Shown one piece after another: positions 1-41,101 of a stretch of 41,101 nucleotides of DNA (within the stretch, counting starts at the first letter, position 1; every line of letters begins with the position of its first letter). The notes under the pieces are model-generated. The model was given only the letters and a program-made list of their open reading frames with translations, was not told where the DNA came from and searched no databases. Made by a program: the position numbers and the translations under genes. Source of the stretch: Lachnospiraceae bacterium (GTDB lineage Bacteria; Bacteroidota; Bacteroidia; Bacteroidales; Muribaculaceae); assembly GCA_023663655.1 (NCBI GenBank), contig JAMPGZ010000023.1, positions 1-41,101 on the forward strand, given 5' to 3'.

Positions 1-397
1 GCCCGAGAATTCGCTAAGTTTCAGGCTTGACCTGAAAGACTGCTTGAATTGGTCCATTAATCAATGTGCACAGACCACCAACACGAAGCCGTCGTCACGA
101 CCGGATGCGGGGATACGCATTCATTCCCCTTACGCTCCCAGGGCTCCGGACGACACACCCTCCTTTACATATCTAAGAGGGTGTTACAAAAAAAGAATTT
201 TATCCGTAATTGTAGGGAATACTCGGTTCGAGCGTCCGCCATAACGAATTGAATATCATGCATGGTATTCTGACGCACGAGCCGTGCGTCACTACATTTG
301 GATGATTCTGAAGCAACTTAAAATTGATAACTTCAATAATTTGAAAGGTAAATTATCACATGATGTGAAATGTTATCCTGTTTAGTAAGTTCTGGGT
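1..397. other. Gene-free region with several small hairpins
   Basis: No convincing coding sequence is seen; the two short open frames here (about 60 codons, overlapping in different frames) lack any recognisable motif. The stretch holds several inverted repeats: TTTCAGG/CCTGAAA (19-25/31-37), GGGGA/TCCCC (109-113/125-129), ACACCCTC/GAGGGTGT (155-162/177-184), a 20-base near-palindrome at 251-270 with one G-T wobble, and GACGCACG/CGTGCGTC (272-279/283-290). The last is the most stable but is not followed by a T-run on either strand, so it is not a standard terminator. It could be 3' sequence of an RNA or gene beginning upstream of the window. Confidence 0.45.
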
Positions 398-1486
398 TCA
401 GGGTTGCGATAGGTGGTCGCGCCAGGATGATGGGGTGATGCCTTCGCGCTGTTGGAATTGACGGCAGAAGTATGCAGATGTGGAGAATCCTGATTCTGTA
501 GCTATTTTTTCAATGGTCATCCCCTGATTTTCAGTCAGCAGTCTTTTTGCGTATTCCATGCGCATGGTGTTTATCCACTCTCTAAAGTTGCATTTGTATT
601 CCGAGTTTATGAATGCTGATATGTAAGAGCGATTGGTGGCTGCGGCAGTTGCCAGATCCTGCAATGTTACTCCAGGTTTCCGATAGTTTCCTTCTTCAAC
701 CCATTTAGCCACTGCCTGATGGAAAGTGTAGTTGACATCTTCCTTGTAGGTGTCGCACTGTTTTTCTGTGCAGTCTGCTACAATAGCCTCAATCTCTTCA
801 TAGTTGAGGATGTAGTTTTGCAATGAAGTGAATATGTAGATGAACATTATTATTCCGCATGACATGAAAACTGTGTTGCCCCATTGTGGAGCGAATGACA
901 GTATAGATCCGCATAGTCCGAAAAATATTATGCCGTAGGTGCTTTTGTGGAGCCATTTCACGAATGCGTCAATATTGTCGGCATAGTAATCATTGAGTTT
1001 GTTGACTGCTGCGTGGTATATTTTCAAGAAGCGGATGGCAATTGTACTCGCCGCCGCGAAAAACCATACCGATGCCACAATCAACATCACTGTGCGTAAA
1101 GTTCCTTGAAAAGCCAGAGCACCAGACCATGCGATGATGAGAAAGATGATGTATGGAATGAAGTCCCGTTTTAGCTGATGACGGGATATATAGGACTTGT
1201 CAAGAAGTGAACTGAATGACATTCCGAAGAGAATTCCTTCGATATAATAGTAGGATAATGGCAATGCTACAGCTACGTATGGCGATGTGACGCGCAGGTT
1301 GAATATTGAGAATTGTGCAATACACAGACCGAATATAATATATGCCGCCGCAAGGATTCTTCTCGAGCGTATATATATCTTGAACACCGGTCGGTCAGGA
1401 ACTCGGCAGCACAGCAGACATATTCCAAGAATAAGTGCTGTCACCCATCCGGCAAGAATCACCTCATGATATATCTCCTCAATCAT
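398..1486 (-). CDS. Membrane-anchored AraC-family transcriptional regulator
   Basis: A 362-residue protein with an N-terminal half made of about seven hydrophobic segments (residues about 8-235) and a C-terminal AraC-type DNA-binding domain (about 265-362). The C-terminal part shows the double helix-turn-helix pattern: VTLQDLATAAATNRSYISAF for the first helix pair and MTIEKIATESGFSTSAYFCR, then F..REGITPSSWR, for the second. Membrane-tethered AraC proteins of this build are common in Bacteroidetes and probably sense an envelope signal, but the ligand is unknown. It is divergent from the fimbrial operon starting near 1777, which makes that operon its likely target (inference). A -7 box at 1494-1501 lies so close to the ATG that the mRNA would have almost no leader. 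Confidence 0.88.
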   Translation of the reverse strand: MIEEIYHEVILAGWVTALILGICLLCCRVPDRPVFKIYIRSRRILAAAYIIFGLCIAQFSIFNLRVTSPYVAVALPLSYYYIEGILFGMSFSSLLDKSYISRHQLKRDFIPYIIFLIIAWSGALAFQGTLRTVMLIVASVWFFAAASTIAIRFLKIYHAAVNKLNDYYADNIDAFVKWLHKSTYGIIFFGLCGSILSFAPQWGNTVFMSCGIIMFIYIFTSLQNYILNYEEIEAIVADCTEKQCDTYKEDVNYTFHQAVAKWVEEGNYRKPGVTLQDLATAAATNRSYISAFINSEYKCNFREWINTMRMEYAKRLLTENQGMTIEKIATESGFSTSAYFCRQFQQREGITPSSWRDHLSQP

Positions 1487-1493
1487 AGTGTTG

Positions 1494-1501
1494 CAAAGTT
1501 A
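1494..1501 (-). promoter_or_regulatory. Bacteroidetes -7 promoter element for the AraC-type regulator
   Basis: On the minus strand this reads TAACTTTG, matching the TAnnTTTG -7 consensus of the primary sigma factor of Bacteroidetes. Only 7 bases separate it from the ATG at 1486, so transcription would start at or next to the start codon. No good TTTG -33 element is seen at the right distance. Confidence 0.5.
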
Positions 1502-1618
1502 ACCAAAATAGAAGTTTTGAAATAACAGTATTTTGGGGAATCTTTTGTAAAAGCGTAAAAAATGCATTTCAAAATCGTCAATTTACGTTTTTATAATGTA
1601 GTGATTGAGTTGATTATT

Positions 1619-1626
1619 TAATTTTG
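1619..1626 (+). promoter_or_regulatory. Candidate -7 promoter element of the fimbrial operon
   Basis: TAATTTTG fits TAnnTTTG. It lies 150 bases before the chosen ATG at 1777 and 70 bases before the first in-frame ATG at 1696. The -33 region is poor (ATTTACG), compatible with activation by the divergent AraC-type regulator, but this is inference. Confidence 0.4.
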
Positions 1627-1776
1627 CAATGAAAACGTGTGAAGGGCGGCAATCCATATATTCTATAACAGAAACTAATTTTTATAATCTATTTTGTGCT
1701 CCTATTCATCATGAAGATGCTTCAAGAACTTTCATGTAAGGTGTTTCGTGATACACGAAGCAAATTTGTTGCGGAT

Positions 1777-3027
1777 ATGAATATAGAGAGTCGCGTTAGG
1801 AGAACAACGATAGTGATTGTTGCAGCAATATTTCTTTGTATAAATCCGCAAAGGCTTGATGCCGGAGATGGCGGTTGGTATGCAGGAATTGATGGCGGTG
1901 TCCAGTTTGGATTTTCAACTTTGAGTAGTTTTGGCACCGGAAACTCTAAAGTTGGATATGCATTTGGTGCTTTTGTTGGTTATAGATTCAATCGGATTTT
2001 TTCTTCGGAGTTTTCTGCCGGGTGGGGAGAGATTGCCATGACTTCACGGCGTTGTTGTGTCAAGTCGGGTTATTGGCTCGGTGCTGGCGGCTCCACCTAT
2101 CTTACACCTGTAGCCGGTATGGCAGGTTCCTGTTATGACGATTTGAAAGGCAGAGTCAAAATGCAGGACTATGCTATACAGTTCAATACAAACATGATCA
2201 CTCTTTTTAATTCCGGATATGACGGGCCTTGGACGGCAGATATATCTCCGTTGGTTTCCCTAACCGGAACGTCAGCTAAAGTGAGCGGCGGTCAGGATAG
2301 GGCGGTCATTGTTAATGACGGCACAAAGTGGCATATTGGGCTTGGAATAAAAGCCGGGGCTTCTTGTGAAGTGACACGCAATATTAGGATTGGGGTTTAT
2401 TCCGGTGCAGTCTATCTCACAGGAAATCCTATTGACGGCGTGTCGGGGTTGCACCATCATGCTGATTTTGTATGGGAAAGCAGCGTGACTGTTGGATGGT
2501 CATTCGGAAAATCACCAAAGAAGCGGACTTTGGAGTCAGAAGACATTCATGATAAATATTCCGGAGGTATCATTCATCCTGTGTTACCGAAGGAGGATGC
2601 AAGAGCTGTTGAAACTGATGTAATCACTCAGGATGATGACGGATTGGATGAGTTTCAGGAATCTTCTGTCATTGAAGTGATGGAGGCTGGTAAGTGGGTG
2701 TCATCAAAGTTACCGATTATATATTTTTCATTTAACAATATTACAATTTCGGGAAGCGAGATTGCGAAATTGGATGAAATAGCTTTGTTTCTTCAGGAAA
2801 ATCCGGATACTTATGTGAGGATTGAAGGTTGGTGTGACAATATCGGAACGCAGAGGGTGAATATGCGAATATCGCGTCTACGTGCTGAAACTGTCAAAAA
2901 TAAGCTTGTGAAAAGGGGGATTCAGGAGGCTCGAATGTCCATACATGGCAATGGGATCGATATGATAGAGCAAGAACGTGGAAAGGCGAGGAGAGTTGAG
3001 GTTATTGTCATACTGAAAGAGGAATAG
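1777..3027 (+). CDS. Outer-membrane beta-barrel protein with C-terminal OmpA domain
   Basis: A protein of 416 residues from the chosen start. Residues 1-29 form a signal peptide (RVRR, then a hydrophobic core, ending near LDAG). Residues about 33-245 are a Gly/aromatic-rich porin-type barrel (GWYAGIDGGVQFGF, VGYAFGAFVGYRF, VTVGWSFGK). After an acidic linker, residues about 311-416 are an OmpA-like peptidoglycan-binding domain (YVRIEGWCDNIGTQRVNMRI.RLRAETVKNKL). The frame stays open upstream to ATGs at 1711 and 1696; 1777 is preferred because it puts the signal peptide at the N-terminus. It heads an operon with three fimbrillin-type lipoproteins, only 4 bases from the next gene. Bacteroidetes fimbrial loci often include OmpA or barrel proteins, so a role in anchoring or assembling the fimbria is likely. 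Confidence 0.82.
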   Translation: MNIESRVRRTTIVIVAAIFLCINPQRLDAGDGGWYAGIDGGVQFGFSTLSSFGTGNSKVGYAFGAFVGYRFNRIFSSEFSAGWGEIAMTSRRCCVKSGYWLGAGGSTYLTPVAGMAGSCYDDLKGRVKMQDYAIQFNTNMITLFNSGYDGPWTADISPLVSLTGTSAKVSGGQDRAVIVNDGTKWHIGLGIKAGASCEVTRNIRIGVYSGAVYLTGNPIDGVSGLHHHADFVWESSVTVGWSFGKSPKKRTLESEDIHDKYSGGIIHPVLPKEDARAVETDVITQDDDGLDEFQESSVIEVMEAGKWVSSKLPIIYFSFNNITISGSEIAKLDEIALFLQENPDTYVRIEGWCDNIGTQRVNMRISRLRAETVKNKLVKRGIQEARMSIHGNGIDMIEQERGKARRVEVIVILKEE

Positions 3028-3031
3028 AGGC

Positions 3032-4342
3032 ATGAGAAATCTGTGGAGTATGGCATTGATGTTCTGGGCGCTTATTTTGGCGAGTTGCAGCTATTCAGTT
3101 CATGAAGACGGCAATGGACTGGTCGTGGGTCTTGACAACCACGATTGTCAAGATAAGGAATTGTCGGGTGTGACAATCGGAGTGTTTGCGGCAGGAGGTG
3201 ATATTGTGGGGTATTATCATTTTACCGATGCTGCTGACCTTGCGTCAGAGGTGCTTCAACTCGAAGCCGGAAATTATACCATAATGGCGGTGATAAATGC
3301 CGATATGAGCGAGGCTCCGTGCTCTTCCCTGCTTATGCTTCAGGAATGGCTTTTACAGAAATATGGTGACGATGAAGATATGGTGTCGGGGATGGCGATT
3401 GCTGATGTCGGTGTCGCGGGTATCACTCGTGTGTCGGTGCCGTTGGCGAAAGGTGTGTTTGCCATGGCGCCATTGCGATTGATGTTCACGCTGCCCGGCA
3501 CGGTCTTGCCCGATTATGAGATGAACTCCCGCAGTGTGAGTGGCGGATTTATGCTCAGAAGTGTTGTTGAGCTTATTGATCAAGAGAATGGTGAAGTGTC
3601 TTTGCGCAGGGAGTTGAATCCTATGCCGATGTCCGATGGACGCTATCTTGTGGAGATTGATGCTCCATGTGGCTCATACGGGTTAAGGCTATGGGCAGAC
3701 CATACTCTTCCCGATCAGCCATTGGGCGACCATTTATATGACACCGGTAATCTCGCTATGGTGTCGCTGTTGACCGAGCCTTATCAAGCCGGTGCTTCGT
3801 TGCGTGATGCTGCCTACCATTTCAGTCATATCACGCATGGCGCCGATGGCACTCAGCTTGAAATGGCACTTACAAGACCGGTGGCGAAATATCGTATTAT
3901 AGCCGTTGACGTGAAGCGATATGAAGAAATGCGGTCTAAATCGCCCGAGAGGTATCCTCCGGTTGGCGAACTTTTGATAGAGGTGCGTTATGAATACTTT
4001 TTCCCATCGGCATTTAATGTATCAACTGGAAAACCTTCCGACTCGGTGACCGGTGTTTTCTATTGTTCAACAGCTTGCGATGCGGTGGGATTTGCTCCTG
4101 AAGATGCGGTGATGATAGCTCATGATTGTGTGTTGACCAATGGTTCTGATTCATTTGTATCGCTCACGTTGATTGTTAAGGATAAACTTGGGGCTGTGGT
4201 CAGCTCATCGTCGGGGGTAAAGGTGGAGTATCGGCGTGGTCATCTGACTACTATAAAAGGAGGATTTCTTACTGCGGGTCATTCTTCCGGTGGTGTAATT
4301 GTAGATACTGAATGGGAGGATGACATAATAATAGAATTCTGA
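3032..4342 (+). CDS. Fimbrillin-like lipoprotein, two-domain (anchor or accessory fimbrial subunit)
   Basis: A 436-residue protein with a type II signal peptide and lipobox LASC (Cys19). The body appears to have two beta-rich fimbrillin-type domains. Residues about 45-270 carry the pattern GVTIGVFAAGGDIVGYYHF, then a LEAGNYTIMAVINAD strand, then LRLMFTLPG; residues about 280-436 carry ALTRPVAKYRIIAVDV, with a C-terminal W-E-D-D-I-I-I-E-F strand. The first half resembles DUF5119-like fimbrial accessory lipoproteins, but I cannot assign a Pfam family with certainty. It sits between the OmpA-type barrel protein and two DUF6562-type fimbrillins, so a base or anchor subunit is likely. An Arg at NSRSVSG could be a maturation site, as in other Bacteroidetes fimbrillins. 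Confidence 0.68.
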   Translation: MRNLWSMALMFWALILASCSYSVHEDGNGLVVGLDNHDCQDKELSGVTIGVFAAGGDIVGYYHFTDAADLASEVLQLEAGNYTIMAVINADMSEAPCSSLLMLQEWLLQKYGDDEDMVSGMAIADVGVAGITRVSVPLAKGVFAMAPLRLMFTLPGTVLPDYEMNSRSVSGGFMLRSVVELIDQENGEVSLRRELNPMPMSDGRYLVEIDAPCGSYGLRLWADHTLPDQPLGDHLYDTGNLAMVSLLTEPYQAGASLRDAAYHFSHITHGADGTQLEMALTRPVAKYRIIAVDVKRYEEMRSKSPERYPPVGELLIEVRYEYFFPSAFNVSTGKPSDSVTGVFYCSTACDAVGFAPEDAVMIAHDCVLTNGSDSFVSLTLIVKDKLGAVVSSSSGVKVEYRRGHLTTIKGGFLTAGHSSGGVIVDTEWEDDIIIEF

Positions 4343-4372
4343 AAGATCAAATAAATCAATAATTTATAAGTA

Positions 4373-5344
4373 ATGAAAAAGTCAATCATTTATTTTATGC
4401 TTTGTGCCGTGGGGTGTGCTGCCGCATCATGCAGCCGGTCCGATGAACCTTCGGCGGAATCTGATTTTGATTCGGCAGGCATTAGCGTGAGGGTAACAGC
4501 CGACAAGATAACGAATTCCCGTGCACATGACATGAACAGTACCGATCCAAAACCCGGATATTGTGTGATGCAGATTTATGTAATCGGTGACAATGGCACG
4601 CTCTCGATTCCCGACATTGACGGCAATGGACGGTATAGTGCGGATTTCAATGAAGCGGGAGTGTGCAGTTTTGAGATTAAGGATCTTGACCGGAAACAGA
4701 ATTACCGTTTCGCTTTTTGGGCGGCTGAAAATGGCGCTACTCCTGAAAGCGGTGTTGTCACCGACACTCAGGAGGCAGTTAAGACTCTTTCCGATCTTAA
4801 ATTTGACGATATAGTGCTGTCTCCGGGATTTTTGGCTTTCTCGGGCTATAAGGATGTCATGCCCGTCGATGGCGAGGAGATTCCGGTGACATTAAGTCAT
4901 GTGGTGGCCCGAATAGATTTCGAGCACACCGGTGCTGCTCCGCTTTCTGCCGGAGATAGGTTGAGTTGGTCTATGGAGTATTCCGGTTTCTCGTTTGATG
5001 CATCTACAGGATTGCTTGAAAATCTTTCAGAGACAATGCTTAATGCCGCAATGGCATCGCAGAATGTGGATACCGACCATCTTTCAGGTAAGGTGATGAC
5101 AACCTATGTGATGGTTCCCGGTGGCGATAATGCCCAGTTGGTCAATCTGGAAGTGAATTATGAGAAGAATGGCGGAGCTATGGGTTCAACGCCACTCATC
5201 TTGTCAAATGTTCCTGTTAAAGCCAATTGCCGCACTATAATCCGTGGTGATTTCAGCAAGCTCTATAATGGAGTACAGCAGGAATTCTCTGCTGAGCTGG
5301 AGAAAGAATGGGAGGATGATAATAACGAAATAATACCCGAATAA
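4373..5344 (+). CDS. DUF6562-type fimbrillin lipoprotein (probable major subunit)
   Basis: A 323-residue lipoprotein with lipobox AASC (Cys20). After a short acidic linker the mature part shows a candidate Arg processing site (NSRAHD, about 45 residues in). It then has the DUF6562/Mfa-type fold landmarks: Y.FAFWAAENG, LSHVVARIDFEHTG, TYVMVPGG, and near the C-terminus SNVPVKANCRTIIRGDFS, followed by a final W-E-D-D strand. In this superfamily, lipidated subunits are exported and polymerise by donor-strand exchange after proteolytic trimming. It is 30 bases downstream of the accessory lipoprotein gene and 2 bases upstream of the LRR-carrying fimbrillin. The single-domain size fits a shaft subunit, which is an inference. 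Confidence 0.75.
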   Translation: MKKSIIYFMLCAVGCAAASCSRSDEPSAESDFDSAGISVRVTADKITNSRAHDMNSTDPKPGYCVMQIYVIGDNGTLSIPDIDGNGRYSADFNEAGVCSFEIKDLDRKQNYRFAFWAAENGATPESGVVTDTQEAVKTLSDLKFDDIVLSPGFLAFSGYKDVMPVDGEEIPVTLSHVVARIDFEHTGAAPLSAGDRLSWSMEYSGFSFDASTGLLENLSETMLNAAMASQNVDTDHLSGKVMTTYVMVPGGDNAQLVNLEVNYEKNGGAMGSTPLILSNVPVKANCRTIIRGDFSKLYNGVQQEFSAELEKEWEDDNNEIIPE

Positions 5345-5346
5345 TC

Positions 5347-7194
5347 ATGAAACATCTATCAATATCAATAATAATTTTTCTGTCGGCTCTTGCATTTGCA
5401 TCATGCAGCAGTGAGGATATGCCCGCCGGAGCACAAAACGGACTTGTCACCATAGAGGCGAGTATTGATCGTGCGATGATTTCGCGTGCGAGTGTAGATG
5501 ATACGGATGAAACTCCTACGCGAGCCAATCTATATTATAAGGAGAGTTCTGCGTCACCATTATTAGACGCTTCTTGGACAGAAAGATCTATGAAGCAAAG
5601 TGGCGACAAGTACACATTGGACATTGAACTTGACAAGAACAAAACCTATGATATTGTGGTTTGGGCAGATAATGACGGGTTGAACAAATTCTGGCCCTGC
5701 CGGTCTCACAGTGTAGTGCAGAAGAAATCTTCCATAGCTTTCTGTGGACGCATACTGAATTTTAAGCCATCGGAAAGTGCGGCAACTGTCGTGCTTAAGC
5801 ACGTGGTGGCTAAATTGGTTGTCAATGAAACCGGCACACTTAATACCGGTGACAAGGTAAAAGTGTCATTCTATAATAAGCGGTATAACTACAATCCGTA
5901 TGATGGCTCGTACACCCTTGACTCCGAAGCTGAGGAGCCGGTTATTATGGAAAAAACGGTAACAGAAACTGCAAACAGGACCGGAAACCTGTTCACGTAT
6001 TACTATCTTGTGCCACCGGCTGACAGCGATGTCGCAGAGCCTCAGGAGGTGACTTTGAGCTATTACCGTGCAGACAAAGACCGTAATTGCGAGAAGGTTA
6101 TTTCCAATGTGCCTTTCCATGCCAACCGTCGCACGGTAATCACAGGCTCGTTCAGGAATCTCGATCAATATGCCGACTTATCGTTCAGCGTGACCACCGA
6201 CGACAATTGGGCTGAGGGTACAGTAGAGAAATTTCCGCTGTCTTATACGAAAGGTGAAGATGGTGATATTTCTGAATTTCTTGAAAGGAAGATTGGCACA
6301 CAACAAAATTTGACATTGCCTGTCTATGGCGAGATGACTCTTGAAGATCTTAATGCGTTCAGAGATTTCTTAAAGTCTGATGCGCTTGGAAAGGACGCTC
6401 AGTTGACTCTTGATTTCAGCAATGCGACTTTCGCAGGCAACGAAGTGCCCAACAGAGCATTTGATGGTGGAGATAAATATAGTTCAGAAACTAACATCTC
6501 CGGATTAAAAGCGATTGTGTTGCCTGAGAGCGTAACAAAAATTGCTGCCTCATCTGCTTTTAGGAGCTGTGTCAATCTTGAAAGCATTAATTTGGATAAA
6601 CTTGTGATGATTGCTCCGTTCAGTTTTCAATATTGTTCGAAACTTAACTCGATTGATTTGTCCAATTGTAATGAAATATATGACTACGCATTTCAAAATT
6701 GCACGAGTCTTTCGGATGTAATCTATCCTATCGTAGATTGCAATATAGGTTCTCGAGCCTTTTCTTATACCGCTTTGTCTGGCGCGATAGTGTTGGGAGA
6801 TAATATAACTCTTAAAGGCAATGGAAGTGCTTTCGGATGGAATTCAGCAATAACATCAATAAATGTGATGGCTCCGATTGATGGTACTCAGGCATTCAGT
6901 AGTCTGTATCATGCAAGGGAAATCATTATACGTGGAGAAAAAGTGAATTTTGGCAAAAGGTGTTTCTTTAATTGTTCCGATCTCGAGGTGATTGACTTGT
7001 CGGAAAGTAGCGGGTTGCCTGAATGGAAAGCTACTGCGGAAGAGGTTTTTGAAGGTATTATCAATAAAACTCCGGATAAAATTGCTAAGATGACCGTATA
7101 TGTCAAAAATTCTGAAATGCAAGAAGCGTTTGCTGCTGATGAGAATTGGATCTCTGCCGGTTTCAAACCGGAGCAATTTGTTGTTAAAGAATAA
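5347..7194 (+). CDS. Fimbrillin-LRR fusion lipoprotein (probable fimbrial tip adhesin)
   Basis: A 615-residue lipoprotein (lipobox FASC, Cys20) whose two halves belong to different families. Residues about 30-275 are a DUF6562-type fimbrillin module very like the preceding protein: YDIVVWADNDG, LKHVVAKLVVNETG, YYLVPPAD, SNVPFHANRRTVITGSFRNL. Residues about 345-600 are BspA-type (LRR_5) leucine-rich repeats, recognisable from units such as FRSCVNLESINLDKL, FQYCSKLNSIDLSNCN and FQNCTSLSDVIYP. Tip subunits of Bacteroidetes fimbriae typically replace the polymerising C-terminus with a binding domain, which suits the last gene of this operon. BspA-type repeats are known to bind host proteins and other bacteria. 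The specific partner is unknown. Confidence 0.78.
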   Translation: MKHLSISIIIFLSALAFASCSSEDMPAGAQNGLVTIEASIDRAMISRASVDDTDETPTRANLYYKESSASPLLDASWTERSMKQSGDKYTLDIELDKNKTYDIVVWADNDGLNKFWPCRSHSVVQKKSSIAFCGRILNFKPSESAATVVLKHVVAKLVVNETGTLNTGDKVKVSFYNKRYNYNPYDGSYTLDSEAEEPVIMEKTVTETANRTGNLFTYYYLVPPADSDVAEPQEVTLSYYRADKDRNCEKVISNVPFHANRRTVITGSFRNLDQYADLSFSVTTDDNWAEGTVEKFPLSYTKGEDGDISEFLERKIGTQQNLTLPVYGEMTLEDLNAFRDFLKSDALGKDAQLTLDFSNATFAGNEVPNRAFDGGDKYSSETNISGLKAIVLPESVTKIAASSAFRSCVNLESINLDKLVMIAPFSFQYCSKLNSIDLSNCNEIYDYAFQNCTSLSDVIYPIVDCNIGSRAFSYTALSGAIVLGDNITLKGNGSAFGWNSAITSINVMAPIDGTQAFSSLYHAREIIIRGEKVNFGKRCFFNCSDLEVIDLSESSGLPEWKATAEEVFEGIINKTPDKIAKMTVYVKNSEMQEAFAADENWISAGFKPEQFVVKE

Positions 7195-7222
7195 TCGTAC
7201 CGTGTTCTTTCCCGACAAAAAT

Positions 7223-7261
7223 AATATCCGCATCACGGGAGTTAGCCCGGATGCGGATATT
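7223..7261. terminator. Bidirectional terminator hairpin between convergent genes
   Basis: A perfect 12-base stem (AATATCCGCATC at 7223-7234, complement at 7250-7261) is extended by CGGG/CCCG (7236-7239/7246-7249) with one bulged A and a 6-base loop. It lies between the ends of the LRR fimbrillin gene and the small barrel protein gene, which converge here. T-rich runs are weak on both sides. Confidence 0.7.
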
Positions 7262-7308
7262 GCTATATTAATCTCCTTATCTTATGTGAATTCGGGAATG
7301 GTCGCGGA

Positions 7309-7974
7309 TCAGAAGTTGTAGCCGAGGGTGAATGACACGCGGTTTTCGTGGAATTTGGTGTCGGACTCGTCCATCATGTTGCACATTCCGAGTGATCCGC
7401 TTACGCCAAAGTAGAGTTTCTGGTATGTCACGCCGGCACCGATGCCCCAAAGCACGTCCACGCGCTTCATGCCTCCCTCGTCGCTGTATAGGTCGCCGGA
7501 AAAGTCAAGATTGCGTCCCGATACTTTCTCTTTTGCCGAGAATCCTATTTCAAGTTCCGGTCCGGTGAATAGATGCACCTTTATCTCGGGAGTGAAATCG
7601 AAATGGTAGCCCGCCATCACCGGGATGTGCATACCGAATTTACGTACGGAGCAGCTGTTCACATCTTCACCGGCGAAGTCTAAATATTTGTCTTTGACTG
7701 AGTAGGTGTTGTAATAAAGTTTCAATCCCGGTTCTACATAGAAGTTTGCCACAACGGGGATATTGTAGATACCTCCGAACTCGATACCTCCGCCGTTTTT
7801 GAATATTCCTACGCCTATGCCATCCTCAGAAACCTCTCCGGGACAGGTGACTTCTCCGGCTACACGGATTCCGAAATAGGGGCGATTGTCAGGATTGTTG
7901 AGCACTGTGTCTTGAGCTGCCGCGCTGCCGGTGATGGCTAATGCCGCGATCATGGAAATTAAGAGCTTTTTCAT
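7309..7974 (-). CDS. Small outer-membrane beta-barrel protein
   Basis: A 221-residue protein with a clear signal peptide (MKKLLISMIAALAITGSAAA, cleavage before QDT). It ends with the aromatic residue typical of outer-membrane barrels (SFTLGYNF). The alternating strand pattern (YFGIRVAGEV, GIFKNGGGIEFGGIYNI, FYVEPGLKLYYNTY, MHIPVMAGYHFDF, VHLFTGPELEIGF, LWGIGAGVTYQKLYFGVSGSLG) fits the eight-stranded PorT/OMP_b-brl_2 class. Such proteins are abundant in Bacteroidetes and the individual function cannot be told from sequence. It is monocistronic with its own -7 box at 7997-8004. Confidence 0.78.
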   Translation of the reverse strand: MKKLLISMIAALAITGSAAAQDTVLNNPDNRPYFGIRVAGEVTCPGEVSEDGIGVGIFKNGGGIEFGGIYNIPVVANFYVEPGLKLYYNTYSVKDKYLDFAGEDVNSCSVRKFGMHIPVMAGYHFDFTPEIKVHLFTGPELEIGFSAKEKVSGRNLDFSGDLYSDEGGMKRVDVLWGIGAGVTYQKLYFGVSGSLGMCNMMDESDTKFHENRVSFTLGYNF

Positions 7975-7996
7975 ACGATTAAAGTTTGAATTTCCG

Positions 7997-8004
7997 CAAA
8001 TATA
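7997..8004 (-). promoter_or_regulatory. -7 promoter element for the small barrel protein
   Basis: The minus strand reads TATATTTG, a match to TAnnTTTG, followed by C as is common. It lies 22 bases upstream of the ATG at 7974. No clear -33 TTTG is visible. Confidence 0.5.
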
Positions 8005-8071
8005 AGAAAATCCTCGGTATAGTATTGTAATAGCAGCATTAAAATCGCATGAATGTATTGATAAATATGAA

Positions 8072-8110
8072 ATCCGGAGATAGCACGATGTCAGCGTGTC
8101 ATCTCCGGAT
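8072..8110 (-). terminator. Terminator hairpin downstream of hcp
   Basis: ATCCGGAGAT (8072-8081) pairs perfectly with ATCTCCGGAT (8101-8110), and an inner CACG/CGTG stem (8084-8087/8095-8098) extends it. It begins 28 bases after the hcp stop codon in the direction of transcription. The following minus-strand sequence is T/A-rich but lacks a long uninterrupted T-run. Confidence 0.65.
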
Positions 8111-8138
8111 GAAGTATCAGAGTAGGTGTTTAAGCCAA

Positions 8139-9800
8139 TTATGACTTTTTAATCATTGTGTCTATGTCGTTGTCTACAGTAGAGATTGTGCCGATGTTGA
8201 ATTTCTCCTGAAGCACTTTCAGGATATCGGGGGTGAAGAATGCCGGCAGAGTTGGACCGGTGTGGATGTTTTTCACACCCAATGCGAGCAATGCGAGGAG
8301 AACAATGACTGCCTTCTGTTCATACCAGGCGATGTTGTACACGATTGGCAGCTCGTTGATGTCTTCCAGTCCTAATGCTTCGCGCAGAGCCATGGCTATG
8401 CGGATGAGGGAATAGGAATCATTGCATTGACCGGCGTCAAGCACACGTGGCACACCCTCGATGTCGCCAAGAGGGAGTTTGTTGTAACGGTATTTGGCGC
8501 ATCCGGCGGTGAGGATGACGCAATCCTCGGGAAGAGCCTGGGCAAAACGTGTGTAGTAGTCACGTGAGGGGAAGCGTCCGTCACATCCTGCCATGACCAC
8601 AAATTTACGTATTTTTCCTCGCTTGATGAGGTCGATGATCTTCGGCGCGAGCTCTATAACCTGATGATGGGCAAATCCGCCGGTGATGGTGCCATGTTCG
8701 ATTTCGACCGGTGGTTGGCATTTCTGTGCATGGGCGATGAGTTCGGAAAAATCCTTCCGGCTGCCGTCGCGTGGCTCGGCTATGTGTCGGGTTCCCGGCA
8801 TTCCCACCACACCGGTCGTGTAGACACGGTCAAGATATGTGCAGTTTTTGCGCGGTGGCACGATGCAGTTGGAGGTGAATAGGAATACTCCGTTGAATTT
8901 TTCAAATTCCTCGGTCTGCTTCCACCATGCGTTTCCGTAATTCCCGGCAAAATGAGGATATTTCTTGAACGCGGGATAATATTGCGCCGGAAGCATCTCG
9001 GAGTGAGTGTAAATGTCGACACCCTTGTCCTTGCTTTGTTCAAGGAGTTCTTCGAGATCTTTCAGGTCATGACCGCTGACGAGTATTCCGGGGCGTTTGC
9101 GTGTGCCTATGTCCACTGTTGTTATTTCCGGATTTCCGTAGGTGCCGGTGTTGGCACGGTCAAGCAGATCCATTGCTTTTACACCGCCGTCGCCCACTTC
9201 GAGCACGAGCGAAAGAAGCTCGTCGGCGCTTATGTCGGGACGAGCGGTTTCGGCGAGGGCATTTTCGATAATTGCATATACGTCATCCTCCTCATATCCG
9301 AGGTTTGCCGCGTGACGTGCATAAGCCGCCATGCCTTTGCATCCGTATATCACAAGTTGTTTAAGTCCGCGCAAGTCCTCATCCGGCTCTGCAAGCACGC
9401 CGGTGAACTCGCGGCATTTTTCCGCATCATCAGGAGTGGCGAAGAATTCAACTTGCGGCAGGTTGGGCAATGTGATGCCCTGTTTTTTTGCAGTGCCCGC
9501 CAAAATATTTTTGATTTCAAACACGCGACGGATATAACCGTCGATAGCGGGATTATCAAAGTTCGCGTTGGTTATGGTTGCGAATAGCGAGTCAATTATC
9601 AGATGGCTTGCTTCCCGTGAAGGTTCATCTTTCGCTCTGAGCTCACGATTGATGATTGCGGCTCCACGCACTGCATAAAGCAGGAGATCCATGCGGGCAG
9701 AGGTTTCAGGATGCTTTCCGCACACTCCGATCAGTTCACAACCTTTGCCACGTGCAGTCTCCTGGCACTGGTAGCAGAACATTGCAGTCTTTTGATTCAT
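8139..9800 (-). CDS. hcp: Hydroxylamine reductase / hybrid cluster protein Hcp
   Basis: A 553-residue hybrid cluster protein, full length for the family. The N-terminus has the class I cysteine spacing C9-x2-C12-x8-C21-x5-C27 typical of strict anaerobes, which binds the proximal cubane cluster. Hybrid-cluster ligands are visible further on: [42 protein letters not shown] and [11 protein letters not shown]. Family members reduce hydroxylamine and are now best supported as NO reductases that protect anaerobes from nitrosative stress. The protein is cytoplasmic. It has its own terminator at 8072-8110 and a separate terminator upstream at 9884-9911, so it is transcribed alone. I see no clear -7 box or HcpR-type operator in the 134-base upstream gap. 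Confidence 0.96.
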
Positions 9801-9883
9801 ATTGGTGGTGTTTTTTTATAGATTATGTCTGTTGTGTGTTTAGTATAGCAACACTTCCGGAAACAGAATTGTTTGCGGGCATG

Positions 9884-9911
9884 AAAAAAGCCCGTCAGAG
9901 CATCTGCGGGC
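9884..9911 (-). terminator. Intrinsic terminator after the 185-aa unknown gene
   Basis: GCCCG (9890-9894) pairs with CGGGC (9907-9911), and CAGA/TCTG inside continues the stem with one bulged base. On the minus strand the hairpin is followed directly by TTTTTT (9884-9889). This is a textbook intrinsic terminator, 23 bases past the stop codon of the gene at 9935-10492. Confidence 0.85.
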
Positions 9912-9934
9912 TGTCAGTATCGCGGGGTGTGGGG

Positions 9935-10492
9935 TTACTGCATCGGGGTCATGTGATAGCCGAGGGCGTTCAGTTCCATTGCCATTCCAGCGAGGTAGAG
10001 CTGGTGGAGGGCGGCGATGTAGCATCCGAGGGCGGCTTCGGTTCCGGGCTCGATGTGCTCGTGGTTGAGGAGCGAGAATACACGTGAGGCGCATTCAGCC
10101 ACCAGTTCGGTTATTTTTTCTGCGGCTTCACCTTCGTAGCGAAGCACGTCCTCCACTACGGCTTCATCCATATTGTCATAGCCGCGCTTGTCGCGAATCT
10201 CTTCGTAGAGGTTTTTCCGGGAGGAGTATTTTTCCCAGTCGGTGTCCCAATAGAATGCCATCGTCATGCCGATGAACATCATCCATCCGAGTGACACCAC
10301 CGGATAGTTCTGAAATTCACGCACTCCATCGGGCATATAGGAGCGGGCTATTTCGCCCCACTTCTCCTCTACATCGGGGCATTCGGGCACATGGGGGTCG
10401 AGCGCCTCCTTGTTTTGAAGGAAGCTGATGAGGTCGGCGCGCACTTTTTCTTCAAATTGAGCCACTATTTCTTTGTCGTTGTTTTTGTCCAT
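9935..10492 (-). CDS. Conserved-looking cytoplasmic protein of unknown function
   Basis: A 185-residue protein, no family recognised. It has no signal peptide. It is mainly helical by eye, with acidic stretches, and contains one hydrophobic patch (YPVVSLGWMMFIGMTMAFYW, about residues 63-82) that may be a buried helix rather than a membrane span. The C-terminal part (ALGCYIAALHQLYLAGMAMELNALGYHM) is also hydrophobic and helical. It lies 76 bases downstream of the sensor kinase gene on the same strand and is followed by its own strong terminator. The two genes are therefore probably co-transcribed, and a role linked to the kinase is possible but unproven. Confidence 0.6.
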   Translation of the reverse strand: MDKNNDKEIVAQFEEKVRADLISFLQNKEALDPHVPECPDVEEKWGEIARSYMPDGVREFQNYPVVSLGWMMFIGMTMAFYWDTDWEKYSSRKNLYEEIRDKRGYDNMDEAVVEDVLRYEGEAAEKITELVAECASRVFSLLNHEHIEPGTEAALGCYIAALHQLYLAGMAMELNALGYHMTPMQ

Positions 10493-10568
10493 AGTCTACA
10501 GTCTTTTTTGATTGTGAAACATTTAAGAGAGGGCAATAGTTGGGTCATGCAGGTTGATTCCGGCGCCG

Positions 10569-12008
10569 CTATGCGTTCTTCTTGGTTGTGGGCAGGCTGA
10601 ATATGAATTCCAGCCCTCCTGTTTCCCGGTTTCTTACGGTTATCTCGCCATCCATGGCGGTGATCACTCTTTTCACCAGCGGCAATCCCAGTCCGGAACC
10701 TCCGTTTTTACGCGCTCTGCCGCTGTCGACACGGTAAAACAGGTCAAAGAGCCGGTTCAGGTGCTCCTCCTCCACGCCAATTCCATTGTCGGAGAATGAG
10801 AAGATGGCGCGTCCGTCCTCTTCGCCCATATAGCGCAGGGTGATGAGAGTGCCTTCGGAATGTTTTACCGAATTGTTTATGAGGTTGAGTATGGCATTTA
10901 TGAGCAGCGACTCGTGGGCTATCACATAACAAGGATCCGGCACGTCAAAGTCGAATTTTATGCTTTTGGATATTTGTCCCGCTTTTATGTCATCGCATAG
11001 CTTTACTGCTATGTCATGGAAGTTTATCCTTGTCAATTCTATGCCCGATCCGTTGTCTTGCAGTCTCATGACCATGTTTATGTCGTTGACCAGAGTGGCG
11101 AGTCGGTTGGTGTTCTGCTGCACGCGCATCAGGAACTTGCGTTTCGTCTCTTCAGGCATCTCCGGATCGGCGAGAATGGTGTCGAGATACCCCTTTATGA
11201 TTCCCACAGGAGTGTTGAGCTCATGGCTCACGTTCATGGCTATCTGCTGTTCATGGTGCAGCTTCTCATGCTCGGCATTGAGCTTGTCGCGGTAGAGCGA
11301 CAGCAGCTTGATCGATACTTCGCCGAGTTCGTCTTTGGAAAAATATTTCAGGTCGATGCTGTCGGGCATTTTGTCTGACGAGATAGCGTTTGCAAAATCG
11401 CGCAGGGCGTATATGTTACGGCTCAGTGCTCTTGATCCTAAATAGGCGAGCAGGGAAGAGATGATTCCGATTGCTATCACCACTATCCATATCATCGGGT
11501 CGACGCTCAGAAATTCATGGACCTCGCCTTTATATGGCAATGCCGCGAAAGAATGTATCAATCCGTCGGGGCTTGATTTTGAGCTTATCATGAATTTAGC
11601 TCCGTCAAGCTCGATGTCGTGGGTGGAAATTTCATCGGGGTTATTCCACAGTTGTTTCAACTCCGGGATTATGTTTCCGTTGCTGTCATAGATGTGGATG
11701 GTGGCTTCGGCATTGTCGGCTACCATTTTTCCATTGCTGTCATACACCGTTATTCGCAATGGGTCGAGCGTGGTCCTGTTGGTGAAAAGCTTTATGAACT
11801 CAACCGTTCGTTGTAGATTGGCGTCTTTGCGATATGCTTCAATCACGGTGCTGTTCACGTTTATCAGGCGGTTCCCGAGATTTTCCTTTAGGCGCTGTTC
11901 TTCGTGAGCCACGAAATAGGCGATTGTTATGCCTATGATCAGCCACGATAATCCTACGAGCGGGAAAAATAGCTTCCAGTGAAGCCCGATTATATGTCTG
12001 TTAGCCAT
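10569..12008 (-). CDS. Membrane sensor histidine kinase (orphan)
   Basis: A 479-residue two-component sensor. Order: membrane segment 1 (about 13-32), periplasmic sensor region (about 33-170), membrane segment 2 (about 172-190), a HAMP-like linker (about 191-245), a HisKA domain with phospho-acceptor His262 in the motif SHELNTPVG, and a HATPase domain with N box (NAILNLINNSVKHSEG), G1 box (FSDNGIGV), F box (LFDLFYRVD) and G2 box (GGSGLGL). All catalytic motifs are intact. No response regulator is adjacent, so its partner must be encoded elsewhere. It is divergent from the ECF sigma factor gene, and the 180-base gap holds promoters for both. Confidence 0.93.
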   Translation of the reverse strand: MANRHIIGLHWKLFFPLVGLSWLIIGITIAYFVAHEEQRLKENLGNRLINVNSTVIEAYRKDANLQRTVEFIKLFTNRTTLDPLRITVYDSNGKMVADNAEATIHIYDSNGNIIPELKQLWNNPDEISTHDIELDGAKFMISSKSSPDGLIHSFAALPYKGEVHEFLSVDPMIWIVVIAIGIISSLLAYLGSRALSRNIYALRDFANAISSDKMPDSIDLKYFSKDELGEVSIKLLSLYRDKLNAEHEKLHHEQQIAMNVSHELNTPVGIIKGYLDTILADPEMPEETKRKFLMRVQQNTNRLATLVNDINMVMRLQDNGSGIELTRINFHDIAVKLCDDIKAGQISKSIKFDFDVPDPCYVIAHESLLINAILNLINNSVKHSEGTLITLRYMGEEDGRAIFSFSDNGIGVEEEHLNRLFDLFYRVDSGRARKNGGSGLGLPLVKRVITAMDGEITVRNRETGGLEFIFSLPTTKKNA

Positions 12009-12070
12009 CTGGTGGTAATAATAGTGGTGTATTGTGTTGCTTTACGGAACTCAATCTCCGGCAGCGAATG

Positions 12071-12078
12071 CAAATTTA
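12071..12078 (-). promoter_or_regulatory. -7 promoter element for the sensor kinase
   Basis: The minus strand reads TAAATTTG followed by C, an exact TAnnTTTG match, 62 bases upstream of the kinase ATG. Confidence 0.55.
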
Positions 12079-12156
12079 TACAACTTTGGCGAAAAACACC
12101 AATTATTTTGTTTGAACATATAGAATGGGCGATATGGGTTTGTGAGATATATTTCT

Positions 12157-12164
12157 TAAATTTG
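12157..12164 (+). promoter_or_regulatory. -7 promoter element for the ECF sigma factor operon
   Basis: TAAATTTG, an exact TAnnTTTG match followed by C, lies 24 bases before the chosen ATG at 12189. A TTTG at 12139-12142 is present but spaced only 14 bases away, shorter than the usual 19-21. Confidence 0.55.
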
Positions 12165-12188
12165 CAATCTTATTCAATGCATTGTGTT

Positions 12189-12722
12189 ATGAATGCCGAT
12201 CAACGAAAATCAATGTTTGAGGTGCTGTTCCGCAGCAACTACGTCAAGTTGCTACGCTACGCCATATACGTTGTCGGCGATGATGAGCTTGCAAGAGATG
12301 CCGTCAGCGATGCTTTTGTCAAATTATGGGAGACCTATGACTTCGATGACGGCAAGGCGGCTGAGTCATTTCTGTTTGTGACACTTCGCAACCGTTGTCT
12401 TGACATACTGCGGCACATCAGTGTCAAGAACGATTACGTCATGCGCATGGCTCTGTTGATCGATGATAAAGATGAGATCGACATTGACGATTGCGATGAA
12501 CGGCTCCACAGGGTGAAGATGCTTATCGATCGGCTGCCTGAGCGCACACGTTTTGTGATGGAGCAATGCTATATTCATGAGAAAACATATAAGGAAGTTG
12601 CCCGGTTGCTTGACATCACACCAAGCGGCGTGAAGCAGCATATAGTAAAGGGGCTTGCTTTCATAAGAAAAAATTTCAATAAAAAAGATGGAGATAATGA
12701 TGCCCGCCCAAGCGATCATTAA
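12189..12722 (+). CDS. ECF-type RNA polymerase sigma factor
   Basis: A 177-residue sigma factor from the chosen start. Region 2 is seen at residues about 8-75 (LFRSNYVKLLRYAIYVVGDDELARDAVSDAFVKLWE, with the promoter-melting helix around TLRNRCLDILR). Region 4 is near the C-terminus (LPERTRFVMEQCY...TYKEVARLLDITPSGVKQHI). The frame is open far upstream, but everything before the -7 box at 12157-12164 is non-coding in character. The start at 12189 is chosen because it follows that box and fits the family length; an ATG at 12177 is the alternative. It lies 21 bases ahead of a FecR anti-sigma gene, which probably holds it inactive until the downstream TonB receptor signals substrate. Confidence 0.9.
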   Translation: MNADQRKSMFEVLFRSNYVKLLRYAIYVVGDDELARDAVSDAFVKLWETYDFDDGKAAESFLFVTLRNRCLDILRHISVKNDYVMRMALLIDDKDEIDIDDCDERLHRVKMLIDRLPERTRFVMEQCYIHEKTYKEVARLLDITPSGVKQHIVKGLAFIRKNFNKKDGDNDARPSDH

Positions 12723-12743
12723 CGTATATCTTATATAGGCGCT

Positions 12744-13934
12744 ATGGATAATGAATTGAACAATCGTGAAGAACATCTCTTCGAGAAGTTGTTGCAACAT
12801 CTTGAAGATGGCAACACTGAGGCAATCCGCGAAGATGCGGAGTTGCGCGAAGCATTGCGTCAGCTCCACGACACTGAGTGTGCTTTCCGATGCGGGCGCT
12901 CGCCACGGGTGAATGTGGAGCAAGAGTTGCAGCTCACCTTAGGCAGATTGTCCTCCCAAGAGCCTGATATCGCCAAGTTGAGACGTAGAAGACGCAGGCG
13001 TGTGCTTTACGGTATGTTGGGCGGCATTGGTGTAGGAGTTGCAGCCACGCTTCTGTTGCTGTTGTCATTCGGATATTTCAATGTAAAGCATGATGCGGTT
13101 CAGTCAGATGGCGAAATAGTGCTTTATTCAGCGATAAGCAATCCGAGCGAGGTTCTGTTCGGACACCGTGAAAAATCGGATGTTGCCGAAGATGCCGGCG
13201 ATGCTTTTGTGTCCAAGCCGGTGAGCGCGGTTGCCGATTCGGGAGCTGCGGTTGAGATTCTTGACATGAGGCTTAGAAAGGCAGTTGCTTCAGAAGAGTG
13301 TATCGTCACGACCCCTGTGGGCAAAACAATGGAGGTGATTCTTGCCGATGGCACCAATGTGCTGTTGAGTCCCGAAAGCTCGCTGCGTTTTCCGGCACGT
13401 TTCAGCGGAGATCGCCGCAGTGTGAACCTTGAGGGGGAAGCCTACTTCGATGTGGCAAAGGATGCCGATCATCCGTTTGTCGTTGTTTCGCAGGATTATT
13501 GCACGATTGCTCTTGGCACTGAATTTGATGTGCGTGCCTACAGTCGCGCCGATCTTAAAGTGTCGCTTATCGAAGGGAGCGTGCAGGTCGAGAATCTTGT
13601 TGACCGGTCGTCGGTCATCCTCAATCCCGGAGAGGATGTAACTTCGGTCAATGGCAAACTTGTGGTTTCATCGGTCGATATGAAGGCATTTGAGTATTGG
13701 CGTGACGGGTATTTTTACTTTGATGATACTCCGCTTGCCGATATGATGCTTGAACTTGGCAGATGGTATAATGTCAATGTGGTTCTTAACTCCCGCTCGC
13801 TGATGAGCTACCGGCTTCATTTCGTGTCGGGACGCAATGAGGATATCGGTGAGGTTGTGAAGCGTCTCAACAAGTTCAGCTATCTTGACGTGAAGCTGGT
13901 GGATGATAAAATCGTGATAGACGAGTGCCGATAA
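12744..13934 (+). CDS. FecR-family anti-sigma factor
   Basis: A 396-residue single-pass inner-membrane protein. The N-terminal cytoplasmic part (about 1-80) should bind the sigma factor. A very basic RRRRRRR stretch precedes a membrane helix (about 86-105, GMLGGIGVGVAATLLLLLSF). In the periplasm, the FecR domain spans about 190-300 (TPVGKTMEVILADGTNVLLS, NLEGEAYFDVAKD.DHPFVV, ALGTEFDVRAY, VSLIEGSVQV), and a DUF4974-type C-terminal domain that should contact the receptor plug/STN domain spans about 325-396. A long low-complexity stretch lies between the membrane helix and the FecR domain. It is 21 bases downstream of the sigma factor. Confidence 0.92.
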   Translation: MDNELNNREEHLFEKLLQHLEDGNTEAIREDAELREALRQLHDTECAFRCGRSPRVNVEQELQLTLGRLSSQEPDIAKLRRRRRRRVLYGMLGGIGVGVAATLLLLLSFGYFNVKHDAVQSDGEIVLYSAISNPSEVLFGHREKSDVAEDAGDAFVSKPVSAVADSGAAVEILDMRLRKAVASEECIVTTPVGKTMEVILADGTNVLLSPESSLRFPARFSGDRRSVNLEGEAYFDVAKDADHPFVVVSQDYCTIALGTEFDVRAYSRADLKVSLIEGSVQVENLVDRSSVILNPGEDVTSVNGKLVVSSVDMKAFEYWRDGYFYFDDTPLADMMLELGRWYNVNVVLNSRSLMSYRLHFVSGRNEDIGEVVKRLNKFSYLDVKLVDDKIVIDECR

Positions 13935-14018
13935 TAATTGATTATTGCTAACAATTTGGCGAAATTTTTCATTTTTTGTTAAAAAATACATTAAAAAGGT
14001 GCCCTAAATGATAAATAA

Positions 14019-14039
14019 ATCGTTTTTTAAGTAAACGAT
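14019..14039 (+). promoter_or_regulatory. Hairpin in the leader of the SusC-type gene
   Basis: ATCGTTT (14019-14025) pairs with AAACGAT (14033-14039), 14 bases before the ATG at 14054. The 119-base gap between the anti-sigma gene and the receptor gene is otherwise AT-rich and lacks a TAnnTTTG box. Transcription of the receptor operon may therefore use the dedicated ECF sigma factor (inference); the promoter itself cannot be identified. Confidence 0.35.
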
Positions 14040-14053
14040 CATTATTATTTGTT

Positions 14054-17000
14054 ATGGAAACCTACCAAAAGATTGGAAAGCCGGACATCCGGGAGGGTGC
14101 CCTGAAATGGTTAGGCAGAGTTATTGCTGTTTTATGCTTGTTGATGATGCCTGCCTTAGTGTTTGCCGCTACAAAGGGGAAAGTGACCCTTAGGCTAAAC
14201 GACGCCCCGATGATTGAGGCGCTTGAAAAAGTTGAGGAGCAAACCGACTACAAACTCTCGTTCTCCCACGATGAGGTGGCTCATTACAGGGTCACTTGCA
14301 ATATCAAGGACAAGTCGGTGAAGGACGCGCTTAAAGAAATATTTAAGGCTACTCCTCTCACATTCGAGATCGAAAAGGAGTTCATCACCATTTTCAGAAG
14401 TAACCGCACCGACGGTCAACTCGCACTTCTGCGCAATTCTACCGCTATCGGAGAGGTGCTTGACAGGGATGGTAATCCTCTTGTCGGTGTCACTGTCATG
14501 ACCCCCGACGGAAAGCATGGCACCGCCACTGATACCGACGGCAAGTTTAGGGTGACGCTTCCTGCAGGAAACTCCGGAAAGCTGGTCTTCTCTTATATAG
14601 GAATGAAAAAGGCTACGGCTTTATGGTCGGGAATGCCGCTTCATATAGTCATGAATGACGATGAGACAACTCTCGATGACGTGGTGGTGACCGGTTATCA
14701 GACTATTGACCGCCGAAAACTCACCAGCGCCATCACATCGGTGAAAGCTGAGGACATCTATCGTCCCGATGCCACGAGTATCGACGCTATGCTTGAGGGA
14801 CGCATCCCTGACCTCATGTTCACGTCCAACTCCGGTGAGGTGGGAACAGTGCCGCGATTGAGAATACGAGGCACCTCCACTCTTATCGGTAACCGCGAAC
14901 CGCTGTGGGTGGTCGACGGCATTGTGCTTCAGGATCCTGTCAATGTGAGTCCTGAGGAGTTGAATAATCCTGACTACGTGAACCGCATCGGTAATGCCAT
15001 CTCCGGCATCAATCCGCAGGACATCGACCGCATCGATGTGTTGAAAGACGCATCGGCAACGGCTCTTTATGGCGCGAAAGCCGCCAACGGCGTGATTGTC
15101 ATCACCACCAAGAAAGGACATGAAGGAAAAGCTGTGGTGAGATATAGCGGGCAGGTGACCTATAAGCTCCGTCCACGTTACACCGACAGCAAGATAAACC
15201 TCATGAATTCGCAGGAACGCATTGATTTCTCCCGCGATCTCTTCAACAACGGTTACCGTTTTGGTCAGAACACCAATATGATAGGATATGAGGGGCTGCT
15301 CAAGCAATACTATCAAGGAGAAATCGACTATGCCACATTTGTCGGCGAGACTCAAAGACTTGAACGCGTCAATACCGACTGGTTTGACATCCTTACCCGC
15401 GATGCAATCTCAACCTCCCACACAGCCAGCTTGTCGGGCGGCAACAGCAATATGCGGTACTATGCGTCGTTGGGCTATACCAATGAGGAGGACGTGATAC
15501 GTGGCAACAGCAATAAGCGCTATACTGCGTCAATGAAGCTCGATGCCAATCTCAGCCGCATCTTCTCGGTGCAGCTCAACATCCTCGGCAATGTCAATAA
15601 CCGTGACTATGTGATGGATGAGATCAACCCGCTTAATTACGCCTACAATACGAGCCGTGCCATACCGGCTTATGATGAGGATGGTGAGTTGTACTACTAT
15701 AAGAAGGGTGCTACGCCCATCAATTCCTATAACTATAATGTGCTCAATGAAATCGCCAACAGTTCTAACAAGCAGAGGTCGCAGTCATTGAACGTGAGCG
15801 CCATCGTCAATGCCCGCTTCACCGACTGGCTGAAGGCTTCGGTGATTGGAAACATCCAGTCGTCCACTACCAATATGGAACAGTGGTGGGGAGAAAAGAG
15901 TAATCATGTGGCGATATTGCGCACAAGCGAATATGGTGTGAATCCGCCGACGGGCACCAATTCCAAGTCGGAGCTTCCTTTTGGCGGCGAGCTTACCACC
16001 AACAATGTGCGCAGCAACAGCTATATGGTGCGTGCCCAGCTTGATTTCAATAAATACATAGGAAGCACCAACCGCCATAATATTTCGGCAAGCGTGGGCT
16101 TTGAGATGAATTCCACCCAGTATGATGCCAACCTCAATACAGAGCGCGGCTACTACAAAGACCGTGGAAAACAGTTTACTTCGATTGAATTGAGCGACTA
16201 TCCGGATTATGCAAAATGGCTGGAGAAAAACTTCCCGACTATTACCGATAACCGCACCAACTTGCTTTCAGCCTACGCGACGGTTTCGTATAATTTCCGC
16301 GACCTGTTCACTGTGAATGCCAATGCCCGTGTCGACGGTTCCAACAAGTTCGGCGACCGCAGCAATGACAAGCTGCTCCCTATATGGAGTGTGTCGGCTA
16401 ACTACAATATTTCCGAACATCCGTTCTTGCGTCACGAGTGGATTGACATAGTGATGCTTAAATTCTCCTACGGTTATCAAGGTAATATGCTTGAAAATCA
16501 ATCGCCGCAGATGATTATCCAGCAGAAACCGATGGACACTCTTTATGGGGAGATGGTGTCAAACCTTGCCGTATATCCCAATCCTAAACTTCGCTGGGAA
16601 AAGACAAGTTCCTTTAATGCCGGTCTTGAATTCTCGTTATTCAACCGCAGATTGCAATTTGAAGGAAGCGTGTTTCATAAGAAGACAAGCGATGCCTTCC
16701 TCTTGAAAGATATTTCGAGTGTGAACGGAGTCACACAGTATGTGGTCAATTCCGGCGATATCACAAACTATGGCTACAGCGCGGCAATCACTGCCGTTCC
16801 GGTGAGAATACGTGACTTCAACTGGATATTGTCGACATCGGTGTCGAAAATCTTCAATAAAGTGAAGACTTTGCCGGGTCAGGAGCAGTATGAACTTGAT
16901 GACTTCCTGAATGGTACCGCCCTGATCGAGGGAGCTCCGATAGGAACATTCTACTCTTACAAGTTCAAGGGACTTGATCCCACCAACGGCTCCGCTATAT

Positions 17001-17623
17001 TCGACACAATGGAGGATAGGCAGGATGAACTCGCCGGGTTGACAAAGTATGAATTCTATACCTCGATACTTGAAAAGAGCGGTTCGCGTGAACCCACAAT
17101 ATCGGGAAGCATCAACAATACGTTCACCTATAAAAACTGGCGTCTCAACCTGTTGCTTAACTATAGCCTTGGCTCGAAAGTGCGCCTGTTGAAGCTCTAT
17201 GGATCTTCATTTGACCCGGCAAACAATGTGAACCGCGAGTTTGTCAACCATTGGCGTTATCCGGGCGATGAGAAGTTTACCGATATTCCCGCTCCCGGCG
17301 ATGTTGATTTTCCATGGTCTACGGGACATGGCAATTTCCCGGCTGTAGGCTACGACTCATGGTCGATGTACAATTATGGCAATCAGCGTGTGGTGAGCGG
17401 CGACTATCTTAAAATCGCCATGATTTCGCTCACGTATGAATTTCCTACGGTGCTGACAAATAAATTGCGATTGTCGAGACTTGCATTGAGCTGTACTGCC
17501 AATAATCTGCACACATTCTGTTCTTCACGGTTGAAGGGACAGACACCGCAGCAGAGTGGATTCTCGGAGGTGCAGTTGACCGACCGTCCTTCTTTCACAA
17601 TGGGATTGGATATATCATTTTAA
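14054..17623 (+). CDS. SusC/RagA-family TonB-dependent transporter with STN signalling domain
   Basis: An 1189-residue outer-membrane transporter. A hydrophobic signal segment (about 18-38) is preceded by an unusually long hydrophilic N-terminus (METYQKIGKPDIREGALKW), as often seen in STN-bearing SusC proteins. The STN domain follows (about 45-115, KVTLRLNDAPMIEALEKVEE), then a carboxypeptidase-regulatory-like domain (about 130-205, IGEVLDRDGNPLVGVTVMTPDG), a TonB box region (LDDVVVTGYQTIDRRKL), the plug (about 225-350, with RGTSTL, LWVVDGIVL, DRIDVLKDASATALYG, ANGVIVITTKKG) and a C-terminal barrel ending SFTMGLDISF. The STN domain together with the upstream sigma/FecR pair shows it is a transducer that autoregulates uptake. 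It is followed after 29 bases by its SusD partner. Confidence 0.96.
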   Translation: METYQKIGKPDIREGALKWLGRVIAVLCLLMMPALVFAATKGKVTLRLNDAPMIEALEKVEEQTDYKLSFSHDEVAHYRVTCNIKDKSVKDALKEIFKATPLTFEIEKEFITIFRSNRTDGQLALLRNSTAIGEVLDRDGNPLVGVTVMTPDGKHGTATDTDGKFRVTLPAGNSGKLVFSYIGMKKATALWSGMPLHIVMNDDETTLDDVVVTGYQTIDRRKLTSAITSVKAEDIYRPDATSIDAMLEGRIPDLMFTSNSGEVGTVPRLRIRGTSTLIGNREPLWVVDGIVLQDPVNVSPEELNNPDYVNRIGNAISGINPQDIDRIDVLKDASATALYGAKAANGVIVITTKKGHEGKAVVRYSGQVTYKLRPRYTDSKINLMNSQERIDFSRDLFNNGYRFGQNTNMIGYEGLLKQYYQGEIDYATFVGETQRLERVNTDWFDILTRDAISTSHTASLSGGNSNMRYYASLGYTNEEDVIRGNSNKRYTASMKLDANLSRIFSVQLNILGNVNNRDYVMDEINPLNYAYNTSRAIPAYDEDGELYYYKKGATPINSYNYNVLNEIANSSNKQRSQSLNVSAIVNARFTDWLKASVIGNIQSSTTNMEQWWGEKSNHVAILRTSEYGVNPPTGTNSKSELPFGGELTTNNVRSNSYMVRAQLDFNKYIGSTNRHNISASVGFEMNSTQYDANLNTERGYYKDRGKQFTSIELSDYPDYAKWLEKNFPTITDNRTNLLSAYATVSYNFRDLFTVNANARVDGSNKFGDRSNDKLLPIWSVSANYNISEHPFLRHEWIDIVMLKFSYGYQGNMLENQSPQMIIQQKPMDTLYGEMVSNLAVYPNPKLRWEKTSSFNAGLEFSLFNRRLQFEGSVFHKKTSDAFLLKDISSVNGVTQYVVNSGDITNYGYSAAITAVPVRIRDFNWILSTSVSKIFNKVKTLPGQEQYELDDFLNGTALIEGAPIGTFYSYKFKGLDPTNGSAIFDTMEDRQDELAGLTKYEFYTSILEKSGSREPTISGSINNTFTYKNWRLNLLLNYSLGSKVRLLKLYGSSFDPANNVNREFVNHWRYPGDEKFTDIPAPGDVDFPWSTGHGNFPAVGYDSWSMYNYGNQRVVSGDYLKIAMISLTYEFPTVLTNKLRLSRLALSCTANNLHTFCSSRLKGQTPQQSGFSEVQLTDRPSFTMGLDISF

Positions 17624-17652
17624 ATGACACCCCTCTAAATATCAAGTTTATT

Positions 17653-19218
17653 ATGAAAAATTATATATACATTTTACTGGCTGCGTTAATTTTGCCCGGA
17701 TGCTCCGATTTTCTTGAAGAGTACTCTCAGGACACAGCCTATATCAAGAGCTATGAGGATCTTGACGAACTGTTGCTGGGCGATTGTTATCTTCCTAAAA
17801 ACAGCCATGCTCACCTGGGACTTGATTATGGCGATGAAACCTGGGCTTTCCCGTTTGTTCACCTTATGGGCGATGAGGTTCAGGAAAATATCACGACACC
17901 GACAACAAGCAGCCAACCGTGGTCGGCTCCCAAGAAATATTACGGATACTATACCTGGCAGCAACAAGTGGGTATTGATCCCGACGGAGTCGAAATACGC
18001 AAGGAGGACTTTGACTGGCAAAACCTTTATTACCGTATAAATATAGCCAGCATGGTCATTGCCGATATCGACAAGCAGTCGGTAGATAAACCGAATGATG
18101 TGCTTGAGAAGAACCGCATCAAGGGCGAGGCGTTTTTCCTGCGTGGGGCTTATTATTTTGCTTTAGTCAATCTTTATGGCGCTCCATATAATCCCTCGAC
18201 GGCAGCCACTGATCTTGCTGTGCCTATTAAGGTGTCGGAATTCATCGAGGATAAGATATATTCACGTAATACCGTAGCTGAGGTGTATTCGCAGGTGATA
18301 TCTGATCTGAAGAGAGCTGAAGAGCTTCTTGAAGGCACCACTCGGAAATCATTTTACCATGCCGACCAAAATGCCGCACGTCTGCTTTTGAGCCGCGTCT
18401 ATCTCTATATGCAGGATTACGACAATTGTGTCAGCTATGCCGAAAAAGTTCTCGAACGCAAGGCTGACCTGCAGAACCTGAATGCGATGCCTACGGCATA
18501 TTTCCTTGATACCGATCTAAATGAGATAATCTTTGACATGGGCAACGGCGCCCTTCGCTACAGTATCAGTGATTTGCATCAGGGTTTCGGAGTCAGCGAC
18601 TATCTGTATGGGCTCTACGATGATGATGCCGATTTGCGCAAGACTTATTTTGTTAAATATAATGAGACAGGCAAATATCCGGAATATGTGAAGGGTGGCG
18701 TAGATTCAGGAACTGATTTTGAACGTAAATCCTTGTCGGCAAATTACCTGTTCCGCACTGCCGAGTTGTATCTTAACGCTGCCGAAGCGTGTGCTCTTAG
18801 CGGCAAGGACAGTGAGGCGAGAAATTACCTCAATATTCTTCGCAGAAACCGCATTGATGCTGCTGCATACACTGACGTGAATCTCTCAGGCGACGGGCTT
18901 ATCGACTACATCCGCGAAGAGCGTGCAAGGGAGCTGTGCCTCGAAGGACACCGGTGGTTTGACTTGCGTAGATATTCAATTAATGAGCGCCGTCCGTTCA
19001 CAAAGACTATACGTCACAGTTACACAACTTGGGAGACCGAATACAGTTATGAAGTGTGGACTTACGTTGCCGTTCCGAAACAGACCAAATGGTTTGAGTT
19101 GACTCCGGGCGACCAGGCTCTTACCTTGCCTATTCCCCGCGAAGTGATTTCCTTTAACATCGGCATGACAAATAATCCTCGCCCGGCGAGAAACGCTGTC
19201 GAAACAATAAATTATTAA
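17653..19218 (+). CDS. SusD/RagB-family substrate-binding outer-membrane lipoprotein
   Basis: A 521-residue lipoprotein with lipobox LPGC (Cys17). The N-terminal CSDFLEEYSQDTAYIKSYEDLDELLLG stretch is typical of RagB/SusD. Tetratricopeptide-like helices follow (RIKGEAFFLRGAYYFALVNLYGAPY, LLLSRVYLYMQDYDNCVSYAEKVLE), as does the C-terminal signature YLFRTAELYLNAAEACAL...LNILRRNRIDA and IREERARELCLEGHRWFDLRRY. Family members form the lid over the SusC barrel and capture the substrate at the cell surface. The signature residues are intact. Ligand class cannot be read from the sequence; the neighbouring peptidases suggest peptides. Confidence 0.95.
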   Translation: MKNYIYILLAALILPGCSDFLEEYSQDTAYIKSYEDLDELLLGDCYLPKNSHAHLGLDYGDETWAFPFVHLMGDEVQENITTPTTSSQPWSAPKKYYGYYTWQQQVGIDPDGVEIRKEDFDWQNLYYRINIASMVIADIDKQSVDKPNDVLEKNRIKGEAFFLRGAYYFALVNLYGAPYNPSTAATDLAVPIKVSEFIEDKIYSRNTVAEVYSQVISDLKRAEELLEGTTRKSFYHADQNAARLLLSRVYLYMQDYDNCVSYAEKVLERKADLQNLNAMPTAYFLDTDLNEIIFDMGNGALRYSISDLHQGFGVSDYLYGLYDDDADLRKTYFVKYNETGKYPEYVKGGVDSGTDFERKSLSANYLFRTAELYLNAAEACALSGKDSEARNYLNILRRNRIDAAAYTDVNLSGDGLIDYIREERARELCLEGHRWFDLRRYSINERRPFTKTIRHSYTTWETEYSYEVWTYVAVPKQTKWFELTPGDQALTLPIPREVISFNIGMTNNPRPARNAVETINY

Positions 19219-19239
19219 TCCATCAAGCATAGACTATCA

Positions 19240-20166
19240 ATGAAAAAGATATTTGCAATCGCTATGATCGCCTCTGTGGCTTTGACTTCCTGTGGCGATG
19301 AAGATGATATAAAGCCTCGCGATCCCGAGGAATGCTATTTTGAGAACACTTACGGATCATCGCCTGCCGATCTTCAACTGCAAGCCGACTTCTTCAGCCG
19401 AAATAAAATATATGTGCTGTTCAATGACACACTCCGGAAGGAGATGAAGGGTGTGGATGCCGACGGCAATCCATATTATGACCTTAAGCTTGTAGATATA
19501 GGCTACGGAATGAATGTCAACATGAATCCCAATACAGAGACTATAGGTTTTGACTATCTTACGTCAGATGCCGACAAGTCGCAAGGAGTCAAGTTTTTGG
19601 AGGAGATGATACTCCCGTCGCTTGGCACGCCGTTGCGTCCGTTCTCGTTTCTCTTGGTGGATAAAATCAATCATGAGGAGATGATTTATGGTTCAATGGT
19701 GCCCGACAATCCCATCATTTATTCGGGATGGCGATGCTCGGCAATCGCTATGTCAGGTATCGGATCGATGACATTGGAGCAGAAGCAGACAATGCGGAGC
19801 GATATTCTGAAATCGATTGTGGTAAAAGCGATAGGCAACATTGACTAAAGTGTCTTTGAAAAATTCTACTCGTTCTGTGAGCCCTATTACAGTACCTATG
19901 CGATGTATGAAGAGGCTGAGGCGTTTATTGCGTTACATCCCACAATGTATGACGTGGGATTTCTGTCGACTTACAGTTACGGTAACGGCAACGGATTCTA
20001 TATCTATAACTTCAAGGCTAAGAACTATGACCTCGAGGATTATACCAATGCGTTGTTCTCGATGACTGAGGCTGAATTCAAAACCCAATATGCCGATTAT
20101 CCTATCGTGCTGAAGAAATATGATATTCTGAAAGGGATAATCGAGGACTTAGGCATGGTTTTCTGA
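19240..20166 (+). pseudogene. SusCD-associated metallohydrolase-family lipoprotein: interrupted by a stop and lacking HExxH
   Basis: The reading frame opens with a lipoprotein signal (lipobox LTSC, Cys18), runs 202 codons to a TAA at 19846-19848, and then continues open in the same frame for another 105 codons to 20166. The downstream part begins S-V-F-E-K-F-Y-S-F-C. The layout (short signal, FSFLLVDKI strand, then GFLSTYSYG and DYTNALFSM, ending PIVLKKYDILKGIIEDLG) matches my memory of the SusCD-associated zinc metallohydrolase lipoproteins. Where those carry HExxH, this protein has ILKSIVVKAIG, without His or Glu. So the active site seems lost and the gene is now also split. A sequencing error at the TAA cannot be excluded. 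The first 202 residues could still be made as a truncated lipoprotein. Confidence 0.7.
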
Positions 20167-20192
20167 TTGCGATGAGAAATATATAGATTAAT

Positions 20193-23054
20193 ATGATAAA
20201 ACCATTTATGAAACATTGTTTTATTAAATTGGCGGCAGCGCTTTTTGTCGTAATGAATGTGGCGACAGTGGCTGCGCAGGATAATGTTGTAAAAATACCT
20301 GCCGACAAATCGGTCGTCAAGGGGAGATTGCCCAACGGGCTTACTTATTACATCAAGCACAATGAAGAGCCTAAGGGGCTTGCCTACTTTTATATCGCTC
20401 AGAAAGTGGGCTCGATTCAGGAAGAGGAGAATCAGCGTGGTCTGGCTCACTTTCTGGAGCACATGTGCTTTAACGGAACAAAGCATTTTCCGGGCACAAG
20501 CCTCCGCTCCTATCTTGAAAGCATAGGTGTGAAGTTTGGAGCTGATCTTAATGCCTACACCGCAGTGGATGAGACAGTCTACAATATTGACAATGTTCCG
20601 GTGAACACTCCCGGCGCGATTGATTCATGCCTGTGGATTCTGCATGACTGGAGCAATGACCTTACTCTTGATCCTGTGGAGATCGACAATGAACGCGGAG
20701 TGATAACCGAGGAGTGGCGTTCGCGCAATAATGCAAGCCAACGCTTCTCCACCAATCAGATGCCGGTCATCATGGCAGGAAGCAAGTATGCCGACTGTAT
20801 GCCTATCGGCAGCATGGAGATTGTGAACAGTTTTGAGCCACAGGTGCTGCGTGATTACTATGAGAAGTGGTATCGTCCCGACCTGCAGGGTATCGTGGTT
20901 GTGGGCGATGTCAATGTCAAGGAGATAGAGAAGAAAATAAAGAAAATATTCTCCGACATACCGGCGGCGCCTGCCGATGCGGCTGAAAGGGTGTATTATC
21001 CTGTGCCTGACAATAAGGAGCCGATTGTTTTCATCGGCACCGACAAGGAGTTTTCTTCACCGATGCTTACCGTGTATTTTAAGCATGATGCCACTCCACG
21101 TGATATGAGGGACACAGAAAAGAGCTTCGCCAATTCGATTCTTGACAGTCAGATAGATTATCTGTTCCACATGCGCACCTCCGAAATCACACAGACAGAG
21201 AATGCGCCGTTTGACTGGTGTACCGGTAAGAACCGTGCATATTTCCTTGCCAATACGAAAGACGCATTTGCCTTTAACCTCACAACTAAAAATCGCAAGG
21301 GAGATTTCGAGCGTGGTTGCCGTGCGGCATTTGATGAACTGAACCGCTTGCGCAGATACGGTTTCACCAAGGAAGAGTGGGCACGTTCAAAAGCCGACCT
21401 TAAGAGCTCGGTGGAAAGTATGTATAAGAAAAAGGATAAGCGTTACAGCAATCAGCTTGTAAATGATTATGTGCGCAACTTCCTTGACAATGATCCTATG
21501 CCTGACATCGAATATAAGTACAGACTTTACAACCGTGTGCTTGATAATCTCACTGTTGAAGACCTTAACGCACGCTTGCGTTCCTACTTTGCCGACAATG
21601 GAGAGAACATGGTGTTCGTTTATGGCGGAGCGGAAAATGATACGGTGCAGACTCCGACTAAGGATGATATACTACGCTGGTATGCCGAGCAGGGAAAGAA
21701 GAAACTGACTCCCTACAGGGATGTTATGGCCGGCTTGAAACTATTGCCACAGGAGCCTGTACCAGGTAAAATAGTGAGCCGTGTAGAGGATAAAGCTACA
21801 GGCGAGGTGATACTCACGCTTTCAAATGGCGCTACGGTTGTGATCCGTAAAACTGATTTTGAAAAGGACAAGGTGCTGTTGAGCGCGTTGTCACGCGGCG
21901 GGTTGTCGCTTTTCCCGGAAGAGATGTATAAGTATGGCAGCCTTCTCAATGCGAGCCTTGGCGTGATGGGGCTCGGCAATTTGACCTGGTCGCAATTGCA
22001 GAAATACAATGCCGGCGTGTATGCAAGCATTCAGGTGGGATTTGGTGATAACATCGAGAGCATACAAGGTTCGTCAACTACAGGTGACGCTGGCAAGATG
22101 CTTGAGATGGTTCATGCGGCGTTCCTTTACCCTAACAATGACCCGCAGGCGTTCAAGTCGTTGACCGGCAAGTTGGCTCATTCTTCCGAAGGTGGAAGGG
22201 ATAAGCCTAATTATGCCTATGGGCAGGCTCTGTCTTTTGCCCAATATGGTCAAAATGGCTATACTTCCGATTTGACCTCCGAGGAGTACAAGAATATCGA
22301 TTATTCCCGATTGCTTGAACTTTATAAGCAGCGTTTTGCTGATGCCGGTGATTTCAATTTCTTTTTCATGGGCGATGTGGATGAAAAGGCGTTGACTCCT
22401 TACATAGAGAAATATCTTGCTTCGCTTCCGGCATTGGACAGGAAGGAGGATTGCAAGCCTGTTAAGGTGCGTAGAAAAGGTGTGTATGAGACATATTTTG
22501 AGCATAAGCAGGAGAATCCGATGGCAAATATTTCACTTATATACACCGCCGACACTGATTATAATCTAAAAAATTATCTTCTGAGCAGCATTCTCGGACA
22601 GGTGATGAACATTGTGTATACGAAGACTATACGCGAGGACGCGGGTGCCGCTTATTCGGTGGGATGCGGCGGACAGGCGCATCTGTATCCTGCGGCTACG
22701 TCAGAGCTTATAGTGCGTTTCACCACCAATCCTGAAAAGAAGGATCTTGCCGTAGGGCTGGTGAAGGAAGGTCTTGAGAATATGGTGGCAAACGGTCCCG
22801 ACGAGGAGAATCTCGCCAAGGTGAAGGAATATCTGCGTAAGACACTCGAATCCAACCGCACTGTCAATCAATACTGGATGTATATACATAATCAGGAATG
22901 GTTCACAGGGGTGAATCTTGACAAGGGATATGAAGAAACGCTTGCCGGAATCACGGCAAAGGATGTGCAGGATTTCGCAGCAGATATGCTGAGACAGAAC
23001 AACCGCATTCAAGTAGTAATGAATTCTCCCAAGGACAATGAAGAAACTAAGTAA
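20193..23054 (+). CDS. M16-family zinc metallopeptidase (insulinase/pitrilysin type)
   Basis: A 953-residue protein with a signal peptide (core LAAALFVVMNVATVAAQ), so it is periplasmic or surface-exposed. The inverted zinc motif HFLEH lies at residues 86-90, and the third ligand is Glu167 in NERGVITEEW, exactly 77 residues after the second His, as in pitrilysin. The usual four-domain M16 fold is implied by length; the C-terminal half carries the R-Y-like pair (EDAGAAYSVGCGG). These enzymes cut short peptides inside a closed chamber. It follows SusC/SusD and the broken metallohydrolase, which supports processing of imported peptides. Its 3' end overlaps the next gene by 17 bases, indicating translational coupling. 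Confidence 0.94.
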   Translation: MIKPFMKHCFIKLAAALFVVMNVATVAAQDNVVKIPADKSVVKGRLPNGLTYYIKHNEEPKGLAYFYIAQKVGSIQEEENQRGLAHFLEHMCFNGTKHFPGTSLRSYLESIGVKFGADLNAYTAVDETVYNIDNVPVNTPGAIDSCLWILHDWSNDLTLDPVEIDNERGVITEEWRSRNNASQRFSTNQMPVIMAGSKYADCMPIGSMEIVNSFEPQVLRDYYEKWYRPDLQGIVVVGDVNVKEIEKKIKKIFSDIPAAPADAAERVYYPVPDNKEPIVFIGTDKEFSSPMLTVYFKHDATPRDMRDTEKSFANSILDSQIDYLFHMRTSEITQTENAPFDWCTGKNRAYFLANTKDAFAFNLTTKNRKGDFERGCRAAFDELNRLRRYGFTKEEWARSKADLKSSVESMYKKKDKRYSNQLVNDYVRNFLDNDPMPDIEYKYRLYNRVLDNLTVEDLNARLRSYFADNGENMVFVYGGAENDTVQTPTKDDILRWYAEQGKKKLTPYRDVMAGLKLLPQEPVPGKIVSRVEDKATGEVILTLSNGATVVIRKTDFEKDKVLLSALSRGGLSLFPEEMYKYGSLLNASLGVMGLGNLTWSQLQKYNAGVYASIQVGFGDNIESIQGSSTTGDAGKMLEMVHAAFLYPNNDPQAFKSLTGKLAHSSEGGRDKPNYAYGQALSFAQYGQNGYTSDLTSEEYKNIDYSRLLELYKQRFADAGDFNFFFMGDVDEKALTPYIEKYLASLPALDRKEDCKPVKVRRKGVYETYFEHKQENPMANISLIYTADTDYNLKNYLLSSILGQVMNIVYTKTIREDAGAAYSVGCGGQAHLYPAATSELIVRFTTNPEKKDLAVGLVKEGLENMVANGPDEENLAKVKEYLRKTLESNRTVNQYWMYIHNQEWFTGVNLDKGYEETLAGITAKDVQDFAADMLRQNNRIQVVMNSPKDNEETK

Positions 23055-24075
23055 TGTGATAGTAGCTTGTGCGATGGCATCGGCAATTTCCGCATACGGC
23101 GGAAATTGCTATGTCACGTTCAATCTTGATGGAATCACTGCCGACAGTGCCAAGATCATAGTCGTGAACTTTTTGAAGCCTAATGATGTGGTCAATAAAA
23201 GTGTTGCCGTTGTTGATGGTAAGGCGGTGGTGGATATTTCAGCGGATGCAACAAATATGATTGTCGCCGGTTTCGAGTCGGCAGACGGAGGGCGTTCAGG
23301 AGAGATGGTGCGTGTGATTGCTATTCCTGACTGTCCTATGACGGTTACGGTGACGCAGGACGGACACACCATCGGCGGCGCTCCTGAATATGTCAGCATC
23401 CGGAACGCGCAGGAGACTGTAGGCTCAAAAATGGGTGCCATGTCCGATAGCGCTCTTTGCGAGCGGGTGAAAAACTATATAGTTGCCAATCCTGATGAGG
23501 TGGGGTCGGCCTTCATTGCCTGTGATCTGGGCGCCGGCATTCTTGAGGTTGATTCATTGCTTAGCGACCGGTCAAAGAGCGTGCTGCACGGTTATTATGA
23601 CTATTTCTATGACAAGCATAATGCCCCGTTGGTGGCAAAACGCAATGCCGACCGTTGTTCCGAGGGTGCCCAAGCGCCTGATTTCACACTGAAAGATATA
23701 AACGGCGGCACATTCACGCTCAGCTCGCTGCGAGGAAAGACTGTGATTCTTGACTTTTGGGGCTCTTGGTGTGTGCCGTGCCTTAAAAGCATTCCGCGCC
23801 TGAAAGAGCAATATGCCCGGTATAAGGACAAGGGATTGGAGATTGTGTCGGTAGCGTGCAGTGACACTGATGAGGCGTGGCGTGCCGCAGTCAATCGCAC
23901 CGGAATGAATTGGGTCAATCTGCTGAACGATTCGGAAAATAATGATATAACCAAAGTGTACGGTATCGGTTCATTTCCCACCATGTTCATCATATCGCCT
24001 GATGGAGTTATTGTGAGGAGAACCGCCGGAGAGAATGAAGATTTTTTCAATCATCTCCAGTCGTTGATGCAATAA
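23038..24075 (+). CDS. TlpA-like thioredoxin-fold protein, exported
   Basis: A 345-residue protein with a signal peptide (KKLSNVIVACAMASAISAYG). An N-terminal beta-rich DUF4369-like domain (about 25-130) is followed by a helical linker and a C-terminal TlpA/AhpC-TSA thioredoxin domain (about 210-345). The active site is WCVPC with Cys245 and Cys248, and the cis-proline loop is FPTMFI. Such proteins act as periplasmic disulfide reductases. The start overlaps the M16 gene by 17 bases and is the last gene of the uptake operon. It may keep cysteines of the peptidase or receptor reduced, which is inference. Confidence 0.9.
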   Translation: MKKLSNVIVACAMASAISAYGGNCYVTFNLDGITADSAKIIVVNFLKPNDVVNKSVAVVDGKAVVDISADATNMIVAGFESADGGRSGEMVRVIAIPDCPMTVTVTQDGHTIGGAPEYVSIRNAQETVGSKMGAMSDSALCERVKNYIVANPDEVGSAFIACDLGAGILEVDSLLSDRSKSVLHGYYDYFYDKHNAPLVAKRNADRCSEGAQAPDFTLKDINGGTFTLSSLRGKTVILDFWGSWCVPCLKSIPRLKEQYARYKDKGLEIVSVACSDTDEAWRAAVNRTGMNWVNLLNDSENNDITKVYGIGSFPTMFIISPDGVIVRRTAGENEDFFNHLQSLMQ

Positions 24076-24139
24076 TGGCATTTTCTTGTGCGTTTGACAG
24101 GATGTTTAAGATTTTGCTCAAGAGTCAATAAAATTTTAT

Positions 24140-24147
24140 TAAATTTG
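24140..24147 (+). promoter_or_regulatory. -7 promoter element directly abutting the YhcG-type gene
   Basis: TAAATTTG is an exact TAnnTTTG match only 3 bases before the ATG at 24151. A TTTG at 24113-24116 is 23 bases upstream, slightly longer than the consensus spacing. Transcription would start at or inside the start codon, giving a leaderless message unless a later start is used. Confidence 0.45.
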
Positions 24148-24150
24148 TGT

Positions 24151-25236
24151 ATGAAAGAAATTGGCACGCAAAATCTTCCGGTTGGTTACGCTGAGTGGCG
24201 CAAAAGAATCGAAAAGCTCATTGAGAATGCAAAACTCAATGCAGCTATTCATGTGAATACCGATATGCTGCTATTATACTGGAGCATAGGCAATGACATC
24301 ATCCAAAAGAAAAAAGAACTTGGCTGGGGTGCTCAGGTCATAGAACAGTTATCGGTGGATTTGACTCGGAAGTTCCCTGAAGATAAGGGGTACTCGGTGC
24401 GAAACTTGCACTATATGAGTCGTTTCGCAGAGAATTATCCGGCATTTCCAATTCTGCAAGTGCCACTTGCAGAATTTAAGGGCTTGCCAATATCGCAAGC
24501 CGCACTTGCAGAATTGGCAGGGGGTAAGGACTATGTGGATATTCCGTTATCGACTATAAGCTGGTATCACCACATATCGATGCTGCCTAAAATTAAGGGT
24601 GATGCGGAGCGTGCGTTTTACATCCTTGAAACAACACGTAATGGATGGAGTCGTGATGTGATGATGTCAAAAATAAACGCCGGATACATGAATGCTGTAG
24701 GTAACGCCATAACTAATTTCTCACGGACATTACCGGACTATCAATCAGATCTTGCCCAGTATGCATTTAAGGATCCTTATAATTTCAGTTTTATAGGGAC
24801 AATGGCTCTGCAGCATGAGCGAGATATTGAGAAGTGTCTTGCCGAACGCATAACCGAGTTTCTTTTGGAGTTGGGATATGGCTTTGCCTATGTGGGACGA
24901 CAATACAATGTAGTAGTTGATGGTGACGATTATTATATCGATATTCTGATGTATCATCTGAAATTGCATTGTTATGTAGTCGTTGAGTTAAAGGCGGTAG
25001 AGTTTATTCCTGAATTTGTAAGTAAGCTGAATTTCTATATATCTGCTGTGGATGAATATGTGAAAGCACCTGAGGATAAACCGACGATTGGTCTCTTGCT
25101 TTGTCGTAGCAAAAGCAATAAAAAGGCGGAGTTTGCGTTGAGGGGTATAACTCAGCCGATGGGTATCGCACAGTATGAGACTGAAAAGCTGTTTAACGAT
25201 GTTGCATCAGCATTGCCTGCCATCGATGAGATTTAA
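24151..25236 (+). CDS. DUF1016/YhcG-family PDDEXK nuclease domain protein
   Basis: A 361-residue protein from the chosen start. The N-terminal DUF1016_N winged-helix part is clear (VNTDMLLLYWSIGNDI, WGAQVIEQLSVDL, YSVRNLHYMSRFAENYP), followed by a variable linker, ISWYHHISMLPKIK, and ERAFYILETTRNGWSRDVM. The C-terminal YhcG_C nuclease domain shows the PD-(D/E)xK core: D in YYIDILMYH and ELK in VVVELKAVEF. The frame is open 21 codons upstream, but 24151 matches the family start. YhcG proteins are widely scattered in accessory DNA and suspected to act on mobile or phage nucleic acid, but I know of no firm activity. An 11-base perfect inverted repeat sits in the linker coding region. It ends 10 bases before a terminator. 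Confidence 0.92.
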   Translation: MKEIGTQNLPVGYAEWRKRIEKLIENAKLNAAIHVNTDMLLLYWSIGNDIIQKKKELGWGAQVIEQLSVDLTRKFPEDKGYSVRNLHYMSRFAENYPAFPILQVPLAEFKGLPISQAALAELAGGKDYVDIPLSTISWYHHISMLPKIKGDAERAFYILETTRNGWSRDVMMSKINAGYMNAVGNAITNFSRTLPDYQSDLAQYAFKDPYNFSFIGTMALQHERDIEKCLAERITEFLLELGYGFAYVGRQYNVVVDGDDYYIDILMYHLKLHCYVVVELKAVEFIPEFVSKLNFYISAVDEYVKAPEDKPTIGLLLCRSKSNKKAEFALRGITQPMGIAQYETEKLFNDVASALPAIDEI

Positions 25237-25245
25237 AATAAAATA

Positions 25246-25296
25246 ATCTGACAATACTATTGATGCGATAAAATTGCATGAGTAGTATTGTCAGAT
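25246..25296. terminator. Bidirectional terminator between convergent genes
   Basis: ATCTGACAATACTA (25246-25259) pairs perfectly over 14 bases with the complement at 25283-25296. An inner ATGC/GCAT stem closes part of the 23-base loop. It separates the YhcG-type gene from the 187-aa gene, whose 3' ends converge. Confidence 0.75.
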
Positions 25297-25325
25297 ATTT
25301 GTTAATCCAAGACTGGATCTAAGGA

Positions 25326-25889
25326 TTATGACCGGAGCTTCACGTCGACAAACGGTCGGCGTCCCATCTCTATGTTGGCGCTTATGACACGATGTCCGAA
25401 CAATGTGCCGATCTTAAGTATCAGCTTTCGGCGTGAGTCGGCATTTTCACCATATATCGCCACCGATCCAAGTTTAGTATGGTCGGAAGTCTTGGGGTAG
25501 AAAGCGTATGTCACGGTCGGTTTCGCACGATACGGTTTTACATGATGCGCATGGTCAGAGCCGTTGTTTCTGAGTTCGCGATAAGAGGCTTCTTCCTCTT
25601 TTTGCCGGCAGAGATCTGACCGGTCGTAGATGTGGATTATCCCTTTGCATGACGAGCCTTGTGCCGGTTTTTCCAATACCGCAGTGCTGTTTTCTGCGGT
25701 GCGGGAGTTTAGAGCGAGAAAGATGCTGCGGATATCGCGGTCGATTTCCGGAATCTCTCTGACGGCGCGTTTCTTTGCTCCGCAAGATTTTTCAATACGC
25801 TCTACGGTGGCGATGGCTGCTGCTTTACGGGCTTTGGAGGCAAGAGCCTGAAGAGGAGTGTTGGAGTTGAGTTTGAGATTTGTTTTCAT
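25326..25889 (-). CDS. Unknown 187-aa basic protein with structured leader
   Basis: No family recognised. The protein has no signal peptide or membrane segment. Its N-terminus is Ala/Lys/Arg-rich and helical (LQALASKARKAAAIATVERIEK). The middle is hydrophilic and probably disordered (QKEEEASYRELRNNGSDHAHH). The C-terminal third is more ordered (PTVTYAFYPKTSDHTKLGSVAIYG, then RRKLILKIGTLFGHRVISANIEMG). The strong positive charge suggests nucleic-acid binding, which is only inference. The ATG is preceded at 25897-26116 by a 220-base leader flanked by a perfect 13-base inverted repeat. It converges on the YhcG-type gene. It is possible that the frame is not translated, but its length and end at a shared terminator argue for a real gene. 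Confidence 0.55.
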   Translation of the reverse strand: MKTNLKLNSNTPLQALASKARKAAAIATVERIEKSCGAKKRAVREIPEIDRDIRSIFLALNSRTAENSTAVLEKPAQGSSCKGIIHIYDRSDLCRQKEEEASYRELRNNGSDHAHHVKPYRAKPTVTYAFYPKTSDHTKLGSVAIYGENADSRRKLILKIGTLFGHRVISANIEMGRRPFVDVKLRS

Positions 25890-25896
25890 ACATTTT

Positions 25897-26116
25897 TAGA
25901 GTTTAGAGAATAAAAAATATCGATTGCGATGCCACTGCGGACCGTTGGTGTGGCTGCAATCGATGCTACTTATATGATGGAGGTATCGTCCCTCCTGATG
26001 TCCGCCCAAAATGTCAATGTGCTCATCGACTTCAAGCCTGCCGTAGGTGCACAGCACCGGCTGTCAGTCATTCAATCATTGATTTTTGAGAGGACTCATC
26101 GAGTCTCTAAACTCTA
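25897..26116 (-). promoter_or_regulatory. 220-base leader bounded by a perfect 13-base inverted repeat
   Basis: TAGAGTTTAGAGA at 25897-25909 is the exact complement of TCTCTAAACTCTA at 26104-26116. In a minus-strand transcript the 3' arm ends 7 bases before the ATG of the 187-aa gene, so pairing would occlude the ribosome-binding region. Inside are hairpins GGTGC/GCACC (26046-26050/26054-26058), GGAGG/CCTCC (about 25979-25995) and the strong hairpin listed separately at 25919-25964. It could be a regulatory leader, a small RNA, or a small palindrome-ended mobile element; no target duplication is seen. Confidence 0.45.
25911..25964 (-). terminator. Terminator-like hairpin inside the leader of the 187-aa gene
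   Basis: ATCGATTGC (25919-25927) pairs with GCAATCGAT (25956-25964), and GCCAC/GTGGC (25931-25935/25950-25954) continues the stem. In minus-strand direction it is followed by ATATTTTTTATT, including six T in a row. This lies only about 20 bases ahead of the ATG at 25889, so it could attenuate the gene or end a separate small RNA. Confidence 0.55.
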
Positions 26117-26335
26117 TGTATGTTCACGTCTGTTTTCTCATCATGCCGCGAAATTATGCAAAAAATCCCGATTCTGCAAGATCCCGACCCTGCTTTTCCA
26201 AAAAGCGCATGGTGCGAGCCAATAGAATGAACGCAATATTTGTAGGAACTTAAGCTGTCAATGGCTTTGCGGATAGGGTCAGCATTAATTCATAGATAAT
26301 CAGTATATAGTGTGCTTAAAAACATAAGTTCCAAT
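26117..26335. other. Non-coding stretch, nothing recognised
   Basis: AT-rich sequence between the inverted-repeat leader and the promoter at 26336. A 98-codon open frame entering it from 25929 has no recognisable motif and overlaps the inverted repeats, so it is not called. Confidence 0.4.
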
Positions 26336-26366
26336 TTTGAGATGAAAGAAATAAGACGTATTTTTG
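26336..26366 (+). promoter_or_regulatory. Near-consensus Bacteroidetes promoter driving the structured region
   Basis: TTTG at 26336-26339 and TATTTTTG at 26359-26366 are separated by 19 bases, which is the consensus TTTG-N19-TAnnTTTG arrangement of the primary sigma factor. It is one of the two best promoters in the window. Transcription should begin near 26372, almost 490 bases before the next start codon. Confidence 0.7.
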
Positions 26367-26412
26367 CAGAGCCAAAAGTAGTGAATAAACACTATTGATG
26401 GCAAATGATTTC

Positions 26413-26776
26413 ACGCCGTTACCGGCTATGCGTTCAGAGGAACAATCAATGGAGCCGGAGGATGGGTGGGTCTACTGCCGTAGGTAGGTGAATACCTAAA
26501 TGCGGCGTTATCGGCTTGCCACTTGGCTTGCCACAACATAGTAATAAAAAGCGTTATTGGCGCTTGGTTTCTGGCTTCATGAAACTTCGAACATTTCACT
26601 GCTACAAGAGACCTTGCAACGATGATGCTCATGGGTATGATTATATACCGGATTGGATGTAGTGGATCATTACATCCAGTCCGTTGCATCATACGGCGTG
26701 AGGTCTCGTTGCTCGTTTCAAGTAGCAAGGTAGTTCGAAGACCTCATGAAGTGAAGCGAGCAAAGATTGGCTTCAC
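26413..26776 (+). ncRNA. Candidate structured RNA or long structured leader (novel family?)
   Basis: At least ten helices can be drawn in about 360 bases. Domain 1: ACGCCG/CGGCGT (26413-26418/26503-26508) encloses CCGGCT/AGCCGG (26422-26427/26453-26458) with an inner GTTC/GAAC hairpin (26432-26435/26440-26443), and TAGGTA/TACCTA (26481-26486/26493-26498). Then AAGCG/CGCTT (26549-26553/26561-26565). Domain 2 is one long arm: 26575-26592/26733-26751 (16 pairs with a small internal loop), GCTAC/GTAGC (26601-26605/26722-26726), GAGACCT/AGGTCTC (26608-26614/26701-26707), ATGATGC/GCATCAT (26622-26628/26686-26692), GGTAT/ATACC (26634-26638/26645-26649) and 26650-26661/26671-26682 (one mismatch). Finally GTGAAG/CTTCAC (26751-26756/26771-26776). 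No known RNA family is recognised. It lies behind a strong promoter and 80 bases ahead of an unknown gene. Confidence 0.5.
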
Positions 26777-26856
26777 GCTCTGTGTTTTTCATCGACGCAG
26801 TTCTGTTTATAAATGTCGGTCATGGAGCCGGGCGGACAGATGGAAGCAATGGAAAA

Positions 26857-27426
26857 ATGAATGATTCTAAAAACGGATGTTTTCTATGGCTCACAGGTCT
26901 TGAACAATATCGGGATTATGGGTGGCATGAGGACGATGAGTTTATCCGGAATATTAAAGATTTTGTTCTGAGGAATGAATGTGAAGTTCATGATGCAGAG
27001 TACGGTTTGAGGGAGGCTTTTTTAGCGATAGGGCGGCATGGTGTGCCGACTTTGGTCGTATATTCTAAGGTTGTTGATATAAGAATGCTTTCGGCAATGG
27101 TAGATTTTGGAGTGAGGAGAATCATATTTCTATGTCGTCCTCAAAATATTGCCAAACATGATATACTTGATTTAGCTATTGAGCATAATATTCCGTTCAT
27201 AACCCAGCAAGTTCCACAGATTGACTTCCTGCAACAAAGCGATTTCCAGAGTCAAGTGGATTCTTCACCCTCTGCTATTATTGAATTTAAATCAGGTTGT
27301 TCCACGGGGTACGAATGGAAAAGGCATATCAAAAATACGTGTAAAAAATATATGCCTGATCTTCTTGTGGGGATTTTGGGTAATATTATCACCGGAGGAT
27401 GTGGTTATTTGAAATTCTTTGGATAA
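26857..27426 (+). CDS. Unknown 189-aa protein, alpha/beta fold likely
   Basis: No family recognised. The start at 26857 is chosen because the upstream in-frame ATG at 26767 lies inside the structured region. The pattern of alternating hydrophobic strands and helices (TLVVYSKVV, RMLSAMVDFGVRRIIFLC, HDILDLAIEHNIPFITQQ) suggests a small Rossmann-like or TOPRIM-like alpha/beta domain over residues about 45-125. A Ser/Gln-rich linker follows, and then a basic C-terminus with a short hydrophobic tail (PDLLVGILGNIITGGCGYLKFF) that could be an amphipathic or membrane-associated helix. It ends 22 bases before the BspA-like gene on the same strand, so the two are probably one transcript. Function is unknown. 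Confidence 0.6.
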   Translation: MNDSKNGCFLWLTGLEQYRDYGWHEDDEFIRNIKDFVLRNECEVHDAEYGLREAFLAIGRHGVPTLVVYSKVVDIRMLSAMVDFGVRRIIFLCRPQNIAKHDILDLAIEHNIPFITQQVPQIDFLQQSDFQSQVDSSPSAIIEFKSGCSTGYEWKRHIKNTCKKYMPDLLVGILGNIITGGCGYLKFFG

Positions 27427-27448
27427 TTATATAAAAATAGATACAATC

Positions 27449-30400
27449 ATGAAAAAAGTAAGATTTTTAATTTTGTTGCTCGCTTTATTTGCTCTGATGC
27501 CGGTTAGGCTCGCAGCAGGAACCTCTTTTTATTACAAAGGAATGAGATACGAGACTATTAGCGATATTGACCACACTGCACAAATTACTAGTGATTATGG
27601 AATGTATGAAAACATAGAAATACCATCAATTGTAAGTCGTAACAATGAAAATTATACAGTTGTTCAGATTGGGCAGAGGGCTTTTGCTAATAGTAAAATA
27701 ACAAGTGTTAAGCTGCCAGAGACAATTTTGAGTATTGGATACGAAGCATTTGCGAATTGTGGTTCATTGGAAAATGTAATTATAATGGGTGAATCGCTTT
27801 CTGAGATTGGGGGATCCGCGTTTTTGAATAATGAAAGCTTGAAAACAATCAATTTGCCAAAATCGATTACATCCTTAGGTCCCAGTGTATTTAGTGGTTG
27901 CACGAGCTTGGGAAGTGTTACGATACCTGATTCCGTCGTGTCAATAGGGCGGTATGCTTTTAGAGGTTGCACGAGCTTGGAAAGTATTAATATACCGGAA
28001 TCACTAAAAATTATAGAATATGGTACATTCCTAGGATGCACTGTGCTGAAGCATGTTGTGATCCCCGAATCTGTAACAAGTCTTTGTCTGTCAGCATTTG
28101 ATGGTTGTAGCGGATTGGAAAAAATAGAGATTCCTAAATCAGTCGTTTCAATAGGGGATTGTGCGTTTCGGTCTTGTAGCGGTTTTACGAATTTGGTGAT
28201 ACCCAATAGTGTAACTACAATTGGCACGTCAGCGTTTGAAGGGTGTGCAAGCTTGACGAGCATCACATTGCCTGAGTCTATTACTGAAATACGCAACTCT
28301 ACTTTTAAAGGGTGCTCAGACTTAACAACGATAAATATTCCCAATACGATTACAAACATCGGTGAGTCAGCATTTGAAGGGTGTACAAGCTTGACGAGCA
28401 TCACATTGCCGGAGTCTATTAGTAAAATATACAACTCTGCTTTTAAAGGGTGCTCAGACTTAACAACGATAAATATTCCCAATACGATTACAAGCATCGG
28501 TGAGTCAGCATTTCAAGATTGTGTCGGACTGACAAAATTTAAAATACCTGAATCTGCCGTGTCAATAGATCGCTATGCATTTAGAGGTTGCACGAGCTTG
28601 GAAAGTATCACAATACCTCGTTCAGTCACCTCGCTTCATTCGACATCATTCGATGGTTGTTCAAGTTTAAGTACACTTGTATTTGAAGATGGAGAATATA
28701 CTTTAAATATAGTGGGGGAGAGTGTGACAAACACTTGTCCGATTGATTCCTCATATATAGGGAGAAATATCTCGGGTAAAATCTTTTCAGACAAACTAAA
28801 AACAGTTGTAATCTCAAATTCGGTCACTTCGATTGGTAATTCTGTTTTTTCCGGTTGTTCCGGTTTGACAAATATCGAAATACCAAATTCGGTTACTTCT
28901 ATTGGTAATTCGGCATTCTACCGTTCCGGACTCACTGAAATTACAATTCCTGATTCTGTAAAGAGTTTAGGCGATTACGTATGTGACAACTGTGAGTCTC
29001 TTCGAAGTGTTATAATAGGTAACTCTGTGGAATATGTTGGCAATGGTTGCTTTGATGGGGCGTATCTTGTAAAAATAGCATATCCCGCAGGTTTGAAATT
29101 TAATTTTACGAACGATTTTCATGGAGAACGCATTGCATATCCTGCTGAAAGCTCAATCTCCGAGGATGGTTGTGTTTGGTCAGCTGACAAGTCCATTATA
29201 TATTTTGTCCATCAGACCATGGATGGAAATTTTAATATCCCGCAATCAGTTAAGAAAATAGGCCCTCATGCATTTGCCGGATGTTCAAGTTTGACAGGAA
29301 TTGAGATTCCGACATCGGTGGAGGAAATTGGTGACTATGCTTTTTCCGGATGTAACGGGCTGACAGATTTTACGATTCCCAATTCAGTAAAAGAACTTGG
29401 CGATTACTGTTTCTTTTATTGCCGCGAATTGAAAAGCCTTATAATCGGGACTGCTGTTGGTGTAAGTTCAAATTCATTCACCGGTTGTGCCGAACTTATA
29501 AAAGTCGCTTGTCCTGATTCTAAAAATTGGAATTTTCCGTCTTCCCCGAAAGCAAAAGTGATTAAATATCCTGCGGAAGGTGCTATTTTGAAAAATGGAG
29601 CCGTTTATTCTTCTGATAGCTCAACTCTATATTATGTTCACGCTACCGTTTCAGACACTTACGAAATTGAGAATTCAGTGAGAGCAGTAGGTCCGGAAGC
29701 GTTTGCTTACTGTGCCGATTTGAAATCGATTGTGATTCCGGAATCAGTTTCAGTTATTGGAAATTCTGCGTTTAAAGGATGCGACAATTTGGAAACGGTT
29801 GAAGTTGCCGACTTGAATACTTGGCTTAATATTGATTTTGGAGATGAATTGGCTAATCCGATATCTTTGAGCCATAAACTATCGGTGAATAATCAATTAT
29901 TGAGTGAACTGGTGATTCCTGACGCAATTACGCAAATTAAGGATTATGCGTTCAATGGGCTTCATAATATGGAGGTTATTGAGATTCCGGAGTCGGTAAT
30001 GAGCATTGGAGTTTATTCTTTCAGAGATTGTATTGGAACAAAAAAGGTTGTCAGTAAAGCTTTTACTCCTGCTGAATTCTATGTGTCATCATTCGAAGGT
30101 ATATATGACGTTCCACTCGAAATACCGGAAGGAACATTGGGTACGTATTTAAGCAGCAGATATAAATATTTTAGTAATATAATATGTGGAGAAAACGCTG
30201 TTGCTGCATTTGAGGATGAATTGTTTAAATATTTAGTAGATGTTAAGAATAAGGAAGCTTATATCGATTGCCTGTCAGACAATACATTAACCTCTGTTAC
30301 GATTCCCGAAAGAATGCTTTACTCCGGTATTGGAGGCGAGTTTTTTTGCAAAATAGTTGGGATATGCACTGATGCTTTTAAAAATGGCTGGATATCTAAT

Positions 30401-32317
30401 ATAAATTTGCCGAATGCGTTGCAAACAATAGGATGCGGTGCTTTTAAAAGTTCAAACATAAGGTCTATTACAATTCCGGAGTCAATATTGCGGATTGAGG
30501 GTGAGACATTTGAGAATTGCAGCAAGTTAACCGGAGTTTCGTTGCCCTCAAATATTAAATATATTGGTAAAAGTGCGTTTCGAGAATCCAATATAGGAAT
30601 AGGAATATTCAATTTCTCGGATTCGTTAGAGTACATCGATGATTATGCTTTTTATAAAACAAATTTAGAGTATTGTGACATTCCGGCATCTGTTAAATTT
30701 GTAGGGGAGGGTGCCTTCGCATCTTGTGGCAGATTAAAATCTGCCAAATTTGAGGATAGCTTTACTCCCATTACGTTGAAAGAGGATTTATTCGGTCATT
30801 TAACAGATTTATATATCGGTCGAAGTTTGTCGGAAGGGAGTCATGTAACACTGGCTGCTACTAATATTGAGTTTGGTGATTGTGTGCGGAACATATTAGG
30901 TGCTAAGTTTACAAAATGTGAACACCTTAAATTAGGCAATTCAATAGAGGCTATTGGAGAAGGCGCATTTGAGGATTGTAGGTTCTGGGATAAGATAGTT
31001 TTTCCCGGTTCTTTAACTTCTATTGGCGTGCGGGCATTTAAGGGGTCGGTTTTAGGAAGTGTCGTGCTCCCTCCTAATCTGAATTCTATTGGGGAGAGTG
31101 CGTTTGAAAGTGCGGGATTGTCTTCCGTTGCTATTGGATCAAAAGTTACGTCGATAGGAGACAAGGCATTTATTGATAATAATAATCTTAGCTCTGTTTA
31201 TATTACGGCTAAAGAGGCTCCAATGGCTCAAAATACGTCGTTCAACACTTATAAATCGCTGTATGTTACTCCCGGATGCAAGGACATTTATTACAACAAT
31301 CCGCGTTGTTGGTATCGATTCTCTACCTATGAAATGACTATAGCCAATTCTTTAACGGTTTCCGGATACAATAATGGGAATGTTAGACTGGGAGAAGTGT
31401 TAGAACTAAAAGCAAATCTTACGCCCAAAGGATCGTCATTGCCCTATGTGTTCTGGAGGTCAACCGATCCGGAATTTGCAACCGTATCGTCAGATGGAGT
31501 TGTCACCGTTCATGGTGGCGGTTCAGGCTGTTGCAAAATAATCGCCGAAACACTGTATGCTGACTGTAATGTTGTCGAAGTTTCTCTGTCAATGAATGAT
31601 GATGAAATGAATGATGATGAGTCGGATGTGCCGGCATCTGTCGACTTGGGCTTGAGTGTTAACTGGAGTGAATTCAACTATGGATCTTATTCTCCTGATG
31701 ATTATGGCGTACTCTATGGTTGGGGTGCCCCTGCCGGTTATTCAATAGGGAGTGGAGTTTATCCGAATAAAGGAGATATTGGTGGCAACGAATATGATGT
31801 ATTGTCTCAAGAATGGGGTCACGGCTACCGAATACCCACTGAGATAGAGCTTAATGAGCTTAATACCAAATGTATATGGACATCAGCATCCATCAATGGA
31901 GTGAATGGTTTCAAGGTGACAGGACCTAATGGCAACAGCATCTTTATTCCGGCTGCAGGAGTGAAGTATTCTGATGGCTCCATAGGTAGTCGTGGGGATT
32001 GTGCTTGTCTTTGGAGTTCATGGGGAGATTATGGATTTAGTGCAAGAGCGTTGCATATTAATGCTAATTCACGAGCTTTTCAATCTACCTACAAATGCAA
32101 TGGACTGTCTCTTAGAGGTGTGACTCGCGAAACCGTCACCTCTCAAAATCCCGGCTCGGGTATTTCAGATATAATGGATGATGATGAGTCTGTCGTGAGT
32201 GTGTACAATCTTAACGGACTGAAGGTATTTGAGGGAATGCTATCAGAAATGAATCTTCCGGCAGGCATCTATATAATGCGATCCAATGGCAAAACATATA
32301 AAATTGCCTTAAGGTAA
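27449..32317 (+). CDS. Giant BspA-like leucine-rich-repeat surface protein with Ig-like, FISUMP and sorting domains
   Basis: 1622 residues from the chosen start, which places the signal peptide (KKVRFLILLLALFALMPVRLAAG) at the N-terminus; the frame is open 10 codons upstream. Residues about 70-1290 are dozens of LRR_5 repeats of about 23 residues (consensus like I.IP.SVTSIG..AF.GCSSL). A bacterial Ig-like (Big_2) domain follows at about 1300-1380 (LEL.ANLTP...VFWRSTDPEFATVSSDGVVTV). A FISUMP-type domain is at about 1396-1560 (VDLGLSVNWSEFNYG, GYRIPTEIELNEL). The last about 50 residues (VVSVYNLNGLKVFEGMLSEM, LPAGIYIMRSNG) look like a type IX secretion C-terminal sorting domain. BspA proteins mediate adhesion. 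Near-identical 138-base units near 28232-28507 show recent duplication. Confidence 0.92.
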   Translation: MKKVRFLILLLALFALMPVRLAAGTSFYYKGMRYETISDIDHTAQITSDYGMYENIEIPSIVSRNNENYTVVQIGQRAFANSKITSVKLPETILSIGYEAFANCGSLENVIIMGESLSEIGGSAFLNNESLKTINLPKSITSLGPSVFSGCTSLGSVTIPDSVVSIGRYAFRGCTSLESINIPESLKIIEYGTFLGCTVLKHVVIPESVTSLCLSAFDGCSGLEKIEIPKSVVSIGDCAFRSCSGFTNLVIPNSVTTIGTSAFEGCASLTSITLPESITEIRNSTFKGCSDLTTINIPNTITNIGESAFEGCTSLTSITLPESISKIYNSAFKGCSDLTTINIPNTITSIGESAFQDCVGLTKFKIPESAVSIDRYAFRGCTSLESITIPRSVTSLHSTSFDGCSSLSTLVFEDGEYTLNIVGESVTNTCPIDSSYIGRNISGKIFSDKLKTVVISNSVTSIGNSVFSGCSGLTNIEIPNSVTSIGNSAFYRSGLTEITIPDSVKSLGDYVCDNCESLRSVIIGNSVEYVGNGCFDGAYLVKIAYPAGLKFNFTNDFHGERIAYPAESSISEDGCVWSADKSIIYFVHQTMDGNFNIPQSVKKIGPHAFAGCSSLTGIEIPTSVEEIGDYAFSGCNGLTDFTIPNSVKELGDYCFFYCRELKSLIIGTAVGVSSNSFTGCAELIKVACPDSKNWNFPSSPKAKVIKYPAEGAILKNGAVYSSDSSTLYYVHATVSDTYEIENSVRAVGPEAFAYCADLKSIVIPESVSVIGNSAFKGCDNLETVEVADLNTWLNIDFGDELANPISLSHKLSVNNQLLSELVIPDAITQIKDYAFNGLHNMEVIEIPESVMSIGVYSFRDCIGTKKVVSKAFTPAEFYVSSFEGIYDVPLEIPEGTLGTYLSSRYKYFSNIICGENAVAAFEDELFKYLVDVKNKEAYIDCLSDNTLTSVTIPERMLYSGIGGEFFCKIVGICTDAFKNGWISNINLPNALQTIGCGAFKSSNIRSITIPESILRIEGETFENCSKLTGVSLPSNIKYIGKSAFRESNIGIGIFNFSDSLEYIDDYAFYKTNLEYCDIPASVKFVGEGAFASCGRLKSAKFEDSFTPITLKEDLFGHLTDLYIGRSLSEGSHVTLAATNIEFGDCVRNILGAKFTKCEHLKLGNSIEAIGEGAFEDCRFWDKIVFPGSLTSIGVRAFKGSVLGSVVLPPNLNSIGESAFESAGLSSVAIGSKVTSIGDKAFIDNNNLSSVYITAKEAPMAQNTSFNTYKSLYVTPGCKDIYYNNPRCWYRFSTYEMTIANSLTVSGYNNGNVRLGEVLELKANLTPKGSSLPYVFWRSTDPEFATVSSDGVVTVHGGGSGCCKIIAETLYADCNVVEVSLSMNDDEMNDDESDVPASVDLGLSVNWSEFNYGSYSPDDYGVLYGWGAPAGYSIGSGVYPNKGDIGGNEYDVLSQEWGHGYRIPTEIELNELNTKCIWTSASINGVNGFKVTGPNGNSIFIPAAGVKYSDGSIGSRGDCACLWSSWGDYGFSARALHINANSRAFQSTYKCNGLSLRGVTRETVTSQNPGSGISDIMDDDESVVSVYNLNGLKVFEGMLSEMNLPAGIYIMRSNGKTYKIALR
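28232..28507 (+). repeat. Near-identical 138-base tandem duplication inside the BspA-like gene
   Basis: The segment starting near 28232 (GCGTTTGAAGGGTGTGCAAG) is repeated almost unchanged from 28370 (GCATTTGAAGGGTGTACAAG), an offset of exactly 138 bases, or two 23-residue LRR units. Differences are scattered single bases. The rest of the LRR region has diverged at nucleotide level, so this copy is young. Confidence 0.85.
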
Positions 32318-32343
32318 TCTTACATAGTACTATCGTGAATGTT

Positions 32344-32382
32344 CCCTGTGTTTCCCGATTAATTACGTCGGGAGACACAGGG
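32344..32382 (+). terminator. Intrinsic terminator of the BspA-like gene
   Basis: CCCTGTGTTTCCCGA (32344-32358) pairs over 15 positions (one G-T wobble) with 32368-32382, leaving a 9-base loop. On the plus strand it is followed by GATATCTTTTT. It lies 27 bases after the stop codon of the BspA-like gene. Confidence 0.85.
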
Positions 32383-32520
32383 GATATCTTTTTCGCCTAT
32401 ATTTTTGTGATTTCAGCGACACGGTAATAATTTCAAATTGACATCTTGTCCGCCAAAGAAAAGTATTCCCGGTCTATTTTGACATAGTCTTGTCGTGATG
32501 CCTGACACAAGCAGAGACCC

Positions 32521-32914
32521 TTACAGCTTTGAGAGCAGTTCTGTGCCGGTCATCACGTCCATCTTGGAGAATGCGAATAGCTTTTTGCCGAGGTCTTTCA
32601 ATGATTCGGATGCTTGTATGAATTGCCGTCTCGCTCTTCAACACAGCAGACAGCATCAACACTCCTTGCTCTGTGAAAACAAAGGGATTGGAGGGGGCGA
32701 ATTTTATAGTTGTCTTGAACCGGTCACAATTTGTGACCAGTTCGTCTTTCTCGTTATTGGATAACTGAAATCTAAAGCTTTCCGGAAAGCGTTCGATATT
32801 ACGTTTGACTGCTTGATTAAACACTTTTGTGTCAACTTGATAAAGCTCAGCCAAATCCCTATCAACCATCACTTGATGTCCCCTGATAGTGAGAATGCGA
32901 TTCTCTATGGGCAT
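32521..32914 (-). pseudogene. ORF6N-domain (KilA-N-like) protein, internally deleted and frameshifted
   Basis: The ORF6N DNA-binding domain is intact for about the first 100 residues (IENRILTIRGHQVMVDRDLAEL, NQAVKRNIERFPESFRFQL, VFTEQGVLMLSAVLKSETAIH). After TSIRI the frame moves into a basic, unrelated tail (ERPRQKAIRILQDGRDDRHR) that ends at 32474. Reading the same DNA one frame over gives ASESLKDLGKKLFAFSKMD, which then ends at a TAA at 32521-32523. This is the usual C-terminal end of ORF6N proteins as I remember it. The middle section normally between these parts is missing, so an internal deletion probably fused the two ends out of frame. ORF6N proteins are typical of phage and accessory DNA. 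Confidence 0.72.
32722..32738. repeat. 17-base perfect palindrome, copy 1 (inside ORF6N gene)
   Basis: GGTCACAATTTGTGACC is fully palindromic about a central T. It encodes the LVTNCDRF segment of the ORF6N domain on the minus strand. A second copy lies 204 bases away at 32926-32942, just upstream of the same gene's ATG. Confidence 0.6.
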
Positions 32915-32925
32915 AGGTACGGTCT

Positions 32926-32942
32926 GGTCACAATTTGTGACA
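32926..32942. repeat. Palindrome copy 2, just upstream of the ORF6N start
   Basis: GGTCACAATTTGTGACA repeats copy 1 with one end base changed; the inner 15 bases are a perfect palindrome. It is 12 bases upstream of the ATG at 32914 on the minus strand, a position fit for an operator. Read in the gene's frame it would encode VVTNCDQ, an echo of LVTNCDR in the domain, so it may instead be a remnant of duplicated coding sequence. Confidence 0.5.
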
Positions 32943-33060
32943 ACCTCTATGCCGGTATTGACCTCAGAACTGCCTTTTGGCGAGATTCCGGTTGATGGTT
33001 GATTATCGTTATTTTGTTTTTTAATGTGCCAATATAATCATTTTTAGTGAGATATAAGTA

Positions 33061-33270
33061 TTAAAGTTCCTCGGGGAGGTAGGCGTAGCCGAGGCGTTCG
33101 ACTTCGACGGTGAGGATCCGGGGGAGGAATTTGGCGTATACTTTTTCGGTTATGTCGGTGCTGCCGTTGCCGAGGAGGCGGCTGATGGCGGTCATGCTCA
33201 GTCGGCGGTTTAGGGCGGGAAGTGCAAGATTCCGATGAATGAAAAAGCCGGGAGTGTTTTGAGCTGTCAA
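33061..33270 (-). pseudogene. C-terminal fragment of a tyrosine recombinase (integrase)
   Basis: About 45 residues at the end of this frame (RLSMTAISRLLGNGSTDITEKVYAKFLP, then VEVERLGY) match the end of phage-type integrases around the last catalytic His and the nucleophilic Tyr (VYAKFLP). The His normally found in LLGH is Asn here. The N-terminal arm-binding, core-binding and most of the catalytic domain are absent and I find no trace of them upstream. It is an integrase stump next to the broken ORF6N gene and marks this as an old integration site. Confidence 0.6.
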
Positions 33271-33283
33271 GGAATACTTGACA
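33265..33283. repeat. Interrupted palindrome TGTCAAG-N5-CTTGACA
   Basis: Two perfect 7-base arms flank a 5-base spacer at the upstream edge of the integrase stump. It could be an operator or a recombinase core site; no second copy was noticed. Confidence 0.35.
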
Positions 33284-33330
33284 ATTGAACAAACGGCGTT
33301 GCCAATGTTTTTATAATTTGACTAAAACAC

Positions 33331-33375
33331 AAAAAAACAATCGGACAAGCATTGCAAAAATTGCTTGTCCGATTG
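33331..33375 (-). terminator. Strong intrinsic terminator of the DUF2795 gene
   Basis: CAATCGGACAAGCA (33338-33351) pairs perfectly over 14 bases with 33362-33375, loop 10 bases. On the minus strand the hairpin is followed directly by TTTTTTT (33331-33337). It starts 29 bases after the stop codon of the gene at 33405. Confidence 0.9.
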
Positions 33376-33404
33376 ATTATCTTTTACTGATGCCTAAAAT
33401 TGAC

Positions 33405-33626
33405 TTAGTATTCCTCCTCGTTGAAGAAGAAGTCTTCTTTGGAGGGGTAGTCGGGCCAGATGTCTTCGATGCATTCGTATGTTTCTCCCTCGTCCTCCAT
33501 TTCCTGTAGGTTTTCAATCACTTCGAGCGGTGCGCCGGAACGCATGGCGTAGTCGATTAATTCCTCTTTGGTTGCGGGCCAGGGCGCATCTTCAAGTTTT
33601 GATGCAAGTTCCAATGTCCAGTACAT
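33405..33626 (-). CDS. DUF2795-family small acidic protein
   Basis: A 73-residue acidic protein typical of a family that is nearly universal in Bacteroidetes: MYWTLELASKLEDAPWPATK, then ELIDYAMRSGAPLEVIENLQ and a Glu/Asp/Phe-rich tail ending NEEEY. The length equals that of other family members. DUF2795 is a small helical domain whose function is unknown. The gene lies 39 bases downstream of the corrinoid adenosyltransferase gene on the same strand, so the two may share a transcript, and it is followed by a strong terminator. Confidence 0.9.
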   Translation of the reverse strand: MYWTLELASKLEDAPWPATKEELIDYAMRSGAPLEVIENLQEMEDEGETYECIEDIWPDYPSKEDFFFNEEEY

Positions 33627-33665
33627 AATATTGACTTAGTTTTAATTTATTGTTCGTTTTTTATA

Positions 33666-34229
33666 CTAACAATTTTTGTCCCATAATATTTCATCTGTTT
33701 GGTTGGCAACATTGTTAAAACGTGCAAATACAAACAAGAAATCGCTAAGTCGGTTCACAAACTTCAACACATTGGGATCCACGTAGGTGGTGTCGGCAAG
33801 AGCCACGATGCGGCGTTCGCAACGGCGGCACATCGTGCGGCACACATGGGCAACGGCACTGCGGTGGGTTCCTCCGGGCAACACAAATGTCTCAAGTCGT
33901 GGAAGTTGTGCGTCCATTTCATCTATGCAGTGTTCGATTTTTTCAATATCTTCATATGAAAGTCCCTTGCATTGAGTGATGGCGTTTTCAGGATTGGGAG
34001 TGGCAAGATAAGAGCCGATGTTGAATAGCTTATTCTGTATACGGATCAGCAATTTCACAAACTCAGGCTGGAGATTGGGGATAGCCACCAGCACGCCTAT
34101 GTTGGCGTTGAGTTCATCGACTGAGCCGTAGGCTTCGATGCGGATATCGGTTTTCTTTACACGGACTCCACCCACGAGTGAAGTGGCGCCGGTGTCGCCT
34201 GTGGTAGTGTATATTCTACTTTTAGTCAT
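33666..34229 (-). CDS. Cob(I)yrinic acid a,c-diamide adenosyltransferase, PduO type
   Basis: A 187-residue enzyme that transfers the 5'-deoxyadenosyl group of ATP to cob(I)alamin or precursors, making coenzyme B12. PduO-type landmarks are present: the ATP loop TTTGDTGATSLVGGVRVKKT near the N-terminus, EAYGSVDELNANIGV, and the helix CRTMCRRCERRIVAL carrying the conserved Arg and Glu residues. FVNRLSDFLFVFAR, near the C-terminus, completes the five-helix bundle. It is cytoplasmic. Gut Bacteroidales depend on scavenged corrinoids, so such an enzyme is expected even without a full biosynthetic pathway. It has its own -7 box at 34265-34272. Confidence 0.95.
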   Translation of the reverse strand: MTKSRIYTTTGDTGATSLVGGVRVKKTDIRIEAYGSVDELNANIGVLVAIPNLQPEFVKLLIRIQNKLFNIGSYLATPNPENAITQCKGLSYEDIEKIEHCIDEMDAQLPRLETFVLPGGTHRSAVAHVCRTMCRRCERRIVALADTTYVDPNVLKFVNRLSDFLFVFARFNNVANQTDEILWDKNC

Positions 34230-34264
34230 GACTATAATAGATTATATGGTTTTTAATTGGGCGA

Positions 34265-34272
34265 CAAAGATA
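34265..34272 (-). promoter_or_regulatory. -7 promoter element for the corrinoid adenosyltransferase
   Basis: The minus strand reads TATCTTTG, matching TAnnTTTG, 35 bases upstream of the ATG at 34229. It sits within the terminator region of the upstream xerD gene. Confidence 0.5.
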
Positions 34273-34275
34273 TAG

Positions 34276-34320
34276 AAAAAAAATGATATACACAATTCCC
34301 TGTGCCGGTTATCATTTTTT
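34276..34320 (-). terminator. Terminator after xerD
   Basis: AAAAAATGATA (34278-34288) pairs with TATCATTTTTT (34310-34320) over 11 A/T-rich pairs. In minus-strand direction it begins 4 bases after the xerD stop and runs straight into eight T (34276-34283). Confidence 0.6.
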
Positions 34321-34323
34321 ATC

Positions 34324-35253
34324 TCAGTTTCCGGTGGCACTACGGTGATTGTTGCGCGGATGGTGTTGCAGGATTTCATTCCGCAATGCGTGGCGGTCGA
34401 TGTGCAGATATATCTCGGTAGTGGCTATTGATTCATGCCCGAGCATCTGCTGTATGGCGCGCAGGTTGGCGCCGCCTTCAAGCAGGTGTGATGCGAATGA
34501 ATGACGCAGAGAGTGGGGGCTGATGCTCTTGCGTATGCCCGCCAGCTCACACAGGTCCTTTATGATATAGAATATCATCACGCGTGACAACCTTCTGCCG
34601 CGGCGGTTGAGAAACAATATGTTCTCCTCGCCCGGCTTTATGTCGAGCTTTGAACGCTCGGGGAGATAAGCGCGGATTTCTTCTACCGACACATCTGACA
34701 TTGGCACCATTCGCTCTTTGCTCCCTTTTCCTTTCACTATCACATATTGCTCGTCGAGAAACACATGGGCGAGGTCGAGATTCACCAGCTCGCTCACTCG
34801 GAGCCCGCATCCGTAGAGCGTCTCTATAATGGCTCGGTTGCGCTGACCCTCAGGTGCCGACATATCGATGCATGATATCATCTCGTCGATTTCGTCGATT
34901 GAAAGCACGTCGGGCAGATGCCGTCCCAGGCGTGGCGCCTGAAGCAGCAATGTGGGATTCTCCTCTACATACCCCTCCATCTTGAGAAACTTGAAGAAGG
35001 ATTTCAGCCCCGAGATTATCCGGGCTTGTGTTGTCGGGGCTATGCCACAGTCATGAAGCCCGGCGAGAAATGCATGTAGCACCTCCGGTGTTGTGTCGCG
35101 CAGAGTCAGCGATTCCACTTCCAGAAATCGCAGGAACTTCTTCACATCCTCGTTATATGATGTGCGAGTATTGTCAGCAAGCCCTTTTTCCAGGAGCAGA
35201 TAGGCGTGATACGAATCGAGTGCCCTTGAAATATCCTCTATGCTACGCGCCAT
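34324..35253 (-). CDS. xerD: Site-specific tyrosine recombinase XerD
   Basis: A 309-residue recombinase of normal XerC/D length. The N-terminal SAM-like core-binding domain (about 8-95) is followed by the catalytic domain with all six active-site residues visible: Arg152 (GCGLRVSEL), Lys176 (VKGKGSKER), His247 and Arg250 (SPHSLRHSFA), His273 (MLGHESI) and Tyr282 (TTEIYLHI). With its partner it resolves chromosome dimers at dif. It is the third gene of an apparent operon with a YfhO protein and a methyltransferase, 15 bases after the latter. The gene is intact and housekeeping-like; it is not the source of the integrase stump at 33061. XerD rather than XerC is assigned by overall similarity. 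Confidence 0.92.
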   Translation of the reverse strand: MARSIEDISRALDSYHAYLLLEKGLADNTRTSYNEDVKKFLRFLEVESLTLRDTTPEVLHAFLAGLHDCGIAPTTQARIISGLKSFFKFLKMEGYVEENPTLLLQAPRLGRHLPDVLSIDEIDEMISCIDMSAPEGQRNRAIIETLYGCGLRVSELVNLDLAHVFLDEQYVIVKGKGSKERMVPMSDVSVEEIRAYLPERSKLDIKPGEENILFLNRRGRRLSRVMIFYIIKDLCELAGIRKSISPHSLRHSFASHLLEGGANLRAIQQMLGHESIATTEIYLHIDRHALRNEILQHHPRNNHRSATGN

Positions 35254-35268
35254 TTTCCCGGCAGTATG

Positions 35269-35985
35269 CTAAAACCATAGGTTGAAACTCTGGCGAGGCA
35301 GAGACTTGCGGCCCACCACTATCGAGATTTTTCCATTGGTGAAGGTCATGCCGTGATCAAGATTTTCATTTATCTTGTTGTTGAGCGCCGCGACTCTGGT
35401 AGGATTCAGAATATTGCGCAATATCACGGTGGCGCCTTCATCAAGCGCTTCCATCAGATAGCGGTAAAGGATTGCCGAGTCATTGTCCGTGTCGATTGAG
35501 TTCACCAATATAAACTTGCATCCCGCCGCCGAGAGAGTGTCAAATCTCTTTATCGAGCTCTCGATGTCGGCGCAGTGTATGATGCGGTCGCCATACCTGT
35601 GTGTCACTTTCTTATAGATAGGGGTGCAGGTTTCAGTTCCCGGGCATATCACAAGCTGGGAGTGGCGCGACACATCAAGCATCGCGGTGGTCGACACTCC
35701 GTAGGTGGTTCCTATCTGCAATATGCTCTTCGGATTGAAATAGCAGGCTATTCTGAACAGCATCTTGGCGTTTTTTATCGAGATCACACGGCGGTGACGC
35801 GATATGCGAGCCGATAGATTGAGCGCCATGTTGCGGCGCACCTCTATGTTGGCGTATGCGTAATAGGGAAGGCGTTCCCGCAACACATTCAGGATGAAAT
35901 AAAATGCAAATGGCGAGTGCACGCCGAAGCCTTTGCTGCGTTTGTAGCGGTTAAATGATGTCAGTAAGCGTTTCAGTGATTTCAT
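35269..35985 (-). CDS. SAM-dependent methyltransferase-like protein
   Basis: A 238-residue protein with a Rossmann-like methyltransferase fold. Motif I is SILQIGTTYGVSTTAM (about residues 92-107), degenerate compared with the classical E/D-x-G-x-G-x-G, and the following strand is LVICPGTE. Later strands are KFILVNSID and ATVILRNIL. The N-terminal KGFGVHSPFAFYF is typical of a Bacteroidetes family found with YfhO and XerD. Substrate is unknown. Its start overlaps the YfhO stop by 4 bases, so they are translationally coupled. Because motif I is weak, loss of catalytic activity is possible. Confidence 0.75.
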   Translation of the reverse strand: MKSLKRLLTSFNRYKRSKGFGVHSPFAFYFILNVLRERLPYYAYANIEVRRNMALNLSARISRHRRVISIKNAKMLFRIACYFNPKSILQIGTTYGVSTTAMLDVSRHSQLVICPGTETCTPIYKKVTHRYGDRIIHCADIESSIKRFDTLSAAGCKFILVNSIDTDNDSAILYRYLMEALDEGATVILRNILNPTRVAALNNKINENLDHGMTFTNGKISIVVGRKSLPRQSFNLWF

Positions 35986-38480
35986 TTCTTAGCTTTCAAT
36001 GGTCTTATCGCACATATTATAGCCAGTATCACAAGCAGATAGATGATCACTATAGCGATGGTGGCTATCGTTGTTGCTGTATGGGTTGATTTAGGGTCAA
36101 ATTTCAGGGTTATGTCCCATTCGCCTGCGGGCACCTTAAGAGCGCGCAGTATATAGTCCACGCGTCCTATTTCTGCCGGCTCGCCGTTGATGATGGCTTG
36201 CCATCCCCAGGGGAAATATACTTCCGAGAACACGGCTATGCCGCCGTTGGCGCTTTTTCCATGGTAGGTGAGGCGGTTGGGGGCGTAAGAGGTCTCATAG
36301 ATTGTGTCGCCGGCGGCTTTGATTCCCGCAGCGGTTCCGAGCACCTCCTTGAATTTGTTGTCGCTCACTGCCGTAGTGGCGGGATTGATAGTGTCGAGGG
36401 CTGCCATCTCCTCGTCAGGATTGGCTGCATACACGATTCGGTCTATCAGCCATGCGTTGCCGAGAGCGTCGGGGTTTGTGAACACCTGGTCGTTGCCCGT
36501 CACGATATACTTGGCGTTAAGCATGTTCAGCACATTCATGTCGGCTTGTGTGGGCGACTGGCTCAGGAAGTTGCCGAGATGCCGGTCGATCATATCCTGA
36601 TAGCGTGTGAGCTTGGCGGCATGGTATCCTCCTATGGTTTTATGATAGTAGGACGGAGCTGCCTCCGAAAAGCGAGGTATGTTCATCACGCGGTAGTTCA
36701 TCGCTGTGTCGGCGAGGATGCTGCGGTCGGCGTTGGTCATTTCAAACGCCTCATTGTCTACCGGTCCGGCGGCGACAAAGCTGTCGGTGTTAAGATAGCG
36801 CTTGTTCACGCTGAACATATCGGCGATGACCATTACCGTAAACAGTACGCAGAAAGCGTTTCGGTTTATGGTGCCTTTGAACAGTAGCACGAGCAATCCG
36901 CACCCAAGCCCGAGGAATATGAAGCTGCGCAATGCGTCGGATGACACCATCGACATTCTCACATTCTCAATCGCTGAGAACAGTTGGGGCACCTGCTGTG
37001 CCATTCCTGATGCGATATAGGCGTTATGCTCCTGTTCGCTCAGATATGATCCGAAGATCGACGGCTGAATGATGCCGAGGGCGCATATCGCCATGCACAC
37101 TCCGAATGATATGCCGATAGGCTTGCGGTAGGAGCGCCAGTTCTCGCGGTCGTCCACCAGCTGTTTCAGGGCGAGGATGCCCAGAAGCGGTATTGTGAAC
37201 TCGGCAACTACAAGAATGCTCGCCACCGTGCGGAACTTGTTGTACATCGGCACGTAGTCGATCATGAGGTCGGTGAGCCACATCATGTTATGCCCCCACG
37301 AAAGGGCTATTGACAGCAAGGTCACTATCAGCAGCATCCATTTGATAGGACCCTTCACGATGATGCAGCCCAGTATGAACAGGGCTATGAATATCGCGCC
37401 TATATAGACCGGACCGTTGGTCATAGGCTGGTCGCCGAAATATTGGGGCATCTGGTCCAGATAGCCTTTGAATTCTGCCGGTATTTTGTGCTCATTCACG
37501 AGGTCGTTGGCGGCATCCGTTTCTCCGAGTGACATCAGTTTGTTGCCCCCTTTTTCGGGCTTGATGGTGGCGCCACCCTTCACGTTTGGTATCAGCAGGC
37601 TGAATGTCTCGCTCTTGCCGTAGCTCCAAGCTGTGATGTAATCCTTGTTCAATCCGCCGTCCGATGTCACGCCCGAGTTTGTGCCCCCTTGTGAGAGCTC
37701 GCTGTGGCGTCCTCTCATGGTTTCCTTGGAATACTCGTAGGTGTTATACAGATTGGGGCTGTTGGCGAGTATCGCGAGAATGGCGGCGCCGGCGAGTGTC
37801 CCGGTAGCTTTGAGCCATTGCTGTCCTTTCTTCTCGCGGAACAGCAGCACCCCGTAAGCTGCTGCAAATCCTATCACCACCATCAGGAAGTAATATGACA
37901 TCTGTATGTGGTTGCCTGCTATCTGTAGCATGGCGAAGAATGCCGCCACTGCTCCTCCCGCGAGATACTTGCCTCGGTAGCATAGCACCATGCCGGCTAT
38001 CGTGGGCGGTATATAGGCGAGGGTGATGAACTTCCATATATGCCCGGCGCCGATGATGATGATGAAGTATGAGGAGAATCCGTAGGCGATGGCGCCGGGT
38101 AGGGCGAGATACCACTTCACACGCATGGTCAGCAGCAATATGAAAAATCCCGCCATCATGATGAACAGCAGGCTCATGGGCGATGGAAGCCACAGGTGGT
38201 AGAGGTCGCTTGCAAAGGTTATCAGCTTGCCTGAGCTATAGGAAGGAGTGATCTGGAAAGTCGGCATTCCGCCAAACAGCGAGTTGGTCCACATCGACTG
38301 TTCGCCGGTCTCGTCAAGATAAGTCTTTACCTCTTGGCTTATCGCTTTTCCTTGAAGGGTGTCATGCTGGCGCAGTTCGTTTCCCTCAAAAATATCGGGA
38401 TAAAAATATGCGGCTGCCACTATGAGCATGACAGCGATGGAGGCGATGATGCCTGCTAATGTTTTTTTATTTTTCTCCAT
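35982..38480 (-). CDS. YfhO-family polytopic membrane protein (GT-C-like)
   Basis: An 832-residue integral membrane protein with an N-terminal anchor and about a dozen hydrophobic spans (to about residue 560). A large soluble domain follows (about 570-790), and then a final membrane helix (ATTIATIAIVIIYLLVILAI) with a short basic tail. The length and pattern match PF09586 (YfhO), a GT-C-like glycosyltransferase family; in Bacillus it is needed for glycosylating cell-envelope polymers. In Bacteroidales the substrate is unknown. It is the first gene of the operon with the methyltransferase and xerD; its -7 box is at 38499-38506. Confidence 0.9.
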   Translation of the reverse strand: MEKNKKTLAGIIASIAVMLIVAAAYFYPDIFEGNELRQHDTLQGKAISQEVKTYLDETGEQSMWTNSLFGGMPTFQITPSYSSGKLITFASDLYHLWLPSPMSLLFIMMAGFFILLLTMRVKWYLALPGAIAYGFSSYFIIIIGAGHIWKFITLAYIPPTIAGMVLCYRGKYLAGGAVAAFFAMLQIAGNHIQMSYYFLMVVIGFAAAYGVLLFREKKGQQWLKATGTLAGAAILAILANSPNLYNTYEYSKETMRGRHSELSQGGTNSGVTSDGGLNKDYITAWSYGKSETFSLLIPNVKGGATIKPEKGGNKLMSLGETDAANDLVNEHKIPAEFKGYLDQMPQYFGDQPMTNGPVYIGAIFIALFILGCIIVKGPIKWMLLIVTLLSIALSWGHNMMWLTDLMIDYVPMYNKFRTVASILVVAEFTIPLLGILALKQLVDDRENWRSYRKPIGISFGVCMAICALGIIQPSIFGSYLSEQEHNAYIASGMAQQVPQLFSAIENVRMSMVSSDALRSFIFLGLGCGLLVLLFKGTINRNAFCVLFTVMVIADMFSVNKRYLNTDSFVAAGPVDNEAFEMTNADRSILADTAMNYRVMNIPRFSEAAPSYYHKTIGGYHAAKLTRYQDMIDRHLGNFLSQSPTQADMNVLNMLNAKYIVTGNDQVFTNPDALGNAWLIDRIVYAANPDEEMAALDTINPATTAVSDNKFKEVLGTAAGIKAAGDTIYETSYAPNRLTYHGKSANGGIAVFSEVYFPWGWQAIINGEPAEIGRVDYILRALKVPAGEWDITLKFDPKSTHTATTIATIAIVIIYLLVILAIICAIRPLKAKK

Positions 38481-38491
38481 TGTAATAGTTT

Positions 38492-38531
38492 ATTGCCACA
38501 AATTTACTGAATTTTATTAATTAGTGGCAAT
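38492..38531 (-). promoter_or_regulatory. Promoter of the YfhO operon, flanked by an 8-base inverted repeat
   Basis: The minus strand carries TAAATTTG (38499-38506), an exact -7 match, 18 bases before the ATG. ATTGCCAC (38492-38499) and GTGGCAAT (38524-38531) are perfect inverted arms flanking the core promoter, a layout that would suit a repressor or a hairpin at the 5' end of the message. Confidence 0.5.
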
Positions 38532-38582
38532 ATGAGGCTTTCAAAATATCGTTACACCCCCAAAACACATCTGATAAGGTCA

Positions 38583-39698
38583 TCAGAACCTCATGCCCAC
38601 ATTCAGCGAGAGGGATTCTATTGAATTGAAAAAGGTGTATCCGTCGCCGAAGTGCAGGTGGCCATCAAATCTGCCGTTGAGCGAGGCAAATAGATTGCGG
38701 TGGTTATACACCACCCCAAGCATTACCCGAGGTGCCAAGGCAAACATATCTTTTTTTCCGTCGGTCGAGTCCTCGTATGAATGTTTGTAGCCCACCGATG
38801 GAAGCACCGTCACGTTGACGAGCCAGCGGCGTGGATGCAGAACCCAGTTGTAAGCATACCCGAGCGTGATGTTGTATTCTGTGTAGTGGAAATTGTAGTA
38901 AGTGTAGTCGCCAGGCATCCACTCCATCATTTCAATAGGGAGCTTGGTGAAGTCGAGATTGATGTTTTGTGTGCCGTAGTTGAAGCCGGCTATCATGGAT
39001 CCCGCGCTCTTGAGCTGATATTTTGAATAGCAGTAAGCCGCCGCTTGGGAATATTTCTTGTTGTTGAAGAAATAATATGCGTCAAGGCTGAATGTCTTTT
39101 GTCTCACGCCGTTGAAGCTGAATGAATGGGGCAGATCGTAATCGCCGAACTTGCTGATCTTGACACCTCCCGAGGTTTTGGTATAAGTCACATTGGCGGC
39201 AAGACGGCTGCACGTGAACCCGTATTCATAATGGCTCCGGGTGTTCTTGGGCTTGCCAAACAGCTCGTCGGCTTTAAACGTATACCCCACGTTCACCGCC
39301 ATGAAGCCTATGTGGGCTCCGATGTCGCTGTAGGGGTCGCTGTTCATTCTTATGTCGGTGTGGCTGGTGAAAAACAGGGCGTAGCTTTCGAGCCAGTTAT
39401 AGTTTTTGCCGGTAAGCTTCCAGTTTTTGCCGGTGCCCACCACATACTCCTTGTCGTAGGAGTTGAAAGTTTTGTCGCCCCAGTTATAGATTTTCAACAG
39501 AAACCGTGGAAACTTCGGATAGTTCACTCCGGGATCATTGATGCGGAATCCGTTTTCTATCAGTTGTTTAAACCAGTATTGGGATTTATACTGAAACTTT
39601 GATACAGAAACGCTGTCAGTATCCTCGGCATATACCGAGGTTACCGGCAGCATTGTGAGTATCAGTGACAAAATGCACAGAAATTTGCGCAATCCCAT
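38583..39698 (-). CDS. DUF4421-family outer-membrane protein
   Basis: A 371-residue protein with a signal peptide (LRKFLCILSLILTMLPVTSVYA). The body is rich in Tyr/Phe/Asn-containing amphipathic strands and ends with an aromatic residue (LSLNVGMRF), as expected for an outer-membrane barrel. Segments YNWLESYALFFTSHTDIRMNS, IGFMAVNVGYTF and GYAYNWVLHPRRWLVNVTVLPSVG fit the DUF4421 family of Bacteroidetes, whose function is unknown. It is transcribed alone, with a -7 box at 39728-39735. Confidence 0.85.
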   Translation of the reverse strand: MGLRKFLCILSLILTMLPVTSVYAEDTDSVSVSKFQYKSQYWFKQLIENGFRINDPGVNYPKFPRFLLKIYNWGDKTFNSYDKEYVVGTGKNWKLTGKNYNWLESYALFFTSHTDIRMNSDPYSDIGAHIGFMAVNVGYTFKADELFGKPKNTRSHYEYGFTCSRLAANVTYTKTSGGVKISKFGDYDLPHSFSFNGVRQKTFSLDAYYFFNNKKYSQAAAYCYSKYQLKSAGSMIAGFNYGTQNINLDFTKLPIEMMEWMPGDYTYYNFHYTEYNITLGYAYNWVLHPRRWLVNVTVLPSVGYKHSYEDSTDGKKDMFALAPRVMLGVVYNHRNLFASLNGRFDGHLHFGDGYTFFNSIESLSLNVGMRF

Positions 39699-39727
39699 AT
39701 AATGATTGTCTTTGGTGCTTTATTATG

Positions 39728-39735
39728 CAAAGATA
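39728..39735 (-). promoter_or_regulatory. -7 promoter element for the DUF4421 gene
   Basis: The minus strand reads TATCTTTG followed by C, matching TAnnTTTG, 29 bases before the ATG at 39698. Confidence 0.5.
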
Positions 39736-39787
39736 GACAAAAATTTATAAATGTTGTTAGCTTTCAATGCATTTATTGATCTTTTGA

Positions 39788-40855
39788 TTAGAACATCGGA
39801 GTGAAGGGAGCGTGCTTCTCCAGCTTAGAAGTTACATCCCCTATGAAACCCGATGATTTCGCATTGTCCAGCTTCATGACCGATGCCCCCGGACGTAGAT
39901 CACATTTCTTCAGGTCTATATAATATGTGCCAAGGTTGGTCACCAGGTCGAAGTAATATAGACGGTCGCGGATATTGGCGTAAGTGCGCCACTGCGTTGA
40001 TGACACGTTAGGCTCGGTCTCTATGGCATAAAGATAGGGGACCGACACATTCATCATGATGCTTCGGGTGATGGCGAGACCGAGATCGGCGTCATTGGTC
40101 TTCTCAACATGATGCTGGAAAAAGTCGCCTCTCACAAATCGGTCCGGACTCTTTACGGTACCCGGAAGGAAATTCACGCCGTTCACCTTTTTCCAGTAAT
40201 CATTGATTGCTGTCATCGCAGGATATTGCGGGTCATTGGTGAGCATAGGGATGTCCTGACCCTCATAGATGTTGATTTTGCCGTGGTCAAATTCCAGGAT
40301 CGCCGAGCGTCCCTGGGCGTCGGTGATGCCCCAGTGAAGTGCCGACACGGTTCCTCCGTCAAATGTAGCGCCCGAAATGTTGAAATTTTGCTCTTTCAGC
40401 ACCTTCACTACCTCAGGTGTGGTCGCGTTCAGGTCAAGAAGCCATCCCACAAACACTGCCATCGACATCGGCGGACGTCCTTCTGTCTCGGCATTGGCAT
40501 AGACTGTGCCTTTGCAGAACAGACCATTTATCACAAGCCCCTTTTCATTCATTCCCTCAGTAATGCCTCCATCATAGCTTACCGCATACACGGCGCCATA
40601 TTTCGACACCCATTCGATTGCCCCCGGCTTATTATCGCTCACTTTCTTCATGCCGCGCGGATACACATAGATATTCGTTGGAATAGGAGTCTTCCAGTCA
40701 AGAGAGCGCCCCACTATCCTGAGCACACTGTCATTTACCGTGTTTGTCGTATCGCCCACATACAAAACTCGTGAGCAAGCATCGGCTTTTTCCACCCCGC
40801 ACATTGCCATAAAAGCAATCAAGCAGATCAAAAATCTAAATTTCATACTCTTCAA
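39788..40855 (-). CDS. Choloylglycine hydrolase-family (bile salt hydrolase / penicillin acylase-like) exported enzyme
   Basis: A 355-residue N-terminal-nucleophile amidase of the linear amide C-N hydrolase family. A signal peptide ends just before the catalytic Cys27 (EKADACSRVLY), so cleavage would expose Cys as the N-terminal nucleophile. Arg50 and Asp53 (GRSLDWK) and the conserved Asn in LTNDPQYP fit the bile salt hydrolase active site (Cys2, Arg18, Asp21, Asn175 in classical numbering). EGMNEKGLVINGL is also a family signature. It should act in the periplasm or outside the cell, unlike the cytoplasmic enzymes of Gram-positives. Substrate, conjugated bile salts or acyl-amides such as penicillin V, cannot be fixed from sequence. 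It is a single gene. Confidence 0.92.
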   Translation of the reverse strand: MKSMKFRFLICLIAFMAMCGVEKADACSRVLYVGDTTNTVNDSVLRIVGRSLDWKTPIPTNIYVYPRGMKKVSDNKPGAIEWVSKYGAVYAVSYDGGITEGMNEKGLVINGLFCKGTVYANAETEGRPPMSMAVFVGWLLDLNATTPEVVKVLKEQNFNISGATFDGGTVSALHWGITDAQGRSAILEFDHGKINIYEGQDIPMLTNDPQYPAMTAINDYWKKVNGVNFLPGTVKSPDRFVRGDFFQHHVEKTNDADLGLAITRSIMMNVSVPYLYAIETEPNVSSTQWRTYANIRDRLYYFDLVTNLGTYYIDLKKCDLRPGASVMKLDNAKSSGFIGDVTSKLEKHAPFTPMF

Positions 40856-40910
40856 AACTTAAATATACTAATATAATATATAACACCACCGCCAAATCTT
40901 AGTTCGCTCA

Positions 40911-40938
40911 ATTCTCCATTCTCCATTCTCCATTCTCA
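40911..40938. repeat. 7-base tandem repeat, four units
   Basis: ATTCTCC is repeated three times exactly (40911-40931), then once as ATTCTCA. It lies in the 246-base intergenic region before the promoter at the window end. It is followed by imperfect ACTTTAA/CCTTA repeats (to about 40985). Nothing else is seen there. Confidence 0.8.
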
Positions 40939-41051
40939 ATTCCTTAACGCCCTTAAAGACTTTAACCACTTTAATGACCTTATTTAACTCCCTGATTCTC
41001 AATCGGGCTTGAATTTTCTTTCAAAAAATCGTCAAAAAAGTTGCGGAAATA

Positions 41052-41083
41052 TTTGGAGGTTTCGCGGAAAGTCTCTACCTTTG
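41052..41083 (+). promoter_or_regulatory. Consensus strong promoter for a gene beyond the window end
   Basis: TTTG (41052-41055), a 20-base spacer and TACCTTTG (41076-41083) followed by CA form a near-perfect Bacteroidetes promoter. It is preceded by A/T-rich tracts (from about 41017) like an UP element. This arrangement, with ACCTTTGCA, resembles promoters of rRNA, tRNA and ribosomal-protein genes in Bacteroidales, so a highly expressed gene probably begins just outside. Confidence 0.75.
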
Positions 41084-41101
41084 CACTCGCTTTTGAGAAA
41101 C

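Follow-up and report, generated by a model that had tools for sequence, protein, structure and literature searches.

The choice of which surface and accessory operons are expressed in Bacteroidota bears on gut colonisation, and sigma/anti-sigma systems form one known layer of its control. Structured elements of the JUMPstart/ops and EAR type lie early in surface and polysaccharide operons, and JUMPstart/ops, put and EAR are processive antitermination elements. Invertible promoters and UpxY/UpxZ are further layers of control (PMC12632263), and in the upxY-controlled capsule leaders of Bacteroides, UpxY prevents premature termination in the untranslated region (PMC9409006). A motif table that names JUMPstart and epsC accompanies a description of structured RNAs of the Bacteroidota, including Bacteroidales-1 (RF01693), Bacteroides-1 (RF01694), Bacteroid-trp (RF01692), 6S-flavo (RF01685) and Flavo-1 (RF01705) (PMC2864571). 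Fremin and Bhatt (2021) reported structured RNA candidates derived from metagenomes, some mostly in Bacteroidetes and some with predicted terminators (PMC8040213), and long 5' UTRs have been described on mRNAs of B. thetaiotaomicron, a known riboswitch being predicted in about 2% of these (PMC7366714).

An uncatalogued large leader RNA in front of many such operons would add a further layer. Here we describe a structured RNA family that occurs across the Bacteroidota and has no entry in the public RNA catalogue. One copy, without an Rfam match, occupies approximately 26407-26830 of a 41,101-nt stretch of a Muribaculaceae genome (GCA_023663655.1, contig JAMPGZ010000023.1; hereafter the window), in which the promoter, the RNA and the two genes behind it all lie on the + strand. 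That the RNA is a structured leader is held much more firmly than the reading of its function argued below, namely that it is probably a cis-acting attenuator, riboswitch-like and of the terminator/antiterminator type, that controls exported and accessory operons.

Results

The original prediction for this locus described a consensus promoter followed by highly structured, apparently non-coding sequence up to 26776. The Bacteroidota-type promoter (TTTG-N19-TAnnTTTG, 26336-26366) is indeed present in the sequence, as TTTG at 26336-26339, 19 nt, and then TATTTTTG at 26359-26366. The region 26336-26776 is also as structured as proposed, with a fold energy of -172.9 kcal/mol versus -119.4 ± 6.0 kcal/mol in 100 dinucleotide shuffles (z -9.0). 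In the same test z was -7.4 for the opposite strand, as expected from the palindromic nature of the region. Likewise, the absence of a convincing coding signal was confirmed in 148 homologous cores, in which no frame through the stems is conserved, since core lengths are spread evenly over 0, 1 and 2 modulo 3 (49, 49 and 50 cores); some stop-free frame among the six was found in 35 of them. The element extends past the proposed end at 26776, as it includes a T-tract at 26785-26789 and another pairing strand at 26823-26830, and the 5' domain behind the promoter takes part in its pairing.

A covariance model (R1) matches the RNA core at 26547-26783 (cmsearch, 212.8 bits, with the window sequence among the model's own). 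The operon that follows begins with a gene for a 189-aa protein (26857-27426) for which Pfam and NCBIfam matches are absent, and continues with a BspA-type leucine-rich-repeat surface protein (27449-32317; Pfam LRR_5, E 9.7e-226, frame read from 27419). Neighbouring genes encode a YhcG-type PDDEXK nuclease (24088-25236), an ORF6N-domain protein (32474-32914) and a tyrosine recombinase (34324-35253). By eye, the 189-aa protein resembles a 195-aa protein at another locus (L005, 844-1428, - strand), with a common N-terminal motif and a hydrophobic C-terminus, and both genes are situated between the RNA and a BspA-like gene; such first genes may encode operon-specific regulators or partners.

In line with the original prediction, in which no known RNA family was recognised, neither the window nor any of 20 diverse homologous loci matched an Rfam 15 family at the gathering score. 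Permissive scans returned sub-threshold matches only, to a snoRNA at the window and, in loci of the compact form described below, to miRNA families and a viral 5' UTR. ARAGORN found 0 genes in the window, a repeat search yielded nothing useful, and a plasmid search with the window sequence itself gave 0 matches. A group I or group II intron was rejected, the Rfam intron models being unmatched in the window and the 20 diverse loci. A retron msr-msd RNA was also rejected, as reverse transcriptase was absent among the Pfam matches of 20 window proteins, flanking genes included; it was absent, too, in the best 25 of the 76 Pfam families matched by 118 first genes downstream of homologues. No description of the RNA family was recognised in a literature search that left aside most subscription papers, preprints and supplements.

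With 26336-26860 as the query, blastn matched 41 of 297 genomes of the taxonomic family. Within the genus, a literal blastn search matched 3 of 14 genomes, the window's own genome being counted in both figures. The genus search under-reports the RNA family, because three genus genomes that were blastn-negative (G003-G005) carry 2, 3 and 11 copies by model. The first alignment set drew on 22 of the 41 genomes with a blastn match and took one locus from each, and alignment A2 comprised 21 cores, with the near-duplicates L007 and L021 omitted. Across the order, R1 matched at least 66 of 393 genomes (own genome counted), which is a lower bound since up to five candidates per genome were scored under strict filters. 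In the window's own genome R1 matched 13 places, one of them partial, and a weaker match to a third model, R3, was seen at an additional place (G000:C13:1455-1659, - strand). Model R2, which is more diverse, detected 229 copies across 20 genomes, with 2-25 in each; 17 of these genomes had been chosen for having matches and three were the genus mates without a blastn match. A pattern scan of named genomes returned at least 119 stretches, and the carriers among the matches listed include Segatella copri, Bacteroides caecigallinarum and Prevotella ihumii as well as Parabacteroides, Phocaeicola, Alistipes and Duncaniella assemblies. One row among the matches listed was labelled Firmicutes, perhaps a misbinned contig.

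Across the phylum, R2 matched 15 of 395 genomes. Model R3, which represents a compact form of ~170 nt, was built from 13 sequences (compact copies from ten of those 15 genomes and three copies from the order) and matched 67 of 395 genomes, 22 of them outside the class, with ten of the 13 building sequences coming from genomes among the 67. Its alignment contains 63 both-side changes versus 29.2 ± 4.0 after shuffling (0/500). Pattern matches were also seen on two viral contigs (L286 and L287, one each), together with a partial match in phage record MT839469.1 (1483-1576). Two copies in the window's genome form a near-identical pair (L081, C19:28914-29167, and L082, C42:101046-101299), with the same core and nearly equal flanks up to the start codon but different first genes, so that the leader appears to have been duplicated recently as a module.

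Compensatory changes, whose absence from homologues would have spoken against the predicted structured RNA, were found. A hand-written structure applied to the 21 cores of A2 gave 59 both-side-change cells versus 19.3 ± 3.5 after shuffling (0/500). Larger comparisons started from 150 cmsearch matches, of which 148 remained after omission of the partial copies L029 and L086, and 145 after removal of three more that contained N or were identical. These 145 copies were aligned by sequence only (MAFFT) and assessed under a tree-based null, in which 60 simulations redistributed the substitutions of each column randomly over the tree. Ten pairs reached E<0.05, all within two helices, P1v (26576-26581 with 26745-26750) and P2 (26585-26590 with 26735-26740), with standard pairs in 90-99%; helices other than P1v and P2 gave 0 pairs at E<0.05 in the 145 copies. 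Because loop lengths differ, these other helices were tested by a cis/trans comparison, in which the fit between strands of one copy is set against that between strands from different copies. Across 58 clusters (<70% identity), each of 13 proposed helices gave 0/1000, with z ranging from 3.4 to 30.3. A blind scan of 741 segment pairs had a median z of about 0, and 34 of the 37 pairs above z 5 are named helices. The three unassigned pairs are 26555/26757 (z 6.3), 26550/26763 (z 5.3) and 26706/26727 (z 6.1). Taken together, these data indicate an RNA secondary structure conserved by compensatory change.

At the 5' side of the core, P1 pairs 26550-26557 with 26622-26629 (z 9.5, 0/1000) and overlaps a local hairpin, H1 (26550-26553 with 26561-26564; z 3.4, 0/1000). 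Helix Pa joins 26566-26572 to 26607-26613 (z 10.2), with both-side changes in 12 of 13 aligned pairs. P1v (26576-26582 with 26744-26750; six pairs at E 0-0.033, z 30.3) is highly variable in sequence and maintained in pairing. The small hairpin Pb (26581-26584 with 26594-26597; z 5.8) contains in its loop the 5' strand of P2 (26585-26591), which makes a loop-to-distant pairing with 26734-26740 (four pairs at E 0-0.033), and P3, which overlaps Pa in many homologues, pairs 26600-26605 with 26722-26727 (z 27.0). In an 84-sequence alignment (A5), the proportion of cells paired was 94.9% for P1v, 98.4% for P2 and 41.0% for P3, whose columns are misaligned there. Between these strands lies an arm formed by P4 (26616-26621 with 26707-26712; z 7.2), by P5a and P5b (5' strands within 26628-26639, pairing with 26697-26702 and 26690-26694; z 5.6 and 8.7) and by the terminal hairpin P6 (26640-26689), which varies in length and sequence in alignments A2 and A5 and whose inner segments reached z 9.7 in the blind scan. 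The originally proposed arm of stacked stems (26575-26751) is real, with covariation of its pairs in homologues.

The arrangement of the helices into two domains fared less well, as it is one of several mutually exclusive folds. The 3' strand of the arm (26696-26719) is common to P0, P5a, P9, P4 and P8. P8 pairs 26709-26719 with 26753-26763 (z 12.3) and P9 pairs 26696-26702 with 26772-26778 (z 7.3); taken together, 95.1% of their cells are paired, and both-side changes number 96 versus 26.1 ± 4.3 after shuffling (0/500). Since P8/P9 and P4/P5a use the same arm strand, they are mutually exclusive. A second shared strand, 26768-26778, is used by P7, P9 and P10. P7 is a hairpin (26751-26757 with 26770-26776; z 7.9) that we propose as the terminator stem, with both-side changes in six of its seven pairs in the 84-sequence alignment; it is paired in 76.9% of cells versus 97.9% for P9. 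Upstream of the core, the P0 strand in the 5' domain (26407-26416, GATTTCACGC) complements 26696-26705 of the arm. When the arm was compared with the stretch 10-130 nt upstream of the core, the cis/trans test gave z 6.7 (0/1000, 64 clusters) versus z 1.2 and -0.8 for control stretches, the window's own best match falling slightly outside the tested stretch, at -140.

The proposed terminator stem is followed by a T-tract. At least five T in 9 nt were found in 142 of 145 homologues, compared with control windows downstream (78 of 737) and upstream (602 of 4141), although the nine-base windows of the controls were fixed and that of the homologues was placed more freely, by motif search. The same free placement found a T-rich end in 30 of 30 compact copies. 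The window's own T-tract (26785-26789, GCTCTGTGTTTTT) is one of the weaker, which counts against an attenuator. In eight of the 30 compact copies the 5' strand of P5, the arm and the 3' strand of P7 read GCGTCC/GGACGC/GCGTCC; among the other 22, the arm contains CGTG in 18, and CACG is present in the P7 strand in 12 of these 18. The strand trio was the best-fitting one picked by script, and two copies (L309 and L328) yielded no sensible trio. The joint change of three strands, which may go back to a single event in the eight copies, is the trace expected from mutually exclusive P5 and P9. In these eight and one further compact copy (L335), the folded P7 has 9-13 bp, a GGAA/GAAA-type loop and an energy of -12.6 to -14.8 kcal/mol, and stands before the T-tract. 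Thus, in its predicted anatomy the P7 of the compact lineage is a textbook intrinsic terminator, and P8/P9, together with the three-strand change, point to a helix exclusive with it.

For the window, little energy separates the two folds (-123.8 and -116.8 kcal/mol), which speaks for an attenuator. RNAalifold on A2 mixed competing helices. RNAfold, in which pseudoknots are impossible, did not favour P8/P9 at any of eight lengths of a window transcript extended stepwise. A pattern scan for terminators found two terminator-like sites in the stretch versus 0.5 ± 0.8 in shuffles, and flagged a second hairpin at 26780-26800 (CTGTGT...ACGCAG followed by TTCTGTTTAT) rather than P7, which has a loop longer than the 8 that the scan allows.

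Beyond the T-tract, the P10 strand (26823-26830, TGGAGCCG) pairs with 26768-26775. The cis/trans test gave z 9.0 (0/2000, 68 clusters) versus z -0.05 for a control 70 nt further on. A strong P10 match was present in 39 of the 68 clusters and not in the other 29; a start codon could be assigned in 32 of the 39, at a median of 25.5 nt from the P10 end, and in 22 of these 32 loci the strand ends 5-40 nt before it. Both the covariation of P10 and this position would suit a leader that acts mainly on translation or mRNA stability, with P10 near the start codon as its output and the T-tract as a structural part. We consider this quite improbable, given the near-universal T-tract and the lineage in which P7 has the form of a textbook terminator.

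The genomic setting of the homologues was consistent with a 5' leader on the same strand as, and a short distance from, the gene that follows. Of 145 homologues, 127 have the -7 box TAnnTTTG no more than 300 nt before the core (116 of the 127 no more than 140 nt), whereas it occurred in 14 of 138 at -650 to -350 and, when the antisense strand was scanned, in 48 of 145. At 131 of 144 loci the nearest downstream ORF (≥60 aa) was on the same strand, compared with 81 of 141 for the upstream ORF, and the first same-strand start codon lay 40-79 nt past the model end at 83 of 142 loci. For compact copies, the corresponding counts were 29 of 30 downstream and 12 of 29 upstream, with a median distance of 108 nt. 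These constraints on orientation and spacing, and the covariation of P10 past the T-tract, speak against an independent, trans-acting small RNA that stops at a terminator of its own and whose place ahead of genes is incidental; such an RNA would have the promoter and the terminator-like end seen here, and terminated leaders would in any case pile up as small RNA, yet we regard this as very unlikely.

The genes behind the RNA are diverse. Of 119 first genes, 118 were scanned (L030 being left out), and the commonest Pfam match, LRR_5, was found in six of them. The set includes helicases and phospholipase-D-like proteins that resemble anti-phage proteins, protein kinases and, by eye, lipoprotein-like genes. 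By a simple hydrophobicity rule, a signal-like N-terminus was present in 49 of 107 first genes and 52 of 76 second genes, compared with 22 of 134 upstream genes. The controlled genes appear to have no pathway in common from which a ligand could be named.

Several recurrent neighbours were also seen. Eleven loci (L015, L037, L039, L043, L048, L087, L088, L092, L106, L153 and L159) open with a small similar protein, mostly with HIG..IK..L..QGRSVTWF, of 69-87 aa and helix-turn-helix-like by eye, which is the most frequent recurring first gene seen. Compact copies at L323, L325, L327, L329, L330 and L332 lie 214-573 nt upstream of genes with N-termini that by eye resemble those of SusC-type TonB receptors, hinting at polysaccharide-utilisation operons. 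On a Bacteroides ovatus plasmid (NZ_CP081918.1; L298, L300, L301 and L305), a compact copy has helix-turn-helix and primase genes on one side and a dihydrofolate-reductase-family gene on the other; the latter gene stands behind compact copies both on the plasmid and on apparently integrative elements. At L300, a strand behind the T-tract looks complementary to P2 by eye.

Three of the 118 first genes encode UpxY-like NusG paralogues. This, the leader position before exported-protein and accessory genes, and the ease with which a gene-independent action would accommodate such diverse genes are what one might expect of a processive antitermination or Rho-blocking RNA, which would bind RNA polymerase or a NusG-type factor and allow read-through of long, horizontally acquired operons. 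A check of upxY loci with R2 and R3, however, found the RNA at 0 of the 30 loci covered, out of 106 upxY matches, and UpxY, the capsule antiterminator, was accordingly rejected as the partner of the RNA in general. Short genes, too, stand behind compact copies, and the terminator and its exclusive partner strands would go unexplained by such action alone, so that we hold this mode of action to be unlikely.

The original prediction had left a choice between a new structured RNA, a long leader of the 189-aa/BspA operon and a DNA element folding as a single strand. The first two apply together. The third, whether as a single-stranded recombination site such as attC or as a MITE, could draw on a structure maintained while its sequence drifts, on the many copies and their accessory genes, on the near-identical copy pair within one genome and on the location of some copies on plasmids and apparently integrative elements. 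The covarying helices, however, contain many G-U pairs when read on the + strand, as expected of RNA rather than of single-stranded DNA, and the close upstream promoter, the T-tract and the orientation towards genes are those of a transcribed element; a DNA-level role is therefore extremely improbable.

Discussion

The comparison of homologous sequences shows covariation of the RNA type, the position as a leader, an anatomy like that of a terminator, and alternative helices that exclude one another. From these we infer that termination would occur and would be regulated, with one fold acting as the ON state and a common signal (a ligand, a protein or a polymerase-bound factor) acting on all copies. 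In the attenuator that we favour, transcription would begin at the promoter near 26366, and the first part to form would be a heavily pseudoknotted domain, in which P1v, P2 and P3 join 5' loop strands to 3' strands, together with the P4-P6 arm. The strand 26770-26778 could then pair with the strand preceding it, giving the P7 hairpin and, with the T-tract, an intrinsic terminator. Alternatively, it could pair with the arm (26696-26719) through P8/P9, by which P7 would be dismantled and P4/P5 opened. A third option, after the polymerase has passed, would be pairing with the strand near the start codon (P10), and P0 near the 5' end would be a further competitor for the arm. Because the choice between P7 and P8/P9 would hinge on the P4/P5 arm, a signal that stabilises or destabilises this arm would set the share of transcripts that reach the operon, here the 189-aa gene and that for the BspA-like protein.

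Several observations keep this attenuator at probable rather than higher. P9 also ends directly at the T-tract and could itself be a terminator stem, so that either fold may be the ON state, and it is kept better than P7, the reverse of what would be expected if P7 alone worked. P10, lying beyond the T-tract, cannot affect termination there, and the RNA may therefore have an additional or other role. The RNAfold result, the window's weak T-tract, the terminator-like hairpin at 26780-26800, the three unassigned segment pairs and the diversity of the genes weigh in the same direction.

More tentatively, and with somewhat more doubt than belief, the family could be a phylum-wide switch class rather than a one-pathway one, in which many copies within one genome would respond to one common signal and jointly control the expression of genes that are exported or accessory, namely those for BspA proteins, lipoproteins and SusC-like receptors together with polysaccharide and defence-like genes. 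The control would pass along a relay of mutually exclusive strands, from P0, just after the transcription start, to the terminator P7/P9 and on to P10 at the start codon. Since the expression platform itself covaries, the family offers an unusually deep natural alignment for the study of RNA strand exchange.

The RNA family can be compared with several described systems. Like JUMPstart/ops and EAR, it is a structured element early in surface operons; unlike them, it lacks an Rfam match and includes a terminator-like hairpin. With the upxY-controlled capsule leaders it shares a place in surface operons of Bacteroidales, and premature termination, known in those leaders, has a predicted counterpart here in the terminator-like anatomy; it differs in its absence from the upxY loci checked and in the rarity of UpxY-like first genes. 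RF01693, RF01694, RF01692, RF01685 and RF01705 are likewise structured Bacteroidota RNAs, and were unmatched at the gathering score in the window and the 20 loci. Those Bacteroidetes candidates of Fremin and Bhatt for which a length is stated (40-132 bp) are set apart by length only, and a fragment of the RNA family could be hidden in the supplementary list of that study (PMC8040213). The closest likeness in anatomy is to riboswitch and attenuator leaders, with which the family has in common a 5' leader, a compact pseudoknotted domain, a terminator-like hairpin with an exclusive partner and a start codon soon after. It departs from them in being present in 2-25 copies per genome (20 genomes, 17 chosen for having matches), in preceding genes without a common pathway, and in having competing partners on both sides (P0, P9 and P10); such copy number, gene-independence and strand relay are unusual for an RNA of this kind.
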